Positions 1 to 64,000 of a stretch of 64,000 bases of DNA are shown here, one piece after another (position 1 is the stretch's first letter; every line of letters begins with the position of its first letter). Origin of the DNA: Sulfuriflexus mobilis (GTDB taxonomy: Bacteria; Pseudomonadota; Gammaproteobacteria; AKS1). Position numbers and translations under genes: made by a program. Under the pieces are notes generated by a model. It was given only the letters and a program-made list of their open reading frames with translations. It did no database searches and was not told the origin of the DNA. The stretch spans positions 186,001 through 250,000 of the forward strand of contig NZ_AP018725.1 in NCBI RefSeq assembly GCF_003967195.1. Direction: 5' to 3'.

Positions 1-203
1 AGGCCGCGTTGATCCCAGCCACTCAGGTACAGCGCTGCCTCGCGCAGGGTCTTACTGGGGATGGTGCCGGTGTGCACAGAAACCCCGCCGAGCATGCCCT
101 GGCGGTCGACGATCGCCGCCCGTTTGCCGAGTTTGGCGGCCTGGATGGCGGCACGTTGTCCGGCCGGTCCACTACCAATTACAATGAAATCATAGGCTTG
201 CAT
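1..203 (-). CDS. sthA: Soluble pyridine nucleotide transhydrogenase (SthA-like), N-terminal part
   Basis: The gene runs off the left edge, so only about 67 N-terminal residues are visible. They begin [19 protein letters not shown], a dinucleotide-binding GxGxxG fold. Next comes the segment that in the disulfide reductase family carries the redox-active CxxxxC. Here it reads [17 protein letters not shown], with both cysteines replaced by Ser and Thr. This matches the SthA/UdhA branch, which moves hydride between NADPH and NAD+ using FAD and no disulfide. An AGGAAG ribosome site precedes the ATG. The 275 bases upstream up to the Rof-like gene hold no convincing gene. Another flavoprotein of the family is possible but less likely. 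Confidence 0.8.
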
Positions 204-478
204 GGCGCTCTTCCTGAGAGGGTTTCATGACGAAACAGGTATATATAAGCATATCGGTAGCGGCGATGAATAGATTACATTGTTAAACATAGAGTATTTA
301 CTCTCGCGGGGTAAATAAGCCTCTACGTAGCGGTGAAATTCTGCCCTGGGTGAAATTTTTGCCGGCGATACGGCTAACGTTGCAGGGAGGTTTTTGTGAG
401 CAAAAATCCATTCTGAGCCGGAGTGTGCCGCTTTTTTGTAGCGTGTTTGCCTGGCCTGTAGCGCGAATGAATTAAACA

Positions 479-727
479 TTATTGATTTGTTATTGGCTGC
501 GCCCGGATAATTTTATCGAGGCGTATTTTTTTGTGTTCACCATGGGGGCCACGCGCTGACAGGTATTCGCTCTTCTGTTCGCTGAACAGGTCACAGGGCT
601 TAAGGGGCATACTCTGTATCCGGCCATGCCCATCCTGCCAGGTGATGTGTAATACCTGTCCGTGCATAACAGCGAGTTCATATTCGCTATGCTGTTCACA
701 GGAAACGGGGAGGTAGTCATCATTCAT
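479..727 (-). CDS. rof: Rof-like Rho-binding antiterminator
   Basis: The 82-residue protein begins MNDDYLPVSCEQHSEYELA and ends in a KIRLDKI segment. This is the layout of Rof/YaeO proteins (start MNDxYxPINC, end RLDKI), small Sm-fold proteins that bind Rho and inhibit termination. I chose the ATG at 727 because it matches the family start; ATG at 730 is possible. The start lies eight bases inside the end of the upstream CPXCG gene, so translation is probably coupled. It is the last gene of the hemW/CPXCG/rof-like minus-strand operon. Assignment rests on resemblance remembered from the family, not on an alignment. Confidence 0.7.
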   Translation of the reverse strand: MNDDYLPVSCEQHSEYELAVMHGQVLHITWQDGHGRIQSMPLKPCDLFSEQKSEYLSARGPHGEHKKIRLDKIIRAQPITNQ

Positions 728-905
728 CATCACGCCTCGCCTCGACATTAATTAATGTCGTGTCGGATACCTGCAGCGCGATCAGGATGGGTCGGCAGCA
801 GATCTGACAGTCCTCTATATACTCTTGATCGCCGGCAGAACAGTCGGCGGTGGTCTCGAATACTTCGCCACAATAGGGACAGCTGATGTTTATAGCCTCG
901 ATCAT
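720..905 (-). CDS. CPXCG-motif cysteine-rich small protein
   Basis: The 61-residue protein has one CPYCG motif near residue 9 and a second CQICC motif near residue 34, separated by DCSAGDQEYIEDC. This is the pattern of the widespread CPXCG-motif cysteine-rich proteins, thought to bind zinc; their role is unknown. Its ATG overlaps the hemW stop as ATGA, and its own end overlaps the Rof-like gene, so the three genes form one tight unit. Family membership is fairly certain; function is not. Confidence 0.85.
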   Translation of the reverse strand: MIEAINISCPYCGEVFETTADCSAGDQEYIEDCQICCRPILIALQVSDTTLINVEARRDDE

Positions 906-2080
906 GTTTCATTCTCCGCGTTGTCGACGAGAAACAGTTCGGCAAGGTCATTATAAAACCGGTAGCCGGTCTCCGTAGGTCGTATATGTTCAATGCTGTG
1001 TTCGAGCAGGCCGCGTTGTTCGGCCTTGGCCAGTGCATCACTGATCACGGTAATAGGCAGACCGGTATGTTGATTAAACAGTCGAGTCGGGAAGCCGGCC
1101 TTCAGGCGCAGGGCATTGAGCATGAATTCAAAGCCGGCATCTGCAGGGCTGAGTAGTTTGCGTTCAGCCACGTGTTTGCCACCGCTAATGCCCGCCATAT
1201 AACTGGCCGGGTGTTTTTGTTTCCAGCTGCGGCGGATGTTTTGTGTATCGGCGGCCGAGACCTTGCCATGCGCCCCGGCACCGATGCCGAGGTAATCACC
1301 AAACTGCCAGTAGTTGAGGTTATGCCGGCTTTGTTGGCCGTCGCGCGCATAGGCTGAAATCTCATATTGCCCATAGCCGCGTTTGGCAAGGGCTTGTTGA
1401 GCCGCTGTTTGCATACCCCAGATCGTGTCATCTTCCGGTAACGGCGGTGGTGAATGATGAAACAGGGTATTGGGCTCAAGGGTAAGTTGATAATAAGAAA
1501 TATGCGCGGGTTCGAGTGCCATGGCCGTTTCGATATCAGCAAGGGCCTGTGGCAGGAATTGCCCGGGCAGACCAAACATCAGGTCAAGGTTAAAGTTATC
1601 AAGTCCTGCCTCGTGCGCGGTCTCGGCGGCACGAATGGCCGCCTTGCGGTCATGGATACGTCCGAGCGCCTGCAGTTGCTCGTCATGGAAACTCTGGCAA
1701 CCGATAGACAGGCGATTGATCCCGGCGGCACGGAATTCATGAAACTTGCCGCTCTCCAGCGTCCCCGGATTGGCCTCCAGGGTGATCTCGGCATAGGCAT
1801 CGATCGACAGGCGCATGCGCAACCCGGACAGGAGCCGATCGAGGGCCTCGGCGGAGAGCAGGCTCGGCGTGCCGCCGCCAATAAAGATGCTGCTGACTAC
1901 ACGCCCCCAGATCGAAGGCAGGTCCTGTTCGAGGTCGGCGAGCAGGCAATCGACATAGGCAATATCCGGTATATCGCCATCCAGGGCATGCGAATTAAAA
2001 TCGCAGTACGGACATTTGCGTACGCACCAGGGTATATGGATATAGAGTGCCAGCGGCGGCAGGGCAGTGAAATGAAACAT
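902..2080 (-). CDS. hemW: HemW, radical SAM heme chaperone
   Basis: The 392-residue protein has the radical SAM cluster motif CVRKCPYC near residue 19, preceded by LALYIHIPW. GGGTPSLL follows near residue 69. These mark the HemN/HemW family. The CxxxCxxC spacing followed by DFNSH, and the length near 390, fit HemW, a chaperone that inserts heme into respiratory enzymes. They do not fit the longer coproporphyrinogen dehydrogenase HemN. It is the first gene of a three-gene operon with the CPXCG and Rof-like genes, and it diverges from fkpA across about 120 bases. Heme delivery would suit the oxidase genes further along the window. Confidence 0.9.
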   Translation of the reverse strand: MFHFTALPPLALYIHIPWCVRKCPYCDFNSHALDGDIPDIAYVDCLLADLEQDLPSIWGRVVSSIFIGGGTPSLLSAEALDRLLSGLRMRLSIDAYAEITLEANPGTLESGKFHEFRAAGINRLSIGCQSFHDEQLQALGRIHDRKAAIRAAETAHEAGLDNFNLDLMFGLPGQFLPQALADIETAMALEPAHISYYQLTLEPNTLFHHSPPPLPEDDTIWGMQTAAQQALAKRGYGQYEISAYARDGQQSRHNLNYWQFGDYLGIGAGAHGKVSAADTQNIRRSWKQKHPASYMAGISGGKHVAERKLLSPADAGFEFMLNALRLKAGFPTRLFNQHTGLPITVISDALAKAEQRGLLEHSIEHIRPTETGYRFYNDLAELFLVDNAENET

Positions 2081-2202
2081 TTGCCTATTCTACCTGTCTT
2101 ATCGCCTAATACCGAGCCGGCCAAGAGGATATCGACGGCCGATGCTGGTAATATCCAGCTCGCACTATGCAAACAGATTTTGACTCATCACGGGGAGTGA
2201 TA

Positions 2203-2880
2203 ATGAAACGAACATTGATGTTACTGGCCTGCTCGACAATCCTAGCCGCACCGCTGCAGGCTGCCGAAGCACTAAAACTGGACGATGACGCGAAAAAACT
2301 TAGTTATACCCTGGGCTTTCAGATTGCAAAAAACCTGGCTCGTCAGGGCATGGCACTGGATGCCGAGGCGGCCTCACGTGCCGTACATGATGTCTTCTCC
2401 GGTGCCAAGCCCATGCTCAGTGCTGAAGAAATGCAGGCTGTGGTACAGCGTGTCCAGCAGGCCGCCGCTGAGAAACGCAAGACGGCTGCCGAGGCCAGCC
2501 TCAAGGTCGGTGAGGCATTCCTTGCCGAGAACAAGAAGAAAGCCGGCGTGAAAACCCTGGCCAGTGGCCTGCAATACAAGGTCATGACCGCAGGTAGCGG
2601 CAAATCACCTGCGGCCGAAGACACCGTTGAAGTGCATTATGAGGGCAAGCTGATTAACGGCAAGGTCTTTGACAGTTCTATTCAGCGTGGTAAGAGCATC
2701 AGCTTCGGCGTTAACAAGGTCATCAAGGGCTGGACCGAGGCCCTGCAATTGATGAAGGAAGGTGCCAAGTGGCAGGTGTATATCCCCTCCAAATTGGCCT
2801 ACGGTGAAAACGGTGCGGGTAATGCGATTGGCCCGAACGAAACCCTGATCTTCGATATCGAGTTAATTAAGGTTAACTAA
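2203..2880 (+). CDS. FKBP-type peptidyl-prolyl isomerase, periplasmic (FkpA/Mip-like)
   Basis: The 225-residue protein starts MKRTLMLLACSTILAAPLQA, a clear signal peptide, so I use the ATG at 2203 rather than an upstream in-frame start. Residues 25-125 form the helical FKBP N-terminal dimerisation domain (KLSYTLGFQIAKNLARQG). Residues 135-225 form the FKBP catalytic domain, with VHYEGKLINGKVFDSS, KGWTEALQLMKEG and YGENGAGNAIGPNETLIFD. It should speed proline isomerisation in envelope protein folding. Its TAA stop overlaps by four bases, tail to tail, with the stop of the convergent phosphoribulokinase gene, leaving no room for a terminator. Confidence 0.88.
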   Translation: MKRTLMLLACSTILAAPLQAAEALKLDDDAKKLSYTLGFQIAKNLARQGMALDAEAASRAVHDVFSGAKPMLSAEEMQAVVQRVQQAAAEKRKTAAEASLKVGEAFLAENKKKAGVKTLASGLQYKVMTAGSGKSPAAEDTVEVHYEGKLINGKVFDSSIQRGKSISFGVNKVIKGWTEALQLMKEGAKWQVYIPSKLAYGENGAGNAIGPNETLIFDIELIKVN

Positions 2881-3824
2881 GCCTGGGGATTGCGCGCCGC
2901 AGCGATCAGTTCAAGGATCCGCGGCGTGCAGATCACCTCCAGCGCCATACGTAGTTTTCCACCCGGGATCACCAGCGTATTCGGCCGTGACATGAACGAG
3001 TCTTCAAACTCTCTTAACATCATCGGGAAGTCATAACGTGCCGGTTCGCGGAAGCGGCATACCAGCATACTCTCCGAGGGCGTGGGCACATCACGACTGA
3101 TAAACGGGTTGGAGGTATCGACCAGCGGCACACGCTGAAAGTTGATATCGGTCAGTGAAAATTGCGGGGTCATAAAATATACATAATCCTGCAGGCGACG
3201 CAGGATAGTAGTGGTGGTTTCCTCGGCCAGGATCCCCTTGGTGTGCATGTCGCGATGAATCTTCTGGATCCACTCGAGGTTAACCACTGGCACGACGCCG
3301 ATTAGAAAGTCCACATATTGTGCGACATCTACGCCATTTTGTTTATTATGCTTGCGACGTTCGATGACGACCGGGTTGTGCGAGGCTGACATGCGCCGCC
3401 GTGTCCAGGTGCGGGCGACCACACCACCGTGCAGGCCCTCGTAAACCAGCAGGTCACTGTCTGTCGGGAATGCCTGTGGCGGACCGAAGTTGCCGGGCGT
3501 GAGTTTGTCATCCGTAATACTGTCTTCGCGCAGGTATTCGCGTACTTCACCCCGGCCGGTTTCGGCATAGTCCCTGAAGCACGTCTCGAGCAAGTCAAAG
3601 CGGTTGACCTCCGGGCCAAAGTGGCTGATGGGGCGGCCAGTGCGGTTGGCCTCTTCAATCGCTGCACGCATTTCCTCACGTTCATAGCGCAGAAAACTGT
3701 CGCCATCGACATAGGCGGGTCGGAGGCCCTCGCGGCGGAAGATATCACTAAAGGCATCACGGACCGAGGTGGTCCCCGCACCAGAGGAGCCGGTAATGGC
3801 GATAATTGGATGTGCCTGGGACAT
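2877..3824 (-). CDS. prk: Phosphoribulokinase
   Basis: The 315-residue protein has the P-loop GSSGAGTTSV at residues 12-21, followed by a VDGDSFLRYER segment and YEGLHGG. These are the signatures of proteobacterial class I phosphoribulokinase, which phosphorylates ribulose 5-phosphate to the RuBisCO substrate. It is slightly longer than the usual 290 residues. No RuBisCO, carboxysome or other Calvin cycle gene is near. It could therefore be a scattered autotrophy gene or a PrkB-type orphan such as many heterotrophic gammaproteobacteria carry. It is convergent with the FKBP gene and diverges from the Nudix gene. Confidence 0.85.
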   Translation of the reverse strand: MSQAHPIIAITGSSGAGTTSVRDAFSDIFRREGLRPAYVDGDSFLRYEREEMRAAIEEANRTGRPISHFGPEVNRFDLLETCFRDYAETGRGEVREYLREDSITDDKLTPGNFGPPQAFPTDSDLLVYEGLHGGVVARTWTRRRMSASHNPVVIERRKHNKQNGVDVAQYVDFLIGVVPVVNLEWIQKIHRDMHTKGILAEETTTTILRRLQDYVYFMTPQFSLTDINFQRVPLVDTSNPFISRDVPTPSESMLVCRFREPARYDFPMMLREFEDSFMSRPNTLVIPGGKLRMALEVICTPRILELIAAARNPQA

Positions 3825-3912
3825 ATGCTATCTGCCGTGATTGGGAGGGTTTATTTAATGCCAACACGCTGCTGTAGTAAAGTAGCCACATACATTAAAA
3901 CGGGTCCGTGAT

Positions 3913-4494
3913 ATGAATTATTGTAGTCAATGTGGTGGCGGGGTGATCCTGAGTGTCCCCGAGGGGGACAATCTGCCGCGACATGTGTGCGGCCAGTGTG
4001 GTGAGATCCACTACCAGAACCCGAAGGTCGTGGTGGGCTGTATCCCGGAATACGGGCAGCAGGTCCTGTTCTGCAAGCGGGCGATTGAACCACGCCTGGG
4101 TTATTGGACCCTGCCGGCGGGTTTTATGGAAAACGCCGAGACCACTGCCGAGGGGGCGGCGCGCGAAACCCTCGAAGAGGCCGGTGCCCGGGTCGAGATC
4201 CTTGACTTGTTCAGCATGTTCAGCCTGCCGCATATCAACCAGGTTTACCTGCTCTATCGCGCCAGACTAATGGATCTGGATTTTGCCCCGGGTATCGAGA
4301 GCCTTGAAGTGGAATTGCTCGATGAAGAGCAGGTGCCCTGGGGAGATATGGCCTTTTCTGTGATAACTGAAAGCCTGAGACGCTATTACGCTGACCGGCG
4401 TGCCGGGCGCTATGGGTTTCATAGTGGTGACATGCTTCGTTTGCCGGGTGAAACACCCCGTTTCGAAGTACGTATGCTGAATGCGGATGGCTGA
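3913..4494 (+). CDS. Nudix hydrolase with N-terminal zinc ribbon
   Basis: The 193-residue protein begins with a zinc ribbon, CSQCG then CGQCG at residues 4-34. A Nudix box follows at about residues 70-92 (GFMENAETTAEGAARETLEEAG), fitting Gx5Ex7REUxEExG. Zinc-ribbon Nudix enzymes hydrolyse NADH-type or ADP-sugar-type pyrophosphates, but the substrate cannot be read from the sequence. The downstream aminopropyltransferase-like gene overlaps its end, suggesting co-expression. Confidence 0.85.
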   Translation: MNYCSQCGGGVILSVPEGDNLPRHVCGQCGEIHYQNPKVVVGCIPEYGQQVLFCKRAIEPRLGYWTLPAGFMENAETTAEGAARETLEEAGARVEILDLFSMFSLPHINQVYLLYRARLMDLDFAPGIESLEVELLDEEQVPWGDMAFSVITESLRRYYADRRAGRYGFHSGDMLRLPGETPRFEVRMLNADG

Positions 4495-5275
4495 AAATTT
4501 TTCAGCCGGCAAGTGCGTGGCCCGTCAGCAGGGCCTGCATGGTGAGATCAGCATAGTCGAAAACAGCGAGTACCGCTGGTTGTGTTATGGCGATGATGTC
4601 ATGCACAGCTGTATGTCGCGTAGCCGGCCACAGCAACTGGTATTGCCTTATCAGCACTACATGGCGGCCTGGCAATTATTTCTGCCACACTTACCGCCCG
4701 CCTCGGCCCTGTTACTGGGTACCGGTGGCGGTGACAATATTCGTTTCCTTCAGCATTATTATCCACAAACACGGATTCAGGCCGTGGAGCAGGACCCCGA
4801 GATATTGCGCCTGGCCTGCCAGTGGTTTGCCCTGCAACCCACGCCAGGGCAATTGGAACTGGTGGTGGAGGAGGCCGGCGATTTCATGCTGCGCCAGCAT
4901 GCCCAACACGAACTGATTTTTATCGACATGCTGGCTGGTGAGAATATGCCTGCGTGCCTGCACACGGAAGAGTTCTGGCGAGCTTGTCAGCAAGCGCTGT
5001 CTGCACAGGGGCTGTTATTGATCAATGGTATCTTTGCCGACAGTGACGGTTTTATGTTGCTGATGAAACAGCTACAGGCGGCCTTTGGCGTGCTGCCCCT
5101 GTGCATGGGGGTGCCCGATTACAACAATGTGGTGTTACTGCTTGACAGGGGGGATGTGCTGGCAAACAGGCCGCTTGTGTTACAACGTTCGCAGAACCTG
5201 GCGGAGGCAAGCGGCCAGGATTTTTCAGCCATCCTGCAAGCCCTGCAAAGTGATAATCCGGAGTTTAGATTTTAG
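4481..5275 (+). CDS. Spermidine synthase-like methyltransferase-fold protein
   Basis: The protein of about 264 residues has the Rossmann nucleotide-binding motif ALLLGTGGGDNIRFL near residue 76, then QAVEQDPEILRLA, the acidic end of the second strand. This is the layout of spermidine synthase family proteins. The usual GGGDG is GGGDN, and the full aminopropyltransferase signature is not evident, so true polyamine synthase activity is doubtful. The start could be ATG 4481 or 4487, both inside the Nudix gene. No signal peptide or membrane segment is seen. Confidence 0.6.
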   Translation: MRMAENFSAGKCVARQQGLHGEISIVENSEYRWLCYGDDVMHSCMSRSRPQQLVLPYQHYMAAWQLFLPHLPPASALLLGTGGGDNIRFLQHYYPQTRIQAVEQDPEILRLACQWFALQPTPGQLELVVEEAGDFMLRQHAQHELIFIDMLAGENMPACLHTEEFWRACQQALSAQGLLLINGIFADSDGFMLLMKQLQAAFGVLPLCMGVPDYNNVVLLLDRGDVLANRPLVLQRSQNLAEASGQDFSAILQALQSDNPEFRF

Positions 5276-5420
5276 GGGGTTAGGGGGGATCTATGATCCC
5301 TTATTCGAGGGGCTTTTGGTTCCGTGGTTATAGGGGCTTTCTTGGCTGCCTGATTCACCACTCATAGAATCCCTTCGGGCTTCATCATGAGTACCTCAAC
5401 CATCTCCGATGGTTCGAGGC

Positions 5421-5449
5421 AAAAAAAAGCGCGGCATAAAATGCCGCGC
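5421..5449 (-). terminator. Rho-independent terminator of the candidate small RNA
   Basis: Read on the minus strand, a 9-bp stem of GCGCGGCAT and ATGCCGCGC with a TTT loop is followed by eight consecutive T (5428-5421). On the plus strand the stem is followed by TCAAAAAA, so it should act only on minus-strand transcripts. Confidence 0.7.
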
Positions 5450-5537
5450 TCAAAAAACCGACATGCAGGGGGGGAGAGGGGGGGAAGCATGTCGGTAAAG
5501 CTATCCGTCGATATTGCACTACTGTACCGTCTATCTG
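5421..5537 (-). ncRNA. Candidate small RNA with a polyC hairpin loop
   Basis: On the minus strand a perfect TATAAT lies at 5549-5544, predicting transcription from about 5537. The transcript would contain a 9-bp hairpin (5495-5487 with 5466-5458) whose 20-base loop holds two runs of seven C separated by TCT, then TTTTTT. A second 9-bp GC-rich hairpin (5449-5441 with 5437-5429) follows, ending in eight T. That is a short leader, a pyrimidine-loop hairpin and a Rho-independent terminator in about 117 bases, a typical small-RNA layout. C-rich loops of known small RNAs pair with Shine-Dalgarno sequences, so translational repression is a reasonable guess. No good -35 box is visible. Confidence 0.5.
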
Positions 5538-5695
5538 GGGTTAATTATACAAGCTTTCAAGTGTGCGCCTAGGTGGCAACTGTGATTAATTGTTACAAAT
5601 AATGCTGGTTTCTTGACGATTGGAAAAAGTCTAAGCCTAAGATATTGAATTTAAAAAGCCTTATCGGTGTAGCAAAAGTATCAGGATATCTGGAA

Positions 5696-6286
5696 TTATT
5701 TTGCCATGGCTGCCAGCAGTTGTTTTAGCGCCTTGCCACGGTGACTGAGGCGGTTCTTGGTCTCGGCATCAAGTTGCGCCGAGGAGCAGTCGCGCTCCGG
5801 TACGTAAAATACCGGGTCATAACCAAAGCCGTTTTTGCCTTGCGCGCTTTCAAGGATACGCCCTTCCCATGTGCCCTGGCAGATCAGCGGCGTCGGGTCT
5901 TCGCCGTGGCGCATAAAGACCATCAGACACTGGAAGCGTGCTGTGCGCGCGGACTCGGGCACACCCTGCAGGGCCTCGAGCAGTTTGTTCAGGTTGTCGG
6001 CATCCGAGGCACCCACACCGGCATAACGTGCCGAGTAGATGCCCGGTGCACCCTGCAGGGCATCGACCTCGAGGCCGGAGTCGTCGGCGATCGCCGGCAG
6101 GCCGCTCAATTGTGCGGCATGGCGGGCCTTGAGAATGGCGTTTTCCACAAAGGTCAGACCGGTCTCGTCGGCCTCGGGGATAGCAAACTCGGCCTGGGGG
6201 ACGACCTCAATATCCAGGCCGGCGAGGATCTGGTTGATCTCGCGGACCTTGCCGGCATTGTTACTGGCCAGGACGATCCTCTGCAT
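5696..6286 (-). CDS. rdgB: RdgB, dITP/XTP pyrophosphatase
   Basis: The start is MQRIVLASNNAGKVREI at 6286, giving 196 residues, the usual length. The ORF extends further upstream into rph, but that part does not resemble the family. Motifs are SNNAGKxxEI at the N terminus, TFVENAxxKARxAA near residue 40, ADDSGLEVDAL near residue 66, and GKNGFGYDPVFY with SHRGKAL near the end. The enzyme removes non-canonical purine triphosphates (dITP, XTP) from the nucleotide pool. It follows rph with a gap of four bases, an arrangement common in this group. Confidence 0.93.
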   Translation of the reverse strand: MQRIVLASNNAGKVREINQILAGLDIEVVPQAEFAIPEADETGLTFVENAILKARHAAQLSGLPAIADDSGLEVDALQGAPGIYSARYAGVGASDADNLNKLLEALQGVPESARTARFQCLMVFMRHGEDPTPLICQGTWEGRILESAQGKNGFGYDPVFYVPERDCSSAQLDAETKNRLSHRGKALKQLLAAMAK

Positions 6287-6290
6287 GGGC

Positions 6291-7010
6291 CTATGCCTCG
6301 GCCAGCGCGGCGCGTTGCGCCTCGATGAGTTGCTGGATGCCATCAACGGCCAGGTCCAGCATGCCATTCAGCTCATCACGCTTGAAGGCAACGCCCTCGG
6401 CGGTACCCTGTACCTCAATGAAGTCGCCCTGCTCATTCATGACCACATTCATGTCGGTTTCAGCATTGCAGTCTTCCGGGTAGTCGAGGTCCAGTACCGG
6501 CGTACCTTTAAACATGCCAACCGAGACCGAGGCGATCATGGTCTGCAGAGGATTTTTCTTGATCGAGCCGTCTTTTTGTAACACGGCGATGGCATCGGCG
6601 AGTGCCACATAGGCGCCGGTGATCGAGGCGGTGCGGGTGCCGCCGTCGGCCTGGATGACATCGCAGTCGATGTGAATGGTGCGTTCACCGAGGGCCTTCA
6701 TATCCACGGCGGCACGCAGGGCACGGCCGATGAGGCGCTGGATCTCCATGGTGCGGCCGCCTTGTTTACCGCGTGCGGCCTCGCGCCCCATGCGTTCGGT
6801 GGTGGAACGAGGCAGCATGCCGTATTCGGCGGTGACCCAGCCCTGGCCCTTGCCGCGTAAAAACCCCGGGGCCTTGTCCATGATGCTGGCGGTACAGAGT
6901 ACCTTGGTGTCACCAAATTCGATGAGCACCGAACCTTCGGCGTGTTTGGTGTAGTTACGGGTCAGGCGGATTTGACGTAGTTCATTCGGGGCTCGGCCAC
7001 TGGGACGCAT
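6291..7010 (-). CDS. rph: RNase PH
   Basis: The 239-residue protein starts [20 protein letters not shown], almost the family consensus. It continues with [20 protein letters not shown] and the [26 protein letters not shown] segment. RNase PH trims 3' extensions of tRNA precursors by phosphorolysis. It is upstream of rdgB in the same operon. Nothing unusual is seen. Confidence 0.95.
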
Positions 7011-7052
7011 GGGAATTCCTTTGGTTGTGGTGTATTGCTTGGCTGCAAAGAC

Positions 7053-7937
7053 TTATTTAGTTTTCGGATCATAATCCATTTCGTCACTGTAATCCTCTAA
7101 TGCCTTATTGATGGCACTGATGGCATGACTGATGTGATCATTGTCGGCCTCGGTTTGTTCGTCCTGCGGTAGGCGGCTGTTTGCCGGGGTGTCGACATGA
7201 CAGTCGAGCATGCGTAGCGCGATGGCACTGATATTATCGCTTTGCGGGTAGCTATTACTCTCGGCGCGGCTGGCCAGGTCATTCAGGGTAGTCTCAAGGT
7301 CACCCTCTGCAGACAGTTGCCGAAGCTGTTCGGCCTTCAGGGCTGACCACAGGCCATCACTACAGAGCAACAGGACATCCCCCTGTTGCAGGTCATCACG
7401 GTGGTGATAACTGATATCGGGTAAATGCCTGGGGGCACCGACACACTGGGTAATGTAGCTGCGTTTGGGGTGCGTGAGCATGTCTGACTCGCTGATAAGG
7501 CCCTGGCGAAACAGTTCTTGCACGTAGGAATGGTCGATGGTGCGTGCCAGCACGCGGCTATCACGTAACAGGTAGAGACGGCTGTCACCGACATGCGCCC
7601 AACTGATCTCATTACCCTGGATCAGACAGGCGACACAGGTCGTGCGCGGCTCAAGTACCGGTCGCTGTTTTTTTCCGGCCTTGAGGATATTGCCATGCGC
7701 GGTGCCGATGGCATTACGAAAAAAGGCCTGCGGGTCGGTAATCGGTTTCTTGCTGCGGCGGAAATACTCGTCGAGGGTATCGACCAGTATCTGTGCCGCG
7801 ATATCACCACCGCCGTGCCCGCCCATGCCGTCGGCGACAACCAGCAGGATACTGCTATCGGTCTCGGCGACGATCAGGCGGTCCTCGTTTTGCAGGCGGT
7901 TACCGAGCCGGTTGACCTGTGCAATCAGGGTTTTCAT
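7053..7937 (-). CDS. PP2C-family protein phosphatase
   Basis: The 294-residue protein carries the metal-binding PP2C motifs in order: NEDR near residue 17, VADGMGGHGGGDIAA at 34-48, HVGDSRLYLLR near 116, CSDGLW near 192 and a late DN (SDNISAIALR). It should remove phosphate from Ser/Thr residues using Mn or Mg. It lies five bases downstream of a Ser/Thr kinase gene on the same strand, so the two probably form an opposing pair. The last 40 residues are acidic and outside the domain. Substrates are unknown. Confidence 0.9.
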   Translation of the reverse strand: MKTLIAQVNRLGNRLQNEDRLIVAETDSSILLVVADGMGGHGGGDIAAQILVDTLDEYFRRSKKPITDPQAFFRNAIGTAHGNILKAGKKQRPVLEPRTTCVACLIQGNEISWAHVGDSRLYLLRDSRVLARTIDHSYVQELFRQGLISESDMLTHPKRSYITQCVGAPRHLPDISYHHRDDLQQGDVLLLCSDGLWSALKAEQLRQLSAEGDLETTLNDLASRAESNSYPQSDNISAIALRMLDCHVDTPANSRLPQDEQTEADNDHISHAISAINKALEDYSDEMDYDPKTK

Positions 7938-7942
7938 AACAC

Positions 7943-8854
7943 TCAGGCCGTTTCTTCTCGTTGCTCGCCAGGCAAGTCGAGGCCGGGCATGACCTCGAGC
8001 AGGGCATCCACGCTTTGTGGGCGCAGCAGTGGGTCAACTTCCATTGACCAGTCGATGGCCTTGAGCAATTGCGGGGAATAATGTTTGCGAAAAAGTTCGG
8101 CGGCCGGTTTCATTGTGTCGTGTTCATGTCGATCCACAGCGGCTAGTGGCGGGCGGTGATCGATACAGTTACGCATGGTTGCACCGAGGGCATAGATATC
8201 GCTCCACGGTCCGACATAGCCACGGTTGGTATATTGCTCAATGGGTGAGAAGCCGGGCGTCACGACCTGGGTCGGCTGGTCGCTGCGTGTCTGCATGATA
8301 GGGTGCACTGCACCGAAATCGAGTAGTAGCGGGCTGCCGCCAGGGCGCAGGTGAATATTGCCGGGCTTGATATCCAGATGCAGGAAACCCGAGGCGTGAA
8401 TGTTCTTCAGGCCATCGAGCAGGGGCGGAAACACGGTAAGCAAAAATTGTTCGCTGAGAAAACCCTTATGCTTCTTTATATAGCTGTGCAGGTTATGGCC
8501 CTGTTCGAATTGCATGACCATATAGACCGTACCGTTGGCACTGAAGAAGTTGATGACGTTGACGATATTCGGGTGTTTTAGGCCGGCCAGGGCATTGGCC
8601 TCCTGGAGAAACAACTTGCGGCCATGTACGAAATGTTCGATAGTTTCTTCGCTATGAGCGACCACGCGCATTTCAGTATCGCGCTGGGCGAGGCGGGCGG
8701 GGATGTACTCCTTGAGCACAATACGCCTGCCATCGCTGACATCACTGGCGAGATAAACATAACTGAAGCCGCCACGACTCAGCGTCTTGGTGATGACATA
8801 GTCATCAATGCGGGTGCCATCGGGCAGGCTTGTTGGTGGTGTCTTCATGGGCAA
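7943..8854 (-). CDS. Ser/Thr protein kinase
   Basis: The 303-residue cytoplasmic kinase has a glycine loop (LSRGGFSYVYLA), an ATP lysine in VLKEY, the catalytic loop HLDIKPGNI (HLD in place of HRD, Asp and Asn kept) and the metal motif LDFGA. No membrane segment or sensor domain is visible, so signal input is unclear. The start may be at 8854 or at the second Met (8848). It pairs with the PP2C gene downstream. Such pairs often work with FHA-domain or secretion systems, but no such genes are in this window. Confidence 0.88.
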   Translation of the reverse strand: MPMKTPPTSLPDGTRIDDYVITKTLSRGGFSYVYLASDVSDGRRIVLKEYIPARLAQRDTEMRVVAHSEETIEHFVHGRKLFLQEANALAGLKHPNIVNVINFFSANGTVYMVMQFEQGHNLHSYIKKHKGFLSEQFLLTVFPPLLDGLKNIHASGFLHLDIKPGNIHLRPGGSPLLLDFGAVHPIMQTRSDQPTQVVTPGFSPIEQYTNRGYVGPWSDIYALGATMRNCIDHRPPLAAVDRHEHDTMKPAAELFRKHYSPQLLKAIDWSMEVDPLLRPQSVDALLEVMPGLDLPGEQREETA

Positions 8855-8957
8855 GTAGTCTAGTATTCGTCTACACGGTAAAGCCTAGCACAAGACCCCG
8901 GCCGGCGAAGCCTGACGGGGTCACATCTTTAAGCTGAATAACAGAAAAAGGGTTTTT

Positions 8958-9824
8958 ATGATCCGTAGTATGACGGCCTTTGCCCGTTGCGACCGCAATA
9001 CCGAGTGGGGCACCTTGAGTTGGGAAGTGCGGTCCGTTAACCATCGCTACCTCGAGCCGAGCCTGCGTATGCCGGAGGAAATCCGGCCGATCGAGTCCAA
9101 ATTGCGTGAACATCTGGCAAAGCGCCTGGGACGAGGCAAGGTCGAGTGTAACCTGCGTTTCCAGGCGGGTGGTGAGGGAAAGGCCGGCCTGGATATCAAT
9201 GTCGAGCTGGCCCAACAGGTCGTCGATGCCAGTCGCGAGATCGACCACCTGCTATATAACTCGGCGGCGATCAATGCCATGGATATCCTGCGTTGGCCGG
9301 GGATACTCGATAGTGGCCGTGCCGATTGGGAGGCCCTGCGCGGGCAGGCCCTCGACTTATTCAACGAGGCCCTCGACGAACTGGTTGCTACCCGTGAGCG
9401 TGAGGGTGCGCGTTTGCGTGAGATGATCCTCGAGCGTCTTGAGGGCATGGGCAGGCATGTCACCGAGGTGCGTGCGCAGATCCCGGTGATCATTGTTGCC
9501 CAGCGCGAGAAGATCCTCGAGCGCCTGAGCGAGCTGGACGTGAAACTCGACGAGGGCCGTCTTGAGCAGGAGGCCGCACTGCTGGTGAGTAAGATGGACG
9601 TCGATGAGGAAATGGACCGTTTGGCCACGCATATCGATGAGGTCAGGCGCAACCTTGATGCGGACAAGCCGGTCGGCCGCCGCCTCGACTTCCTTATGCA
9701 GGAGATGAACCGTGAGGCGAACACGCTCGGCTCGAAGTCGATCAGCATCGACACGACCCGTGCCTCGGTCGACCTGAAGGTGCTCATTGAGCAGATGCGT
9801 GAGCAAATCCAGAATATCGAATAA
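8958..9824 (+). CDS. yicC: YicC-family endoribonuclease
   Basis: The 288-residue protein begins MIRSMTAFARCDRN and continues WEVRSVNHRYLEPSLRMPEE, the YicC N-terminal signature. It ends with the DUF1732 segment GRRLDFLMQEMNREANTLGSK. YicC proteins are RNA endonucleases linked to small-RNA turnover and stationary-phase survival. Next to gmk and rpoZ is its usual place. The middle region is a charged helical segment. Confidence 0.92.
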   Translation: MIRSMTAFARCDRNTEWGTLSWEVRSVNHRYLEPSLRMPEEIRPIESKLREHLAKRLGRGKVECNLRFQAGGEGKAGLDINVELAQQVVDASREIDHLLYNSAAINAMDILRWPGILDSGRADWEALRGQALDLFNEALDELVATREREGARLREMILERLEGMGRHVTEVRAQIPVIIVAQREKILERLSELDVKLDEGRLEQEAALLVSKMDVDEEMDRLATHIDEVRRNLDADKPVGRRLDFLMQEMNREANTLGSKSISIDTTRASVDLKVLIEQMREQIQNIE

Positions 9825-9841
9825 ACCGGAACGGATCAGAC

Positions 9842-10453
9842 ATGTTTGCCACTCTATATATCATCGCCGCGCCCTCCGGGGCCGGAAAAACCAGCCTGGT
9901 CAAGGCCCTGGTCGGACGGGATAACCGGGTTATGGTGTCGGTGTCGCACACGACCCGCGCGCCACGTGAGGGCGAGGTCGATGGCGGGGACTACAATTTC
10001 ACCACACCGGAGACCTTCCGGCAGATGGTTGAGGCCGGCCAGTTCCTTGAGCACGCCCAGGTATTTGATAATTTTTACGGTACCTCGCGTGAGTGGGTTG
10101 AACAGCGCCTCGCCGAGGGCACGGATGTGATCCTCGAGATCGACTGGCAGGGTGCCCGCCTGGTGCGCGAGGCCTTTGCCGAGGCGGTCGGTATCTTCAT
10201 CCTGCCGCCTTCGCGTCAGGCGCTGGAGGCGCGCCTGCGTGGCCGTGGCCAGGACAGCAAGGAGATCATCGCCCGCCGTATGCGCGATGCGATCAGCGAG
10301 ATCTCACACTATGACGAATTTGATTACCTGATTGTGAATGATGATTTCGACACCGCGCTGGGGGAGCTGGCCAGCGTGATCCTGGCCCGCCGCCAGCGTC
10401 TGGAGGTACAGAAATCCGTCCATCAGGCCATGATCACCGATTTACTGGCGTGA
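9842..10453 (+). CDS. gmk: Guanylate kinase
   Basis: The 203-residue protein has the P-loop APSGAGKTSL at residues 9-18, then VSHTTRAPREGEVDGGDYNF, the GMP-binding region, and EIDWQGARLVR. It converts GMP or dGMP with ATP to the diphosphate. It lies 17 bases after yicC and upstream of rpoZ and spoT, linking guanine nucleotide synthesis with (p)ppGpp control. Confidence 0.95.
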   Translation: MFATLYIIAAPSGAGKTSLVKALVGRDNRVMVSVSHTTRAPREGEVDGGDYNFTTPETFRQMVEAGQFLEHAQVFDNFYGTSREWVEQRLAEGTDVILEIDWQGARLVREAFAEAVGIFILPPSRQALEARLRGRGQDSKEIIARRMRDAISEISHYDEFDYLIVNDDFDTALGELASVILARRQRLEVQKSVHQAMITDLLA

Positions 10454-10460
10454 AGGGCGT

Positions 10461-10512
10461 GTTTTCAGTACAATCTGCCGCCCGCCACCTGAAAACTGGT
10501 GAAAAATTGTAC
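10461..10512 (+). promoter_or_regulatory. Interleaved inverted repeats in the gmk-rpoZ gap
   Basis: Two inverted repeats overlap in the order A, B, A', B'. Arm A is GTTTTCAG (10461-10468) with CTGAAAAC (10489-10496). Arm B is GTACAAT (10468-10474) with ATTGTAC (10506-10512). In RNA the two stems could be alternatives or form a pseudoknot just ahead of the rpoZ ribosome site. Function is inferred only. Confidence 0.3.
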
Positions 10513-10529
10513 AGCCCGGAGATGAGCAA

Positions 10530-10820
10530 ATGGCACGTGTAACCGTTGAAGATTGTCTGGATAACGTTGATAACCGTTTCGACCTCGTACTCGTTGCGAC
10601 CCGTCGTGCGCGTCAGTTGGTCAACGGCAAGGAGCCATTGGTTGAATGGGAAGGTGATAAGCCGACCGTCGTTGCCCTGCGCGAAATCGCCGAGGGCCTG
10701 ATCACCACCAAGATCATGGATGATATCGAAACCCGGGCCCGTGTCGCCGCTGCCGAGGCCGCTGCGATGGAAGTCGATATGTCAGCCATTGGTGATGATA
10801 TCGCGCCACTGGCCGAGTAA
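10530..10820 (+). CDS. rpoZ: RNA polymerase omega subunit
   Basis: The 96-residue protein begins [20 protein letters not shown] and continues with [30 protein letters not shown], the omega signature. Omega helps assemble RNA polymerase and forms one ppGpp-binding site with beta prime. A GGAG ribosome site lies eight bases upstream. It precedes spoT, as in many gammaproteobacteria. Confidence 0.96.
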
Positions 10821-10894
10821 GTTCCCCGCTTTACACGCCACGCCTCGCACCACACAATAGTTTCCTGGACATGGAAATGAATCAGGAGGCGTCG

Positions 10895-13009
10895 GTGTTT
10901 CTAATCAGTGATCTGTGTGATCTGCTCGAAGAATACCTCGAGCAGGATCAGGTCCGTGAAATCTACCGAGCCTACCTGTTTGGCGCCGAGGCGCACGAGG
11001 GCCAGCACCGTATGTCCGGTGAGCCCTATATCTATCATCCCATCGAAGTGGCGCGCATTCTCGCAGATATGCGTATGGATCCGCAGACCATCATTGCCGC
11101 CTTGCTGCATGATGTCATCGAAGATACCCCGGCCGTTAAGGAACAATTGAGTTCCGAGTTTGGTGAAGAGGTTGCCGAACTCGTCGATGGTGTCAGCAAG
11201 CTGACCCAGATCCAGTTTGAGAGTAAGGCCGAACAGCAGGCCGAAAATCTGCGCAAGATGATGCTGGCCATGACGCGTGATATCCGTGTCATTCTCGTCA
11301 AGCTCGCAGACCGCCTGCACAACATGCGTACCCTCGGCGTCATGAAGCCAGAGAAAAAGCGCCGCATTGCCCGCGAGACCCTCGACATTTATGTACCCAT
11401 CGCTGCACGCCTGGGTATGAACACGATCCGAATCGAACTCGAAGATCTGTGCTTCAAGTCCATATACCCTATGCGCTACAAGGTGCTGGATAATGCATTA
11501 AAGCGTGCCCGAGGTAACCGTAAGGAGCTGGTCAGCAAGATCGAAACCTCGATTAAACACCGTCTGCATCAGGAAGGTTTTGAGGGTGAAGTGATCGGGC
11601 GTGAAAAACACCTGTTTAGTATTTATCAAAAGATCCGCAACAAGGTGCAAACCTTTTCCGAGGTCTTTGATGTTTATGCCTTCCGTATCATTGTCGATAA
11701 CGTTGATGCCTGTTACCGCGTGCTCGGTATTGTGCACAATCTGTATAAACCGGTGCCGGGCAAGTTCAAGGACTATATCGCCATCCCCAAGGCCAATGGT
11801 TACCAGTCCCTGCACACAGTCCTGTTCGGACCCTACGGTGTGCCGATAGAGGTACAGATTCGCACCCGTGAGATGCATACCGTGGCCGAGGGTGGTATTG
11901 CCGCACACTGGCGTTATAAAACCGGCGAGGCAGCAGGTTCTACTGATCATGTGCGTGCCCGTGAGTGGTTGCGCAATGTCCTGGAAATGCAAAAGAGCGC
12001 CGGTGATTCACTTGAGTTTATCGAAAATATTAAAATTGATTTGTTCCCTGATGAGGTCTATGTCTTCACCCCACAAGGTTCGATCATGGAAATGCCACGC
12101 GGTGCGACAGCCGTCGATTTTGCCTATGCCGTGCATACCGATATCGGCAACTCCTGTGTTGCGGTGAAGATCGATCGACGCCTGGCACCATTACGCACGC
12201 CGCTGTTCAATGGTCAGCATGTCGAGATCATTACCGCACCGAATGCCAAACCGAATCCGGCCTGGTTGAACTTTGTCATCACCGCCAAGGCGCGCTCAAA
12301 CATTCGTCACTTCCTGAAAAACATGCAACAGGATGAGGCTGAGCAACTGGGCCTGCGCCTGCTCGACAAGGCATTGTCCGTTTATGGTGTGTCGTTTGAC
12401 GAGGTACAAGAACGACGTGTCAGCCGGTTGTTAAACCAGTATGGTTTTGAAACCCCGGAACAACTGCTCGTCGATATCGGCCTGGGTGGCCGTATGGCAC
12501 AGCTGGTGGCACGTGCCCTGATGCCAGACGAAGAGGGCAAACTCGAGAGTGTCGCCGGCGAACCGCATTCACAGGCACTGGTGATTAAAGGCACGGAGGG
12601 CATGTTGGTGAACTATGCCAAGTGTTGTCACCCGATCCCCGGTGATCCGATTATGGGATTTTTAAGTGCCGGTCGCGGCATTGTTATTCATACCAGTAAT
12701 TGCAGTAACGTCGCCGACTTCCGCAAGCACCCTGAGAAATGGATCGATGTGCAGTGGGAAGATGAGATTGAAGGTGAGTTTCCGGTTGGTCTGCGTGTTG
12801 ATGTTTCCAATCAGCGCGGTGTACTGGCGATGATCGCTGCGGCCGTTGCCGACATGGGCGCGAATATTGAGAACGTGGTCATGGACGAGCGTGAAGGCAA
12901 GTTTGTTACTATGGCCTTTACTCTGACGGTGCGCAACCGCACTCACCTCGCGCAGATTATGCGTCACCTGCGCAGTAGCAAGCAAGTTCATAAGCTAATC
13001 CGTAGCTAA
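10895..13009 (+). CDS. spoT: Bifunctional (p)ppGpp synthase/hydrolase SpoT
   Basis: I place the start at GTG 10895, preceded by AGGAGG five bases away. From there the protein aligns with the known SpoT N terminus ([14 protein letters not shown], like E. coli YLFESLNQLIQTYL) and is 704 residues. An in-frame ATG at 10871 has no such site. Domains are an HD hydrolase with HDVIEDT near residue 71, a synthetase with [19 protein letters not shown] near residue 290, a TGS domain ([10 protein letters not shown]), a CCHPIPGD region and a C-terminal ACT domain. It makes and degrades the stringent alarmone. It lies in the gmk-rpoZ-spoT-ridA-recG run. Confidence 0.94.
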
Positions 13010-13028
13010 ATGTTTCAAGGGGAAGACA

Positions 13029-13412
13029 ATGGCACGAGAAATTATTTCAACTGATAAGGCCCCGCAGGCCATCGGTACTTATTCACAGGCAGTTAAAGTG
13101 GATAACACGGTTTATCTATCCGGGCAGATCCCGCTGCTGCCGGAAACCATGCAACTGGTCGAGGGTGATATAGAAGCTCAGATTGTACAGGTGTTTGAAA
13201 ACCTCAAGGCCGTTGCGGCGGCGGCAGGTGCTGATTTTTCTCATGTCGTTAAGCTGAATGTATTTTTAACTGACCTGGCGAATTTCCCTGTCGTCAATGA
13301 AGTCATGGCACGTTATTTCCATGAACCTTATCCGGCGCGTGCGGCGATCGGAGTGGCGGCCCTGCCCAAGGCCGCCGAGGTGGAAATGGATGCCGTGCTG
13401 GCTATTGATTGA
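13029..13412 (+). CDS. ridA: RidA-family enamine/imine deaminase
   Basis: The 127-residue protein has the RidA features [19 protein letters not shown] near residue 19 and [23 protein letters not shown] at the end, with the conserved Arg in PARAAI. It hydrolyses reactive enamine intermediates made by PLP enzymes. It lies 20 bases after spoT with a GGGGA ribosome site, and ahead of recG, its usual neighbour. Confidence 0.94.
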
Positions 13413-13439
13413 TCGGCCGATTATATTTTTTCATTCTGA

Positions 13440-15515
13440 ATGAGTAACGATCCGGCCAGCCTGTCTGTCACCTGCCTCAAGGGGGTTGGTCCCAAGGTAG
13501 CAGAGAAGCTGGCCAGGCTGGGCCTGCATACCGTTCAGGATATCCTGTTTCATCTGCCGTTGCGTTATGAAGACCGCACCCGCGTCGTGCCGATAGGCAG
13601 TCTGCGTCCAGGTGATGCAGCAGTGGTGCAGGGTGAGGTTCAGCTTACCGAGGTCAAGTTTGGTAAGCGGCGTAGCCTGTTATCACGTATCAGTGATGGC
13701 ACCGGTTCGCTGACCATTCGCCTGTTTCATTTCAATGCCGCGCAAAAGGCCTCACTTGAACGCGGTGCGAGTGTGCGTTGTTATGGGGAGGCGCGGCGTG
13801 GTACCTCGACACTTGAATTGATCCACCCGGAATACCGCCTGATACAGGCCGAAGAGTCACCAGAAGTGGCAAGCAGTCTTACCGCGGTCTATCCGACGAC
13901 GGAGGGTGTACATCAACTGAAATTGCGCGACCTGAGTGAACAGGCCATGTCGCATATTGGCGGGTTACGCGAGTGGCTGCCGGCCGAACTACTTGCATCG
14001 CTGGGCATGCCGACCCTGGGCGAGGCGCTGCGCACCCTGCACCGACCCACACCGGATGTGTCTTTAAGCGGCCTGAGCGAAGGTGAACACCCGGCACAGC
14101 AACGCCTGGCCTTTGAAGAATTGCTCGCCCAGCACCTGAGCATGCGCCAGTTGCGTGAACGCATGCAGGCACACCAGGCACCGGCATTGCGAAATAACGG
14201 TGAGCTCAACAATCAGTTTCTGCAGCAATTGCCCTTTGAGCTCACGATTGCACAGCAGCGCGTGATCAAAGAGTGTTTGCAGGATCTATCTCGCGCCGTG
14301 CCCATGCAACGCCTGGTGCAGGGCGATGTCGGTTCTGGCAAGACCGCGGTGGCGGCCTGCGCGGCCCTGCATGCCGTTGAGTCAGGATATCAGGTTGTGG
14401 TGATGGCGCCGACCGAGTTGCTGGCCGAACAACACCATAAAAATTTTTACGACTGGTTGGCGCCGCTGGGGATCAAGGTCGCCTGGCTGACCGGCAGTCT
14501 GAAGGCCGCCGAACGGCGCGAACAGATGGCCGTGATCAGCGGCGGGCAGGCCCAAGTCGTGGTCGGCACACATGCCCTGTTTCAGGCCGAGGTCGAGTTT
14601 GATCGTCTTGGACTCGTTATTATTGATGAGCAACATCGCTTTGGTGTGCATCAGCGTCTGGCCCTGCGCGAGAAGGGTCGTGGTGAAGACGGTCACCCGC
14701 ATCAGTTGATCATGACCGCGACACCGATCCCCCGCACCCTTGCCATGACCTTCTATGCCGACCTTGATTGCTCGGTGATCGATGAGCTGCCACCGGGGCG
14801 TACCCCGGTGACTACTGTCGTGATCCCCGACAGCCGCCGCGCCGATATCGTGCAACGCGTCGAGCAGGCCTGCGCCAGTGGTCGGCAGGTGTACTGGGTG
14901 TGTACCCTGATCGAGGAGTCCGAGGCCTTGCAGTGCGAGGCCGCCGAGGATACCGCGCAGGCCCTGGCGGCGGCCCTGCCGCAGCTTCATGTCGGGCTGG
15001 TGCACGGGCGCATGAAGGCCGCGGACAAGGAGGCCATGATGCGTGCCTTTAAGGCCGGCGAGATTGATTTACTGGTGGCGACGACCGTGATCGAGGTCGG
15101 GGTCGATGTGCCGAATGCGAGCCTGATGGTGATAGAAAATGCTGAACGGCTGGGGCTGGCACAATTGCACCAGTTACGCGGCCGGGTCGGGCGGGGCGCG
15201 CACGAGAGCAATTGTGTGTTGTTGTATCGTGCGCCGCTTGGCCAGCGGGCCCGTGAGCGCCTCGCGGTGATGCGCGAGACCACCGATGGTTTCGAGATCG
15301 CCCGCCATGACCTGGAACAGCGTGGCCCGGGTGAAGTACTCGGCACGCGCCAGACCGGCCTGGCGATGTTACGCATTGCCGATCTGGTGCGTGACCAGGC
15401 CTTGCTGCCGGCGGTGGAGCAGGCCGCCCGCCAACTCATGCAGGATTATCCCGGCCACGTGGACCCGCTGGTGCGGCGCTGGATAGGTGAGGCGACCCGT
15501 TATGCCGACGTCTGA
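13440..15515 (+). CDS. recG: ATP-dependent DNA helicase RecG
   Basis: The 691-residue protein has an N-terminal wedge/OB domain (VTCLKGVGPKVAEKLARLGLHT), Walker A GDVGSGKTAVA near residue 293, the DEQH box VIIDEQHRFGVHQR near residue 397, TATPIPRT and the C-terminal helicase motif RGRVGRG. RecG remodels stalled forks and Holliday junctions. The ATG at 13440 lacks a clear ribosome site (AT-rich leader), so coupling to ridA is possible. Confidence 0.95.
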   Translation: MSNDPASLSVTCLKGVGPKVAEKLARLGLHTVQDILFHLPLRYEDRTRVVPIGSLRPGDAAVVQGEVQLTEVKFGKRRSLLSRISDGTGSLTIRLFHFNAAQKASLERGASVRCYGEARRGTSTLELIHPEYRLIQAEESPEVASSLTAVYPTTEGVHQLKLRDLSEQAMSHIGGLREWLPAELLASLGMPTLGEALRTLHRPTPDVSLSGLSEGEHPAQQRLAFEELLAQHLSMRQLRERMQAHQAPALRNNGELNNQFLQQLPFELTIAQQRVIKECLQDLSRAVPMQRLVQGDVGSGKTAVAACAALHAVESGYQVVVMAPTELLAEQHHKNFYDWLAPLGIKVAWLTGSLKAAERREQMAVISGGQAQVVVGTHALFQAEVEFDRLGLVIIDEQHRFGVHQRLALREKGRGEDGHPHQLIMTATPIPRTLAMTFYADLDCSVIDELPPGRTPVTTVVIPDSRRADIVQRVEQACASGRQVYWVCTLIEESEALQCEAAEDTAQALAAALPQLHVGLVHGRMKAADKEAMMRAFKAGEIDLLVATTVIEVGVDVPNASLMVIENAERLGLAQLHQLRGRVGRGAHESNCVLLYRAPLGQRARERLAVMRETTDGFEIARHDLEQRGPGEVLGTRQTGLAMLRIADLVRDQALLPAVEQAARQLMQDYPGHVDPLVRRWIGEATRYADV

Positions 15516-15553
15516 GACATGTCTGTATAACAGCCATCGTGGTAAGGTTTGTT

Positions 15554-16105
15554 ATGCATCATCGTGAACCCGTCTGGCGCCGCTCGCGCCGCCTGTTACG
15601 CAGTCAGGTGCCGACCGGCTGGTGGGAATGGTTGCTCGACCCCGCCTCGCTGACCCGACGTCTGCAACGTGCCTGTGAGGGCTGTTTCAGTGTTGAGGTG
15701 ATCCGCCAGGGGTGGGACAAGCCACTACATAACGAGGCGCGTGCGATGGGTCTGCTGGAGAGCCGCCGGGCATTGATACGTGAGGTCTATCTACACTGTG
15801 ATGGCAAACCCTGGGTGTTCGCCCGCACTGTGATCCCGGATACCACCCTCACCGGTCGGGAGCGACGACTCATGCACCTGGGCAACAAACCACTCGGTGC
15901 GGTGTTGTTCGCCGCCCCCGACATGCAGCGTGGCGAGGTCGAATTGGCCTGTATTCACCCCGGCCAGCGTTTGTTCCGTGTGGCCACACAGCGGCAAAGA
16001 CAAAAGCCAGCGGCGATTTGGGGGCGCCGTTCGGTATTCCGCCTGCATGACAAACCCTTGCTGGTCAGCGAGATCTTTTTGCCAGGCACCCCAAAACACA
16101 CCTAG
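15554..16105 (+). CDS. ubiC: Chorismate lyase UbiC
   Basis: The protein has about 183 residues from ATG 15554, which has TAAGG six bases upstream; an in-frame GTG lies 15 bases earlier. Signatures are [10 protein letters not shown] at the start, [20 protein letters not shown] near residue 60, [10 protein letters not shown] near residue 85 and FLHGxxPLxxxLF-like [12 protein letters not shown]. UbiC converts chorismate to 4-hydroxybenzoate and pyruvate, the first step of ubiquinone synthesis. ubiA follows on the same strand. Confidence 0.88.
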
Positions 16106-16164
16106 GTGCGTCGCGGCATGTTAAATGCTGGCACCATCACGGCGGCTTGGCGATAATAGCCGTA

Positions 16165-17079
16165 ATGCAAAACCCGCTAAGAAGATTACACGCCCTATAC
16201 GTCGAGTCCGTGCCTGCCACCTTGCGTCACCGCCTGCGGCAATATGCCTTGTTGATGCGACTCGATAAGCCGATCGGCATTCTCCTGTTACTCTGGCCGA
16301 CCCTGTGGGCACTGTGGATCGCCGCTGAGGGTGAGCCGTCCATTGATGTGTTTATCGTCTTCAGCCTGGGTGTGTTGCTGATGCGCTCGGCCGGTTGCGT
16401 CATTAACGACTACGCCGATCGTAAGATCGACCCACACGTGGTGCGTACGCAAGGACGGCCCATGGCCACCGGGGACGTCAGCCCACGTGAGGCCCGGTGG
16501 CTATTTGTCGGCCTGTGCCTGAGCGCCTTCGCGCTGGTGTTGTTCATGAATGCCCTGACGATCCAACTGTCCATCATCGGTGCGCTACTGGCCTTTATCT
16601 ATCCGTATACCAAGCGTTACACCTATCTGCCACAGGTATTTCTCGGCCTGGCCTTTGGCTGGGCCGTGCCAATGGTGTTTGCGGCGCAGACCGGCGGGGT
16701 GCCGCAGCTGGCCTGGTTGTTGCTCACGGGCACCGTGTTGTGGGCAACGGCCTATGACACCATGTATGCCATGGTCGATAGAGACGATGATATCCGCATT
16801 GGGGTGAAATCCTCCGCGATCCTCTTCGGTGAGGCGGATCGGCTCATTATCGGCCTTATCCAGGCCTTGTTGATCCTGGTCTTGCTGTTGGTCGGGCGGC
16901 AGGCGGAAATGGGGGGCTATTATTACCTCGGTGTCCTGGTCGCCTTGGGTCTGAGTGCCTATCAACAGGTTTTAATCCATGATCGGCAGCCCAAGGCCTG
17001 TTTTCGTGCCTTTTTGAATAATAACTGGCTGGGTATGGCCGTGTTTGCAGGGATTTTACTGGATTACTGGCTAAGGTAA
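16165..17079 (+). CDS. ubiA: 4-hydroxybenzoate octaprenyltransferase UbiA
   Basis: This polytopic membrane protein has about 304 residues and [21 protein letters not shown] near residue 30. The first Asp-rich motif is [12 protein letters not shown] near residue 75, and the second is [18 protein letters not shown] near residue 196. Both bind the prenyl diphosphate through magnesium. It attaches the polyprenyl tail to 4-hydroxybenzoate in the inner membrane. An upstream TTG at 16147 is possible as start. Product of ubiC is its substrate. Confidence 0.94.
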
Positions 17080-17261
17080 GGCCGGGGCTTTGTAGGCCAA
17101 ATCTTGCCGTTCTCATCTATATTATTGCATTGACAACAGTGATTTGCTGTGTGAATCTTAGAAACTACATGAGTAATATGCTGTTAACTCATGGAAGATT
17201 AAAGATTAATCCGGACGATTAGGCTAACGTTGGCCTTCAATCGAGACTACATGGGTCGAAA

Positions 17262-18251
17262 TTGACCATCGCCGAGGACAGCACTCTGTTTGCCTTACTA
17301 AAACGAAAGCCTCAGGGCAGGGGTTTGACGGCTGTCAGCCTGGACGCCGAGGGTATTGCTATTGCCCGGGTTCAGCGCGAGGAGGCTCACCGGCCACGGC
17401 TCGATGTTTGTCGTTACCTGCCAACGGAGCCCGGTGCCGATACCGCCACGGTACTGGAGGGGCTGGTGAGTGAGCTGGGTCTTGAACAGGGCCGGGGTGT
17501 GATCGTCATGCAGCCGGATTCTCATTCGCTGTTATTGATCGAGGCCCCGGATGTGCAACCGGCCGAACTCAAGGCCGCCGTGCGCTGGCGTATCAAGGAC
17601 CTCATCGACTTTCATATTGATGATGCCGTCATTGATGTTTTCGAGATCCCGGAGCAGGGTGTGGCCCCGGGCAAGGCGCGCCTGATGTATGCGGTCGCGG
17701 CCAGGTCATCCTTGATCCAGGAACAGGTAGGCATCCTCGACAAGTCCTCGCTGGCGCTGGAAATTATCGATATCCCTGAACTGGCGATTCGCAACATCGC
17801 CGCCCTGCTTGATGAAGACGTGCGTGGCGTGGCCCTGCTTTATTTTGGGCAACGCAGCGGCCTGATCACCCTGACTCGCCAGGGCTCGCTATACCTGTCA
17901 CGGAATATCGATATCGGTTTGCAACAGATGGTGGCCGCGGGTAGTCACGATGGCGAATTGCACCCGCAAACACGGCAGGCCCTGGAGCGCATTGTTCTCG
18001 AGGTGCAGCGCTCCCTGGATTACTATGAGAGCCATTTTTCACAACCCCCGATCAGCAGCCTGATACTGGCGCCCCTGGAGCAGGATATCCCAGGGGTGAT
18101 CCCCTATCTGTCGGCCAATCTCGGCATGGCGGTAAGTATGCTCGATTTGAACAGTATCTTTGATATGGACGATACGATTGACGTGGCGACCCAGGCACGT
18201 TGCCTGACAGCCATCGGTGCGGCCTTGCGTCTGGAACAAAAGGCCCTGTAG
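17262..18251 (+). CDS. mshI: MSHA pilus assembly protein MshI (PilM-like)
   Basis: The protein of 329 residues begins at TTG 17262, because the preceding ATG frame is closed after four codons. It shows actin-like ATPase fold features of PilM/MshI: VSLDAEGIAIARV near residue 26, AVRWRIKDLIDF, DIPELAIRNIAAL and a late SSLILAPLEQ. It is cytoplasmic, with no membrane segment. It should form the inner platform with the PilN-like and PilO-like proteins encoded next. It is the first gene of a seven-gene unit running to mshN. Confidence 0.78.
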   Translation: MTIAEDSTLFALLKRKPQGRGLTAVSLDAEGIAIARVQREEAHRPRLDVCRYLPTEPGADTATVLEGLVSELGLEQGRGVIVMQPDSHSLLLIEAPDVQPAELKAAVRWRIKDLIDFHIDDAVIDVFEIPEQGVAPGKARLMYAVAARSSLIQEQVGILDKSSLALEIIDIPELAIRNIAALLDEDVRGVALLYFGQRSGLITLTRQGSLYLSRNIDIGLQQMVAAGSHDGELHPQTRQALERIVLEVQRSLDYYESHFSQPPISSLILAPLEQDIPGVIPYLSANLGMAVSMLDLNSIFDMDDTIDVATQARCLTAIGAALRLEQKAL

Positions 18252-18254
18252 CAA

Positions 18255-18869
18255 ATGAATGCACAACAGCAAATCAATCTCTACCAGCCGATTTTCCGCA
18301 AACAGGAAAAGGTGTTTTCGGCACGGACCATGTTGTTTGTCTTTGTCGGCAGTATTGTTTTTTTTACGGGGATTTATGCCTATGCGCGCTGGAATGTCTA
18401 TGACCTGGCGCATCAGTCTGAAAGACTCCAGCAGCAATATGTCGGCGAAGTGGCCCGGCTGGAAGACCTGTCACGCCGTTACCCGGCAAAACAAAAAAGC
18501 AGGCAGATCGAAGAACAACTGGCCGAGCTGAAAAAAGAGCGCCGGGCCAAGCAGTTTTTGCTCAAGACCCTGTCCAGCCGCAGTATCGGTAATGACAAAG
18601 GGTTCTCTGCCTATTTTGAGGGCGTGGCAAGACAACGCCCGGAGGGAATGTGGTTACGCCATTTTGAGCTTGAAGAGGGTGGCAATGTGATCGGGATTCA
18701 TGGCAGTTCCCTGAAACCGGAACTGGTGCCTGAGTTTTTGCAGCGCCTCGCCGGTGAGACATCCTTTAGCGGTAGTAGCTTCCGTATCTTCGAGATGAAG
18801 CGAGACACGGACAACCCTGCGGCCATTAACTTCAGCCTGCGGAGTATTTCCGGGGGCAAACAGCCATGA
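18255..18869 (+). CDS. PilN-like MSHA assembly protein (MshI2)
   Basis: The 204-residue protein begins MNAQQQINLYQPIFRKQEK, the cytoplasmic peptide by which PilN-type proteins bind PilM. A single membrane helix follows (residues 24-44), then a coiled coil (about 48-100) and a small periplasmic domain. It lies three bases after mshI and overlaps the next gene by four bases (18866-18869). Confidence 0.75.
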   Translation: MNAQQQINLYQPIFRKQEKVFSARTMLFVFVGSIVFFTGIYAYARWNVYDLAHQSERLQQQYVGEVARLEDLSRRYPAKQKSRQIEEQLAELKKERRAKQFLLKTLSSRSIGNDKGFSAYFEGVARQRPEGMWLRHFELEEGGNVIGIHGSSLKPELVPEFLQRLAGETSFSGSSFRIFEMKRDTDNPAAINFSLRSISGGKQP

Positions 18870-19543
18870 GGGAACGCTGGCAACAACTGGCAAACTGGAT
18901 TGATATGCTGAGCCTGCGTGAGCGAGGTTTTTTGTTGCTGGCGCTGATCATCGCGATATTTTTAATCTGGAATCAGGTACTGCTGGACCCACTGGAAAAA
19001 CAAGCCAAGGAATTACAGGTCAAGCTGAAAAAACAGAACAAGGACCTGGAACGCCTGCGGGCCAGGCAAAAAGATGTTATTGACCATTCTGCGGCGGACC
19101 CGAATGCCCAGGACAATCTTGAGATCATGGCTATTAAGAAGGTCGTGCAGACACTCGATGCACAACTTCAGGAAATGACCATAGACCTGATTAGTCCGCA
19201 ACAAATGGCCAAGGTGCTTGAGGAAGTCCTGACCCGCGAGACCGACCTGAAGCTGGTTAGCGTACAATCGTTGCCGCCGCTGGCATTAACCGAGGCGGAA
19301 GATGATGTGGCAAAAAACAACAAACGTGGTAAGAGCATAGTGCCGGGTGTCTACCGGCATGCGCTGAAGATTGAATTCAAGGGCAGCTACCTGTCTACTT
19401 TGCGTTATATGCAGGAGCTGGAAAAACTGTCGAGACGCTTTTACTGGGGCAGTGTGGATTTTGTCGTAGAGGACTATCCGCATGCGCGTGTTACGATAAC
19501 AGTCAATACGCTGAGCCTGAACGAGGCATGGATTGGTGTTTGA
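18866..19543 (+). CDS. mshJ: MSHA assembly protein MshJ (PilO-like)
   Basis: The 225-residue protein has a short cytoplasmic start, one membrane helix at about 19-38 (GFLLLALIIAIFLIWNQ), a charged coiled coil (about 40-75) and a periplasmic ferredoxin-like domain. This is the PilO layout. Its ATG overlaps the previous stop. It should pair with the PilN-like protein in the inner-membrane alignment complex. Confidence 0.75.
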   Translation: MRERWQQLANWIDMLSLRERGFLLLALIIAIFLIWNQVLLDPLEKQAKELQVKLKKQNKDLERLRARQKDVIDHSAADPNAQDNLEIMAIKKVVQTLDAQLQEMTIDLISPQQMAKVLEEVLTRETDLKLVSVQSLPPLALTEAEDDVAKNNKRGKSIVPGVYRHALKIEFKGSYLSTLRYMQELEKLSRRFYWGSVDFVVEDYPHARVTITVNTLSLNEAWIGV

Positions 19544-19547
19544 AAAA

Positions 19548-19904
19548 ATGATGAAACAGCAGTCATCTTCAGGCACGCGCTTATTTGTATCAGCATTGCT
19601 GTTATATGTCGGAGTATCACTGATGGCGCATGCCTATGAAGACCCGACACGGCCGCCCGACTTTGCCGGTACAGGCGCGGATACGCAACAGTTGAATGCG
19701 CCTGTCTGGCAGCTTAGTTCGATTTTGATCTCGGCAGAACGCCGCCTGGCGGTAATTAATGGCCAGACTGTCAGACAAGGCGAACAGATAGGTAATGCCC
19801 GTGTGATTCGGATTGGCGCAACCGGGGTAACACTGCGAAATAATACGGAAACATTCACAGTGAAATTATTATCGCTGCCGGTTAAATCCGTTAGCGATAA
19901 ATAG
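19548..19904 (+). CDS. mshK: MSHA assembly protein MshK (PilP-like)
   Basis: The small protein of about 118 residues starts with a signal peptide ending near MAHAYEDPTRPPDF. A short beta domain follows with SSILISAERRLAVINGQTV and GATGVTLRNN, resembling PilP/GspC HR domains that dock on the secretin. I use ATG 19548, just after the mshJ stop; the reading frame also extends upstream to TTG 19533. It lies directly ahead of the secretin gene. Confidence 0.7.
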   Translation: MMKQQSSSGTRLFVSALLLYVGVSLMAHAYEDPTRPPDFAGTGADTQQLNAPVWQLSSILISAERRLAVINGQTVRQGEQIGNARVIRIGATGVTLRNNTETFTVKLLSLPVKSVSDK

Positions 19905-19922
19905 AAACAGGACAGAAGGATT

Positions 19923-21713
19923 ATGCATACATCACAACATAAAACATCAGCATCGAAGCGACCTGTGTGCTGGCCTGTATTGGCAGGCGTTGTGGTTGCA
20001 GTATTCCTCTCGGCTTGTGCGACGAAGGATCCCAAGGGCGGCACCACCATTGATGATATACACGCAACCCTCCAGGAAGGCATCGATAATGCAGAACAAG
20101 GCATGCAGCAGACACCACAGTCTGTCAGTGATGCCCTGGTGCCGCCGATCAATATTAATGTTCCCGGTGAGGTTGATATACCGGAGTCACGTTTTGATAT
20201 TGCCGTCAAAGAAGCCGAGGCGCGGAGTTTCTTTATGGGACTGGTCGACGGCACACATTTAAATATGGTCGTGCATCCGGATGTGACCGGCAGTATATCC
20301 CTGACACTCAAGGATGTGACCATTCCGGAAGTTATGACTGTCTTGCGTGATGTCTATGGTTATGAATACCGTCAGAATGGCAATGTCTACCAGGTCTTGC
20401 CACGCCGTCTGCACTCAAGAATATTTGAGGTTAATTACCTGAATGTGATCCGTAGCGGCAAGTCGCAGACCCGTGTGAGTTCGGGCCAGGTATCACAGCC
20501 AAGTGCTGAATCAAGCACCAGTGGAACAACAAATGGTACGACACGTACCACGAGTTCGAATAACGCGTCATTAGCAGAGATATCCGGTAGCCAGGTTGAG
20601 ACCAACTCCGAGGCGGATTTCTGGAGTGAATTAAGAACCTCATTGGGTATTATCATTGGCAATAGTGGTGGCCGTAGCGTGGTGATCAACCCGCAGTCGG
20701 GTGTCGTCGTGGTGCGTGCCATGCCTTCCGAACTGCGTGATGTCGCCAGGTTTCTCAATACCACCCAGGATGTGGTCGAGCGCCAGGTGATCCTCGAGGC
20801 GAAGATCATCGAGGTCGAGCTCAGTGATGGTTTTCGCTCCGGCATAAACTGGGCGGCACTGGGTGAACCGGGGCGTGGCAAGACCATCGTAGGCGGCCAG
20901 ACCGGTGGTGGCAGCCTGTTCGGCAATGGCGCGAGTGAGATCCAGGGCCAGACCGGAAACCTGAATCCACAAAATCTGCTGCCCGTCGATAATGCCCTGA
21001 CGTCGGCCTTCGGTGGTGTGTTCTCACTGGCCCTGAACCTGAATGACTTTACCGCCTTTATTGAACTGCTCGAGACACAGGGTAACGTACAGGTACTTTC
21101 CAGCCCACGCGTCTCGACAGTGAATAACCAGAAGGCCGTCATCAAGGTCGGTACCGACGAATTTTTTGTTACCGAGGTATCCAGTACCACGATAACCGGT
21201 ACCACCACGACCAGTACGCCCTCGGTTACCCTGACACCGTTTTTTTCCGGTATCGCCCTCGACGTGATCCCGCAAATTGACGAGGACAACAATGTCATTC
21301 TGCACATTCACCCGACAGTCAGCGAGGTGGCTGAACAGATAAAGGTGATTACGATCGGTGGTGAACAGCAATCCCTGCCCCTGGCACAAAGCAGTGTGCG
21401 TGAGTCGGACAGTATTGTTCGGGCACAGAGTAACCAGATCGTGGTGATTGGCGGGTTGATGCAGAATAGTACCCGTGAAGATATCGGTTCAACGCCATTA
21501 CTCGGTGATATCCCGGTAGTGGGTTCCCTGTTTCGACACACCCAGCAAAGTTCCCGCAAGAGTGAACTGGTGATTTTATTGCGTCCTATCGTGGTAGACT
21601 CTGATTCGGTATGGAAGGGTAGTCTGCAAAAGTCGTCCGATCGTTTCCATAAACTGGACCAGGGTTTTCATTTCGGCGGTAAGTCAGAAGTCTTTGGCAC
21701 GCGGGCTGAATAG
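19923..21713 (+). CDS. mshL: MSHA secretin MshL
   Basis: The 596-residue outer membrane secretin has a lipoprotein signal with lipobox LSAC near residue 37, so it is probably lipidated. An N-terminal secretin/TonB short domain (FFMGLVDGTHLNMVVHPDV) follows, then a Ser/Thr-rich linker near residue 190, N1-type repeats and the secretin core VLSSPRVSTVNNQKAVIKVG. It ends with GGLMQNSTREDIGSTPLLGDIPVVGSLF. It forms the pore through which the pilus leaves. Confidence 0.92.
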   Translation: MHTSQHKTSASKRPVCWPVLAGVVVAVFLSACATKDPKGGTTIDDIHATLQEGIDNAEQGMQQTPQSVSDALVPPININVPGEVDIPESRFDIAVKEAEARSFFMGLVDGTHLNMVVHPDVTGSISLTLKDVTIPEVMTVLRDVYGYEYRQNGNVYQVLPRRLHSRIFEVNYLNVIRSGKSQTRVSSGQVSQPSAESSTSGTTNGTTRTTSSNNASLAEISGSQVETNSEADFWSELRTSLGIIIGNSGGRSVVINPQSGVVVVRAMPSELRDVARFLNTTQDVVERQVILEAKIIEVELSDGFRSGINWAALGEPGRGKTIVGGQTGGGSLFGNGASEIQGQTGNLNPQNLLPVDNALTSAFGGVFSLALNLNDFTAFIELLETQGNVQVLSSPRVSTVNNQKAVIKVGTDEFFVTEVSSTTITGTTTTSTPSVTLTPFFSGIALDVIPQIDEDNNVILHIHPTVSEVAEQIKVITIGGEQQSLPLAQSSVRESDSIVRAQSNQIVVIGGLMQNSTREDIGSTPLLGDIPVVGSLFRHTQQSSRKSELVILLRPIVVDSDSVWKGSLQKSSDRFHKLDQGFHFGGKSEVFGTRAE

Positions 21714-21746
21714 CGGTTCGTCGTGGTAGTCTTGATGGGGTAAGGC

Positions 21747-22667
21747 ATGTACCTTGAACATTTTGCGTTGCGTGAGCTGCCTTTTTCTATCACTCCTGAT
21801 ACAAGTTATTTTTTTAACAATACCGGTCATCAGGAGGCAATGAATGTCCTGCTGGTGGCACTGCGCAGTGGTGAAGGTTTTATCAAGATCAGTGGCGAAG
21901 TGGGTACCGGTAAAACCCTGCTGTGCCGCCGCTTGTTGAATCTGCTCAGCGTCGATAAGCACTTTGTTACCGCCTATATCCCCAATCCCTACCTGAGCCC
22001 GGCCGCCCTGACGATGGCCCTCGCTGAGGAACTCGATATTGATTGCCCGCGTGATATCGGCCAGCATCGCGCGCTCAAATTGATCACCGATCATCTAATT
22101 GCGCTTACCGCCAAGGGCAAGCGAGTGGTGCTGATGATTGACGAGGCACAGGCCATGCCCGAGCAGTCGCTGGAGGCCTTGCGCCTGCTAACCAACCTTG
22201 AAACCGAGAAGTATAAGTTGTTGCAGATTGTCCTGTTTGGACAGCCGGAACTGGACAATATCCTGGCCAAGCCATCCGTCCGACAATTTCGCCAGCGTAT
22301 CGCCTTTAGTTACACACTACCGTCCATGGACTGTGAGGGCGTCAAGGCCTATGTTGCGCACCGGCTGGTGGTGGCCGGTTATGGCGGTGCACCGATGTTT
22401 GCCGATAAGGCCATGAATGTTTTGTGTCGTGCCAGTCGTGGTGTGCCACGCCTGGTGAATATCATTGCGCACAAGGCCTTAATGGCCGCCTACGGGCAGG
22501 GTGCCAGAACCATACAGGTACAACACGTCAGGGCAGCCGTTGCCGATACGGAGGACGCAAACCTGTATAGCCGGAAAAGGATAGGCTGGCCGAGATATGT
22601 ATGGTTGGGTATGGCGGTGTCGGCTATCGCCAGCGGCGCATGGTTCTTCTTGAGGGTGGCACAATGA
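21747..22667 (+). CDS. mshM: MSHA ATPase MshM (ExeA-like AAA)
   Basis: The 306-residue protein starts MYLEHFALRELPFSITPDTSYFF, the classic ExeA/MshM opening. It has Walker A GEVGTGKTLL near residue 48, Walker B VVLMIDEAQ near residue 127 and a C-terminal membrane helix. ExeA-type ATPases remodel peptidoglycan for secretin assembly. Its end overlaps the mshN start as ATGA. Confidence 0.85.
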   Translation: MYLEHFALRELPFSITPDTSYFFNNTGHQEAMNVLLVALRSGEGFIKISGEVGTGKTLLCRRLLNLLSVDKHFVTAYIPNPYLSPAALTMALAEELDIDCPRDIGQHRALKLITDHLIALTAKGKRVVLMIDEAQAMPEQSLEALRLLTNLETEKYKLLQIVLFGQPELDNILAKPSVRQFRQRIAFSYTLPSMDCEGVKAYVAHRLVVAGYGGAPMFADKAMNVLCRASRGVPRLVNIIAHKALMAAYGQGARTIQVQHVRAAVADTEDANLYSRKRIGWPRYVWLGMAVSAIASGAWFFLRVAQ

Positions 22668-24082
22668 GTGTGATTAACCAGATGCTCAAGGACCTTGAGC
22701 AACGGCGTGCCGAAGGTTTTGCTAACCCGGGTGGCATCCTTAATGACCTGGGTGCGAACCCCAATGCACGCGGCGGCCGGCGTGGTCAGTGGCTGGTGCC
22801 GCTGTTGTTGGTGGTGGTCGTCGCCTTGCTGGCCTGGCTGGTCTGGGAACATTATTATCAGCCGACCATGCCTGTGACACCGGCACAGGCCAGTGAGGTG
22901 GTGTCCGCCCCGTCACGTGCGCAGGTGGTGAGGGTCGAAGCGCCTCAGCCGGCCCGGGTCGTTGCCGTCGAACCTCCCGCCCTCGTGGCAATGCCGGAGG
23001 AGGCCATGTTGACGCCACCCATCGCCTCAGCCCCCACTGCACCCACTGCAGCAGATAAAGACGCATCGGCTGTGGTGCCGACGGCAACGATGTCGGTCGA
23101 ACCGGTAGTGAGTGAGCCCGTCGTCAAGGCGCATATTCAGCGATTTGAGCCCTCACCCTTGATGGCGACCGGCAGGCGAGAGACCGTGAATGTCTATGGT
23201 GAAGGATTTATTAGCCCTCTGCAGGTGTTGCTGGAATGGGATGGTGGCCGGTCTTTCAAGACACTCGACGCGGATCAGGTAGAGATTATCGACAGTACAC
23301 ACCTGCGGCTGAGATTTAACCCCGGTAGCGAAACCGATGCCTGGACGGTGCAGGTGGAACCTGAGGCCGGAAACAGCTCACAAACGTATGTCTTTAACGT
23401 CGTTGCACCACCGAAGGTCACGGCCGACCCTGAACCACGTGCAGAGCCCCCCGTTCCTGTCGCAGATAAGGTATCAGGCAGTGTTTCCAAGACACTGCGC
23501 CAGCAGACAGGTGTAGAAAAGGCCCCGGCCGTATTCATGAAGGCCTCGACCCTGCTCAAACGGGGTCAGGTCGTGGAGGGTTCCAGGCTGTTACGTGAGG
23601 TCCTGCAACTGGATAGCGGCCACCTTGCCGCGCGCGAACTGCTTTCAGGGCTGTTGTTTCGGCAAGGGCAATATAGCGAGGCGGCCGAACTTCTACAGGC
23701 GGGAATCCGCCAGCAGGCCAGTCATATACCGTTCAATTTGTTATTGGCGCGTGTGCGCATGGAACAGGGGCGCGAGGCCGATGCGATCAATGTGCTTGAG
23801 GCGCAACACCCCTCGCCACGCGAGTACAGCGATTATTATGCCTTGCTGGCGGCCTTATACCAGCGTAGTGGCAACCATGCCGCCGCGGCCAGGGTCTACC
23901 AGGGCTTGGTAGAGGTCTTTCCATCGCATGCGGTCTGGTGGATGGGACTGGCTATTTCACAACAGGCCCTGAATAACCGGACTGAGGCATTGCAGGCCTA
24001 TCGACGTGCACTGGCGGCGAAGGGCCTACAGGCGGGGCTGCAGAAATTTGTGCGTGACCGGATTCGTTTGCTGGGCGGTTAA
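22664..24082 (+). CDS. mshN: MSHA biogenesis protein MshN (TPR)
   Basis: The 472-residue protein begins MSVINQMLKDLEQRRAEG, the MshN/ExeB-like start. Its ATG lies in the ATGA overlap with mshM, so longer upstream readings are discarded. A membrane helix spans about residues 40-60. A Pro/Ala/Val-rich periplasmic spacer follows, then a small beta domain, and TPR repeats from about 300 to the end. Its stop overlaps the stop of the convergent GGDEF gene in the palindrome TTAA. The next msh genes (mshE, mshG, pilins) are not here. Confidence 0.8.
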   Translation: MSVINQMLKDLEQRRAEGFANPGGILNDLGANPNARGGRRGQWLVPLLLVVVVALLAWLVWEHYYQPTMPVTPAQASEVVSAPSRAQVVRVEAPQPARVVAVEPPALVAMPEEAMLTPPIASAPTAPTAADKDASAVVPTATMSVEPVVSEPVVKAHIQRFEPSPLMATGRRETVNVYGEGFISPLQVLLEWDGGRSFKTLDADQVEIIDSTHLRLRFNPGSETDAWTVQVEPEAGNSSQTYVFNVVAPPKVTADPEPRAEPPVPVADKVSGSVSKTLRQQTGVEKAPAVFMKASTLLKRGQVVEGSRLLREVLQLDSGHLAARELLSGLLFRQGQYSEAAELLQAGIRQQASHIPFNLLLARVRMEQGREADAINVLEAQHPSPREYSDYYALLAALYQRSGNHAAAARVYQGLVEVFPSHAVWWMGLAISQQALNNRTEALQAYRRALAAKGLQAGLQKFVRDRIRLLGG

Positions 24083-25179
24083 TACTTGTCGCCGAGTAGA
24101 TGTATGCGGTTTCTGCCGGCCTTCTTGGCCTCATAGAGGGCCTCATCGGCACGGGCAATCAACCTGTCGGCGAGTTGCTGGTTATCTGCCTGGGCATCCT
24201 TTTCAGGAAGGGTGGTCGCCACGCCAATAGAGACGGTCACGGGGATTTCTTCGTGATTGATACCACTCTGCGGACTGGCCTGTATGGTCAGGCGCAGGCG
24301 CTCGGCAATTTCCTCAGCGGCATCCAGGTTGGTATTACAGAGCAGGATGGCGAATTCCTCTCCGCCATAACGGGCCAGAATATCTGAACGCCGCATTTGC
24401 TCATTGAGCAGACCGGCAACTTCTCTTAGCACCTTGTCACCACTCTGGTGCCCGTGCTCGTCATTGATCTTTTTGAAGTAATCAAGATCGATGAACAGGC
24501 AGGAGAGCGGATTCTGATGACGGCGGGCACGCTCCACCTCTTCATGAATACGCTGATCAAAGAAGCGACGGTTATTCACTGCAGTCAGTCCGTCGGTCAG
24601 CCCGGTGTGTTTCAGGCGCTCAACGTTAAGGGTGTTCTCCAGACAAATGGAGACAATGGCCGTTAACCTTTCCAGCAAGTCAGTGCCGCTGCCGTTCACA
24701 AAACGCCGACTGTCATGGCTACCGAGGTTCAGGCAACCGATGACGCGTCCCTGTCGCACCAGAGGCAAGAGGGCGACACTGTTCAGTTCTTTGTGGGCGA
24801 GCTTGAATAATTCTGCATGTTGCCGGGCATGGTAGGCACCGAGGCTGGGAAACAAGCTGCTGGTATTTTCCGGCATGGCATCACAATCAATCCTGAAGAT
24901 CAGGTTAGCATTATTAGCGATGCTGCTGTTTTCATCTTCAAGAAAACGACGGATCTCATAGTGGGGATCGATCAACACCAGGCTGACCGCATCGAGGCCG
25001 AAATCCTCCCGGTAGCGATGTAGCAGCATGTCGATCAATTCGGATAATGACTCAGCCCCCAGCAGTAATAACTCCAGTGCCTGCAGGCGCTGGAGCTTGT
25101 CTTCATTGCGTCTGGCCTCATCGAGCAACACCTTGAGTTGGCGCTGCAAGCTGCGACGGCTGTGGCTGTCATCTAGCAT
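24079..25179 (-). CDS. GAF-GGDEF diguanylate cyclase
   Basis: The 366-residue cytoplasmic protein has an N-terminal coiled segment and a GAF-like or DUF484-like sensor (about residues 45-185, ending near LLERLTAIVSICLEN). The GGDEF domain runs from TGLTDGLTAVNNRRFF to the end. The active site is GGEEF, and an RxxD inhibitory site (RRSD) lies five residues before it, so it should make c-di-GMP with product inhibition. It sits next to pilus genes that c-di-GMP often controls, but on the opposite strand. Confidence 0.9.
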   Translation of the reverse strand: MLDDSHSRRSLQRQLKVLLDEARRNEDKLQRLQALELLLLGAESLSELIDMLLHRYREDFGLDAVSLVLIDPHYEIRRFLEDENSSIANNANLIFRIDCDAMPENTSSLFPSLGAYHARQHAELFKLAHKELNSVALLPLVRQGRVIGCLNLGSHDSRRFVNGSGTDLLERLTAIVSICLENTLNVERLKHTGLTDGLTAVNNRRFFDQRIHEEVERARRHQNPLSCLFIDLDYFKKINDEHGHQSGDKVLREVAGLLNEQMRRSDILARYGGEEFAILLCNTNLDAAEEIAERLRLTIQASPQSGINHEEIPVTVSIGVATTLPEKDAQADNQQLADRLIARADEALYEAKKAGRNRIHLLGDKY

Positions 25180-25287
25180 TCTGGCTCTGGCCTATACGAC
25201 ATAAGGTCAGCCTAGGCAAAGCCGCGCTGACATGAAGCGATGTGCATCACATTATGCGAAATCATGCTCTGATTGCCAGTGTTTTTA

Positions 25288-26019
25288 TTATCTATGTTGA
25301 TCCGTGGTGGCCCGGCAGCAGCACCAGACCGAGACCTCTTCCACGCCCTGGCGCTTCAGTGCCATGGCCAGGGCATTGACGGTGTGACCACTGGTCATGA
25401 CATCATCAATAATGGCGACATGCTGCCAGTGAGGGGGTGGATTCACTGCAAAGGCATTCCTGATATTGGCCGCGCGTTTCGACAAGGGCAGTGCCGATTG
25501 TCCGTGGGTAGGCCGTTGCCGCTGACAGTGTTGGCTATCGATAGGGATACCGAGGCGTTTGGCCAGTGGTCGGGCCAGTTCGATGGCCTGGTTAAAACCC
25601 CGTTCACGCAGTCGCTGCGGGTGTAGCGGTACGGGCAACAGGCAGTCCACGTGCCGCACATGCCGATGATGATGCTCGAGGTGCTGCGCCATGATCGCCC
25701 CCAGCAGGCGGGCATGGCTGAGCTGGCCGTGGAATTTCAAATCAAGGATCAGGCGATCCAGGGGCGGCTGGTAGCGGAACAGGGCCACGGTTCTGTCGAA
25801 AGCCGGCATTTGTTGCTGGCACTGCCCGCAGAGGGCGGTGTGTGTATCGGTGAGGGGATTGGCGCAACGCGGACAGGCCGCGGGCAGCCAGGGCAACTCA
25901 TGATAACAGCCCGGGCAGATATCCAGATCGGGCCGGTCATGCAGGTCGCCACAAAGCAGACAGGGCACTTGTATGTACCCAAATAGGCGATTTTTTAACC
26001 AGTTGTACACTATGGGCAT
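25288..26019 (-). CDS. comF: ComF-family protein
   Basis: The 243-residue protein has an N-terminal zinc finger with pairs CLLC, CPGC, CPRC and CGQC. A phosphoribosyltransferase domain follows, with LPVPLHPQRLRERGFNQA near residue 130 and the PRPP loop VAIIDDVMTSGHTVN near residue 200. ComF proteins act in DNA uptake and are allied with PriA in recombination; orthologues adjoin bioB or bioH in many gammaproteobacteria. It diverges from bioB over about 100 bases. Confidence 0.92.
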   Translation of the reverse strand: MPIVYNWLKNRLFGYIQVPCLLCGDLHDRPDLDICPGCYHELPWLPAACPRCANPLTDTHTALCGQCQQQMPAFDRTVALFRYQPPLDRLILDLKFHGQLSHARLLGAIMAQHLEHHHRHVRHVDCLLPVPLHPQRLRERGFNQAIELARPLAKRLGIPIDSQHCQRQRPTHGQSALPLSKRAANIRNAFAVNPPPHWQHVAIIDDVMTSGHTVNALAMALKRQGVEEVSVWCCCRATTDQHR

Positions 26020-26028
26020 CCTTTCCCG

Positions 26029-26056
26029 TTGACAGCCGGCCTGTGCAGGCTACCAT
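26029..26056 (+). promoter_or_regulatory. Candidate bioB promoter
   Basis: TTGACA (26029-26034) is followed after 16 bases by TACCAT (26051-26056, four of six to consensus), about 60 bases ahead of bioB. A 7-bp hairpin GGTTGCC/GGCAACC (26078-26095) lies in the leader. I see no clear BirA operator half-sites. Confidence 0.4.
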
Positions 26057-26116
26057 GCAGGCATTCTATACCGAGTTGGTTGCCGGCTGGCAACCTGAGC
26101 TGAACGGAGAGTTCAC

Positions 26117-27124
26117 ATGTCTGCCACACCCGAAAATCTGAGCGGCCCAGCCGTTGCAGAGACCATGCTTCGCCACAACTGGCACCAGGCTGAGATCGAG
26201 GCCTTGTTTGCCTTGCCGTTTAATGACCTGCTGTTTCGCGCCCACAGTATCCATCGTGACAACTTTGAACCGAATACCGTACAGGTCAGTACCCTGCTCA
26301 GTATCAAGACCGGTGCCTGCCCCGAAGACTGTGCCTATTGCCCGCAGAGCGCGCATTACAACACCGGCCTGGAAAAGGAACGCTTGCTGGATACAGAAAC
26401 GGTGCTGGCTGCCGCCGAACAAGCGAAGAAGAGCGGGGCGACGCGTTTCTGTATGGGCGCGGCTTGGCGCAAGCTGCATGACCGTGATGTGCCGGCAATG
26501 AGTGAGATCATCAGCGGGGTCAAGGCCATGGGCCTGGAGACCTGCATGACCCTCGGTATGCTGACCGAGGGTCAGGCACAAAGCCTGCGCGAGTCGGGGC
26601 TCGATTATTACAATCACAACCTGGATACCTCGCGTGAGTATTACGACGAGATCATCAGCACGCGTACCTACGAGGATCGCCTCGAGACCCTGCGTCATGT
26701 GCGGGCCAGTGGCATGAGTGTCTGCAGTGGCGGCATCATCGGCATGGGTGAGGGGCGCGGCGATCGCGCCGGCCTGTTAATGGAACTCGCCAACCAGCCG
26801 GAACACCCGGAGAGTGTACCGATCAATCTGCTGGTGCAGGTGGAAGGCACGCCTTTAAAGGGTGTTGATGAACTTGACCCCTTCGAGTTCGTCCGCATGA
26901 TCGCGGTGGCAAGAATTATCATGCCGCAATCTCAGGTGCGCCTGTCTGCAGGCCGTGAAAACATGAGCGATGAATTGCAGGCGATGTGCTTCTTTGCCGG
27001 TGCCAATTCTATCTTCTATGGCGAAAAACTCTTGACCACAGATAACCCGGAAGCCGAGCATGATCGGGAATTGTTCCGCCGCCTGGGCATTACCGCGGGC
27101 AATCCCGAACCCTGTTCACACTAG
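26117..27124 (+). CDS. bioB: Biotin synthase BioB
   Basis: The 335-residue radical SAM enzyme has the cluster motif in [19 protein letters not shown] (CxxxCxxC) near residue 56, then RFCMGAAWR and YNHNLDTS. It inserts sulfur into dethiobiotin using a 4Fe-4S and a sacrificial 2Fe-2S cluster. It is first in the plus-strand operon bioB-F-H-C-D. Confidence 0.97.
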
Positions 27125-27138
27125 GTTGTTTATAGTGT

Positions 27139-28296
27139 TTGCTCCCCGTGTTTAATTTGGCTGCCAGGCTGGCAGAGCAACATCAGCGTGATCTGTATCG
27201 TTCGCGGCGCATTGCTGAGGGTGCCAGTGACGTACACATGTGCATCGATGGCCGGGACTGCCTGGTGTTCTGCAGTAATGACTACCTTGGCCTGGCCACC
27301 CACCCGGATGTGAAGGCGGCATTTATTCATGCGGCCGATCATTATGGTGTCGGTAGCGGTGCCGCGCACCTGGTGACCGGTCACCAGTATGCCCATCATG
27401 CTCTCGAGGAAGAGCTGGCCGGGTTTGTCAGCCGAGAGCGTGCCTTGCTGTTCTCGACAGGCTACATGGCCAATCTCGCCGCGGTTACCGCGCTGACTGA
27501 TCGGCATGACGAGGTCTTTGGCGACAAGCTCAACCATGCCTCGCTGATCGATGCGGCACAACTGAGTGAGGCAAAACATAGTCGTTATAAACATGCCGAT
27601 GCCTCAGCACTCGCTGCACGCCTGACGGCGAGTTCGGCAACGGACAAGCTGGTGATCACCGACGGTGTCTTCAGCATGGACGGGGATATCGCGCCCTTAC
27701 CTGAGCTGGCCACTGCGAGCCACAAACATAATGCCTGGCTGCTGGTCGATGATGCCCACGGCCTCGGTGTGTTGGGCAGCAGCGGTGCCGGTTCGCTGCA
27801 GCATTTTGGCATGAGCGATAAGGAGGTACCGGTACTGGTCGGTACACTCGGCAAGGCCTTCGGTACCTTTGGTGCCTTTGTCGCCGGTAGTGAGGATTTG
27901 ATTGAACTGCTGATCCAGAAGGCACGCAGTTATATCTATACGACGGCCCTGCCGGCTGCGGTGGCCGAGGCGACCCGTGCAAGTTTGAAGATCATTCAGA
28001 CCGACAGCGCGCGTCGTCAGCACCTGCATGCGCTTATACAACGCTTCCGCACGGGTGCAGCACAACTGGGTTTATCGCTCATGCCCTCGACAACGGCCAT
28101 TCAGCCACTGCTGGTGGGTGAGGCGTCGCGTGCCCTCGCCATGAGCGAGGCCTTGCTGGCACAGGGGATTATGGTTTCCGCGATCCGCCCGCCGACCGTG
28201 GCAGAGGGCAGTTCACGCCTGCGCATCACCTTGTCGGCCGCACACACGGAGACAGAGATTGACCGACTCTTGTCTGCACTGGCGTCGCTGGCATGA
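27139..28296 (+). CDS. bioF: 8-amino-7-oxononanoate synthase BioF
   Basis: The PLP enzyme of about 385 residues has FCSNDYLGLATHP near residue 49, GSGAAHLVTGHQ near residue 74, DDAHGLGVLG near residue 211 and the PLP lysine in VGTLGKAFGTFGAF near residue 238. It condenses pimeloyl-ACP with alanine. The start is uncertain: TTG 27139 and GTG 27148 are both possible, and no good ribosome site is visible. Its end overlaps bioH by ATGA. Confidence 0.95.
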   Translation: MLPVFNLAARLAEQHQRDLYRSRRIAEGASDVHMCIDGRDCLVFCSNDYLGLATHPDVKAAFIHAADHYGVGSGAAHLVTGHQYAHHALEEELAGFVSRERALLFSTGYMANLAAVTALTDRHDEVFGDKLNHASLIDAAQLSEAKHSRYKHADASALAARLTASSATDKLVITDGVFSMDGDIAPLPELATASHKHNAWLLVDDAHGLGVLGSSGAGSLQHFGMSDKEVPVLVGTLGKAFGTFGAFVAGSEDLIELLIQKARSYIYTTALPAAVAEATRASLKIIQTDSARRQHLHALIQRFRTGAAQLGLSLMPSTTAIQPLLVGEASRALAMSEALLAQGIMVSAIRPPTVAEGSSRLRITLSAAHTETEIDRLLSALASLA

Positions 28297-29087
28297 GGTT
28301 GTTTAGCGAAACAAGCGGGCAGGGGCCCGGTCTCGTCTTGCTGCATGGCTGGGGTGCGCACAGTGGCGTCTGGGCAGGTCTGCGTGAGAGCCTTGCGGAA
28401 CACTTTAGCGTGACCTGTATCGACCTGCCCGGGCATGGTCATAGCCCGTATCAGGCCGGCGTCATGGATTCCCTCCCGGCCCTGGCCGAGGCGGTATTGG
28501 CCATCGCCCCGCTGGATGCCAGTTGGCTGGGTTGGTCGCTGGGCGGCCTGGTGGCACAACAGGCCGCCTTACTCGAACCCGGGCGGATTGATAAACTGAT
28601 CCTGCTGGATTCAACGCCGAGTTTTGTTAGCCGTGAGGGCTGGCCGTGCGCGGTAGACCCTGCAGTGTTCGAGGCCTTTTATCAGGACCTAATCAATGAC
28701 TCGCGTGCCACCCTGTTAAGGTTTATTGCCCTGCAAACCCGCGGCAGTAAACAGGCCGGCGAGGATGCGCGCCTGTTGAGGCGGGTCCTGCTGCAGCCGG
28801 CACCCGTCAGTGAGGCCCTGCAGGCGGGTTTACAGCTGTTGCGGCAGGCTGATTTGCGCGGGCAGTTGGCCATGATCAAGACCCCGACCTTATTACTGGC
28901 CGGTGCGCGTGACACCCTGTTGCCTCGGCAGGCCCTGGCGGAGATGGCAAAGCTGTTTCCCAATGCCGTCTTCGAGATTATTGACAAGGCCGGGCATGCG
29001 CCATTTCTTTCACACCATGATGAAACCCTGAATGCCATTAATGCCTTTTTGATGGCGACGCAGACAACAGGACAGCAACATGCCTGA
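28293..29087 (+). CDS. bioH: Pimeloyl-ACP methyl ester esterase BioH
   Basis: The 264-residue alpha/beta hydrolase has LVLLHGWGAHSGVW near residue 12, the nucleophile elbow GWSLGG near residue 78, and a late GHAPFLSHHDE containing the catalytic His. BioH removes the methyl group that BioC adds, ending pimelate synthesis. It overlaps bioF (ATGA) and bioC (eight bases). Confidence 0.93.
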   Translation: MRLFSETSGQGPGLVLLHGWGAHSGVWAGLRESLAEHFSVTCIDLPGHGHSPYQAGVMDSLPALAEAVLAIAPLDASWLGWSLGGLVAQQAALLEPGRIDKLILLDSTPSFVSREGWPCAVDPAVFEAFYQDLINDSRATLLRFIALQTRGSKQAGEDARLLRRVLLQPAPVSEALQAGLQLLRQADLRGQLAMIKTPTLLLAGARDTLLPRQALAEMAKLFPNAVFEIIDKAGHAPFLSHHDETLNAINAFLMATQTTGQQHA

Positions 29088-29940
29088 GCCATTTATCGCC
29101 AAGCAGCGCCTGGACCGCGAGGCCGTACGACGTTCTTTTTCTGCGGCGGCAGACAGTTATGATGCCTTCGCCTTTCTGCAACGCGAAGTCGGTACACGCA
29201 TGCTCGAACGACTCGACTATATTCGTGCCGAACCGAAGGTTATTGTCGATCTCGGTGCCGGCACCGGCGAACATACGGCGGCTCTGGCAAAACGTTACCC
29301 GCGTGCGCGCACTTATGGCCTGGACCTGGCCGAACCCATGCTGAAAAAAATGCGCAAACGCTCTAGCTGGCGGCGTCCAATACGTCCGCTATGCGCTGAC
29401 ATACAGGCCTTGCCGTTTGCCGATAACAGTGTTGACCTGATCTTTTCCAGCCTGGCCATGCAGTGGTGTGAAGCACTGCAGACGACCTTTACTGAGTTCC
29501 GTCGTGTACTGCGCCCGGGTGGGTTTGTTTTATTTTCTACCTTTGGCCCGGATACGCTGACCGAATTGCGACAAAGCTGGGCGATGGTTGATGAGCGCGA
29601 ACACGTGCATAACTTTATCGATATGCACATTATCGGTGACGCGATGATGCAGGCCGGCCTGGCGGAACCGGTCATGGATGTAGAAAATCTGACCCTGACC
29701 TACAAGAGTGTCTATGACCTCATGCGTGAGCTGAAAGGGATCGGTGCACACAATGTGGCGCACGGCCGTCAACGCGGGCTGACGGGTCGTAAGCGATTAC
29801 AGGCCTTTGAGCAGGCCTATGAAAAATTTCGCTGCGATGGTGTTGTGCCGGCCAGTTACGAGGTGGTCTATGGTCATGCCTGGGCCCCCGTCAATGCGCA
29901 ATTGGCCTCGGTGAGCATAGAAAGTTTACAGCGGAAATAA
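29080..29940 (+). CDS. bioC: Malonyl-ACP O-methyltransferase BioC
   Basis: The 286-residue SAM methyltransferase has VRRSFSAAADSYDAFAFLQ near residue 11, the SAM motif VDLGAGTGEHT near residue 52 and LDLAEPML. Methylation of malonyl-ACP disguises it for fatty acid elongation into pimelate. The gene lies between bioH and bioD, completing the BioC-BioH route. Confidence 0.93.
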   Translation: MPEPFIAKQRLDREAVRRSFSAAADSYDAFAFLQREVGTRMLERLDYIRAEPKVIVDLGAGTGEHTAALAKRYPRARTYGLDLAEPMLKKMRKRSSWRRPIRPLCADIQALPFADNSVDLIFSSLAMQWCEALQTTFTEFRRVLRPGGFVLFSTFGPDTLTELRQSWAMVDEREHVHNFIDMHIIGDAMMQAGLAEPVMDVENLTLTYKSVYDLMRELKGIGAHNVAHGRQRGLTGRKRLQAFEQAYEKFRCDGVVPASYEVVYGHAWAPVNAQLASVSIESLQRK

Positions 29941-29942
29941 AC

Positions 29943-30626
29943 ATGCGCGGTTTTTTCATCACAGGTACGGATACCGATGTCGGCAAGACCTGGGTGACGG
30001 CAGGGCTGTTGCAGGCCTTTAATCAGCAGGACCTGCGTACTGTCGCCATGAAACCCGTGGCCAGTGGCGGTGAAATAATAGAAGGCCAGCTACGCAATGC
30101 CGATGCCCTCTGTCTGATGCAGCACATGCGTGCAAAGGCAGACTACCAGCAGGTTAATCCTTATTGCTTTAGCCCCGCTATTGCCCCGCACATTGCCGCC
30201 AGGCAGGCAGGCCAGCGTATTGACCTGGAGCTGATTGACAAGCAATGCCGGCACCTGGCGGCAAGTGCCGATGTGATGCTCGTTGAGGGCGTTGGCGGCT
30301 GGCAAGTGCCGTTAAATGAAAGCGAAACAGTTGCCGACCTGGTCGGCAAACTCCGCCTACCGGTCATTATGGTGGTAGCGATCCGCTTGGGCTGTCTCAA
30401 CCATGCCCTGCTAACCGCAGAGAGTATTGAGGCAAGGGGTATAACCCTGGCGGGTTGGGTCGCGAATATGTGTGACGAAGATGATCCGGTCGCAGGGGAA
30501 AATATTTCTACTCTCGAGCAACAACTCGAGTGCCCCTTGTTGGCAAAAATTCCATGGCAGGCCGCGTTTGACGCCGAAGGTATCGCGGAGTGTTTTGATG
30601 CCGTGACATTAGGCGACAAGCTCTGA
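29943..30626 (+). CDS. bioD: Dethiobiotin synthetase BioD
   Basis: The 227-residue protein begins MRGFFITGTDTDVGKTWVTA with the P-loop GTDTDVGKT, then KPVASGG near residue 38 and VEGVGGWQVPLN near residue 117. It closes the ureido ring of dethiobiotin with ATP and CO2. It is the last gene of the biotin operon. No strong terminator follows; the 240 bases to the next gene hold no gene that I can support. Confidence 0.95.
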   Translation: MRGFFITGTDTDVGKTWVTAGLLQAFNQQDLRTVAMKPVASGGEIIEGQLRNADALCLMQHMRAKADYQQVNPYCFSPAIAPHIAARQAGQRIDLELIDKQCRHLAASADVMLVEGVGGWQVPLNESETVADLVGKLRLPVIMVVAIRLGCLNHALLTAESIEARGITLAGWVANMCDEDDPVAGENISTLEQQLECPLLAKIPWQAAFDAEGIAECFDAVTLGDKL

Positions 30627-30868
30627 TCAGAGCCCTTGATTCACCACACCTGCAACACTGAGTAACCCTTCACACCATGCGTGAATGTGGTAGTCTTAGC
30701 ACACGTCATTTTTCCGACAAGGCAAGTAAATAATTATATAAGTGCTTGCTAATATGAGAAATTATGATGCACACCTCGAAATGTTTTATTGCGGAGCCTA
30801 TGGGCATGGTTTAGCATGCCGGTGCTCTGTATGAGGGAATAAACCGGCAGTGAGGGGAGGCCCGACTG

Positions 30869-31342
30869 ATGGTAGCGAAGCAAGTCATTGATGATTCGTG
30901 CACCTGTCAGTTTGTAATTCGTCCGAATTGTTCCCTTAGCTGGCGTATGACGGTGCGGTTGATATTGGGATTTTCTGTACTGTCCGCCATTATTGCTACG
31001 GGTTTCGCTTTACTGGGTGCATGGATGATTCTCCCGTTTGCAGGCCTGGAAATCATTGTGCTCTATATTGCTCTATATATATGTGCACAACGCAATAACC
31101 GTTGTGAGGTAGTGACGGTTGGTAAGGATAGTGTCACAGTGGTGCGCGGACGTAAGGAGCCAGAAGAGGGTCATGAGTTCCGGCGTGTATGGGCACAAGT
31201 CGTACATGAGAGGCCGGTGCATCACTGGTATCCCAGTCGTTTGTTGATTCGTTCGCATGGCAGGGAGGTGGAGGTAGGTAACTGCCTTACCGAGGAGGAG
31301 CGTAAGCAATTAGCCTGTCAGTTAGAACAGGCCATTGCATAA
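30869..31342 (+). CDS. DUF2244 membrane protein
   Basis: The 157-residue protein has two membrane helices (about residues 33-52 and 55-73), followed by a basic soluble domain with VWAQVVHERPVHHWYPSRLLIRSHGREVEVG. This matches DUF2244 proteins, which often stand immediately upstream of cytochrome c oxidase genes, as here (coxB begins 56 bases later). A role in oxidase assembly is suspected from context only. Confidence 0.8.
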   Translation: MVAKQVIDDSCTCQFVIRPNCSLSWRMTVRLILGFSVLSAIIATGFALLGAWMILPFAGLEIIVLYIALYICAQRNNRCEVVTVGKDSVTVVRGRKEPEEGHEFRRVWAQVVHERPVHHWYPSRLLIRSHGREVEVGNCLTEEERKQLACQLEQAIA

Positions 31343-31398
31343 TGCTGAAGTAACCACGAATTTTCTACAAAGTAATTATTAAAAAGAGAGAGTGGAGC

Positions 31399-32544
31399 AT
31401 GTCCGTAAGTAAACTAAAAAAGGCAGCCTTGGCGCTTGCTAGTACGGCCTTACTCATGACCTCGAGTCATGTCTGGGCTGACAAAGTCCTGAACATGCGT
31501 CAGGGGGTCACCGAGGTAAGTAAGGATATATATGGTCTGCATATGATCATCCTCTGGATTTGCGTCATCTTAGCTGTTGGCGTATTCGGTGCGATGATCT
31601 ATTCGATGTTCAAGCACCGTAAGTCTCAGGGGGCCGTCGCCGCAACCTTTCATGAGAATCATAAGTTAGAAGTTGTCTGGACCGTGATTCCTTTTATCAT
31701 CCTGATAGGTATGGCCATTCCAGCCACCAAGTCATTGCTGAAGCTTGAAGACACCAGTAATGCTGATTTGACCGTCAAGGTGACCGGTTATCAGTGGAAG
31801 TGGAATTACGAATACATTGACGGACCTGCACAGGGCGTAAAGTACTTCAGTAACCTCAGCTCCACTCATAACGATGCTCGTCAGCTGAAATCTGGCATGA
31901 ATCCGGCAGAGGTTGAAAATTACCTGCTGGATGTCGATAACCGCCTGGTCCTGCCGGTTGGCAAGAAGGTGCGTTTCCTGGTGACATCAAACGATGTCAT
32001 TCACGCCTGGTGGGTACCTGATTTCGCCGTAAAGAAAGACGCGATCCCGGGTTACATTAATGAAACCTGGGCACGTGCCGACGAGGTGGGTACTTTCCGT
32101 GGCCAGTGTGCGGAGCTGTGCGGAAAGGACCATGGTTTCATGCCCATCGTTGTCGATGTGCTCTCAGAGGCCGACTACAACCAGTGGGCGTCTGCGAAGA
32201 AGGTTGCTGCTGAAGCCGAGGCTGCTGCCGCTGCCAGCACCAAGGACTGGAGCATGGCCGAGCTGATGGCCAAGGGCGAGAAGGTTTACAACACCAGCTG
32301 TGCCGCCTGTCACCAGGCAAACGGTGAGGGTCTTGGCCCGTTCCCTGCACTTAAGGGTGGCGCAATTGTAAACGGTCCGGCTTCCGGTCACGTTGGTATT
32401 GTCCTCAAGGGTAAGAATGCGATGCCGCCATTCGGTGCGCAGCTGAATGACCTTGATCTGGCCGCCGTCATCACCTACGAGCGTAACAGCTGGGGCAACG
32501 ATGCCGGTATCGTCCAACCTAAAGACGTTAAGGCTGCCCGTTAA
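31399..32544 (+). CDS. coxB: Cytochrome c oxidase subunit II with fused cytochrome c
   Basis: The 381-residue protein has a signal peptide to about residue 27 and two membrane helices (about 47-69 and 92-112). The cupredoxin domain carries the CuA ligands H202, C237, E239, C241, H245 and M248. After an Ala/Glu-rich linker (268-281) comes a C-type heme domain with CAACH at 301-305 and an axial Met in NAMPPF near 342. Electrons would pass from heme c through CuA to subunit I, as in caa3-type oxidases. An Arg/Gly-rich GAGTGGAG ribosome site precedes ATG 31399. Confidence 0.95.
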   Translation: MSVSKLKKAALALASTALLMTSSHVWADKVLNMRQGVTEVSKDIYGLHMIILWICVILAVGVFGAMIYSMFKHRKSQGAVAATFHENHKLEVVWTVIPFIILIGMAIPATKSLLKLEDTSNADLTVKVTGYQWKWNYEYIDGPAQGVKYFSNLSSTHNDARQLKSGMNPAEVENYLLDVDNRLVLPVGKKVRFLVTSNDVIHAWWVPDFAVKKDAIPGYINETWARADEVGTFRGQCAELCGKDHGFMPIVVDVLSEADYNQWASAKKVAAEAEAAAAASTKDWSMAELMAKGEKVYNTSCAACHQANGEGLGPFPALKGGAIVNGPASGHVGIVLKGKNAMPPFGAQLNDLDLAAVITYERNSWGNDAGIVQPKDVKAAR

Positions 32545-32567
32545 GGCGCACCTGGGAGAAAATAAAA

Positions 32568-34142
32568 ATGTCAACAGATACAGCACACGCAGAACATCAC
32601 GGCGCGCCTAGCGGCCTTAGCCGTTGGTTGTTTACAACAAACCATAAAGATATCGGTACTCTTTACCTGTGGTTTAGTTTCATCATGCTGCTTACCGGTG
32701 GTGCCATGGCAATGGTTATCCGTCTCGAACTGTTCGAGCCGGGTATGCAGTGGGTGGACCCAAACTTCTTTAATACCATGACTACCATGCATGGTCTGAT
32801 TATGGTGTTTGGTGCCATCATGCCGGCCTTCGTTGGCCTGGCCAACTGGCTCGTGCCGATGATGATTGGTGCGCCGGATATGGCACTGCCACGTATGAAC
32901 AACTGGAGCTTCTGGATCCTGCCATTTGCCGGCACGATGCTGCTCTCTACCCTGTTCATGGAAGGCGGTGGTCCTAACTTCGGCTGGACATTCTATGCCC
33001 CCCTGTCTACCAAGTATGGCCCGCCCAGCACTGATTTCTTCATCTTTGCTGTGCACATGCTGGGTTTCTCATCCATCATGGGTTCTATCAACATCATTGC
33101 CACCATCCTCAACATGCGTGCCCCGGGCATGACCTTGATGAAGATGCCAATGTTTGTCTGGACCTGGCTGATCACAGCCTTTCTGCTGATTGCCGTGATG
33201 CCAGTACTGGCCGGTGCGGTAACCATGATGCTGACTGACCGCAACTTTGGTACATCATTCTTTGACGCATCAGGTGGTGGTGACCCGGTATTGTTCCAGC
33301 ATGTATTCTGGTTCTTCGGTCACCCTGAGGTGTACATCATGATCCTGCCGGCCTTCGGTATTGTCTCGCACATCATCCCGACCTTTGCGCGCAAGAAACT
33401 GTTTGGTTACAGCTCCATGGTCTATGCAACCGCATCGATTGCCTTCCTGTCATTCATCGTCTGGGCTCATCACATGATGACCGTCGGTATGCCAGTGGCG
33501 GGTGAGTTGTTCTTTATGTATGCGACCGTGCTGATTGCGGTGCCGACTGGCGTGAAGATATTTAACTGGGTCGCGACGATGTGGAAGGGTTCCATGACCT
33601 TCGAAATCCCCATGAAGTGGGCACTTGCCTTTGTGATCCTCTTCACCGTGGGTGGTTTCTCCGGTCTGATGCTGGGTATTGCCCCGGTTGACTTCCAGTA
33701 TCACGATACCTACTTCGTCGTGGCGCATTTCCATTACGTATTGGTGACCGGTGCCCTGTTCTCCATCATCGCTGCGGTATATTTCTGGCTGCCGAAGTGG
33801 ACAGGCCACATGTACAACCAGAGTCTGGCGAACTGGCACTTCTGGTTGTCGATGATTTTTGTCAACCTGACATTCTTCCCGCAACATTTCCTGGGTTTGG
33901 CCGGTATGCCGCGCCGTATTCCGGACTATAACGTTGCCTTTGCCGACTTTAACCAGTGGTCAAGTATTGGTGCATTCGGCTTCGGTCTGGCCCAATTGCT
34001 CTTCCTGGCCCTGCTTATCAAGACTATCAGGGGCGGTGAAAAGGCGACCAGTCAGGTATGGGAAGGTGCCGATGGTCTTGAGTGGACAGTGGCCTCACCT
34101 GCCCCGTACCACACCTTCGCAACCGCACCGGAGATTAAATAA
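32568..34142 (+). CDS. coxA: Cytochrome c oxidase subunit I
   Basis: The 524-residue protein with about 12 membrane helices carries the low-spin heme His in TTMHGLIMVFG, the CuB region WFFGHPEVYIMILP with the His-Tyr cross-link pair, HH of VWAHHMM, and the HDTYFVVAHFHYVL heme ligands. These define an A-type heme-copper oxidase that reduces oxygen and pumps protons. It follows coxB by 23 bases and ends just before a strong terminator. Confidence 0.97.
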   Translation: MSTDTAHAEHHGAPSGLSRWLFTTNHKDIGTLYLWFSFIMLLTGGAMAMVIRLELFEPGMQWVDPNFFNTMTTMHGLIMVFGAIMPAFVGLANWLVPMMIGAPDMALPRMNNWSFWILPFAGTMLLSTLFMEGGGPNFGWTFYAPLSTKYGPPSTDFFIFAVHMLGFSSIMGSINIIATILNMRAPGMTLMKMPMFVWTWLITAFLLIAVMPVLAGAVTMMLTDRNFGTSFFDASGGGDPVLFQHVFWFFGHPEVYIMILPAFGIVSHIIPTFARKKLFGYSSMVYATASIAFLSFIVWAHHMMTVGMPVAGELFFMYATVLIAVPTGVKIFNWVATMWKGSMTFEIPMKWALAFVILFTVGGFSGLMLGIAPVDFQYHDTYFVVAHFHYVLVTGALFSIIAAVYFWLPKWTGHMYNQSLANWHFWLSMIFVNLTFFPQHFLGLAGMPRRIPDYNVAFADFNQWSSIGAFGFGLAQLLFLALLIKTIRGGEKATSQVWEGADGLEWTVASPAPYHTFATAPEIK

Positions 34143-34152
34143 GGTATCAATA

Positions 34153-34180
34153 CCCGGCAGCCGTGAGGCTGCCGGGTTTT
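34153..34180 (+). terminator. Rho-independent terminator after coxA
   Basis: A perfect 10-bp stem CCCGGCAGCC/GGCTGCCGGG with a GTGA loop is followed by TTTT. It lies between coxA and the assembly genes, so it may lower expression of ctaG and coxC relative to coxBA. Confidence 0.85.
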
Positions 34181-34198
34181 ACCTTAATTAAAGAAGTA

Positions 34199-34303
34199 AT
34201 GATGGAAAACACCAAGCGGAAAAAATGGCTAACCGTTGCGATCCTGGTCGGTCTGGCCATGGCATTTTACCTGGGCTTTTTCTTTCTGGTGATTAATCGA
34301 TGA
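34199..34303 (+). CDS. Small cytochrome oxidase assembly-type membrane peptide
   Basis: This 34-codon gene encodes MMENTKRKKWLTVAILVGLA followed by the rest of one membrane helix ending FFFLVINR. Starts at 34199 or 34202 are possible; GAAG lies five bases ahead of the second. It ends in an ATGA overlap with ctaG (34300-34303), strong evidence that it is translated. Tiny single-helix proteins of this shape are often annotated beside ctaG as cytochrome oxidase small assembly proteins. Confidence 0.75.
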   Translation: MMENTKRKKWLTVAILVGLAMAFYLGFFFLVINR

Positions 34304-34938
34304 GTGACGACCAGGCACATCGCAATAAAAAGCTCATACGCAAGCTGGCGCTGGTTGCGGTAGGCATGGTCGGATTTAGTTACGCACTCGTCCCGCTTTA
34401 TAACCTGGTGTGTGACATCACCGGCATTGGCGGCAAGACTGGCCGGATAGAGAAAGAACAGGCATTGGCACAACGCCCTGACAAAAGCCGTGAAATAACG
34501 GTTCAGTTCGATGCCAATGTCAACGCGGACCTGCCCTGGGAATTCAAACCACTGACGAGGATCGTCAAGGTACATCCGGGTGAAGTTACACTGGTTTCAT
34601 ATTATGCGAAAAACATGAGTGTCGAGAACATTACAGGCCAGGCGGTACCCAGCGTAGCCCCTTCCAAGGCCTCAAAGTATTTCAATAAAACGGAATGCTT
34701 TTGTTTTACGCAACAAACCTTTGGTCCGGGTGAAGGGCGCGAGATGCCATTACGGTTTATCGTCGATCCGGATCTACCAAAGGATGTACGAACTATAACG
34801 TTGTCCTATACGTTTTTTAATACACAGCAGGGTGGGGTGAAGGAGGGCTCTGGCAAGAATGCCGGGGTTACTACACTGCAAAAAAAAGGGTTGGCCTTGA
34901 ACAGCACATCCCATATAACGACAAGCGCCCTGAACTGA
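34300..34938 (+). CDS. ctaG: Cytochrome c oxidase assembly protein CtaG (Cox11)
   Basis: The 212-residue protein has one membrane helix (about 15-34) and a periplasmic domain with VPLYNLVCDITGIGGKTG near residue 29. It also has YFNKTECFCFTQQTFGPGE, the copper-binding CFCF motif. CtaG delivers copper to the CuB site of subunit I. It is coupled to the small gene upstream, and coxC follows after 56 bases. Confidence 0.93.
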   Translation: MSDDQAHRNKKLIRKLALVAVGMVGFSYALVPLYNLVCDITGIGGKTGRIEKEQALAQRPDKSREITVQFDANVNADLPWEFKPLTRIVKVHPGEVTLVSYYAKNMSVENITGQAVPSVAPSKASKYFNKTECFCFTQQTFGPGEGREMPLRFIVDPDLPKDVRTITLSYTFFNTQQGGVKEGSGKNAGVTTLQKKGLALNSTSHITTSALN

Positions 34939-34994
34939 GTAGTCATGGCGTAACAGTTTTGCGACATTAGAAATACTATAAAGAGGAAAACAAC

Positions 34995-35882
34995 ATGTCT
35001 CATGCAAGCGGTGGATACTACTTACCGGAACCGAGCAAATGGCCAATTATTGGTTCGATTGGCTTGTTCTTAACACTGTTCGGATTTGCCTCAGCCCTGC
35101 CACACAACACTACGGGTGCTGTTGGTGACCTGACAATAATGTACATTGGTATGGCGATCCTGGTGTATATGCTGTTTGGCTGGTTTGGGCAAGTGATTGG
35201 CGAAAGCGAGGCCGGTGTCTACGATGCGCAGGTTGACCGCTCATTCCGCATGGGCATGATGTGGTTTATCTTCTCTGAAGTCATGTTCTTTGCCGCCTTC
35301 TTCGGTGCCCTGTTCTATGTCAGGACACTGGCCCTGCCATGGTTGGGTGGCGCTGATAACAATGCCGCCACCAATGAGTTCCTCTGGAATGGCTTCGTCC
35401 CAAGCTGGCCGCTGAATGTCATGCCTAACCCCGAAGGTTACAGCGCCTATAAGGAAATCATCGGCGCCTGGGGGATCCCTGCCCTGAACACGGCCATCCT
35501 CCTGACCTCGGGTGTTACCATTACTCTGGCGCACTGGGCCCTGAAGAAGGCTAATCGTGGCGCGCTGATATTCTGGTTACTTGCAACGGTTGTCCTGGGC
35601 TTCGTCTTTGTTGGCTTCCAGGTTGCAGAGTATGGCCATGCCTATGGTGAGCTGAACCTGAAATTGTCATCAGGCATCTATGGTTCAACCTTCTTCATGC
35701 TGACCGGCTTCCATGGACTGCACGTTACCATCGGTGCCATCATGCTGACGGTGATGCTGTTCCGTGCCATAAAGGGTCACTTTACTGAGGAAAACCACTT
35801 TGCCTTCGAGGCTGCAGCCTGGTACTGGCACTTTGTGGACGTGGTCTGGCTGGGTCTGTTTATCTTTGTTTACTGGTTATAA
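34995..35882 (+). CDS. coxC: Cytochrome c oxidase subunit III
   Basis: The 295-residue polytopic protein (about seven helices) has WFIFSEVMFFAAFFGALFY near residue 91, the family EVMFF signature, plus TGFHGLHVTIGAI near residue 237 and AAAWYWHFVDVVWLGLF at the end. It stabilises subunit I and completes the core oxidase. A bidirectional terminator follows. Confidence 0.96.
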   Translation: MSHASGGYYLPEPSKWPIIGSIGLFLTLFGFASALPHNTTGAVGDLTIMYIGMAILVYMLFGWFGQVIGESEAGVYDAQVDRSFRMGMMWFIFSEVMFFAAFFGALFYVRTLALPWLGGADNNAATNEFLWNGFVPSWPLNVMPNPEGYSAYKEIIGAWGIPALNTAILLTSGVTITLAHWALKKANRGALIFWLLATVVLGFVFVGFQVAEYGHAYGELNLKLSSGIYGSTFFMLTGFHGLHVTIGAIMLTVMLFRAIKGHFTEENHFAFEAAAWYWHFVDVVWLGLFIFVYWL

Positions 35883-35905
35883 GCGGGATAATGCAAAATA
35901 AAAAA

Positions 35906-35930
35906 GGCGCTGCCATGGCAGCGCCTTTTT
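35906..35930 (+). terminator. Bidirectional terminator between coxC and the DUF2909 gene
   Basis: A 9-bp stem GGCGCTGCC/GGCAGCGCC with a two-base centre has an A-run on its left and TTTTT on its right. It can therefore stop both the plus-strand cox transcript and the minus-strand DUF2909 transcript. Confidence 0.88.
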
Positions 35931-35955
35931 TATTTTGTTGCATAGAAATAAGTAA

Positions 35956-36165
35956 TTAGAAAGGAGTAGTGTTTGGCTCGATAATACCCAGGGCGGCCAG
36001 GGCATAGAGCAGGCCAACAAGCGCAATCGATGTGCCAATTCTGAAAGACAGGGCACGAACAACGCGAGTGCCTTTACCCTGATCGGTGACCATAAATCGC
36101 AGCGCACTACCCAGCATGAACAGGATCCCGAGCAGGATCACAATGACAAAGATTTTCGCTATCAT
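35956..36165 (-). CDS. Twin-transmembrane protein (DUF2909)
   Basis: The 69-residue protein begins MIAKIFVIVILLGILFMLGS at ATG 36165, with GGA seven bases upstream; a longer reading would need TTG. It has two membrane helices around a short basic loop (VTDQGKGTRVVRALSFRIG). This is the DUF2909 layout, commonly found beside SURF1 in oxidase clusters. It diverges from the SURF1 gene. Function is unknown. Confidence 0.8.
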   Translation of the reverse strand: MIAKIFVIVILLGILFMLGSALRFMVTDQGKGTRVVRALSFRIGTSIALVGLLYALAALGIIEPNTTPF

Positions 36166-36240
36166 GGTTTTTTCCAAAATAAGTTGAATTTCAGTATAGC
36201 TCAGCCAGAGACGAATCTCGACAATCTGTGAACGAATACT

Positions 36241-36990
36241 ATGCGTATCGGTACCCTTGATTTCAGCCCCAAACTGTTGCCAACGCTGGCAACGGCTATA
36301 TTATTGCCGATCCTGGTGTCCCTGGGTTTCTGGCAATTGGACAGGGCCGTAGAAAAACAACAACTGCAGCTGCTGATGCAGGAACGCCTGCAGGCCCCCG
36401 TTAAGCGTATTAAAAGTGCCGGCAGTTTGCAGGAGGATATGAATTTTCGCCGGGCCATGCTGCGAGGGCATTTTGATAATGACCATCAATATTTGCTCGA
36501 CAACCGCATATACAAGGGCCAGGTTGGTTACGCTGTTTACACCCCGTTCACCTTCGATAGAGGTGAAAGCTGGATAATGGTTAATCGTGGCTGGATTGCC
36601 TCTGGCAAGGATAGGGGCAGGCTGCCAAATATCACAGTGAGCGGTGAAGAAACTGAATTGCAGGGGGTGCTGAGCCAACCGCCGGGACAGTTAATGCAGC
36701 TGGGTAACAGGGTAGAGTCCAATACTGCCTGGCCAGCGCGCGTAAGGAATATTGATGTAGGGCAGATTCTGGCCGACACAAATAAACGTCTACACGCCTA
36801 TGTCCTGAATCTGGATACGGGCAGTGAGCATGCCTATTTTCAGGACTGGAAACCCTATGTTGATACACCACAGAAAAATCAGAGTTATGCCATTCAGTGG
36901 TTCAGCATGGCAGTAGTATTGTTGTTAATATATATAAGCTTGAATAGCCGGCGGGTGAGAACTTCAACGCCAAAGTCTGACGAGGAATAA
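36241..36990 (+). CDS. SURF1-family oxidase assembly protein
   Basis: The 249-residue protein has two terminal membrane helices. The periplasmic part contains LLDNRIYKGQVGYAVYTPF near residue 83 and ESWIMVNRGWIASGKDR near residue 103, the SURF1 signature. SURF1 helps place heme a in subunit I. It is followed two bases later by the CxxxC protein gene, so the two are probably translated together. Confidence 0.92.
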   Translation: MRIGTLDFSPKLLPTLATAILLPILVSLGFWQLDRAVEKQQLQLLMQERLQAPVKRIKSAGSLQEDMNFRRAMLRGHFDNDHQYLLDNRIYKGQVGYAVYTPFTFDRGESWIMVNRGWIASGKDRGRLPNITVSGEETELQGVLSQPPGQLMQLGNRVESNTAWPARVRNIDVGQILADTNKRLHAYVLNLDTGSEHAYFQDWKPYVDTPQKNQSYAIQWFSMAVVLLLIYISLNSRRVRTSTPKSDEE

Positions 36991-36992
36991 TT

Positions 36993-37616
36993 GTGGAAGA
37001 AGAAAAGAAAAAATCGGGTATGGACCCGCGCCTGACCATCATTTTAATGGTGTTGATGTTTGTGGTGCCTGTTGGTGCAGCGATTGTCCTGCACAGTATC
37101 GAAGGCGGCTGGCGTCCGGGGCGTAGCGTCAATTTCGGCGAGCTGGTCACCCCGGTCAGGGCACTGAAGGATCTGAATTTAAAAACCCTTGATGGCAAGG
37201 TCTTCACGGAGAAAGACCTGCAGGGAGTCTGGACATTATTTTATGTCGATAGCGCAGACTGTAACAAGCAGTGTGAGGAAAACCTGTATGAAATAAGGCA
37301 GTCGCGCCTGGGCATGGGGGGTGAAAAAGAACGTATTCAGCGCGTCATGTTACTGACGGACAACGACAAGCTGGCTGACATGAAGCCATTACTCGATGAA
37401 CACTATGGCATGAAGGTAGTGAGCGCCCCGGAGAAGGAATTGGCAGCAGTGCTGGCCCCGTTCGAGTTTGAGAATGAAAAGCCTGCCGCAACGGCCCAGC
37501 GCGTATATATTATTGACCCCTTGGGTAATTTGATGATGCGCTACAAGGCTGAGCAGGGCCCACGTGACCTGGTAAAGGATCTGGGGCGCTTATTGAAATA
37601 TTCCAAAATAGGCTAA
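36993..37616 (+). CDS. Membrane-anchored CxxxC thioredoxin-fold protein in oxidase cluster
   Basis: The 207-residue protein starts at GTG 36993. It has one membrane helix at about residues 15-35, then a thioredoxin-like domain: [38 protein letters not shown] (CxxxC near residue 90), and [12 protein letters not shown] near the end. The CxxxC spacing recalls SCO1/SenC copper chaperones, although overall similarity is weak. It stands where a transmembrane thiol protein usually precedes ctaA. A role in CuA or heme assembly is inferred. Confidence 0.7.
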
Positions 37617-37626
37617 GGCAGAGAAA

Positions 37627-38541
37627 ATGACAGACACAACACAAACTGCCGCTATGACGATTACATGGCGTGATTACCTGGAACTGTGCAAGCCAAAAGT
37701 GGTGGCATTGATTATGTTTACCGCGATTGTCGGCATGTTTCTCGCTGTACCCGGTATGGTCCCCTGGCAACCCTTGTTATTCGGTAGCATTGGTATCGCT
37801 CTGGCCTCGGCCTCAGCGGCCACCATCAATCATGTCGTCGATCAGCGTATTGATGCGATCATGGCGCGCACCAGAAACCGGCCACTGCCTACCGGGCATA
37901 TGGATAATCGCCGGGCGCTGGCCTTTGCGGTTATTATAGGTGTGATCGCGATGCTGGTGCTGTACTTCCTGGTAAACACCATCACCATGGTCCTGACCTT
38001 TATTTCGCTAATGGGTTATGCCGTGGTCTATACGATGTACCTGAAGCGTGCCACACCACAGAATATTGTCATTGGCGGTGCCGCCGGTGCGGCGCCGCCG
38101 GTGCTCGGTTGGTCAGCGGTCACCGGGGATATTAATGAACACTCTTTATTGTTATTCCTGATCATCTTCGCCTGGACACCGCCACACTTCTGGGCACTGG
38201 CGATTCATCGCCACAAAGAGTATGCCAAGGTCGAGATCCCGATGTTGCCGGTGACACACGGGCTGGCCTTTACTCGTTTACAGATCCTGCTTTATACAAT
38301 CATCCTCATCATCGTCACTATCCTGCCGTTCGTGACCCTGATGAGCGGGGTGTTCTACCTCGGCGGTGCGCTGGCACTGGGCATGGGTTTCCTCTATTAC
38401 GCCGTGGCCACACATCGTGCGGAAGATGAAAGCATGCCGATCAAGACCTTTGGTTATTCTATCTTCTACCTGATGGGCCTGTTTGCCTTTTTGCTCATCG
38501 ACCATTACATCCCGGCGATCATGCATGCCCTGGGGGCCTGA
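37627..38541 (+). CDS. ctaB: Heme O synthase (protoheme IX farnesyltransferase)
   Basis: The 304-residue UbiA-superfamily membrane protein has [20 protein letters not shown] near residue 17. The prenyl motif is [20 protein letters not shown] near residue 68, and the second motif is [19 protein letters not shown] near residue 195. It adds a farnesyl group to heme B. The product is normally oxidised to heme A by CtaA, whose gene is usually adjacent but is absent here. A bidirectional terminator follows. Confidence 0.94.
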
Positions 38542-38615
38542 TATAAAGTGATGGCTTGCCACGCGTTGTACACGTATCGGCTGTTTGAAAAGGTCCACCT
38601 TCCGCGCATAAAAAA

Positions 38616-38652
38616 GCCCCCGCACAATCGCTGTGCGGGGGCGTTTGTTTTT
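38616..38652. terminator. Bidirectional terminator between ctaB and rpoH
   Basis: An 11-bp stem GCCCCCGCACA/TGTGCGGGGGC with loop ATCGC is flanked by ATAAAAAA on the left and GTTTGTTTTT on the right. It can end both ctaB (plus) and rpoH (minus) transcripts. Confidence 0.88.
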
Positions 38653-38666
38653 AGACAGATGACGGG

Positions 38667-39518
38667 CTAGTCCATCAGTGCAGAACGCAGTTTCTGCATA
38701 GCGGCCTTTTCCAGCTGGCGAATACGTTCGGCAGAGATACCGTATTTGTCGGCCAGCTCATGCAAGGTGGTCTTTTCCTCAGACAGCCAGCGACTGGCGA
38801 GGATGTCCTGGCTACGCTCATCGAGAGTACTGATGGCCTGGGTCAGGCGCTCTTCGTTATGTGCACTCCAGTCGGCGGCCTCAAGCACGCGGGCCGGTTC
38901 CTCGCTGACATCCTGGAGGTAGGCGGCCGGAGCGTAGGCGAAGCTGTCATCATCGTCGTCCTGATAGCCATCAAAGCCAACATCGCGCCCCGACAGGCGG
39001 GATTCCATTTCCAGCACGGTCTCGGGTTTCACGCCGAGTTCGTTGGCCACCGTCTGGACTTGCTCGTGGGAAAACCAGCCGAGACGGGTTTTGGATTTAC
39101 GCAGATTGAAGAACAGCTTGCGCTGCGCCTTAGTGGTGGCCACCTTGACGATGCGCCAGTTGCGCAGGATGAATTCATGCATCTCGGCACGTATCCAGTG
39201 CACGGCAAAAGAGACCAGGCGTACGCCGACACTCGGGTCAAAGCGCTTCACGGCCTTCATCAGGCCGATATTGCCTTCCTGGATCAGGTCGGCCTGCTGC
39301 AGGCCGTAGCCGGCATAGCCGCGGGCAACGTGGATGACGAAGCGCAGGTGCGGCAGGATCAGCCGACGGGCGGCGTCCAGGTTACCGTTTTCCTGCAGGT
39401 CTACCGCCAGCGCATGTTCTTCCTCTGCGGTGAGCATCGGAATGCTATTCGCCGTGGCGATGTAGCTCGTCAGGTTGCTGCCGGGTGTCGTTAAATTCAG
39501 TTGCATAGCGTTTGTCAT
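38667..39518 (-). CDS. rpoH: Heat-shock sigma factor RpoH
   Basis: The 283-residue sigma factor has region 2 ([19 protein letters not shown]), the diagnostic RpoH box [12 protein letters not shown] near residue 133, and region 4 with [15 protein letters not shown]. It directs polymerase to heat-shock promoters. An internal Met at residue 5 could also start. The promoter region carries a CIRCE-like operator. The usual ftsYEX neighbours follow, but a GGDEF gene lies between. Confidence 0.96.
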
Positions 39519-39563
39519 CTGGAATACCTCTTCGACCGTGTCGGGATATATTCACGAATGCTT

Positions 39564-39593
39564 ATATTAGCACTCACATCCTCTGAGTGCCAA
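39564..39593 (-). promoter_or_regulatory. CIRCE-like HrcA operator inside the rpoH promoter
   Basis: TTAGCACTC (39567-39575), nine bases, then GAGTGCCAA (39585-39593) matches the CIRCE consensus TTAGCACTC-N9-GAGTGCTAA with one mismatch. On the minus strand TTGGCA (39593-39588) and TAATAT (39569-39564), 18 bases apart, make a plausible sigma-70 promoter with the operator across its spacer. HrcA binding would block rpoH transcription; hrcA is not in the window. Confidence 0.8.
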
Positions 39594-39660
39594 TACGGGG
39601 GAAAGTTCCCGTGGCTTTAGGGCATAATTCATAAATACTTATAAAATCAAAGGGTTATTA

Positions 39661-41022
39661 TCAGCTTGCGAGGGCCTGCACATCCTCGGGGCCCTCGGTA
39701 CGGGCCACGCAGACCCGGTTTCGGCCGCGTTCCTTGGCCGCATACAGGGCCTTGTCGGCCTGGGCCAGCAATTTGGTGATGTCGGCATTGGGGTACTCCA
39801 GGGTGCTGGCGACACCGATGCTGACGGTGACATCGACATTGGCCGGGCTCAAGGCCTCGATCTCATAGCGTAGTTTCTCGGCATGTTGCATGGCCTGCTC
39901 GGGGCGAATGTTGGAGAAGATGATCGAAAACTCCTCGCCGCCAAAGCGCACCACCACGTCATCGGGAAACAGCTGGTTGAGCAGTTCGCCGATCGCGGCC
40001 AGGACATGGTCACCGGTCAGGTGGCCGAGCAGGTCATTGATCCGTTTGAAGTGGTCAATGTCCATGATCAGCGCCGACAAGGGCTGCTGCTTTTTGGCAC
40101 AGGTAGTGAGGATACGTTTGCCGTTATCGAGCAGGTAACGCTTGCTGCGCACCCCGGTCAGGCTGTCGGTAGAGGCCAGTCGGCTCATCTCCTCGGCCTG
40201 GTGTTTGAGGGCGATGAACTGTTGCTTGATCAGCAACAGCGAGCGGATACGGGCAATGAAGATCTCTTCAAAGATCGGCTTGGTGACAAAGTCGTTGGCC
40301 CCGGCATGGAAGACCTCGGCCTGTTTCTTCTGGTTATCGGTGACCGTGATCACGAGCACCGGCATTTCCTGTTGCGAGTAATGGAAGCGGGTGCGGATGG
40401 CGTGCAACAGGTCACCCCCGGTCAGTTTGCCCTTGAGAAAGAAGTCGGTGACGATGATATCAAAACCATCCTCCTTGTCGGCCCAGCCATTCGAGACGCC
40501 CTCGAGCAATTCCAGTGCCTGTTCGGCATGGGTCACGTGCACGACCTTGAGACCATGTTTTTCCATGATCCGGCGTGTGATCGCTGCTGCGGTCGGGCTG
40601 TCCTCGACGTAGAGGATCTTGCCGACCAGCCCGGAATTGCGTTGCAGGAAGGACTTTATGAATTCGACAAAGGCCTTGTAGCCGCTGGACTTGTCAAAGT
40701 AATCGGTGACCCCGGCGGCAAAACCCTCACGTAGCAGACGGCTGTCGGCATCACCGGAGACAACAATGACGGGCGTGTAGTGGTGGCGCTCAGAGCTACG
40801 GATCTTGCGACACAGGTCGAGCCCGTCGAGGTCTGGCAACATCAGTGAGGTGGTAATAAGGTCGAAGCGTTCCCAGTTACCGAGGTGTTCCAGCGCCTCC
40901 TCGGCATTGGCACAGGAGGTGATGCTGACGTTATTCATCTCATTCTCGAGAATGCGACCGATAATGGTCCGCGAGACCTCGGAGCCATCCACAACCATGA
41001 TGCTTGTTTGTTTTTGCGACAT
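39661..41022 (-). CDS. REC-REC-GGDEF response regulator, first receiver degenerate
   Basis: The 453-residue protein starts at MSQKQTS (41022), with a G-rich ribosome site. Domain one (residues 5-125) looks like a receiver but reads VVDGS where VVDDS is expected, and has Ser59 in TTSLMLPDLDG at the phosphoacceptor position. It cannot be phosphorylated normally. Domain two (135-260) keeps E140, D141, D193 and K248. A GGDEF domain follows with GGEEF at 361-365 and no RxxD inhibitory site. It should make c-di-GMP under control of receiver two. It interrupts the usual ftsX-rpoH adjacency. Confidence 0.9.
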   Translation of the reverse strand: MSQKQTSIMVVDGSEVSRTIIGRILENEMNNVSITSCANAEEALEHLGNWERFDLITTSLMLPDLDGLDLCRKIRSSERHHYTPVIVVSGDADSRLLREGFAAGVTDYFDKSSGYKAFVEFIKSFLQRNSGLVGKILYVEDSPTAAAITRRIMEKHGLKVVHVTHAEQALELLEGVSNGWADKEDGFDIIVTDFFLKGKLTGGDLLHAIRTRFHYSQQEMPVLVITVTDNQKKQAEVFHAGANDFVTKPIFEEIFIARIRSLLLIKQQFIALKHQAEEMSRLASTDSLTGVRSKRYLLDNGKRILTTCAKKQQPLSALIMDIDHFKRINDLLGHLTGDHVLAAIGELLNQLFPDDVVVRFGGEEFSIIFSNIRPEQAMQHAEKLRYEIEALSPANVDVTVSIGVASTLEYPNADITKLLAQADKALYAAKERGRNRVCVARTEGPEDVQALAS

Positions 41023-41152
41023 CCAACCCCCCACAGCCGTCATGTCATGTCACGGTATATTAGTAAATTATTGATTTCTTATAAGTTTGTTCTCTTTACT
41101 ATTGTGGCAAGTGAACGGGGATTACGCAAACAAGGGCCGACCAATGGTGCCG

Positions 41153-42076
41153 TTATTGTGGCTCAATGGCATTCAGGTGGCGGGTCACGGCCAGCCAGGA
41201 ACCGCCGAGGCCGAGCAGGATGCTGGCACCGAGCAGGGCCAGTGAACTGTCCAGGTCGAGCCCGGCGAGGGTGTAACGGCTGTCATAGAGTGTTGCCAGC
41301 TGGTTAATCGGCCCGCTCAGTAACCACAGGGAGCTCGTGATCAGCAGCCAGCTGAGGATGCCGCCACTGAGGCCATACCAGAAACCGGTATAGAGGAAGG
41401 GGCGGCGGATAAAGGCATTGGTGCCGCCGATGAGTTTGATGATCTCGATCTCCTCGCGGCGGGCTTCAATCGCCAGACGAATTGTGTTGCCGACCACCAG
41501 CAGTACCGATATCGACAACAGCGTCGCCAGCACCCAGATACCCCGGCGACCGATGTCCATAATGGTATAGAGGCGCTTCAGCCACTGCATGTCGAGTTGT
41601 GCGTGCTCGACCTCGGGGCGTTCGCCAAAGGCCTTGAGCATTGCCTGCACGGCGTTGATGTTATCGGCCTCGCTGGTCGGGTAGACCACGACCACCGACG
41701 GGAAGGGGTTGTCCTCGAGGGCATCGAGGGCCTCGCCAAAACCGGAATTGAGGCGAAATTCCTCGAGCGCCGCGGCACGGGGGATCGTCGTCACTGAACT
41801 CACGTCCTGGCGTTGGCGGATCAATTTGGCCAGTTGCTCTGCCTGTTTGTCAGTGGTCTTTTGATGCAGAAACAAGGAGATCTGCGCGGCACCATCCCAC
41901 TGTGCGGTGACCTGTTGCACATTCTGTAACAACACATGCAGGCCGGTAGGCAGGGCCAGGGCGATGCCGATCACGGCAATGGTCATCATGTTCGAAAACG
42001 GCGCGCGCACCAGTTCGCCGAGCGTGGCGAAGAACACCTGCAGGTGGCGGGCTATATAGACCTTTAACCAGCTCAT
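41153..42076 (-). CDS. ftsX: Cell division protein FtsX
   Basis: The 307-residue membrane protein has a first helix near residues 28-50, a periplasmic domain of about 120 residues (VTTIPRAAALEEFRLNSGFGEALDALEDNPFPSVVVV region) and three C-terminal helices. IKLIGGTNAFIRRPFLYTG near residue 212 is a typical FtsX motif. With FtsE it activates peptidoglycan hydrolases at the septum. It overlaps ftsE by ATGA. Confidence 0.93.
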   Translation of the reverse strand: MSWLKVYIARHLQVFFATLGELVRAPFSNMMTIAVIGIALALPTGLHVLLQNVQQVTAQWDGAAQISLFLHQKTTDKQAEQLAKLIRQRQDVSSVTTIPRAAALEEFRLNSGFGEALDALEDNPFPSVVVVYPTSEADNINAVQAMLKAFGERPEVEHAQLDMQWLKRLYTIMDIGRRGIWVLATLLSISVLLVVGNTIRLAIEARREEIEIIKLIGGTNAFIRRPFLYTGFWYGLSGGILSWLLITSSLWLLSGPINQLATLYDSRYTLAGLDLDSSLALLGASILLGLGGSWLAVTRHLNAIEPQ

Positions 42077-42750
42077 ACCGTTAGCCTCTCATCACCGCCG
42101 GCAATAAGGCGCCCATCACTCAGGGTCAGCACACGGTGGCCCATGCGGCGGATGAGTTCCAGGTCATGGCTGGCGATGAGCACACTGACGCCGACCTGCT
42201 GAAACTGTTCGAACAGGCTCATGACCTCGCGTGACAGGTCCGGGTCGAGGTTACCGGTGGGCTCGTCGGCGAGAATGATGGGGGGTTTGTTGACCACGGC
42301 GCGGGCAATGCCGACGCGTTGTTGTTGGCCGCCGGAGAGGGTGATCGGTAAAGACTTTTCCTTTTCCAGCAGGCCGACCTTGTCGAGCGAGGCGCGCACA
42401 CGCTTGCCTATCTCGCGGTGTGGCATGCCCTGGATGACGAGTGGCAGGGCAACGTTATCGAATACGGTGCGGTCGAACAGCAGCTTGTGGTCCTGAAAGA
42501 TGATGCCGATATTCCTGCGTACATAGGGGATACGGCGTTTACTGACCCGGCCAAGGTTTTCATTATTGACGATCACCTGACCGGTGGTCGGGCGGATCAA
42601 CAGCGCGATGAGTTTCAGCAGGGTACTCTTGCCGGCACCGGAGTGGCCGGTGAGAAAGGCCATCTCGCCACCGTCGATGTGAAAACTGACATTTCTCAGG
42701 GCATCGAGACTGCCCGGGTAGCGCTTACTGACGTTGTGAAACTCAATCAT
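42073..42750 (-). CDS. ftsE: Cell division ATPase FtsE
   Basis: The 225-residue ABC ATPase has Walker [11 protein letters not shown] near residue 35, signature [14 protein letters not shown] near residue 138, Walker [13 protein letters not shown] and the switch His in ASHD. It partners FtsX and is encoded directly upstream of it, after ftsY. Confidence 0.96.
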
Positions 42751-42785
42751 AGGGATAGTCAGGCTTTTTATAATTTAATTATGCA

Positions 42786-43811
42786 TTATTCAAACAGCGC
42801 CCGGCTGAACTCATCGGCATCAAACGGACGCAGGTCTTCAATGCCCTCACCGACACCAATATAGCGAATCGGTAACTTCGTCTTGTTGGCAATGGAAAAT
42901 ATAATACCGCCTTTTGCCGTGCCATCAAGTTTGGTCAGGGTGATGCCGGTGAGGCCAATCGCGGCGTGGAACTGTTCGGTCTGGACCAGCGCGTTCTGTC
43001 CGGTCGTCGCATCGAGCACGATCATTGTTTCATGCGGGGCATTTATATCGAGCTTGCCGAGCACGCGTTTGATCTTGACCAGTTCCTCCATGAGGTTGTC
43101 CTTGGTATGCAGGCGGCCGGCGGTATCGGCGATCAAGATATCGATGTTTTTTGACTGCGCCGATTGCAGGGCATCAAAGATCACCGAGGCCGAATCGGCC
43201 CCCGTATGTTGCGCGACCACGGGGATATTATTGCGTTCGCCCCAGACCTGTAACTGTTCCACCGCCGCGGCACGGAAGGTATCGCCGGCGGCGAGCATGA
43301 CCGAGTGGCCCTGTTGCTGAAAACGCCTGGCGAGCTTGCCGATGGTCGTGGTCTTGCCGACACCATTGACGCCAATCATGAGGATCACGAACGGGCCGCC
43401 CGTCGAAGGTATTTGCAGTGGCTGGCTGCAGGGCGTGAGCAGGGCGGCGAGGTCTTCCCGTAGCGCGGCGAGCAGGGCATCGCCGTCCTTGAGCTGTTTG
43501 CGGGCCACACGCGCGGTGAGGTCATCGATGATCTGGCGGGTGGCATCGATACCGACATCGGCGGTCAGCAGCTGTGTCTCGAGGTCTTCGAGCAGCTCGT
43601 CATCGATCTCCTTTTCGCCCAGCACCAGGTTAGCGACGGCATCTCCGAGCCCGGAGCGGGTCTTGCTCAGGCCCTGCTTCAGGCGTGCAAACAGACCAGC
43701 CTTTTGCTGGCCTTCGTCTTCCGGGGCACCATCGGGGGCTGTCGAGGCCGGGGTTTGCGCCTGTTCAGGCGTTTTGGGTGTATTGTCTTGCTTTTTTCCG
43801 AAACCAAACAT
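42786..43811 (-). CDS. ftsY: Signal recognition particle receptor FtsY
   Basis: The 341-residue protein has a short acidic/proline-rich N terminus (about 45 residues) that helps membrane contact. The NG domain follows with GVNGVGKTTTIGKLARR near residue 142, ADTAGRLHTKDNLMEEL near residue 223 and TLTKLDGTAKGG near residue 293. FtsY receives ribosome-SRP complexes at the membrane. It is the first gene of ftsY-ftsE-ftsX and diverges from the M16 peptidase pair. Confidence 0.95.
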   Translation of the reverse strand: MFGFGKKQDNTPKTPEQAQTPASTAPDGAPEDEGQQKAGLFARLKQGLSKTRSGLGDAVANLVLGEKEIDDELLEDLETQLLTADVGIDATRQIIDDLTARVARKQLKDGDALLAALREDLAALLTPCSQPLQIPSTGGPFVILMIGVNGVGKTTTIGKLARRFQQQGHSVMLAAGDTFRAAAVEQLQVWGERNNIPVVAQHTGADSASVIFDALQSAQSKNIDILIADTAGRLHTKDNLMEELVKIKRVLGKLDINAPHETMIVLDATTGQNALVQTEQFHAAIGLTGITLTKLDGTAKGGIIFSIANKTKLPIRYIGVGEGIEDLRPFDADEFSRALFE

Positions 43812-43943
43812 GGGTTACTGCTGTCTCAATGATTCGTGAAGCCCGCACTGTATTCCGCGGCCGGCATTATATAAGGTATAGACATGTTATCGTATCATCC
43901 CGGCGCCATGCCGGTAACAACAACTAAAGGAATGAAGGAAATC

Positions 43944-45326
43944 ATGCGCTTGCGTTCCCCCCGTACTGCTCTGGCCGCGTTATTGGGCCTGTTGTTTACC
44001 CTCTCGTCGCTGAACCTGGTCGCCGCCCCCGCCAACAAGGTGCGCGAGTATACGCTCGATAATGGCCTGCAGGTCCTGGTTTTAGAAGACCACCGCGCTC
44101 CGGTCGTCGTCTCCCAGGTCTGGTACCGGGTCGGCTCGAGTTATGAGTCCAACGGCACCACCGGCGTTTCGCACGTGCTCGAACACATGATGTTCAAGGG
44201 CACCGAAAGCCTTGGGCCGAATGAGTTCTCACAAATCATCGCTGCTAACGGCGGCCGCGAAAATGCCTTTACCGGCCGCGACTACACCGCCTATTTCCAG
44301 ACCATGCACAAGGACCGCTTTGAGATCAGCTTCAAGCTCGAGGCCGACCGCATGCGCAACCTGAGCCTGCCAGCGGAAGAATTCGCCAAGGAGGTGCAGG
44401 TCGTGATGGAAGAGCGTCGCCTGCGCACCGAAGACAAGCCGACGGCGCTGACCTATGAGCAGTTTCAGGCCGCCGCTTACCAGACCAGCCCCTACCATCA
44501 CCCCGTGATCGGCTGGATGGCAGACCTGAAGAGCATGAATATCGAAGACCTGCGCGACTGGTACATTAAGTGGTATACGCCGGCCAACGCGACGCTGGTT
44601 GTGGTCGGTGATGTCAAGGCAGACGAGGTCCACCGTCTGGCGAAGAAATACTTTGGCCCGTTGAAGGGTCCGGCCGCGGCCGTGGTCAAGCCACAACGCG
44701 AGGTCAAACAGCGGGGTGAGCGCCGCATCAAGGTCAAGGCCCCGGCCGAGGTGCCTTACCTGATCATGGGTTACAAGGTGCCGGTACTGAAAACCGCCGC
44801 CGACCCCGACGAGGCCTATGCCCTGGAGGTGCTCGGTGCCGTACTCGATGGCGGCAACAGCGCCCGTTTGGCCCGTGAACTCGTGCGTGGCCGCCAGATC
44901 GCCGTATCCGCCGGCGCGGGTTACAGCCTCTACGACCGCATGGACAGCCTGTTCCTGTTCGATGGCGCACCGGCCACGGGTCACAGCATCGAAGAACTCG
45001 AGGCCGCCATCCGTGAACAGATCCAGCGCGTACGGGACCACCCGGTGGACAAGGCCGAGCTGGACCGCATCAAGGCACAGGTGGTCGCCGGCAAGGTCTA
45101 TGAACGTGACTCGGTATTTTACCAGGGCATGCAGATCGGCACGCTCGTCACCGTCGGCCTGGACTACCGGCAACTCGATGAATACGTCGACCGCATCCGC
45201 GCCATCACGCCGGCGCAGGTGCAGGCGGTGGCGAAAAAATACCTCATCGATGACACCCTGACGGTGGCCATCCTTGAGCCACAAAACGGTAAAAGCAAAG
45301 CCCGCGCCAAGGGAGAAGTACAATGA
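43944..45326 (+). CDS. M16 zinc metallopeptidase, catalytic subunit
   Basis: The start MRLRSPRTALAALLGLLFTL at 43944 has AAGGA suitably upstream and gives a signal peptide; in-frame ATGs at 43884 and 43932 are less likely. The protein of 460 residues has the inverted zinc motif HVLEH (in THGVSHVLEHMMFKG-like context) and the downstream Glu in VQVVMEERR, so it should be catalytic. M16 peptidases degrade short peptides, here probably in the periplasm. It overlaps the next gene by ATGA. Confidence 0.9.
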   Translation: MRLRSPRTALAALLGLLFTLSSLNLVAAPANKVREYTLDNGLQVLVLEDHRAPVVVSQVWYRVGSSYESNGTTGVSHVLEHMMFKGTESLGPNEFSQIIAANGGRENAFTGRDYTAYFQTMHKDRFEISFKLEADRMRNLSLPAEEFAKEVQVVMEERRLRTEDKPTALTYEQFQAAAYQTSPYHHPVIGWMADLKSMNIEDLRDWYIKWYTPANATLVVVGDVKADEVHRLAKKYFGPLKGPAAAVVKPQREVKQRGERRIKVKAPAEVPYLIMGYKVPVLKTAADPDEAYALEVLGAVLDGGNSARLARELVRGRQIAVSAGAGYSLYDRMDSLFLFDGAPATGHSIEELEAAIREQIQRVRDHPVDKAELDRIKAQVVAGKVYERDSVFYQGMQIGTLVTVGLDYRQLDEYVDRIRAITPAQVQAVAKKYLIDDTLTVAILEPQNGKSKARAKGEVQ

Positions 45327-46627
45327 AAGCCATGAAACTCCTGTTTGCGCTGGTCCTTTTCCTTAACACCAGCCTGCTGCTGGCCAACCCGGATATCCAG
45401 CATTGGCAAACCGCTAACGGCGCACGGGTGTATTATGTGCCGGCCCCGGAGTTGCCGATGATCGATGTGCGTGTGGTCTTCGACGCCGGCAGCGCCCGCG
45501 ACGGTGACAAACCCGGGCTCGCCATGCTGACCAACAGCCTGCTCGACGAGGGCACGGCGACCCAGAATGCCAACCAGCTGGCCGAGACCTTTGAGGGCGT
45601 CGGCGCAGAATACGGTGCCAGTTCACTGCGGGATATGGCCGTGACCAGCATCCGCAGCCTGACCGAGGCCGCGGCCATGAAGACCGCGCTGGATACCTTT
45701 GCCGCCGTGCTGGCGACACCGAGCTTTCCGAAAAAGCCCTTTCAGCGTAACCGCAAGGCCATGTTGCTCGGCCTGCAGCAGGAACAGCAGGAGCCCGGTA
45801 GCCTCGCCAGCAAGGCCTTTTATAAGGCCTTGTATGGTGACCACCCCTATGGCTCGCACAGCAGTGGCTCCGAGGCCAGCCTCAAGGCCATGCGCCGGGA
45901 AGATGTACAGGCCTTCCATCGGCAATACTACGTGGCAAGGAATGCCGTGATCGCCATCGTCGGTGATGTCAGCCGCCGGCAGGCAGAGGCCATCGCTGAA
46001 CAACTGACGACAAAACTGCGTGTGGGTGAACGGGCCGCCGACCTGCCGGCAGTGGCTGCACTGGAAAAGGCCAGCCTGCAACGCATCCGGCACGACTCAC
46101 AACAAACCCACATCCTCGTCGGCCAGCCCGGCATGCGTCGTGGCGATGCGGATTATATTTCCCTGTATGTTGGCAACCACATCCTCGGTGGCAGTGGCCT
46201 GGTCTCACGCATCAGCGACGTCATCCGCGAACAACGTGGTCTGGCCTACAGCGCCTATAGCTACTTCGCGCCCATGCGCGAGAACGGCCCGTTCACCATG
46301 GGTCTGCAAACCAAAAACGCCCAGGCCGATGCCGCCCTGAAACTGCTCGGTGAAACCCTGCGCGACTACATCGACAAGGGCCCGACGGAAGATGAGTTGA
46401 AACGCTCCAAGCAGAACATCACCGGCGGCTGGGCGCTGCGCGTCGACAGCAATAAAAAGATCACCGAGTATGTCGCCGTGATCGGCTTTTACGGCCTGCC
46501 ACTCGACTACCTCGATACCTTCACCGATAAGGTCGAGGCCGTTACCGTCAAAAGCATCAAGGACGCCTTCAAACGCCGTATCCATCCCGACAAGCTGGTA
46601 ACGGTGATGGTGGGTGGTGAAAAGTAG
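45323..46627 (+). CDS. M16 peptidase-like protein, non-catalytic partner
   Basis: The 434-residue protein has a signal peptide ending near LLLANPDIQ and the M16 fold. Where the zinc motif should stand it reads AMLTNSLLDEG, so the HxxEH ligands are lost. The substrate-binding segment EQRGLAYSAYSYF near residue 300 is kept. Pairs of one active and one inactive M16 subunit form heterodimers, as in mitochondrial processing peptidase. ATGA coupling with the active gene supports that here. A hairpin terminator follows. Confidence 0.9.
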   Translation: MKAMKLLFALVLFLNTSLLLANPDIQHWQTANGARVYYVPAPELPMIDVRVVFDAGSARDGDKPGLAMLTNSLLDEGTATQNANQLAETFEGVGAEYGASSLRDMAVTSIRSLTEAAAMKTALDTFAAVLATPSFPKKPFQRNRKAMLLGLQQEQQEPGSLASKAFYKALYGDHPYGSHSSGSEASLKAMRREDVQAFHRQYYVARNAVIAIVGDVSRRQAEAIAEQLTTKLRVGERAADLPAVAALEKASLQRIRHDSQQTHILVGQPGMRRGDADYISLYVGNHILGGSGLVSRISDVIREQRGLAYSAYSYFAPMRENGPFTMGLQTKNAQADAALKLLGETLRDYIDKGPTEDELKRSKQNITGGWALRVDSNKKITEYVAVIGFYGLPLDYLDTFTDKVEAVTVKSIKDAFKRRIHPDKLVTVMVGGEK

Positions 46628-46654
46628 TCATTATCGCCACGTGTTTATGGATAG

Positions 46655-46675
46655 AAGGGGCGAAAGCCCCTTTAT
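46655..46675 (+). terminator. Hairpin terminator after the M16 pair
   Basis: AAGGGGC/GCCCCTT with a GAAA tetraloop is followed by TTATCC. The stem is strong; the T-run is short. Confidence 0.6.
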
Positions 46676-46772
46676 CCTGTTACCTGTGCAATCGCCAATA
46701 GCGCGTCATCTTGCTGGGTATTGTCTTGCGAGCATGACTATACTGATTACAGAATAAAAACCGGTGAGCAAC

Positions 46773-47702
46773 ATGATGGACAACAAGACCCTCATTGACG
46801 ATATCGTCGCCCGTATTGGTGAGGTTATCCTCGGCAAGGAACAACCGGTACGCATGGCACTGGCCTGTCTGCTGGCACGCGGCCACTTGCTCATCGAAGA
46901 CCTGCCGGGTCTTGGCAAGACCACCCTGGCCCATACCCTGGCCGGGGTGCTCGGCCTGGGTTTCCAGCGTATCCAGTTTACCGCTGATTTATTACCCGCC
47001 GACATTGTCGGCGTGTCTATTTTTGACCGCGACACGAATCGTTTTAACTTTCACCCCGGGCCGATATTCAGCCCGCTGGTACTGGCCGACGAGGTCAACC
47101 GCGCCACGCCGAAGGCACAAAGCGCCCTGCTCGAGGCCATGGCGGAAGGACAGGTCACCGTCGACGGGGTCACGCACCCACTGCCCGAACCGTTTTTTGT
47201 TATCGCCACCCAGAACCCTCTGCACCTGATCGGCACCTTTCCCTTGCCGGAGTCACAACTGGATCGTTTCCTGTTACGCATTGAAATGGGTTACCCCGAC
47301 AGTCAGGCGGAACGCGCCTTGCTGGCAGGCGAGCAACGCCAGCAGATGTTAAAGCGGTTGCAACCGGTGATCGATCTTGCCACCTTGCAAAACCTGCAAC
47401 AGCAGGTCGATGCGGTACATGCCTCGGATGCCTTGCTGGATTATCTACAGAACCTGATCCATTTCACCCGCACGGCGCCGTTGTATCAAAACGGCCTGTC
47501 GCCACGTGCCGGACTGGCGCTGTTGTCCGTCTCCCGCGCGTGGGCACTCATGGCCGGTCGCAGCCACGTGCTACCCGAGGATATACAGGCCGTAGTGCCC
47601 GGTGTGGTCGGTCACCGACTGCAGGTGCGTGATAGTCAGGGCAGTGATAGCGGTGTTGACCCGGTCAGCCACCTGCTGGAGTCTGTTCCGCTGCCGGCAT
47701 GA
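46773..47702 (+). CDS. MoxR-family AAA ATPase
   Basis: The protein of about 309 residues has Walker A LPGLGKTTLAHTLAG near residue 44, Walker B PLVLADEVNRA and the GTFPLPESQLDRFLLR segment typical of MoxR. I use ATG 46773 with GGTGAG as ribosome site; GTG 46764 is possible. MoxR ATPases act as chaperones for partner proteins with DUF58/VWA domains; such a gene overlaps its end by ATGA. The operon continues to a transglutaminase. Confidence 0.9.
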   Translation: MMDNKTLIDDIVARIGEVILGKEQPVRMALACLLARGHLLIEDLPGLGKTTLAHTLAGVLGLGFQRIQFTADLLPADIVGVSIFDRDTNRFNFHPGPIFSPLVLADEVNRATPKAQSALLEAMAEGQVTVDGVTHPLPEPFFVIATQNPLHLIGTFPLPESQLDRFLLRIEMGYPDSQAERALLAGEQRQQMLKRLQPVIDLATLQNLQQQVDAVHASDALLDYLQNLIHFTRTAPLYQNGLSPRAGLALLSVSRAWALMAGRSHVLPEDIQAVVPGVVGHRLQVRDSQGSDSGVDPVSHLLESVPLPA

Positions 47703-48694
47703 ACGCAGTGAGGCCAAGGCTGTTTGATCGTCTTATTACGGTCCTCAAGCTGCAACGCTTCTTTGTTGGTGAGGGACCGACACGGCAGCCGGTTACACTG
47801 AATAGTCGCCGTGTTTACATCCTGCCCACCCGGGAAGGGTTTATCTTCGCGTTTGTGGTGCTGGCCATGCTGGTGGCGGCCATCAACTACCGTAACGGCC
47901 TGCTCTACCTGCTGACCTTTTTGCTCGCGGGCCTCGGGGTCGTCGCCATGCTGCATACCTGGCGCAACCTGACCGGGCTTAACTTTCGCGCCGGGCGGGT
48001 CGCTCCGGTGTTTGCCGGGGAGACGGCCCGCTTTCAGATCCAGATACGCAACCCCGGCCACCGTGACCGCCTCAACCTGCACATGCTGCCGAATGAACAG
48101 GGTGACGGTGTCAGTGCGGTAAGCCTGGATCAACCCGGCAAGGATACAACCCTGTGGGACCTGCCCTGTCCGACCACCCGGCGCGGTCGACTCAGGCTCG
48201 GGCGCTTTACCGTCAGCAGCCGTTTTCCCCTCGGCCTGTTTCGTGCCTGGGCCTACCTGGACCTGGATATGCAGGCGCTGGTCTATCCGCGCCCCGGCAA
48301 GCCCGCCCCCCTGCCGCCACCGGAACCCGGTCAGGCAAGACACAACGCGCAGCGCGGACAGGGCACGGATGATTTCACCTCACTGCGTGAATACGTGCCG
48401 CAGGATTCACCACGCCACGTACACTGGAAGGCCGTGGCGCGCGGCCAGGGTATGCTGACCAAGGAATTTAGCGGTGAAGGTATCAATGAGCGTTGGTTAA
48501 GCTGGGACAGCCTCGGTAACCTGGGCGCTGAGAGCAAACTCAGCCAGTTGTGCCGCTGGGTGCTGGATGCGGACAAGGCCGGCGAGGCCTACGGCTTGCG
48601 ACTGCCGGGTAGCGAGATCCCCCCCGCGCGCGGTGAGCCACACCTGACCCGGTGCCTGCAGGCCCTGGCCCTGTTCGGGGAAGGCCACGCATGA
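47699..48694 (+). CDS. DUF58 protein
   Basis: The 331-residue protein has two membrane helices near residues 45-85. The DUF58 motif lies near residue 220-245 (DDFTSLREYVPQDSPRHVHWKAVARG). It lies between the MoxR and transglutaminase genes with ATGA overlaps on both sides, the usual three-gene layout. The biochemical role is not established. Confidence 0.9.
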   Translation: MNAVRPRLFDRLITVLKLQRFFVGEGPTRQPVTLNSRRVYILPTREGFIFAFVVLAMLVAAINYRNGLLYLLTFLLAGLGVVAMLHTWRNLTGLNFRAGRVAPVFAGETARFQIQIRNPGHRDRLNLHMLPNEQGDGVSAVSLDQPGKDTTLWDLPCPTTRRGRLRLGRFTVSSRFPLGLFRAWAYLDLDMQALVYPRPGKPAPLPPPEPGQARHNAQRGQGTDDFTSLREYVPQDSPRHVHWKAVARGQGMLTKEFSGEGINERWLSWDSLGNLGAESKLSQLCRWVLDADKAGEAYGLRLPGSEIPPARGEPHLTRCLQALALFGEGHA

Positions 48695-50721
48695 GCCAGG
48701 CCGCAAAAAACCAGCTTGCCATGCAACTCGGACTCCGCCCGCGCACGGTGGGTCTGATGTTTATCAGCCTGGCCATGGTGATCCTGCCGCATGCCGGCCG
48801 CCTGCCGGTCTGGACGCTGGCGGCAGCGTTCATCTTTATGCTCTGGCGTGTTCAGCATGAGCGTCGCGGCTGGCCATTGCCCGGCCGCATACTGAAGACC
48901 GTATTACTCCTGCTGATGATCATCGGCATCATCGCCAGTTATGGCATTTCGTCAGGCCGCCTGACCTTCGTTGCCTTGCTGGTTGTTCTGCTTGGCCTGA
49001 AGTTTATTGAATTGCGTACCCGGCGTGACCTGATGCTGGTTTTGTTCCTGGGATACTTCGTTGTCATTACCCATTTCCTTGATAACCAGAATATCAGCAT
49101 GGCGGTCTACATGCTGGTGGTGGTGCTGCTACTGACCACCGCGCTGATCAGTTTCAACCGCAGGCAGGATATACGCCGGGGCGAACTCAAGGCTGATGCC
49201 CGGCTGGCGCTGGTCATGCTCCTGCAGGCCATCCCCATCATGCTGGTATTGTTTGTCTTGTTCCCGAGGTTGTCGGGTGTCCTGTGGGCCGTGCCGACGG
49301 GCGGCGGTGGTGCCGTAACCGGCCTCTCCGATGACATGTCACCGGGAAAAATCAGTTCCCTGACGCGCTCGACTGCCATCGCCTTTCGTGTCGAGTTTCA
49401 TGGCGAGCGCCCGGATACCAGCACGCTTTACTGGCGCGGGCCGGTGCTCTGGCATTACGATGGTGAGCGCTGGACCGGAACGGACTTCCTCGCGGGGCGA
49501 GGCATGCAATTGCAAAACACCGCCCGGCAGGTGGAATACACGGTGACGCTGGAGGCCAATAATACGCCCTGGCTACTGGCACTGGATCTGCCCACCCATC
49601 TGGTCATGGCCGATAGCCGCCGCCAGCCGCTTGACCGCAGTGGCCTGCTTGCGGATAAGAGCAAGCTAACAGCGGATTACCAACTGATCGCAAACGAACC
49701 GGTGACCAGCCGCAAACGCTATCGACTGGTCTCCAGCCTGCACTACCGGACACCCGAGATTACGGCCCGTGAATGGCAACAGGCGCTGCAGTTACCCGAT
49801 GATATCGGCGATAAGCTACTGGCCTTTGCCGAACAGCTTCGCCGTCAACATATCTCCGATAGTGGGGTGGTGAACGCCATGCTGCGCCACTTCCGCGAGC
49901 AGCCATTTTTCTACACCTTGCAACCGAGGCCGCTCGGCAACCAGCCCATGCAGGAGTTTCTGTTTGAGAGCCGTGAGGGCTTCTGTGAACACTACGCCTC
50001 AGCCTTTACCCTGGTCATGCGTGCCGCCGGGATCCCGGCGCGTGTGGTCACCGGTTATCAGAGCAGTGAGGTCAATCCCTATGGCGATTACCTGGTGGTC
50101 AGGCAAAGCGATGCCCATGCCTGGGCCGAGGTGTGGCTGAATGACCACGGCTGGCTGCGGGTTGACCCCACGGCCGCCGTGGCGCCTGAACGCATTAAAC
50201 TGGGGCTGGAGGCCTTGCCTGAATTTAGCGTTGCCCCGGCCGTCCTCGGCAAGGCCGGCGCACTGTCTGATGCCTGGCTTGCCATGACGCGAAGCTGGGA
50301 TGCCGTCAACAACGCCTGGTATCAGTGGGTGCTGGGCTATGACCACCTCGCACAGAAAAGGTTATTAGAGAGGCTCGGCCTGAGTAACACAAACAGCCTG
50401 CACGTCGCGCTTGTTATGCTGATTGCCATCCTTATCCTGCTCGGCCTGCTTGCCCTGAGTATGCTGCGGCCACGAAAACAACAAGACAGTGTCGGCACGC
50501 TCTATACACGCTTCTGCCGCATCATGGAAAAACGCGGCCTGCCACGCCACGACCACGAGGGCCCGCGAGATTACAGCAGACGCCTGCAGCTAGCATGCCC
50601 GGAACTGGCGCCGCAGATTTCGGCCATCACCACGGCCTACATCAGCTATCGTTATGCCGGCAGTCAGGGCCCCGACGAGGTCCAGCGTCTGCGCCAGGCC
50701 ATCAGGCAGCTCAAGGCTTGA
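48691..50721 (+). CDS. TgpA-type membrane transglutaminase
   Basis: From ATG 48691 (in the ATGA overlap) the protein has 676 residues. N-terminal membrane helices (DUF3488) reach about residue 200. A periplasmic transglutaminase core follows, with catalytic Cys in SREGFCEHYASAFTLVMR, His in DAHAWAEVWL and Asp in RVDPTAAV. A further helix lies near 580, then a C-terminal DUF4129. Related TgpA of Pseudomonas is essential, though its substrate is unknown. It is the last chromosomal-type gene before the integron. Confidence 0.92.
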   Translation: MSQAAKNQLAMQLGLRPRTVGLMFISLAMVILPHAGRLPVWTLAAAFIFMLWRVQHERRGWPLPGRILKTVLLLLMIIGIIASYGISSGRLTFVALLVVLLGLKFIELRTRRDLMLVLFLGYFVVITHFLDNQNISMAVYMLVVVLLLTTALISFNRRQDIRRGELKADARLALVMLLQAIPIMLVLFVLFPRLSGVLWAVPTGGGGAVTGLSDDMSPGKISSLTRSTAIAFRVEFHGERPDTSTLYWRGPVLWHYDGERWTGTDFLAGRGMQLQNTARQVEYTVTLEANNTPWLLALDLPTHLVMADSRRQPLDRSGLLADKSKLTADYQLIANEPVTSRKRYRLVSSLHYRTPEITAREWQQALQLPDDIGDKLLAFAEQLRRQHISDSGVVNAMLRHFREQPFFYTLQPRPLGNQPMQEFLFESREGFCEHYASAFTLVMRAAGIPARVVTGYQSSEVNPYGDYLVVRQSDAHAWAEVWLNDHGWLRVDPTAAVAPERIKLGLEALPEFSVAPAVLGKAGALSDAWLAMTRSWDAVNNAWYQWVLGYDHLAQKRLLERLGLSNTNSLHVALVMLIAILILLGLLALSMLRPRKQQDSVGTLYTRFCRIMEKRGLPRHDHEGPRDYSRRLQLACPELAPQISAITTAYISYRYAGSQGPDEVQRLRQAIRQLKA

Positions 50722-50834
50722 ATACTGAAATGGCGTTAAGCTGTAATCCCGAATTGGTTGCAGTAGAAGCGGTAGGGAGCTCCTTTTTTACAAGCTGTCA
50801 GCCGGGCTACGCACACCCATCGCCCCCTTGTTCA

Positions 50835-51800
50835 TCACATGGGTATACGACGTACAGGATGTACTAGTGTCGCGGAAGGCAGGACGCCGGGAGCGACAAT
50901 CATAGTGGTTTTAACATCTTTATGGCCAAGTAATGCTTGTATGGTGCGAATGTCATAGCCGCTTTCCAGCAAGTGCGTTGCGAAGGAATGGCGTAGGGCA
51001 TGGCTGGTAATATGTTTAGTGGAGTTAATCATTTGTGCTGCGCGACGCAGGGCACGATTAACGGTTTTATCGTAAATATGATGACGCCGGATAATGCCCG
51101 ACCTGGGGTCTTTTGAGCGGGTATCTGCGGGGAAGACATATTGCCATCCCCATTCTCGATCAGCATTAGGATACTTCCGGGATAAGGCAAAAGGTAAGTA
51201 GACGTTTCCAAAACCTTCAGACAGATCGCGTTGATGTAATGCCTTAACGCGTATTAAATGATGCTTTAAAGATTCAATAAGCGATTCGGGAAGGATAGTG
51301 ACACGATCCTTGTTACCCTTGCCAGAACGAACAATGATTTGCTTATAATCAAAATCAATATCCTGCACACGAACGCGAGCAGTTTCGAGTAGACGCATAC
51401 CTGTGCCATACATAAGGCGACAGAAGAGCTGATAGCGAGCAGGCAAATGATCAAGCAGGCTGGCTACCTGCTCTTGGGTTAGCACAGTAGGCAGGCGTTT
51501 GGGACGTTTTGCACGGACGATATCATCCAGCCAGTCAAGTTCGATATTTAGTACATGCTTATATAGAAATAACAATGCTGAAAGTGCTTGATTTTGGGTT
51601 GATGCAGCGACATGCTTGTCAGTAGCCAAGTGGGAGAGGAAGGCCGTAATCTCGGTTTCACCCATTTCTGAAGGATGCCGTTTATTATGGAAGAAAATAT
51701 AACGCTTAATCCAATGAGTATAAGATTCTTCAGTACGGGGACTGTAATGACGGGTACGTATTGCGTCTCGAACAGAGTCGAGTAGACGAGGTTTAGACAT
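50835..51800 (-). pseudogene. intI: Integron integrase IntI, 3'-truncated, catalytic Tyr lost
   Basis: The frame starts at ATG 51800 (AAGGAGG five bases upstream) and encodes 321 residues. It is a tyrosine recombinase with R136 (YGTGMRLLE), H267, R270 (HALRHSF) and H293 (LLGH). The IntI-only insertion lies near 218-242 ([19 protein letters not shown] then RRHH). Homology stops at KTTMI (residue 301). Where TTMIYTH is expected the frame runs into 20 unrelated residues, so Tyr302 is missing. The break is near 50897, after which a short-repeat sequence is read. The rest of the gene is intact, suggesting recent loss. Confidence 0.88.
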
Positions 51801-51887
51801 GTGCGCCTCCTTGCACAATAATTTAATGAAAATTGATCCTTAATTTTCTGTTAACAGTATGATAATTGAGAAAATCATAAATTAAAA

Positions 51888-51926
51888 GGTCCGAAATGGC
51901 CGAAAGCAAAAAGATCATTTCGGACC
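51888..51926. repeat. Inverted repeat upstream of intI
   Basis: GGTCCGAAATG (51888-51898) and CATTTCGGACC (51916-51926) form a perfect 11-bp stem with a 17-base loop, between intI and the first cassette. It may be an operator, a terminator-like structure or part of the attI region. Confidence 0.6.
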
Positions 51927-52005
51927 CCTATATACTAGTTGGATAGACGTAAGAAAAATCGTATAGAAATATAAGTGAAACACCGATACAAGGGACGTTG
52001 AAAAA

Positions 52006-52092
52006 ATGATAAAAAGTGAAGTGTACGACGCTGCAACACAAACTTGTTTGGTGTTGACACTGGCGAACACTTCACAAGAAGGATTCAACTAA
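52006..52092 (+). CDS. Cassette 0: 28-residue ORF
   Basis: The ORF encodes MIKSEVYDAATQTCLVLTLA followed by eight more residues. Its TAA directly follows the R'' box ATTCAAC of the first attC. AGGGA lies upstream at weak spacing. The position as a compact first cassette suggests it may be translated, but the length makes this uncertain. No family is recognised. Confidence 0.35.
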   Translation: MIKSEVYDAATQTCLVLTLANTSQEGFN

Positions 52093-52197
52093 GCCTATGT
52101 CGTGCTTCATTCCATTCCTATCGCTTAATAGCTACGCAATCCAACTACTCGCTAGACGCGACGCACTATCGTGCGCACGTCAGCTTAATTGTTAGAT
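52083..52197 (+). other. attC site 1
   Basis: R'' is ATTCAAC (52083-52089), followed by TAAGC. The right end has GCTTAATT then R' GTTAGAT (52191-52197). Inner arms TCGTGC and GCACG pair. R'' pairs with GTTGAAA at 51997, the 5' end of the same cassette, at six of seven positions. Confidence 0.75.
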
Positions 52198-52223
52198 TAT
52201 TACTGAGCGTATCCATAAGGACG

Positions 52224-53225
52224 ATGAAATATCTAGCAGAATATGAATTGCACTCACACGCCTGTCTTGAAGATGCGACTCATAATGTTCTTCTGAAACA
52301 CCCAGAAGGAATCTATGAAGTTGAATTAAGAGAAAAAAGTGTCAACCCCGGCGATGAATATTCCTTATTAACTGCATACATAACTTTTCAGGCGGATTCT
52401 ATTGATGAAGCCAAGGAGCTCAGCGAGAAGCACATCAAAGAGTATGTAGATATACTCACTTTCGGCACTAACATAAACATCAAAGTTGGCTATTTATTAA
52501 AACTAGCTGATTGGACGGAGGGAATTGAAGATAGGCAGTGTTATATTTTCAATAAATTCCCAGGTGACGACAGGCCGTATCCACTAATAAGCAATGAGCT
52601 TATAGATAGCTTAGAGTTTTTGCTCAAAGCAAACATATCTCCGCTATTGCGCAGAGCGCTTAAATGGTTTTCTAATGGTGTCTCAGCTCAATATAGTGAT
52701 GATCAATTTCAATATTTCTGGTTTGTGCTAGAGCTTTTATCTCAAATATACAAGAAATCTGAAAAAGTAAATGATGCCTGCCCCAAATGCGGGCAAGCTT
52801 TATTTTGCGAGTCATGCAACGAACATCCAAAACATAAGCCATACCCAAAACAAGCAATTAAGCACCTACTATCAATCATGATAAGCGACTATACAGATGA
52901 TATTTTTGATACCTTAAATAAAATACGAAATGCACTAATGCATGGAGATGACATAAAGCAGATAGAGGAATCGCTTGAGCTAGAGTTCTCTAAATATGTT
53001 GATAAGATTGGCCAAATCGCATGGGTATCACTATTTAATACATTTGCTAATTCATTTGAAGAGCCCGTTAAGAAACAGCTGAATCTAATTCAAGTCAACA
53101 TTTATAGCCATATGACTCTAACTACTAATGTAGTGTTGGTTTTTAAAAGCAAAGACCCAGACGGTCCAAAAATTGAAGAATTGCCAGATTTGAAGGTTAG
53201 TGCCATCTATGACAATAAAGAATAA
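52224..53225 (+). CDS. Cassette 1: HEPN-domain protein with zinc ribbon
   Basis: The 333-residue protein starts at ATG 52224 (AAGG upstream); the frame further upstream runs through attC and is ignored. An N-terminal alpha/beta part (1-130) is followed by an alpha-helical segment LLRRALKWFSNGVS and FQYFWFVLELLSQI (141-174). A four-Cys zinc ribbon lies at C186, C189, C195 and C198, and the motif RNALMH is at 235-240. RNxxxH in this helical setting is the hallmark of HEPN domains, and the layout recalls ApeA-like/MauJ proteins. HEPN proteins are often RNases in defence or toxin systems. No partner gene is in the same cassette. Confidence 0.65.
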   Translation: MKYLAEYELHSHACLEDATHNVLLKHPEGIYEVELREKSVNPGDEYSLLTAYITFQADSIDEAKELSEKHIKEYVDILTFGTNINIKVGYLLKLADWTEGIEDRQCYIFNKFPGDDRPYPLISNELIDSLEFLLKANISPLLRRALKWFSNGVSAQYSDDQFQYFWFVLELLSQIYKKSEKVNDACPKCGQALFCESCNEHPKHKPYPKQAIKHLLSIMISDYTDDIFDTLNKIRNALMHGDDIKQIEESLELEFSKYVDKIGQIAWVSLFNTFANSFEEPVKKQLNLIQVNIYSHMTLTTNVVLVFKSKDPDGPKIEELPDLKVSAIYDNKE

Positions 53226-53297
53226 TCTAACAAGTCACTCGTGTGTGACGCCCACTACGCTCCGCTTCGTGAGCGCCCCACAGCTCAACCGTTATGC
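53225..53297 (+). other. attC site 2
   Basis: R'' ATCTAAC (53225-53231) overlaps the stop of cassette 1 and matches its own 5' box GTTAGAT exactly as reverse complement. R' is GTTATGC (53291-53297). The centre has pairing arms with CGCTCCGCTTCGTGAGCG. Confidence 0.9.
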
Positions 53298-53593
53298 GTA
53301 ATATGAATAGTAAATACAGGCGTATGTTGAACCGCCTTCCCGAAGATATAAAAACAATCTTAGAAGGTTTGGGTTCAGAATATATCGTAGAAAACTATAA
53401 TCCACAGTATATGGGATGGTCGGTAGATATCGTCATAAAATCAAAGAGATTTAATTTAGTAAAAGAGTGGCATCAAGTATTTATTTCAGAAATAAAAAAC
53501 GAAGGCAACATCCATCTATGGCCGGAAAAAGACAAAAAAAGCAATTTGGAATTGGAAAATGTAGCTGGGGTTATAAATGAACTTATCGCATAA
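53294..53593 (+). CDS. Cassette 2: 99-residue protein of unknown function
   Basis: The first ATG (53294) lies inside the attC core GTTATGC; the next in-frame ATG is 53303. The protein is small, soluble and mixed-charge, with WSVDIVIKSKRFNLVKEWHQ in the middle. No family is recognised. It ends at the R'' box of attC 3. Confidence 0.65.
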   Translation: MRNMNSKYRRMLNRLPEDIKTILEGLGSEYIVENYNPQYMGWSVDIVIKSKRFNLVKEWHQVFISEIKNEGNIHLWPEKDKKSNLELENVAGVINELIA

Positions 53594-53704
53594 CAAGTTG
53601 CTCAACAGCGGACGGCCAACTGCGGCGCATTTTTGTGGCAACGCTTCGCTTATTTTGCCACAAAAATCCACCTCCGTTGCCCGCCGGTTAGCAAGGCGTT
53701 ATGC
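53588..53704 (+). other. attC site 3
   Basis: R'' is GCATAAC (53588-53594) and R' is GTTATGC (53698-53704), about 117 bases apart. Long arms pair (AGCGGACGGCC with the GCCCGCCGGTTAGC side; TTTTTGTGGCAA with TTGCCACAAAAA). R'' matches the 5' box of cassette 2. Confidence 0.9.
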
Positions 53705-53721
53705 CTCAAGAATGGAGAATC

Positions 53722-54114
53722 ATGAAAATATCCGGAAGCTTTGAAGTACAGTTGAGCCCCTTGTGCTTTTACGCGCAAGGACTCGATGGAGTCAACTTCG
53801 GTCGAATGTCCATCGATAAACAGTTCAAAGGTGCCCTAGAGGCAACAAGCAAAGGCGAGATGTTAAGCGCCATGACAGCAGTGAAGGGCTCGGCTGGTTA
53901 TGTAGCCATAGAACAAGTCTCTGGTGTTTTGTCAGGCAAAAAAGGCAGCTTCGTACTTCAGCACTTCGGCACAATGAAGCAAGGTAGTGATCGACTTATT
54001 CTTGAGGTTGTGCCGAACTCGGGATCTGGCGAACTGTCTAGCCTGACAGGCAAAATGGCTATCAAAATTGAGGGTGGTCAGCACTACTACGAATTCGAGT
54101 ATGAGCTGGCATAA
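53722..54114 (+). CDS. Cassette 3: DUF3224 protein
   Basis: The 130-residue protein starts at ATG 53722, with GGAG four bases upstream; an in-frame ATG within the attC core (53701) is less likely. It shows the DUF3224 pattern: GRMSIDKQFKGALEATSKGEML, AVKGSAGYVAIEQVSG, GSFVLQHFGTM and SGELSSLTGKM. DUF3224 proteins are beta-barrels related to allene oxide cyclase folds; their role is unknown. They are recurrent cassette cargo. Confidence 0.85.
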   Translation: MKISGSFEVQLSPLCFYAQGLDGVNFGRMSIDKQFKGALEATSKGEMLSAMTAVKGSAGYVAIEQVSGVLSGKKGSFVLQHFGTMKQGSDRLILEVVPNSGSGELSSLTGKMAIKIEGGQHYYEFEYELA

Positions 54115-54168
54115 CAAGCGCGTCGAGTCGGACTCGCTACGTAGACGCTTCGCGCCGCCTCCGCTCGC
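54109..54168 (+). other. Left half of attC site 4
   Basis: R'' GCATAAC (54109-54115) matches cassette 3's 5' box. The following 53 bases form the left arm and GC-rich centre. It is cut at 54168 by the IS3 element. Confidence 0.8.
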
Positions 54169-54226
54169 TGAACTAGCACCACTTTGATGGACAGTCATAT
54201 GACTAAAACATCAAAGGGTAAAGGCA

Positions 54227-54598
54227 ATGGGACAAACTAAGAAGCGTCATTACGATCGATATACACTTGAGTTCAAAGAGCAAGCCGTTAGGTTGGCTGG
54301 CCATCCAAACGTTACAGCCATGGATATTGCCGACACATTAGGGATCCATGTGGTCATGTTGTATCGGTGGAGAATGGAGCTAAAGAACGGCACCCTACGT
54401 GAGAATAAACACATGAAGAAAAGCGCCGCCCCGCCTAAAAAAGTCAAAAAACGTACTGATCCGACCAAGGCAAAAGAAGATGAACTGACAAAAGCCAACA
54501 AACGCATTAAGGCATTGGAGCGGTCATTGGCCTCTCGGGAAGAGGAGCTTGATATATTAAAAAAAGCCCAGCGGTTCTTCGAGAAAACAAAACGATGA
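54227..54598 (+). CDS. IS3-family OrfA (helix-turn-helix)
   Basis: The 123-residue protein has an N-terminal helix-turn-helix (YTLEFKEQAVRLAG then IADTLGIHVVMLYRWR) and a leucine-zipper-like C-terminal coil (KANKRIKALERSLASREEEL). This is the IS3 DNA-binding subunit. The run of seven A at 54559-54565 fits -1 slippage that would fuse it to OrfB. Confidence 0.9.
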   Translation: MGQTKKRHYDRYTLEFKEQAVRLAGHPNVTAMDIADTLGIHVVMLYRWRMELKNGTLRENKHMKKSAAPPKKVKKRTDPTKAKEDELTKANKRIKALERSLASREEELDILKKAQRFFEKTKR

Positions 54599-55449
54599 TC
54601 TTTGCGTTTATCGAGAAGAACCGGCACCAATATAAAGTTAGACGACTCTGTGAGTTATTTAATGTCTCCACCAGTGGCTACTATGCTTGGCGTGAACGCC
54701 CTGTCAGTGCCCATCGGCAGCATGATGAACAACTCAAAGCGTTGATCAAGGAGCTGCATCAAGGCTATCGACGCGCCTATGGTGCGGCACGACTGCATCA
54801 AGAACTTCGCCATAAAGGCTATCACTGTAGCCGCAGACGTATAAACAGACTGATGCGTGAGATGGGTATAAAAGCTTCTACAACGGGTTTATATGCGTGG
54901 CGGCCAGGACAGCATGTTTTTTATTCCTCAACAGGCAATCAATTATCAAAACTGGCTAAGTCGACTGAGGCGGGTGAGCAATGGGTCGGTGATTTTACTT
55001 ATATCAAAACAAAAACGGGCTGGTTTTATCATGCGGTGGTGCTGGATTTATTTAGCCGCAAAGTCGTGGGTTGGTCATTTAGCCGAAAACGTAATGCCGA
55101 GTTAACGAAAAGCGCATTAAGGATGGCGCTGCATCGCTATCCACCGAAATCGGGTTGTCTGTTCCATTCAGACCAGGGTATTGAATATGCGGCGCATGAA
55201 TACCGTGACATGGTTGAAGGTGCTGGGTTAGTGCGCAGCATGAGTCGTAAAGGCAATCCATTGGATAATGCGTTTGCGGAATCTTTCTTCCATACGATGA
55301 AGGCAGAACTTATCCATCATAAGTTATTTGAAAATGAAATTGAGGCGGTAGCGCATATTGTAGAGTTTACAGAGTTCTATAATCGAGAGCGATTACACTC
55401 AGGTATAGGCTATCAATCTCCCGATAATTATGAAAAACTGTGTGCGTAA
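54595..55449 (+). CDS. IS3-family OrfB transposase
   Basis: The 284-residue DDE transposase has an N-terminal HTH_21 region (GYRRAYGAARLHQELRHKGY). The catalytic rve domain has Asp in WVGDFTYIKT, Asp in HSDQGIEYAA and Glu in NAFAESFFHTMK. The frame is intact, so the element could still be active. It overlaps OrfA at 54595-54598. Confidence 0.93.
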   Translation: MIFAFIEKNRHQYKVRRLCELFNVSTSGYYAWRERPVSAHRQHDEQLKALIKELHQGYRRAYGAARLHQELRHKGYHCSRRRINRLMREMGIKASTTGLYAWRPGQHVFYSSTGNQLSKLAKSTEAGEQWVGDFTYIKTKTGWFYHAVVLDLFSRKVVGWSFSRKRNAELTKSALRMALHRYPPKSGCLFHSDQGIEYAAHEYRDMVEGAGLVRSMSRKGNPLDNAFAESFFHTMKAELIHHKLFENEIEAVAHIVEFTEFYNRERLHSGIGYQSPDNYEKLCA

Positions 55450-55477
55450 AAGTGTCCACAAAAGTGGTGCCAGTTCA

Positions 55478-55496
55478 CTTACCCTAGACGTTATGT
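55478..55496 (+). other. Right half of attC site 4
   Basis: CTTACCCTAGAC followed by R' GTTATGT (55490-55496) remains to the right of the IS. It is too short to fold with the 60-base left half, so attC sequence was lost on this side. The R' box pairs with cassette 4's R'' ACATAAC. Confidence 0.65.
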
Positions 55497-55526
55497 GCTC
55501 AATGCAATTCACAAGAGATTCAGGGA

Positions 55527-56147
55527 ATGAATGGGATAATTGAACAGCGAAAACTCTCATTAATTGTTGGTACTAGCTACCTAGTCATTTTCATCACAGG
55601 GCTATTCGCTAATTTTTATGTTATCGAATCACTGATTAGTGACCCGCTAACTACTGCACAACAGAACCACAGCCATGTGCGTCTTGGTATTATGGCATTT
55701 ATGATAGTAGTTGTTTTTGATGTTATTGTTGCTTGGGCTCTTTATGAATTGTACAAAGAACACTACTTATCACTGCTAAGTGCTCTATTTAGAATGATGC
55801 ATGCAGTCATCATGGCTGTTGCTATTTTTTCACTTCCCGCAGTACTGACCTCTAATACTGAACAAGAAATATTAAAGCAAGTAGACTCCTTCAATACTAT
55901 TTGGCTTATTGGCTTATTTTTCTTTGGAATTCATCTGATCCTTTTAGGAAAAATATTCGTAAAGCCCAGAATAATTTCATTTTTACTCGTAATAGCGGGC
56001 ACCATGTATATGGTAGATACAGCAGCACATTTTACACTTGCTAATTATGAAGATTATGCATCAATTTTCTTAGCTTTTGTTGCTGTTTCTGCAGTCTTAG
56101 CGGAAATGTCATTTGCTATTTGGCTCATTGCAAAAGGAGGAAAGTAA
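55527..56147 (+). CDS. Cassette 4: DUF4386-like membrane protein
   Basis: The 206-residue protein has about six membrane helices, starting SLIVGTSYLVIFITGLFAN. It has GIMAFMIVVVFDVIVAWALYE in the middle and LFFFGIHLILLGKIF later, the DUF4386 pattern. Function is unknown. An AGGGA site precedes ATG 55527. About 40 bases separate its end from attC 5. Confidence 0.8.
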   Translation: MNGIIEQRKLSLIVGTSYLVIFITGLFANFYVIESLISDPLTTAQQNHSHVRLGIMAFMIVVVFDVIVAWALYELYKEHYLSLLSALFRMMHAVIMAVAIFSLPAVLTSNTEQEILKQVDSFNTIWLIGLFFFGIHLILLGKIFVKPRIISFLLVIAGTMYMVDTAAHFTLANYEDYASIFLAFVAVSAVLAEMSFAIWLIAKGGK

Positions 56148-56187
56148 TATTGAATGAACAGGTGTTTAGAGTGCAAGCTAGTAAAGC

Positions 56188-56259
56188 ACATAACAATGCA
56201 CTCGTTCGGACGCAAACTACGCTGCGCTTTGTTTGCGCCGCACAGCTTAAACGTTATGC
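56188..56259 (+). other. attC site 5
   Basis: R'' ACATAAC (56188-56194) pairs with cassette 4's 5' box GTTATGT. R' is GTTATGC (56253-56259). GCGCAAACAAAG/CGCAAACTACGCTGCG arms lie in the middle. Confidence 0.88.
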
Positions 56260-56360
56260 ATCAAAATAATAGAGCACATGTCAAAAATCTTGAAACGGCG
56301 TTAGATGAAACGCTTGATATTACAAATGTTCTGCGAAAGGACTTGGAACGAACTTTATGA
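56256..56360 (+). CDS. Cassette 5: 34-residue ORF starting in the attC core
   Basis: The ATG is the one in the R' box GTTATGC. The peptide is hydrophilic and rich in Asn, Leu and Thr (NLETALDETLDITNVLRKDL). No ribosome site is evident and no family is recognised. The longer frame from 56154 crosses the attC site and is ignored. Confidence 0.35.
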   Translation: MHQNNRAHVKNLETALDETLDITNVLRKDLERTL

Positions 56361-56422
56361 TAAGTGGGGTCAGAGCACAGATTTCTCTAATATTAGCAAC
56401 AACTGTGCTCTGACCCCACTTA
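56361..56422. repeat. Perfect 20-bp palindrome with 22-base loop
   Basis: TAAGTGGGGTCAGAGCACAG (56361-56380) is the exact reverse complement of 56403-56422. It looks like a REP/MITE-type mobile hairpin inserted after the ORF of cassette 5. The expected R'' box GCATAAC is missing and the palindrome stands at its place. Confidence 0.85.
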
Positions 56423-56488
56423 ATAATTCGTGCGGGACCGTCTAAAGCGCTACGCGCTTTATCCGCCCCCACAATTCTAACGTTAGGC
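56423..56488 (+). other. attC site 6, left core destroyed
   Basis: Arms GTGCGGG and CCCCCAC and an inner AAAGCGC/GCGCTTT pair, and R' GTTAGGC (56482-56488) is intact. No R'' box can be found on the left; the palindrome ends there. The R' belongs to cassette 6, whose own R'' is GCCTAAC. Confidence 0.7.
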
Positions 56489-56549
56489 GCTCAATGAAAT
56501 TAGGTGCTGTACTCAAATATCATACGCAATTAATTATAGGAAAATAATA

Positions 56550-56927
56550 ATGACCGAAATCTCAATAAGTATCGATGTTTCAGACATGGAAAAAGCCGTC
56601 CTATTTTATACTAAGGCATTAGGTTGTACTGAACTTCGAGCAGGAGAAGACACAACAAAATTAAAAGCAGAAAACGTAAGAATTTATTTATTAAAGAAGG
56701 AATCAGGATCAAACCCTCTCATTAATGGAACTTCTTCAAGAAATTATGAGCGACATTGGACACCGGTTCACTTAGATTTTAATGTTGTTGAAATTGAAAA
56801 AATAGCATCCCTAGTGAAAGAATATGGAGGTATAATTGAAGGCTCTGAGTCGGGTGATTGGGGGGCGGTTGAGTTCTGTGCAGATCCTTTTGGAAATGGG
56901 TTTTGTTTGTGTCAGATAAAAAATTAG
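56550..56927 (+). CDS. Cassette 6: VOC-family (glyoxalase/bleomycin resistance-like) protein
   Basis: The 125-residue protein has ISIDVSDMEKAVLFYTKALG at the N terminus, a middle HWTPVHLDFNVVEIEKIASL and AVEFCADPFGNGFCL at the end, the single-module VOC layout. Members bind a metal or sequester drugs; substrate unknown. AGGAAAATAATA precedes the ATG. Confidence 0.82.
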   Translation: MTEISISIDVSDMEKAVLFYTKALGCTELRAGEDTTKLKAENVRIYLLKKESGSNPLINGTSSRNYERHWTPVHLDFNVVEIEKIASLVKEYGGIIEGSESGDWGAVEFCADPFGNGFCLCQIKN

Positions 56928-56944
56928 TGTTGCAATGAAAAATC

Positions 56945-57041
56945 GCCTAACAAATAGCTCCAGTGGACACTTTAAGGCGGCACTTGTTTTGCCTTCGCAA
57001 AAACATGCCACTTTAAACTACCGCTGAGCAAAGCGTTAGAC
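56945..57041 (+). other. attC site 7
   Basis: R'' GCCTAAC (56945-56951) pairs with cassette 6's GTTAGGC. R' is GTTAGAC (57035-57041). Arms CCAGTGGACACTTTAA/TTTAAACTACCGCTG and GCCTTCGC in the middle fit the attC form. Confidence 0.88.
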
Positions 57042-57117
57042 CTTATAAGAAATAATGGGAACCCGACAAGAATAAAGAAAACTGATCCTATCACTAAATA
57101 CAGGAAGCTTAATCGGC

Positions 57118-57360
57118 ATGACTAAAAGAAAAGGTGTGTTACAGAAGGTCTCACTCGTCTCGGCTGTGGTAAGTTTTGTGCTGGCGTTAACTTCAGGCGT
57201 TATGCTGTATCTTCGATTGGAGAGTGTGGGTAGCGATAATCCCATATCAGCCAGCTTTATGGCGTCTACGTTTTTCTTCATATGTGTTGGGGTTGTCCTT
57301 ACCGTCATTGGGAAGGCCGATATACCGAGTTTTAAAATTGATAACTCTGAAGGGAAATGA
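57118..57360 (+). CDS. Cassette 7: 80-residue membrane protein
   Basis: Two hydrophobic helices (about residues 11-32 and 47-65) flank a short loop, with a basic N terminus MTKRKGVLQK. GGAAGC lies ahead of the ATG at long spacing. No family is recognised. Confidence 0.6.
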   Translation: MTKRKGVLQKVSLVSAVVSFVLALTSGVMLYLRLESVGSDNPISASFMASTFFFICVGVVLTVIGKADIPSFKIDNSEGK

Positions 57361-57396
57361 AAATACTGAAGGCCAGCGACCTTTAAAAGCACAAGA

Positions 57397-57473
57397 CTCT
57401 AACAAAGCAAATTTACATGGATATTTTGTTACGCTACGCTCTACAAGATCCCAGCGTATTTGCGACGTCATGT
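57397..57473 (+). other. attC-like site 8, degenerate
   Basis: CTCTAAC (57397-57403) resembles cassette 7's expected R'' GTCTAAC with mismatches at two positions. The right box is GTCATGT (57467-57473) instead of GTTATGT. Arms AAAGCAAAT/ATTTGC and ATTTTGT/ACAAGAT are kept. Confidence 0.6.
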
Positions 57474-57501
57474 GTGTAAAAAAATTCTATAGGGCAGGAA
57501 A

Positions 57502-57765
57502 ATGCTGTTTATTATAATAATAGCTCTTTTGATTTTGACTATAATTATTTTAAGGATAAAAAATAAAAACATACCAAATACGTCAAAAATGAATACTATA
57601 AGTAAATTAACTTATGCAATATGGTTGCTAGCCTTTGTCTTTTTTATGCTCAATATTGACGATGGAAGCAAAATGCAATTACCGGCGGCTTTAATATTTG
57701 GAGGAGTTTCAATCGTGGCCATGCTCAGCTTAATAGTAATCCAATTAATTAAATTAAAGCAGTAA
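57502..57765 (+). CDS. Cassette 8: 87-residue membrane protein
   Basis: An N-terminal helix LFIIIIALLILTIIILRI is followed by a lysine/asparagine-rich loop and two further hydrophobic stretches (TYAIWLLAFVFFML and AALIFGGVSIVAMLSLIVIQ). GCAGGAAA gives a good ribosome site. No family is recognised. Confidence 0.65.
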   Translation: MLFIIIIALLILTIIILRIKNKNIPNTSKMNTISKLTYAIWLLAFVFFMLNIDDGSKMQLPAALIFGGVSIVAMLSLIVIQLIKLKQ

Positions 57766-57775
57766 ATGAATGAAA

Positions 57776-57833
57776 ACATAACAGGCGCCCAAGTCGTGTG
57801 TGCAAAAAGCATGCACACACTGGGGCCGGTGTA
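57776..57833 (+). other. attC-like site 9, degenerate right core
   Basis: R'' ACATAAC (57776-57782) would pair with GTTATGT, one base from cassette 8's 5' box GTCATGT. Arms GTGTGTGC/GCACACAC and GGCGCCC/GGGGCC pair well. The right box reads GTGTAAA. Confidence 0.6.
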
Positions 57834-57850
57834 AAAAAGATCTTAATCAT

Positions 57851-58141
57851 ATGATTTATGCTGAAATTGAAAACAATGACAGCTACTATGACTTCTACCC
57901 TGAGTTGTTGGCGTACATAAAAAAGTGTTTTCAAGATGTGGAGTCAGGTTTGCAAGGAGATGCCTGGATTTGGATAAAGTGCAATAATGAAAAAGTAGCT
58001 CTGGACACGTTTACATCTATGCGCTTTCAAATCAAAACCGATATAAAGAATGGGGCATTAGTAAAAGAGGTCATAGACACGTTAAAAAAAAGATATTCAG
58101 TCCACGTCTTTGATGAGCCAGAACCGGAAGCCCATGAATAA
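57851..58141 (+). CDS. Cassette 9: 96-residue acidic protein
   Basis: From ATG 57851 the soluble protein contains MIYAEIENNDSYYDFYPELL, an aromatic/acidic N terminus, and DAWIWIKCNNEKVALDTFTS later. It ends in an acidic tail (DEPEPEAHE). The upstream frame to 57800 runs through the attC arm and is ignored. No family is recognised. Confidence 0.65.
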   Translation: MIYAEIENNDSYYDFYPELLAYIKKCFQDVESGLQGDAWIWIKCNNEKVALDTFTSMRFQIKTDIKNGALVKEVIDTLKKRYSVHVFDEPEPEAHE

Positions 58142-58153
58142 TCTGAAATTAAT

Positions 58154-58217
58154 ACCTGACAAGCCGTTCGAGAGTGACGGTGCAAAAAAGATGCGCCGCT
58201 GAACTATATTGTCATGT
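58154..58217 (+). other. attC-like site 10 with GAC/GTC cores
   Basis: The left box ACCTGAC (58154-58160) and right box GTCATGT (58211-58217) each carry GAC or GTC where AAC or GTT is standard. Arms ACGGTGC/GCGCCGC pair imperfectly. This may be a decayed or variant site. Confidence 0.45.
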
Positions 58218-58528
58218 CATATAAATATACTAAATGGATAAAAATAACAACTATACTAGGGTCTCTGCATCTAACTATATTTCTTATTGTTTGGGCTCTT
58301 CAGGACAGTACCGATCTTAAAATAGTAAATGATATAGTTCTAGCGAGTAGTGTTTATATTCCTTTGATGATTTGGGACGCGTTCGGGATTAGTGTTGCTC
58401 AAGGCAATGGGGCTATGCTTTCTCCGCCGAACGTTATCGGCTGGTTCTTGTGCATCTTATCATGGCTAATTGTATATATTATTATCGGGTATATCGCTTC
58501 AATAATAGGAAGAGGAAATGCAAGGTAA
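58214..58528 (+). CDS. Cassette 10: 104-residue membrane protein
   Basis: The ATG lies in the core box GTCATGT. Three hydrophobic helices are visible (ITTILGSLHLTIFLIVWAL, IVLASSVYIPLMIWDAFGI, IGWFLCILSWLIVYIIIGYI). No family is recognised. GCATAAT at 58534-58540, just after the stop, may be what is left of its R'' box. Confidence 0.65.
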   Translation: MSYKYTKWIKITTILGSLHLTIFLIVWALQDSTDLKIVNDIVLASSVYIPLMIWDAFGISVAQGNGAMLSPPNVIGWFLCILSWLIVYIIIGYIASIIGRGNAR

Positions 58529-58573
58529 ACCAGGCATAATAAGTGACTATGGCGTCAACCCCCTGACTAAATA

Positions 58574-58705
58574 TTAGTATGCCCCTGCGCAGTTATCTCT
58601 GATCAAGGCATTAAGCAGGGTGATAAATTTACACATGCATGCTGTGATCGCCACCTTCTTATGCTTACCCTGAGCCACTAATTCTTTACAGAAGGCCTTG
58701 TAAAA
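58574..58705 (-). pseudogene. IS110-type transposase, C-terminal remnant
   Basis: On the minus strand the 43 codons before TAA (58576-58574) encode FYKAFCKELVAQGKHKKVAI then TACMCKFITLLNALIRD. This closely resembles the C terminus of IS110/IS1111 transposases (FYxRLLAAGKPKKVAxxACMRKLLTILNAM). Only this end remains. It stops at 58705, immediately before the ATG of the next gene. Part of the IS1111 group inserts into attC sites, which would explain its place. Confidence 0.82.
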
Positions 58706-59125
58706 ATGCGTAGATCAGTACAAAAAATACTTCTTATCTTGCTTCTCATTTATGCTACGGCAAGCCTTGTACATTTTGTCCACAATGCCGAGTTTCTCTC
58801 GGAGTATCCAGGCCTGCCAACATCGTGGACGCGTGCAGGGGTGTATTTTTCCTGGGTTGGGCTGACGATCGTCGGAGTGGCCGGGTGGGTTCTTGCAAAT
58901 TCCAGGTATCACATTGTCGGCCTATTGATTTTGGCAATATATGCTGCGCTGGGTCTCGACAGCCTTGGACATTACATAGTTGCTCCATTATCAGCGCATA
59001 CGGCAGCTATGAATTCGACGATCCTGTTCGAAGTAGTAACCGCGGTATTCGTTCTAATTGAAATTATGAGGCAGTTGGTGCGACAGATATCGCAAAGAGG
59101 TTATTCCAAATATGACACAAAATAA
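58706..59125 (+). CDS. 139-residue membrane protein, possible last cassette
   Basis: Four hydrophobic helices (about residues 7-23, 43-64, 70-88 and 104-126) and a basic N terminus are visible. HYIVAPLSAHTAAMN lies between helices three and four. The start is directly at the IS110 remnant edge, so its original leader is lost; AAGG stands ten bases ahead. No family is recognised. A following GTTAGCC (59183-59189) is not a convincing attC core. Confidence 0.6.
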   Translation: MRRSVQKILLILLLIYATASLVHFVHNAEFLSEYPGLPTSWTRAGVYFSWVGLTIVGVAGWVLANSRYHIVGLLILAIYAALGLDSLGHYIVAPLSAHTAAMNSTILFEVVTAVFVLIEIMRQLVRQISQRGYSKYDTK

Positions 59126-59251
59126 ATCGTTCGAGATCGGACCTGCCGTGCGCCTTTTGCGGTGAAAAGTCGCGATGCCCTGCGTTAGCCGCGTAAATGG
59201 ATCGATAGGTCGCCGACCTACCCACGGAAAGTATGGAGATGAAATGCACTA

Positions 59252-60052
59252 ATGAGTAAGTTATACATTCCCTTTCAGCCAACATTAACCGAGGCTGGGC
59301 TTGGACAGTTCGGCCTTACATTGCAAAGCAAGCAACCTTGCGACGTCTTGAAAGGTAAAGTTCATTCTTATTTGCAGATTAGTGCAAAAAGGCCAACTCC
59401 CTATCCGGTAATTCCGGATGGGACGCAGGCGATATACTTTTCCTCTCAGGGGCTAATGATAGGCGGGGCACAGATAGAGGCGCGAGATATTCAGCTGTTA
59501 GAGCCAGGGGAATATTTTGGGATATGGTTTTACCCGGGTGCGCTTAGATATTTCTTTGAGCTGAATCTGAGTGAAATTTCAGGTCAGTTTGTGGATGAAA
59601 AATATTTTCAGTGCCGTTACATTCCGGATCTGCATGCTGAAATTTACAGATATACAGATTTTGTCGAACGGGCCAATATATGTGACGCATGGTTGTTGCG
59701 GCGATATTCAGACAAGCCGGTCACAAAGTTTGATATTGCCTTGCAGCAAATTTATCAATCCTTCGGGAGTGAAAAAATATCTGAATTAGCCAATAAAGTT
59801 GGCTGGAGCAGTCGCCATTTAAATCGCCAGTTTTTACAACACACGGGCCTCAGCACCAAGTCGTTTTCCCAAATAATACGCGTACAGAGTGTATGTAAGG
59901 AATTATATGTAAACCCTAATCAACCCCTAAGTGCAGTGTTGGAGTTGGGCTATTTTGATCAGCCCCATCTAATAAAAGAATTCAAAAAGCACCTGATCTC
60001 AACCCCCGGTGATTTTTTCAGCCGCTTTATGTCCGATTTATACAATCGTTAA
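59252..60052 (+). CDS. AraC-family transcriptional regulator
   Basis: The 266-residue protein has an N-terminal sensor part with DGTQAIYFSSQG and LLEPGEYFGIWFYPGALRYFF. A C-terminal double helix-turn-helix follows (ISELANKVGWSSRHLNRQFLQHTGLSTKSFSQIIR then LGYFDQPHLIKEFKKH). It lies directly upstream of a FabA paralogue with TAATG at the junction, so it may control that gene. Ligand unknown. Base composition is more AT-rich than the core genes. Confidence 0.88.
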   Translation: MSKLYIPFQPTLTEAGLGQFGLTLQSKQPCDVLKGKVHSYLQISAKRPTPYPVIPDGTQAIYFSSQGLMIGGAQIEARDIQLLEPGEYFGIWFYPGALRYFFELNLSEISGQFVDEKYFQCRYIPDLHAEIYRYTDFVERANICDAWLLRRYSDKPVTKFDIALQQIYQSFGSEKISELANKVGWSSRHLNRQFLQHTGLSTKSFSQIIRVQSVCKELYVNPNQPLSAVLELGYFDQPHLIKEFKKHLISTPGDFFSRFMSDLYNR

Positions 60053-60099
60053 TGAGCAAAATCAGGGAAACTACATCTTTTGTCTGTAGGGAGATTTGG

Positions 60100-60600
60100 A
60101 TGCGGTTCTCAAATAAAGAAATTATCGAAATGTCAAAAGGCGGCTTTTTTGGCGAAGGTAATGCCCAGCTACCGAGTTCCTTAATGCTAATGATTGATGA
60201 GATTGAAAATATTACCACTGAAGGCGGGCGGCACAATAAAGGTCAATTGGATGCGAGCCTGAAAATACTTCCGGATCATTGGTTTTTCGGGTGCCACTTC
60301 CAGGGAGACCCGGTAATGCCCGGTTGTTTGGGGTTGGATGCATTGTGGCAGCTTCTAGGCGTTTTCTTGGGTTGGTCTGGGCTAAAGGGTAAAGGAAGAG
60401 CGTTGGGGGTGGGGAAAGTAAAGTTTAGTGGACAAATATACCCGGATGCCGGTTCTATCCAATATCAGCTGCATATCAAGCGCATATTCAAAAGACCAAT
60501 GCCATTGGGCGTAGCAGATGGTGTCGTCATACACCAGGATCGCATAATATATGAAGCCAGCGACCTCAAGGTGGGGCTAATTGATGGATCGCTGGAATAG
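60100..60600 (+). CDS. fabA: FabA-type 3-hydroxyacyl-ACP dehydratase/isomerase
   Basis: The 166-residue protein starts at ATG 60100 with GGGAG upstream; from there it matches the FabA N terminus. An ATG at 60052 overlapping the araC stop is the alternative. The active-site segment is DHWFFGCHFQGDPVMPGCLG, with the catalytic His, and it also has GLDALWQLLGVFLGW, ALGVGKVKFSGQ and ASDLKVGL. FabA dehydrates 3-hydroxydecanoyl-ACP and isomerises the product for unsaturated fatty acids. fabB, its usual neighbour, is absent, and an AraC gene sits upstream, so this may be a specialised paralogue. Confidence 0.9.
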   Translation: MRFSNKEIIEMSKGGFFGEGNAQLPSSLMLMIDEIENITTEGGRHNKGQLDASLKILPDHWFFGCHFQGDPVMPGCLGLDALWQLLGVFLGWSGLKGKGRALGVGKVKFSGQIYPDAGSIQYQLHIKRIFKRPMPLGVADGVVIHQDRIIYEASDLKVGLIDGSLE

Positions 60601-60777
60601 TTGTTACAGACTCTTTTCATTACCCCTGAATGGTTTATGGAAGGCATGGCCTACTCTCTTAGCGAGGACCCTCGTGCAGCGCTCGTAGAACCATTTGACC
60701 ACTATCGTGATCAATTTCAAGAGTGGTACAAGCGGGTCGGGAAAGCAGCATTATGGGAAAAGGCACTTGGCCTGTAA
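60601..60777 (+). pseudogene. Possible C-terminal remnant of a zinc-peptidase-like protein
   Basis: The open frame directly after the fabA stop encodes 58 residues with TPEWFMEGMAYSLSEDPR and then PFDHYRDQFQEWYKRVGKAA. WFxEGMA resembles the segment holding the third zinc ligand in gluzincin-type peptidases, but no HExxH precedes it. There is no good start codon (TTG only). It reads like the tail of a larger gene whose front was lost. Confidence 0.4.
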
Positions 60778-60951
60778 TGATGGAGAATGAATCAGTCAAG
60801 GTTGCAAAATTGATGCGCGAACCCGGCGCAGTATTATCCAGTAATGATTTAAAATGTTTTTAACTCTGATATGCTGTTACTCGATTATTATCCGGCTGGG
60901 CCGAGCAATTCATTAAAATCATTACGATTACTCATTTAAAGAGGAAGTGGC

Positions 60952-61548
60952 ATGGATATTTCGCTCATCGTTTTTCTGGTCATCATTGTTGCTGTTGTGC
61001 TCTATATTGTTGCGATCTTCAACCGCCTGGTGACCTTGAAGAACCGCTACAAGAATGCCTTTGCGCAGATTGAAGTGCAGCTAAAGCGCCGTTATGACCT
61101 GATTCCGAATCTTATCGAGACCGCCAAGGGTTATCTCAAACATGAGCGCGAGACACTCGAGGCTGTCATCTCCGCGCGTAACCTGGCGGCCAAGGGCCTG
61201 GCTGACGCCGCCGCCGATCCGGGCAATGCCGATGCGATGAAATCCCTTATGGGTGCCGAAGGTGCATTAACGGGTGCCCTGGGTAAACTCAATGTCGTGA
61301 TGGAGGCCTATCCAGACCTGAAGGCCAACCAGAATATGATGCAGCTTAGTGAAGAGTTGATCTCAACAGAAAACAAGGTTGGCTTTGCCCGGCAGGCCTT
61401 TAATGATCAGGTCATGGCCTATAACACCTATAAACAAAGTTTCCCACCGAACATGTTGGCGGCCACCTTTGGTCATGCAGCAGATGCCACCTTGCTGGAA
61501 TTTGAAGACAGCAAGGATATTCAGGCGGCGCCTAAAGTCTCTTTTTGA
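60952..61548 (+). CDS. lemA: LemA-family protein
   Basis: The 198-residue protein has an N-terminal membrane helix (LIVFLVIIVAVVLYIVAIF). A helical bundle follows with RYKNAFAQIEVQLKRRYDLIPNL near residue 32 and RQAFNDQVMAYNTYKQSFP near residue 143, the LemA signature. AGAGGAAG gives a strong ribosome site. It pairs with the M48 peptidase gene three bases downstream, a frequent combination. Its role is not established. Confidence 0.93.
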   Translation: MDISLIVFLVIIVAVVLYIVAIFNRLVTLKNRYKNAFAQIEVQLKRRYDLIPNLIETAKGYLKHERETLEAVISARNLAAKGLADAAADPGNADAMKSLMGAEGALTGALGKLNVVMEAYPDLKANQNMMQLSEELISTENKVGFARQAFNDQVMAYNTYKQSFPPNMLAATFGHAADATLLEFEDSKDIQAAPKVSF

Positions 61549-61551
61549 TAA

Positions 61552-63462
61552 ATGGATTTTTTCCAGTCCCAGGAGACGGCACGGCGTAATACTGTACGCC
61601 TGGTGGTTTTTTTCGGCCTGGCGGTGCTCGGCCTGATTGTGATCACGAACCTGCTGGTTATGCTGCTGTTTGGTTTCCTTCAAACCGGTGAGGAAGGTAT
61701 CAGCCTGAGTGTGATTGCGGCGCAGTTTGACTGGCAGGTGTTCCTGCTGATCGGTGCCTTTGTCTCACTGGTTATCTTCGGTGGTAGTGCCTATAAGACC
61801 ATGGCGCTTTCAGGCGGTGGCACGACGGTGGCTGAGTCACTGGGTGGCCGCTTAATCAGTCAGAGCACCACCGATCTGCATGAACGCAAGGCCCTGAACG
61901 TTGTCGAGGAGATGGCCATTGCCTCGGGTACACCGGTGCCGCCGGTGTACCTGCTTGAAGACGAACAGGGCATCAATGCCTTTGCCGCGGGTTTCACACC
62001 CGGTGATGCGGTCATTGGCCTGACTCGCGGCACGATCGCCTATTTGTCTCGTGAAGAGTTGCAGGGCGTGATCGCCCATGAGTTCAGCCATATCCTGCAC
62101 GGTGATATGCGCCTGAATATCCGTTTAATCGGTATCCTGCACGGTATCCTGCTTCTTGGTTTAATCGGCTATTACATCTTACGATCCGTGCGAGGCCGAT
62201 CGAATAAGAATACGGGCCCCATTCTCGGTTTGGGCCTGGGCCTGCTGGTCATCGGTTATAGCGGCACATTTTTTGGCAACCTGATCAAGGCCTCGGTCAG
62301 TCGCCAGCGTGAATTTCTCGCCGATGCCTCGGCGGTCCAGTTTACGCGAAACAATACGGGCATTGCCGGCGCGCTGAAAAAGATTGGGGGTTATGCACCG
62401 GGGTCGGCACTGGAAACTCCGGAGGCCCCGACCATGAGTCACGCCTATTTCAGTAATGGTGTGAGTTCATTCATGCAATCGATGTTTGCCACGCACCCGC
62501 CACTCGATGTGCGTATCAAACGCATCGATCCTCACTGGGATGGTGTGTTTGTGCCAGTAACCCATGAGGTCGCGGAGACGGAATCGGCAACAGGCCAGAC
62601 AGCCGCGGCATCGCGGGCAGAGGCGAGGAAGACTGCGGTCACGGGCGTCGTTATCGCCTCACAGATACTGGAGCATGTCGGTCAGACCGGCCCGGCGCAA
62701 CTTGACTATGCGGCATCGTTACTGGATGAGCTGCCAAAGGCTATTCATGAGATGGTGCATGAGCCTTATGGTGCGCGTGCCGTGATTTATTGCCTGGTGA
62801 TGACGACACAGCCGGCTATTCAGGCCAGACAGCTTCAGCAACTTGAGGCGTTTGCTGACACGGGTATCTTTGAACTAGTGAGTCAATGGCTTGCTACGGT
62901 GAAGGCGCTGGATATCAAATTTCGCTTGCCGCTGATTGACATGGCGCTGCCCTCACTGCGCCAGTTGTCTGCTGCACAATATCAATTGTTTAAGAAAAAT
63001 CTGTTGTTGCTCATGCAGGCCGACCGGCGCATTGACCTGTTCGAATGGTCACTACAGAAAATTCTCTTCCATCATCTCGATGCGGAATTCGGCCGACCGG
63101 GTAAGCGGGTGGCGAAATTCGGTTCCTTAAAAGCCGTTAAGGAAGACATTGATATGCTCATGAGCATGCTGGTTTATGCATGTGTGCAGGATAAGACACA
63201 GGTGAAAGCGGCCCTTGCGAGTGCTGAAGAGGAACTGCAGGCAGGCAAGCTGGTGTTGTTACCCCGCCAACAGATCAATATTGATAATCTTGGTGCGGCG
63301 GTCGATCAGCTGGCCTTGCTGAAACCGTTAATAAAACCTCGTCTGTTGAAGGCCTGTCTGGCGGTTATTACACAGGACCAGAACTATTCCCCCAACGAAA
63401 TGGAGCTCATGCGGGCGATTGCCGATGTGCTGGACTGCCCCTTGCCGCCCTACCTGGGCTAA
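61552..63462 (+). CDS. M48-family membrane metallopeptidase
   Basis: The 636-residue protein has two N-terminal membrane helices, then the zinc motif GVIAHEFSHILHGD (HExxH) near residue 174 and further helices. A third-ligand region REFLADASAVQFTRN lies near residue 245. The C-terminal 300 residues are a helical extension not found in HtpX. It should cut membrane or envelope proteins. It forms an operon with lemA. The longer-than-HtpX form is common in lemA-linked members. Confidence 0.9.
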   Translation: MDFFQSQETARRNTVRLVVFFGLAVLGLIVITNLLVMLLFGFLQTGEEGISLSVIAAQFDWQVFLLIGAFVSLVIFGGSAYKTMALSGGGTTVAESLGGRLISQSTTDLHERKALNVVEEMAIASGTPVPPVYLLEDEQGINAFAAGFTPGDAVIGLTRGTIAYLSREELQGVIAHEFSHILHGDMRLNIRLIGILHGILLLGLIGYYILRSVRGRSNKNTGPILGLGLGLLVIGYSGTFFGNLIKASVSRQREFLADASAVQFTRNNTGIAGALKKIGGYAPGSALETPEAPTMSHAYFSNGVSSFMQSMFATHPPLDVRIKRIDPHWDGVFVPVTHEVAETESATGQTAAASRAEARKTAVTGVVIASQILEHVGQTGPAQLDYAASLLDELPKAIHEMVHEPYGARAVIYCLVMTTQPAIQARQLQQLEAFADTGIFELVSQWLATVKALDIKFRLPLIDMALPSLRQLSAAQYQLFKKNLLLLMQADRRIDLFEWSLQKILFHHLDAEFGRPGKRVAKFGSLKAVKEDIDMLMSMLVYACVQDKTQVKAALASAEEELQAGKLVLLPRQQINIDNLGAAVDQLALLKPLIKPRLLKACLAVITQDQNYSPNEMELMRAIADVLDCPLPPYLG

Positions 63463-63492
63463 GTGGTTTCTTCAGGCGTGGCGGGCCCACTT

Positions 63493-63527
63493 AAAAAAGG
63501 TCGGGCCGTGGGAGGTCGGTCCCGACC
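63493..63527 (-). terminator. Terminator of the glutathione transferase gene
   Basis: On the minus strand GGTCGGG (63527-63521) pairs with CCCGACC (63505-63499) across a 15-base loop and is followed by TTTTTT (63498-63493). Confidence 0.7.
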
Positions 63528-63540
63528 AAAAACACGCCGA

Positions 63541-64000
63541 TCAGGCGGCCAGTTTGGGTGTCTCTGCCCAGGCGGGGATCGCATCGAGACGTTTTAACCA
63601 GGCGCGGATGTTTGGATAGGCGTGATAGGGCACCTCGGCGGCATCGAGGAAGTCGCCCGTAGAGGCGACGGAGAAATCCGCCAGGCTGAGCCGGTCGCCG
63701 GTGATGAAGGCCTTGTCAGCCAGTTGTTGTTCCAACACGTTGGCGAACTGATAAAAGTCCTGTTTTGCCTGGTCGAGTTTGGCCTGGTCGGGTTCACCGA
63801 GCTCCATCAGGGTCTTGAGGACATTCTCAAAGACGAAGGTCCCTACCGCGCGGTTATAGTGTGCCTGTTCCCAGTTCTGCCAGCGGTGAATGTCAGCCCG
63901 AATGCGGTGGTCGGCGGGGTAGAGCTCATTGGCCGGGCCGATGGCGGCGAGGTATTGCATGATGGCATTCGACTCCCACAGGCGCAGGTTGCCGTCTTCA
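63541..64000 (-). CDS. Glutathione S-transferase family protein, C-terminal part
   Basis: The gene continues past the right edge. Visible are the end of the thioredoxin-like domain (LRLWESNAIMQYLA, the ESxAI glutathione-binding motif) and the helical C-terminal domain (LADKAFITGDRLSLADFSVA, then YPNIRAWLKRLDAIPAW). The N-terminal 50 or so residues are outside. It likely conjugates glutathione to electrophiles; substrate unknown. Confidence 0.88.
   Translation of the reverse strand, partial: EDGNLRLWESNAIMQYLAAIGPANELYPADHRIRADIHRWQNWEQAHYNRAVGTFVFENVLKTLMELGEPDQAKLDQAKQDFYQFANVLEQQLADKAFITGDRLSLADFSVASTGDFLDAAEVPYHAYPNIRAWLKRLDAIPAWAETPKLAA

Follow-up and report, generated by a model that had tools for sequence, protein, structure and literature searches.

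A putative genus-specific small RNA with a conserved poly-C loop downstream of rdgB in Sulfuriflexus

Here we describe a minus-strand unit downstream of rdgB in Sulfuriflexus mobilis that very probably encodes a small RNA confined to the genus, about 116 nt long (5421..5537 of the window, by which we mean the whole 64,000-nucleotide stretch of DNA analysed; covariance model 90.2 bits). The account that we consider likely, arguing from conserved signals and from described RNAs of similar build, is a trans-acting noncoding sRNA with its own promoter and terminator, whose C-rich loop would pair with G-runs and lower the translation or stability of mRNAs. The initial annotation had proposed a minus-strand sRNA at this position, and that interpretation is strongly supported by synteny, selective conservation, compensatory change and the non-coding character of the unit. 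The genome of S. mobilis aks1 (AP018725) is a single contig of 3,111,340 bp (PMC6397845), of which the window spans bases 186001-250000; this genome was compared with three sister genomes, one from a Sulfuriflexus sp. and two gammaproteobacterial MAGs, so that the sample is four genomes of one genus (G000 for S. mobilis, and G001, G002 and G003). Among the ten titles listed from 12 papers on the genus Sulfuriflexus, none deals with small RNAs.

The putative sRNA unit sits on the minus strand in a 420-bp gap between rdgB and a convergent gene. Its upstream neighbour rdgB (Ham1 family; Pfam PF01725, E 9.8e-68) occupies 5696..6286 on the minus strand, or 5696-6367 in the ORF list, which uses an earlier start. 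Read along that strand, a TATAAT box (5549->5544) is followed by a leader of ~40 nt, a first hairpin ACCGACATGC-TTCCCCCCCTCTCCCCCCCT-GCATGTCGGT, a T-run, a second hairpin GAGCGCGGCAT-TTT-ATGCCGCGCTT and T8; the limits of the RNA were set 7 nt past TATAAT and at the end of the T-run. The box, the C7-loop hairpin and the T8 terminator had been reported in this order, and all are present on the minus strand. Hairpin 1 (5459..5498, minus strand, limits within 1-2 bases) exposes the loop UUCCCCCCCUCUCCCCCCCU (C7-UCU-C7) on a stem, ACCGACATGC/GCATGTCGGT, of 10 bp; the stem had been described as 9 bp, which is too short for this genome and correct for the part conserved in the genus. The core of the poly-C loop, CCCCCCCUCUCCCCCCC (5468..5484, minus strand), is the presumed mRNA-pairing seed and is unique in the window. 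The intrinsic terminator (5421..5451, minus strand) consists of an 11-bp stem, GAGCGCGGCAU/AUGCCGCGCUU, with a UUU loop and a following U8; it is predicted by folding, was also found by a mechanical terminator scan and is kept in all four species. The z-score was -6.7 for the 121-nt fold and -8.6 for hairpin 1, with no shuffle equally stable, and C7TCTC7 occurs once in the window against 0 expected. These values, together with the presence of the unit in three other species, make a chance origin remote, and the initial observation is confirmed.

The surroundings are not entirely the otherwise empty DNA of the earlier description: a dispersed palindromic repeat (5354-5425, minus strand) starts directly after the T-run; the remaining parts are as described, on the minus strand. 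Copies of this 70-75-bp repeat (also L094, L095, L097-L103) number in the dozens in all four Sulfuriflexus genomes, and have stems that differ compensatorily; most of the copies inspected lie immediately 3' of the T-run of an intrinsic terminator. The repeat may be a REP-like element targeting terminators. The structured DNA after the terminator was considered as a second RNA module and rejected as a dispersed repeat.

Conservation across the unit is selective, falling on the -10 box, stem, loop and terminator. BLAST recovered it in 3/3 other Sulfuriflexus genomes with one copy per genome, and the hairpin pair, for which a search downstream of rdgB in relatives had been advised, is found there in 4/4 genomes, with rdgB as the immediate same-strand neighbour upstream in every case. 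On its other side the unit has a different neighbour in two genomes, a hydrolase-like gene in G002 and a membrane protein in G003. Mean pairwise identity in a whole-gap alignment is about 0.75-0.95 for the hairpins and loop but mostly 0.12-0.7 for the leader and upstream DNA, the exceptions to these diverged flanks being GTATAATT in four species and TTGACACAAAACGTAACA in three. Nine stem-1 pairs form in all four species, and in G003 one A-U pair of this stem is replaced by G-C, a double change, and another by G-U. Stem covariation was equalled by 121 of 500 shuffles of only four sequences; it is supportive of the structure and statistically weak at n=4. Stems lacking conservation and compensatory change had been named in advance as evidence against an sRNA, and the nine kept pairs and the double change run the other way. 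The loop reads C6-7 UCU C7-8 in every species (C-runs 7+7, 7+7, 6+7 and 7+8). A small ORF or peptide gene was also considered and rejected: reading frames are not conserved among the four species, and the C-run lengths shift the frame, which makes a conserved peptide gene improbable. The general marks of a trans-acting sRNA gene (predicted promoter, terminator, lack of coding capacity and conservation as a unit) are thus all found at this locus.

Judging from these conserved signals, the RNA would have its own minus-strand promoter and would end at the intrinsic terminator, and hairpin 1, as predicted from conservation and limited covariation, would hold the poly-C loop open. The -10 box TATAAT of the putative promoter (5544..5549, minus strand) belongs to a stretch, GTATAATT, that is identical in 4/4 Sulfuriflexus species. 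There is no good -35 hexamer at the unit, and the promoter scan lists no minus-strand promoter here. In the whole-gap alignment of the four genomes the usual -35 position is without consensus, which points to an activator-dependent promoter. A candidate site is the box TTGACACAAAACGTAACA, exact in G001, G002 and G003, whose 3' and 5' ends lie about 30 bp and 48 bp, respectively, upstream of the -10 box; S. mobilis retains only TTTGTAACAATTA-like letters, in a diverged counterpart at approximately 5576..5600 (minus strand). Binding of an activator upstream of the -10 box probably drives expression of the sRNA in G001, G002 and G003 at least. A regulator for TTGACACAAAACGTAACA was sought and none could be assigned, the exact box being confined to this locus.

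The missing -35 hexamer also speaks for an unlikely alternative, in which the tandem hairpins form the tail of the rdgB mRNA and serve as its terminator and 3' stability element, with no separate regulatory RNA, or in which the small RNA arises solely by processing of that mRNA. The same strand, the constant position directly downstream of rdgB and, in S. mobilis, T-runs after both hairpins are consistent with such an arrangement, but in the sister species no more than ATTT(T) comes after hairpin 1. Moreover, an invariant TATAAT, accompanied in three species by the upstream box, lies between rdgB and the hairpins, and a terminator has no need of an invariant 17-nt C-run loop. These features argue against the rdgB alternative.

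What this sRNA would pair with is suggested by its loop. The conserved poly-C loop and the precedents of sX13, RepG and the Burkholderia RNAs lead us to infer pairing with G-runs: by analogy with sX13 and RepG, the most likely partners of the loop are G-runs in or close to ribosome-binding sites, and this pairing would lower translation or stability of the mRNAs that carry them. Predicted pairing energies for G-run sites range from -12.5 to -31.7 kcal/mol, compared with -7.0 kcal/mol for a typical Shine-Dalgarno sequence. It is unlikely that the two C-runs of the loop engage two G-runs at once, in the same or in two mRNAs, or that the loop is bound by a protein or by a G-quadruplex-prone mRNA; an RNA with more than one seed of this kind would serve the genus as a regulator devoted to translation initiation at G-tracts. 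The initial annotation had instead proposed a classical anti-Shine-Dalgarno sRNA whose pyrimidine loop broadly masks GGAGG sites. The layout does resemble that of the CCUCC-bearing RF02278, ar14 and mmgR RNAs, with sub-threshold scores, but CCUCC is absent from 4/4 versions of the Sulfuriflexus RNA, so that GGAGG is a poor target, and the modest Shine-Dalgarno energy argues in the same direction. Pairing with GGAGG is therefore not well supported and we regard broad masking as very unlikely; G-run ribosome sites appear to be the better guess.

Among the candidates examined in the four Sulfuriflexus genomes, no target was conserved across the genus. Upstream of ATG, at the spacing of a ribosome site, S. 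mobilis has 120 G6 tracts against 62 for the reversed pattern, an enrichment that may be explicable by ordinary Shine-Dalgarno bias alone. A periplasmic-binding-like gene is the best conserved candidate: CTGTGGGGG(G) precedes its start in all three species with the gene, which the S. mobilis strain lacks. Two further candidates were set aside: mlaE has a near-perfect complement in S. mobilis only, its G-run being shorter in the sister species, and a response-regulator gene at about 41022 of the window is preceded here by G6, in a ribosome-site-like run at 41020-41032 (minus strand), and by G3-G4 in the sister species. We therefore claim no target. Elsewhere in the S. mobilis genome, GGGGGGAGAGGGG (G000:C1:2451017-2451033; L219, L269) is perfectly complementary to the C-loop over 13 bases and lies near CTTGC/GCAAG arms; this apparently intergenic stretch may represent either a target or a sponge RNA. 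Hfq is encoded in the S. mobilis genome.

Least probable of all is that the element acts as DNA, through a plus-strand G7AGAG7 G-quadruplex or a C-strand i-motif with transcription incidental, as GGGGGGGAGAGGGGGGG fits a four-tract G3 pattern and a G-quadruplex reportedly lies next to a small-RNA promoter in Neisseria, but this would leave the conserved stem, the compensatory change, the -10 box and the terminator unexplained.

The sRNA appears to be restricted to the genus. Across 369 genomes of the class, the covariance model gave 90-111 bits at the Sulfuriflexus locus and no more than 41 bits elsewhere. A wider distribution was considered and rejected: the weak matches inspected outside the genus proved for the most part to be terminators adjoining a tRNA gene or a protein gene, and exact C6TCTC6 occurrences there lay in coding or low-complexity DNA without the matching stem and terminator. 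No Rfam 15 family reached its gathering score, the best low-threshold match being ncS54 (RF02871; 27.2 bits, gathering score 43), with anti-hemB (RF02837) at 26.5 bits (gathering score 49.5) and RF02278 Betaproteobacteria_toxic_sRNA at 23.2 bits (gathering score 50). These matches were rejected as evidence of family membership, as they reflect shared layout only. Two other genomes carry units that are analogous to the Sulfuriflexus one, with no common ancestry implied. In G264, a DNA polymerase I-like gene is followed by four to five tandem units of a C6-7-loop hairpin and a GC-rich terminator (L045 1000-1725; anti-hemB-like, 32-40 bits, cut-off 49.5). In G360, two C6-bearing hairpins upstream of an rplM-like ribosomal gene are followed by a terminator, AAAGCGCGG, similar to the Sulfuriflexus one (L049 1470-1572; RF02278-like, 35 bits, cut-off 50).

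The architecture is that of the C/U-rich-loop sRNAs, as represented by sX13, RepG and the Burkholderia double-hairpin RNAs, and the RNA belongs to no named family by the membership tests applied. In Xanthomonas, the C-run loops of sX13 repress mRNAs with GGGG near the start, independently of Hfq (PMC3771888). Like sX13, compared here by description, the Sulfuriflexus RNA is small and structured with an apical loop of at least four C on a stable stem (10 bp in hairpin 1), whereas sX13 lies at a different locus and has three stem-loops with C4-C5 loops in place of a single C7-UCU-C7 hairpin and a UUU-loop terminator. RepG of Helicobacter pylori binds a G-repeat through a C/U-rich loop (PMC8295292), and the Sulfuriflexus loop would likewise be able to pair with homopolymeric G-repeats; in RepG, from an unrelated lineage, the loop is the terminator's own, whereas the Sulfuriflexus C-loop sits on a hairpin of its own, ahead of the terminator. 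The predicted role of the Burkholderia double-hairpin RNAs, which combine a C/U-rich hairpin with a terminator, is to cover ribosome sites; overexpression of one of them, ncS27, alters growth (PMC5688073). RF02278 is similarly short, with a pyrimidine-loop hairpin directly followed by a terminator hairpin (PMC5688073), but has CCUCC-type ribosome-site complements and several copies where Sulfuriflexus has a single copy and no such motif. With ncS54 the hairpin and terminator layout is shared, the aligned similarity being largely in the terminator and pair pattern. The alphaproteobacterial ar14/cuckoo RNAs also present a fixed pyrimidine motif in loops on varying stems, but have three hairpins each with CCUCCUCCC (PMC10746234), a motif absent from the Sulfuriflexus RNA. 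Against these examples the Sulfuriflexus RNA is compact, has a C-run loop longer than those compared and comes from a sulfur-oxidising lineage. Its loop, which is better conserved than any other single-stranded part, offers a clean system in which to look for a regulon of G-tract ribosome sites. The RNA also suggests that several proteobacterial lineages have evolved or retained regulation of the C-loop/G-run type.
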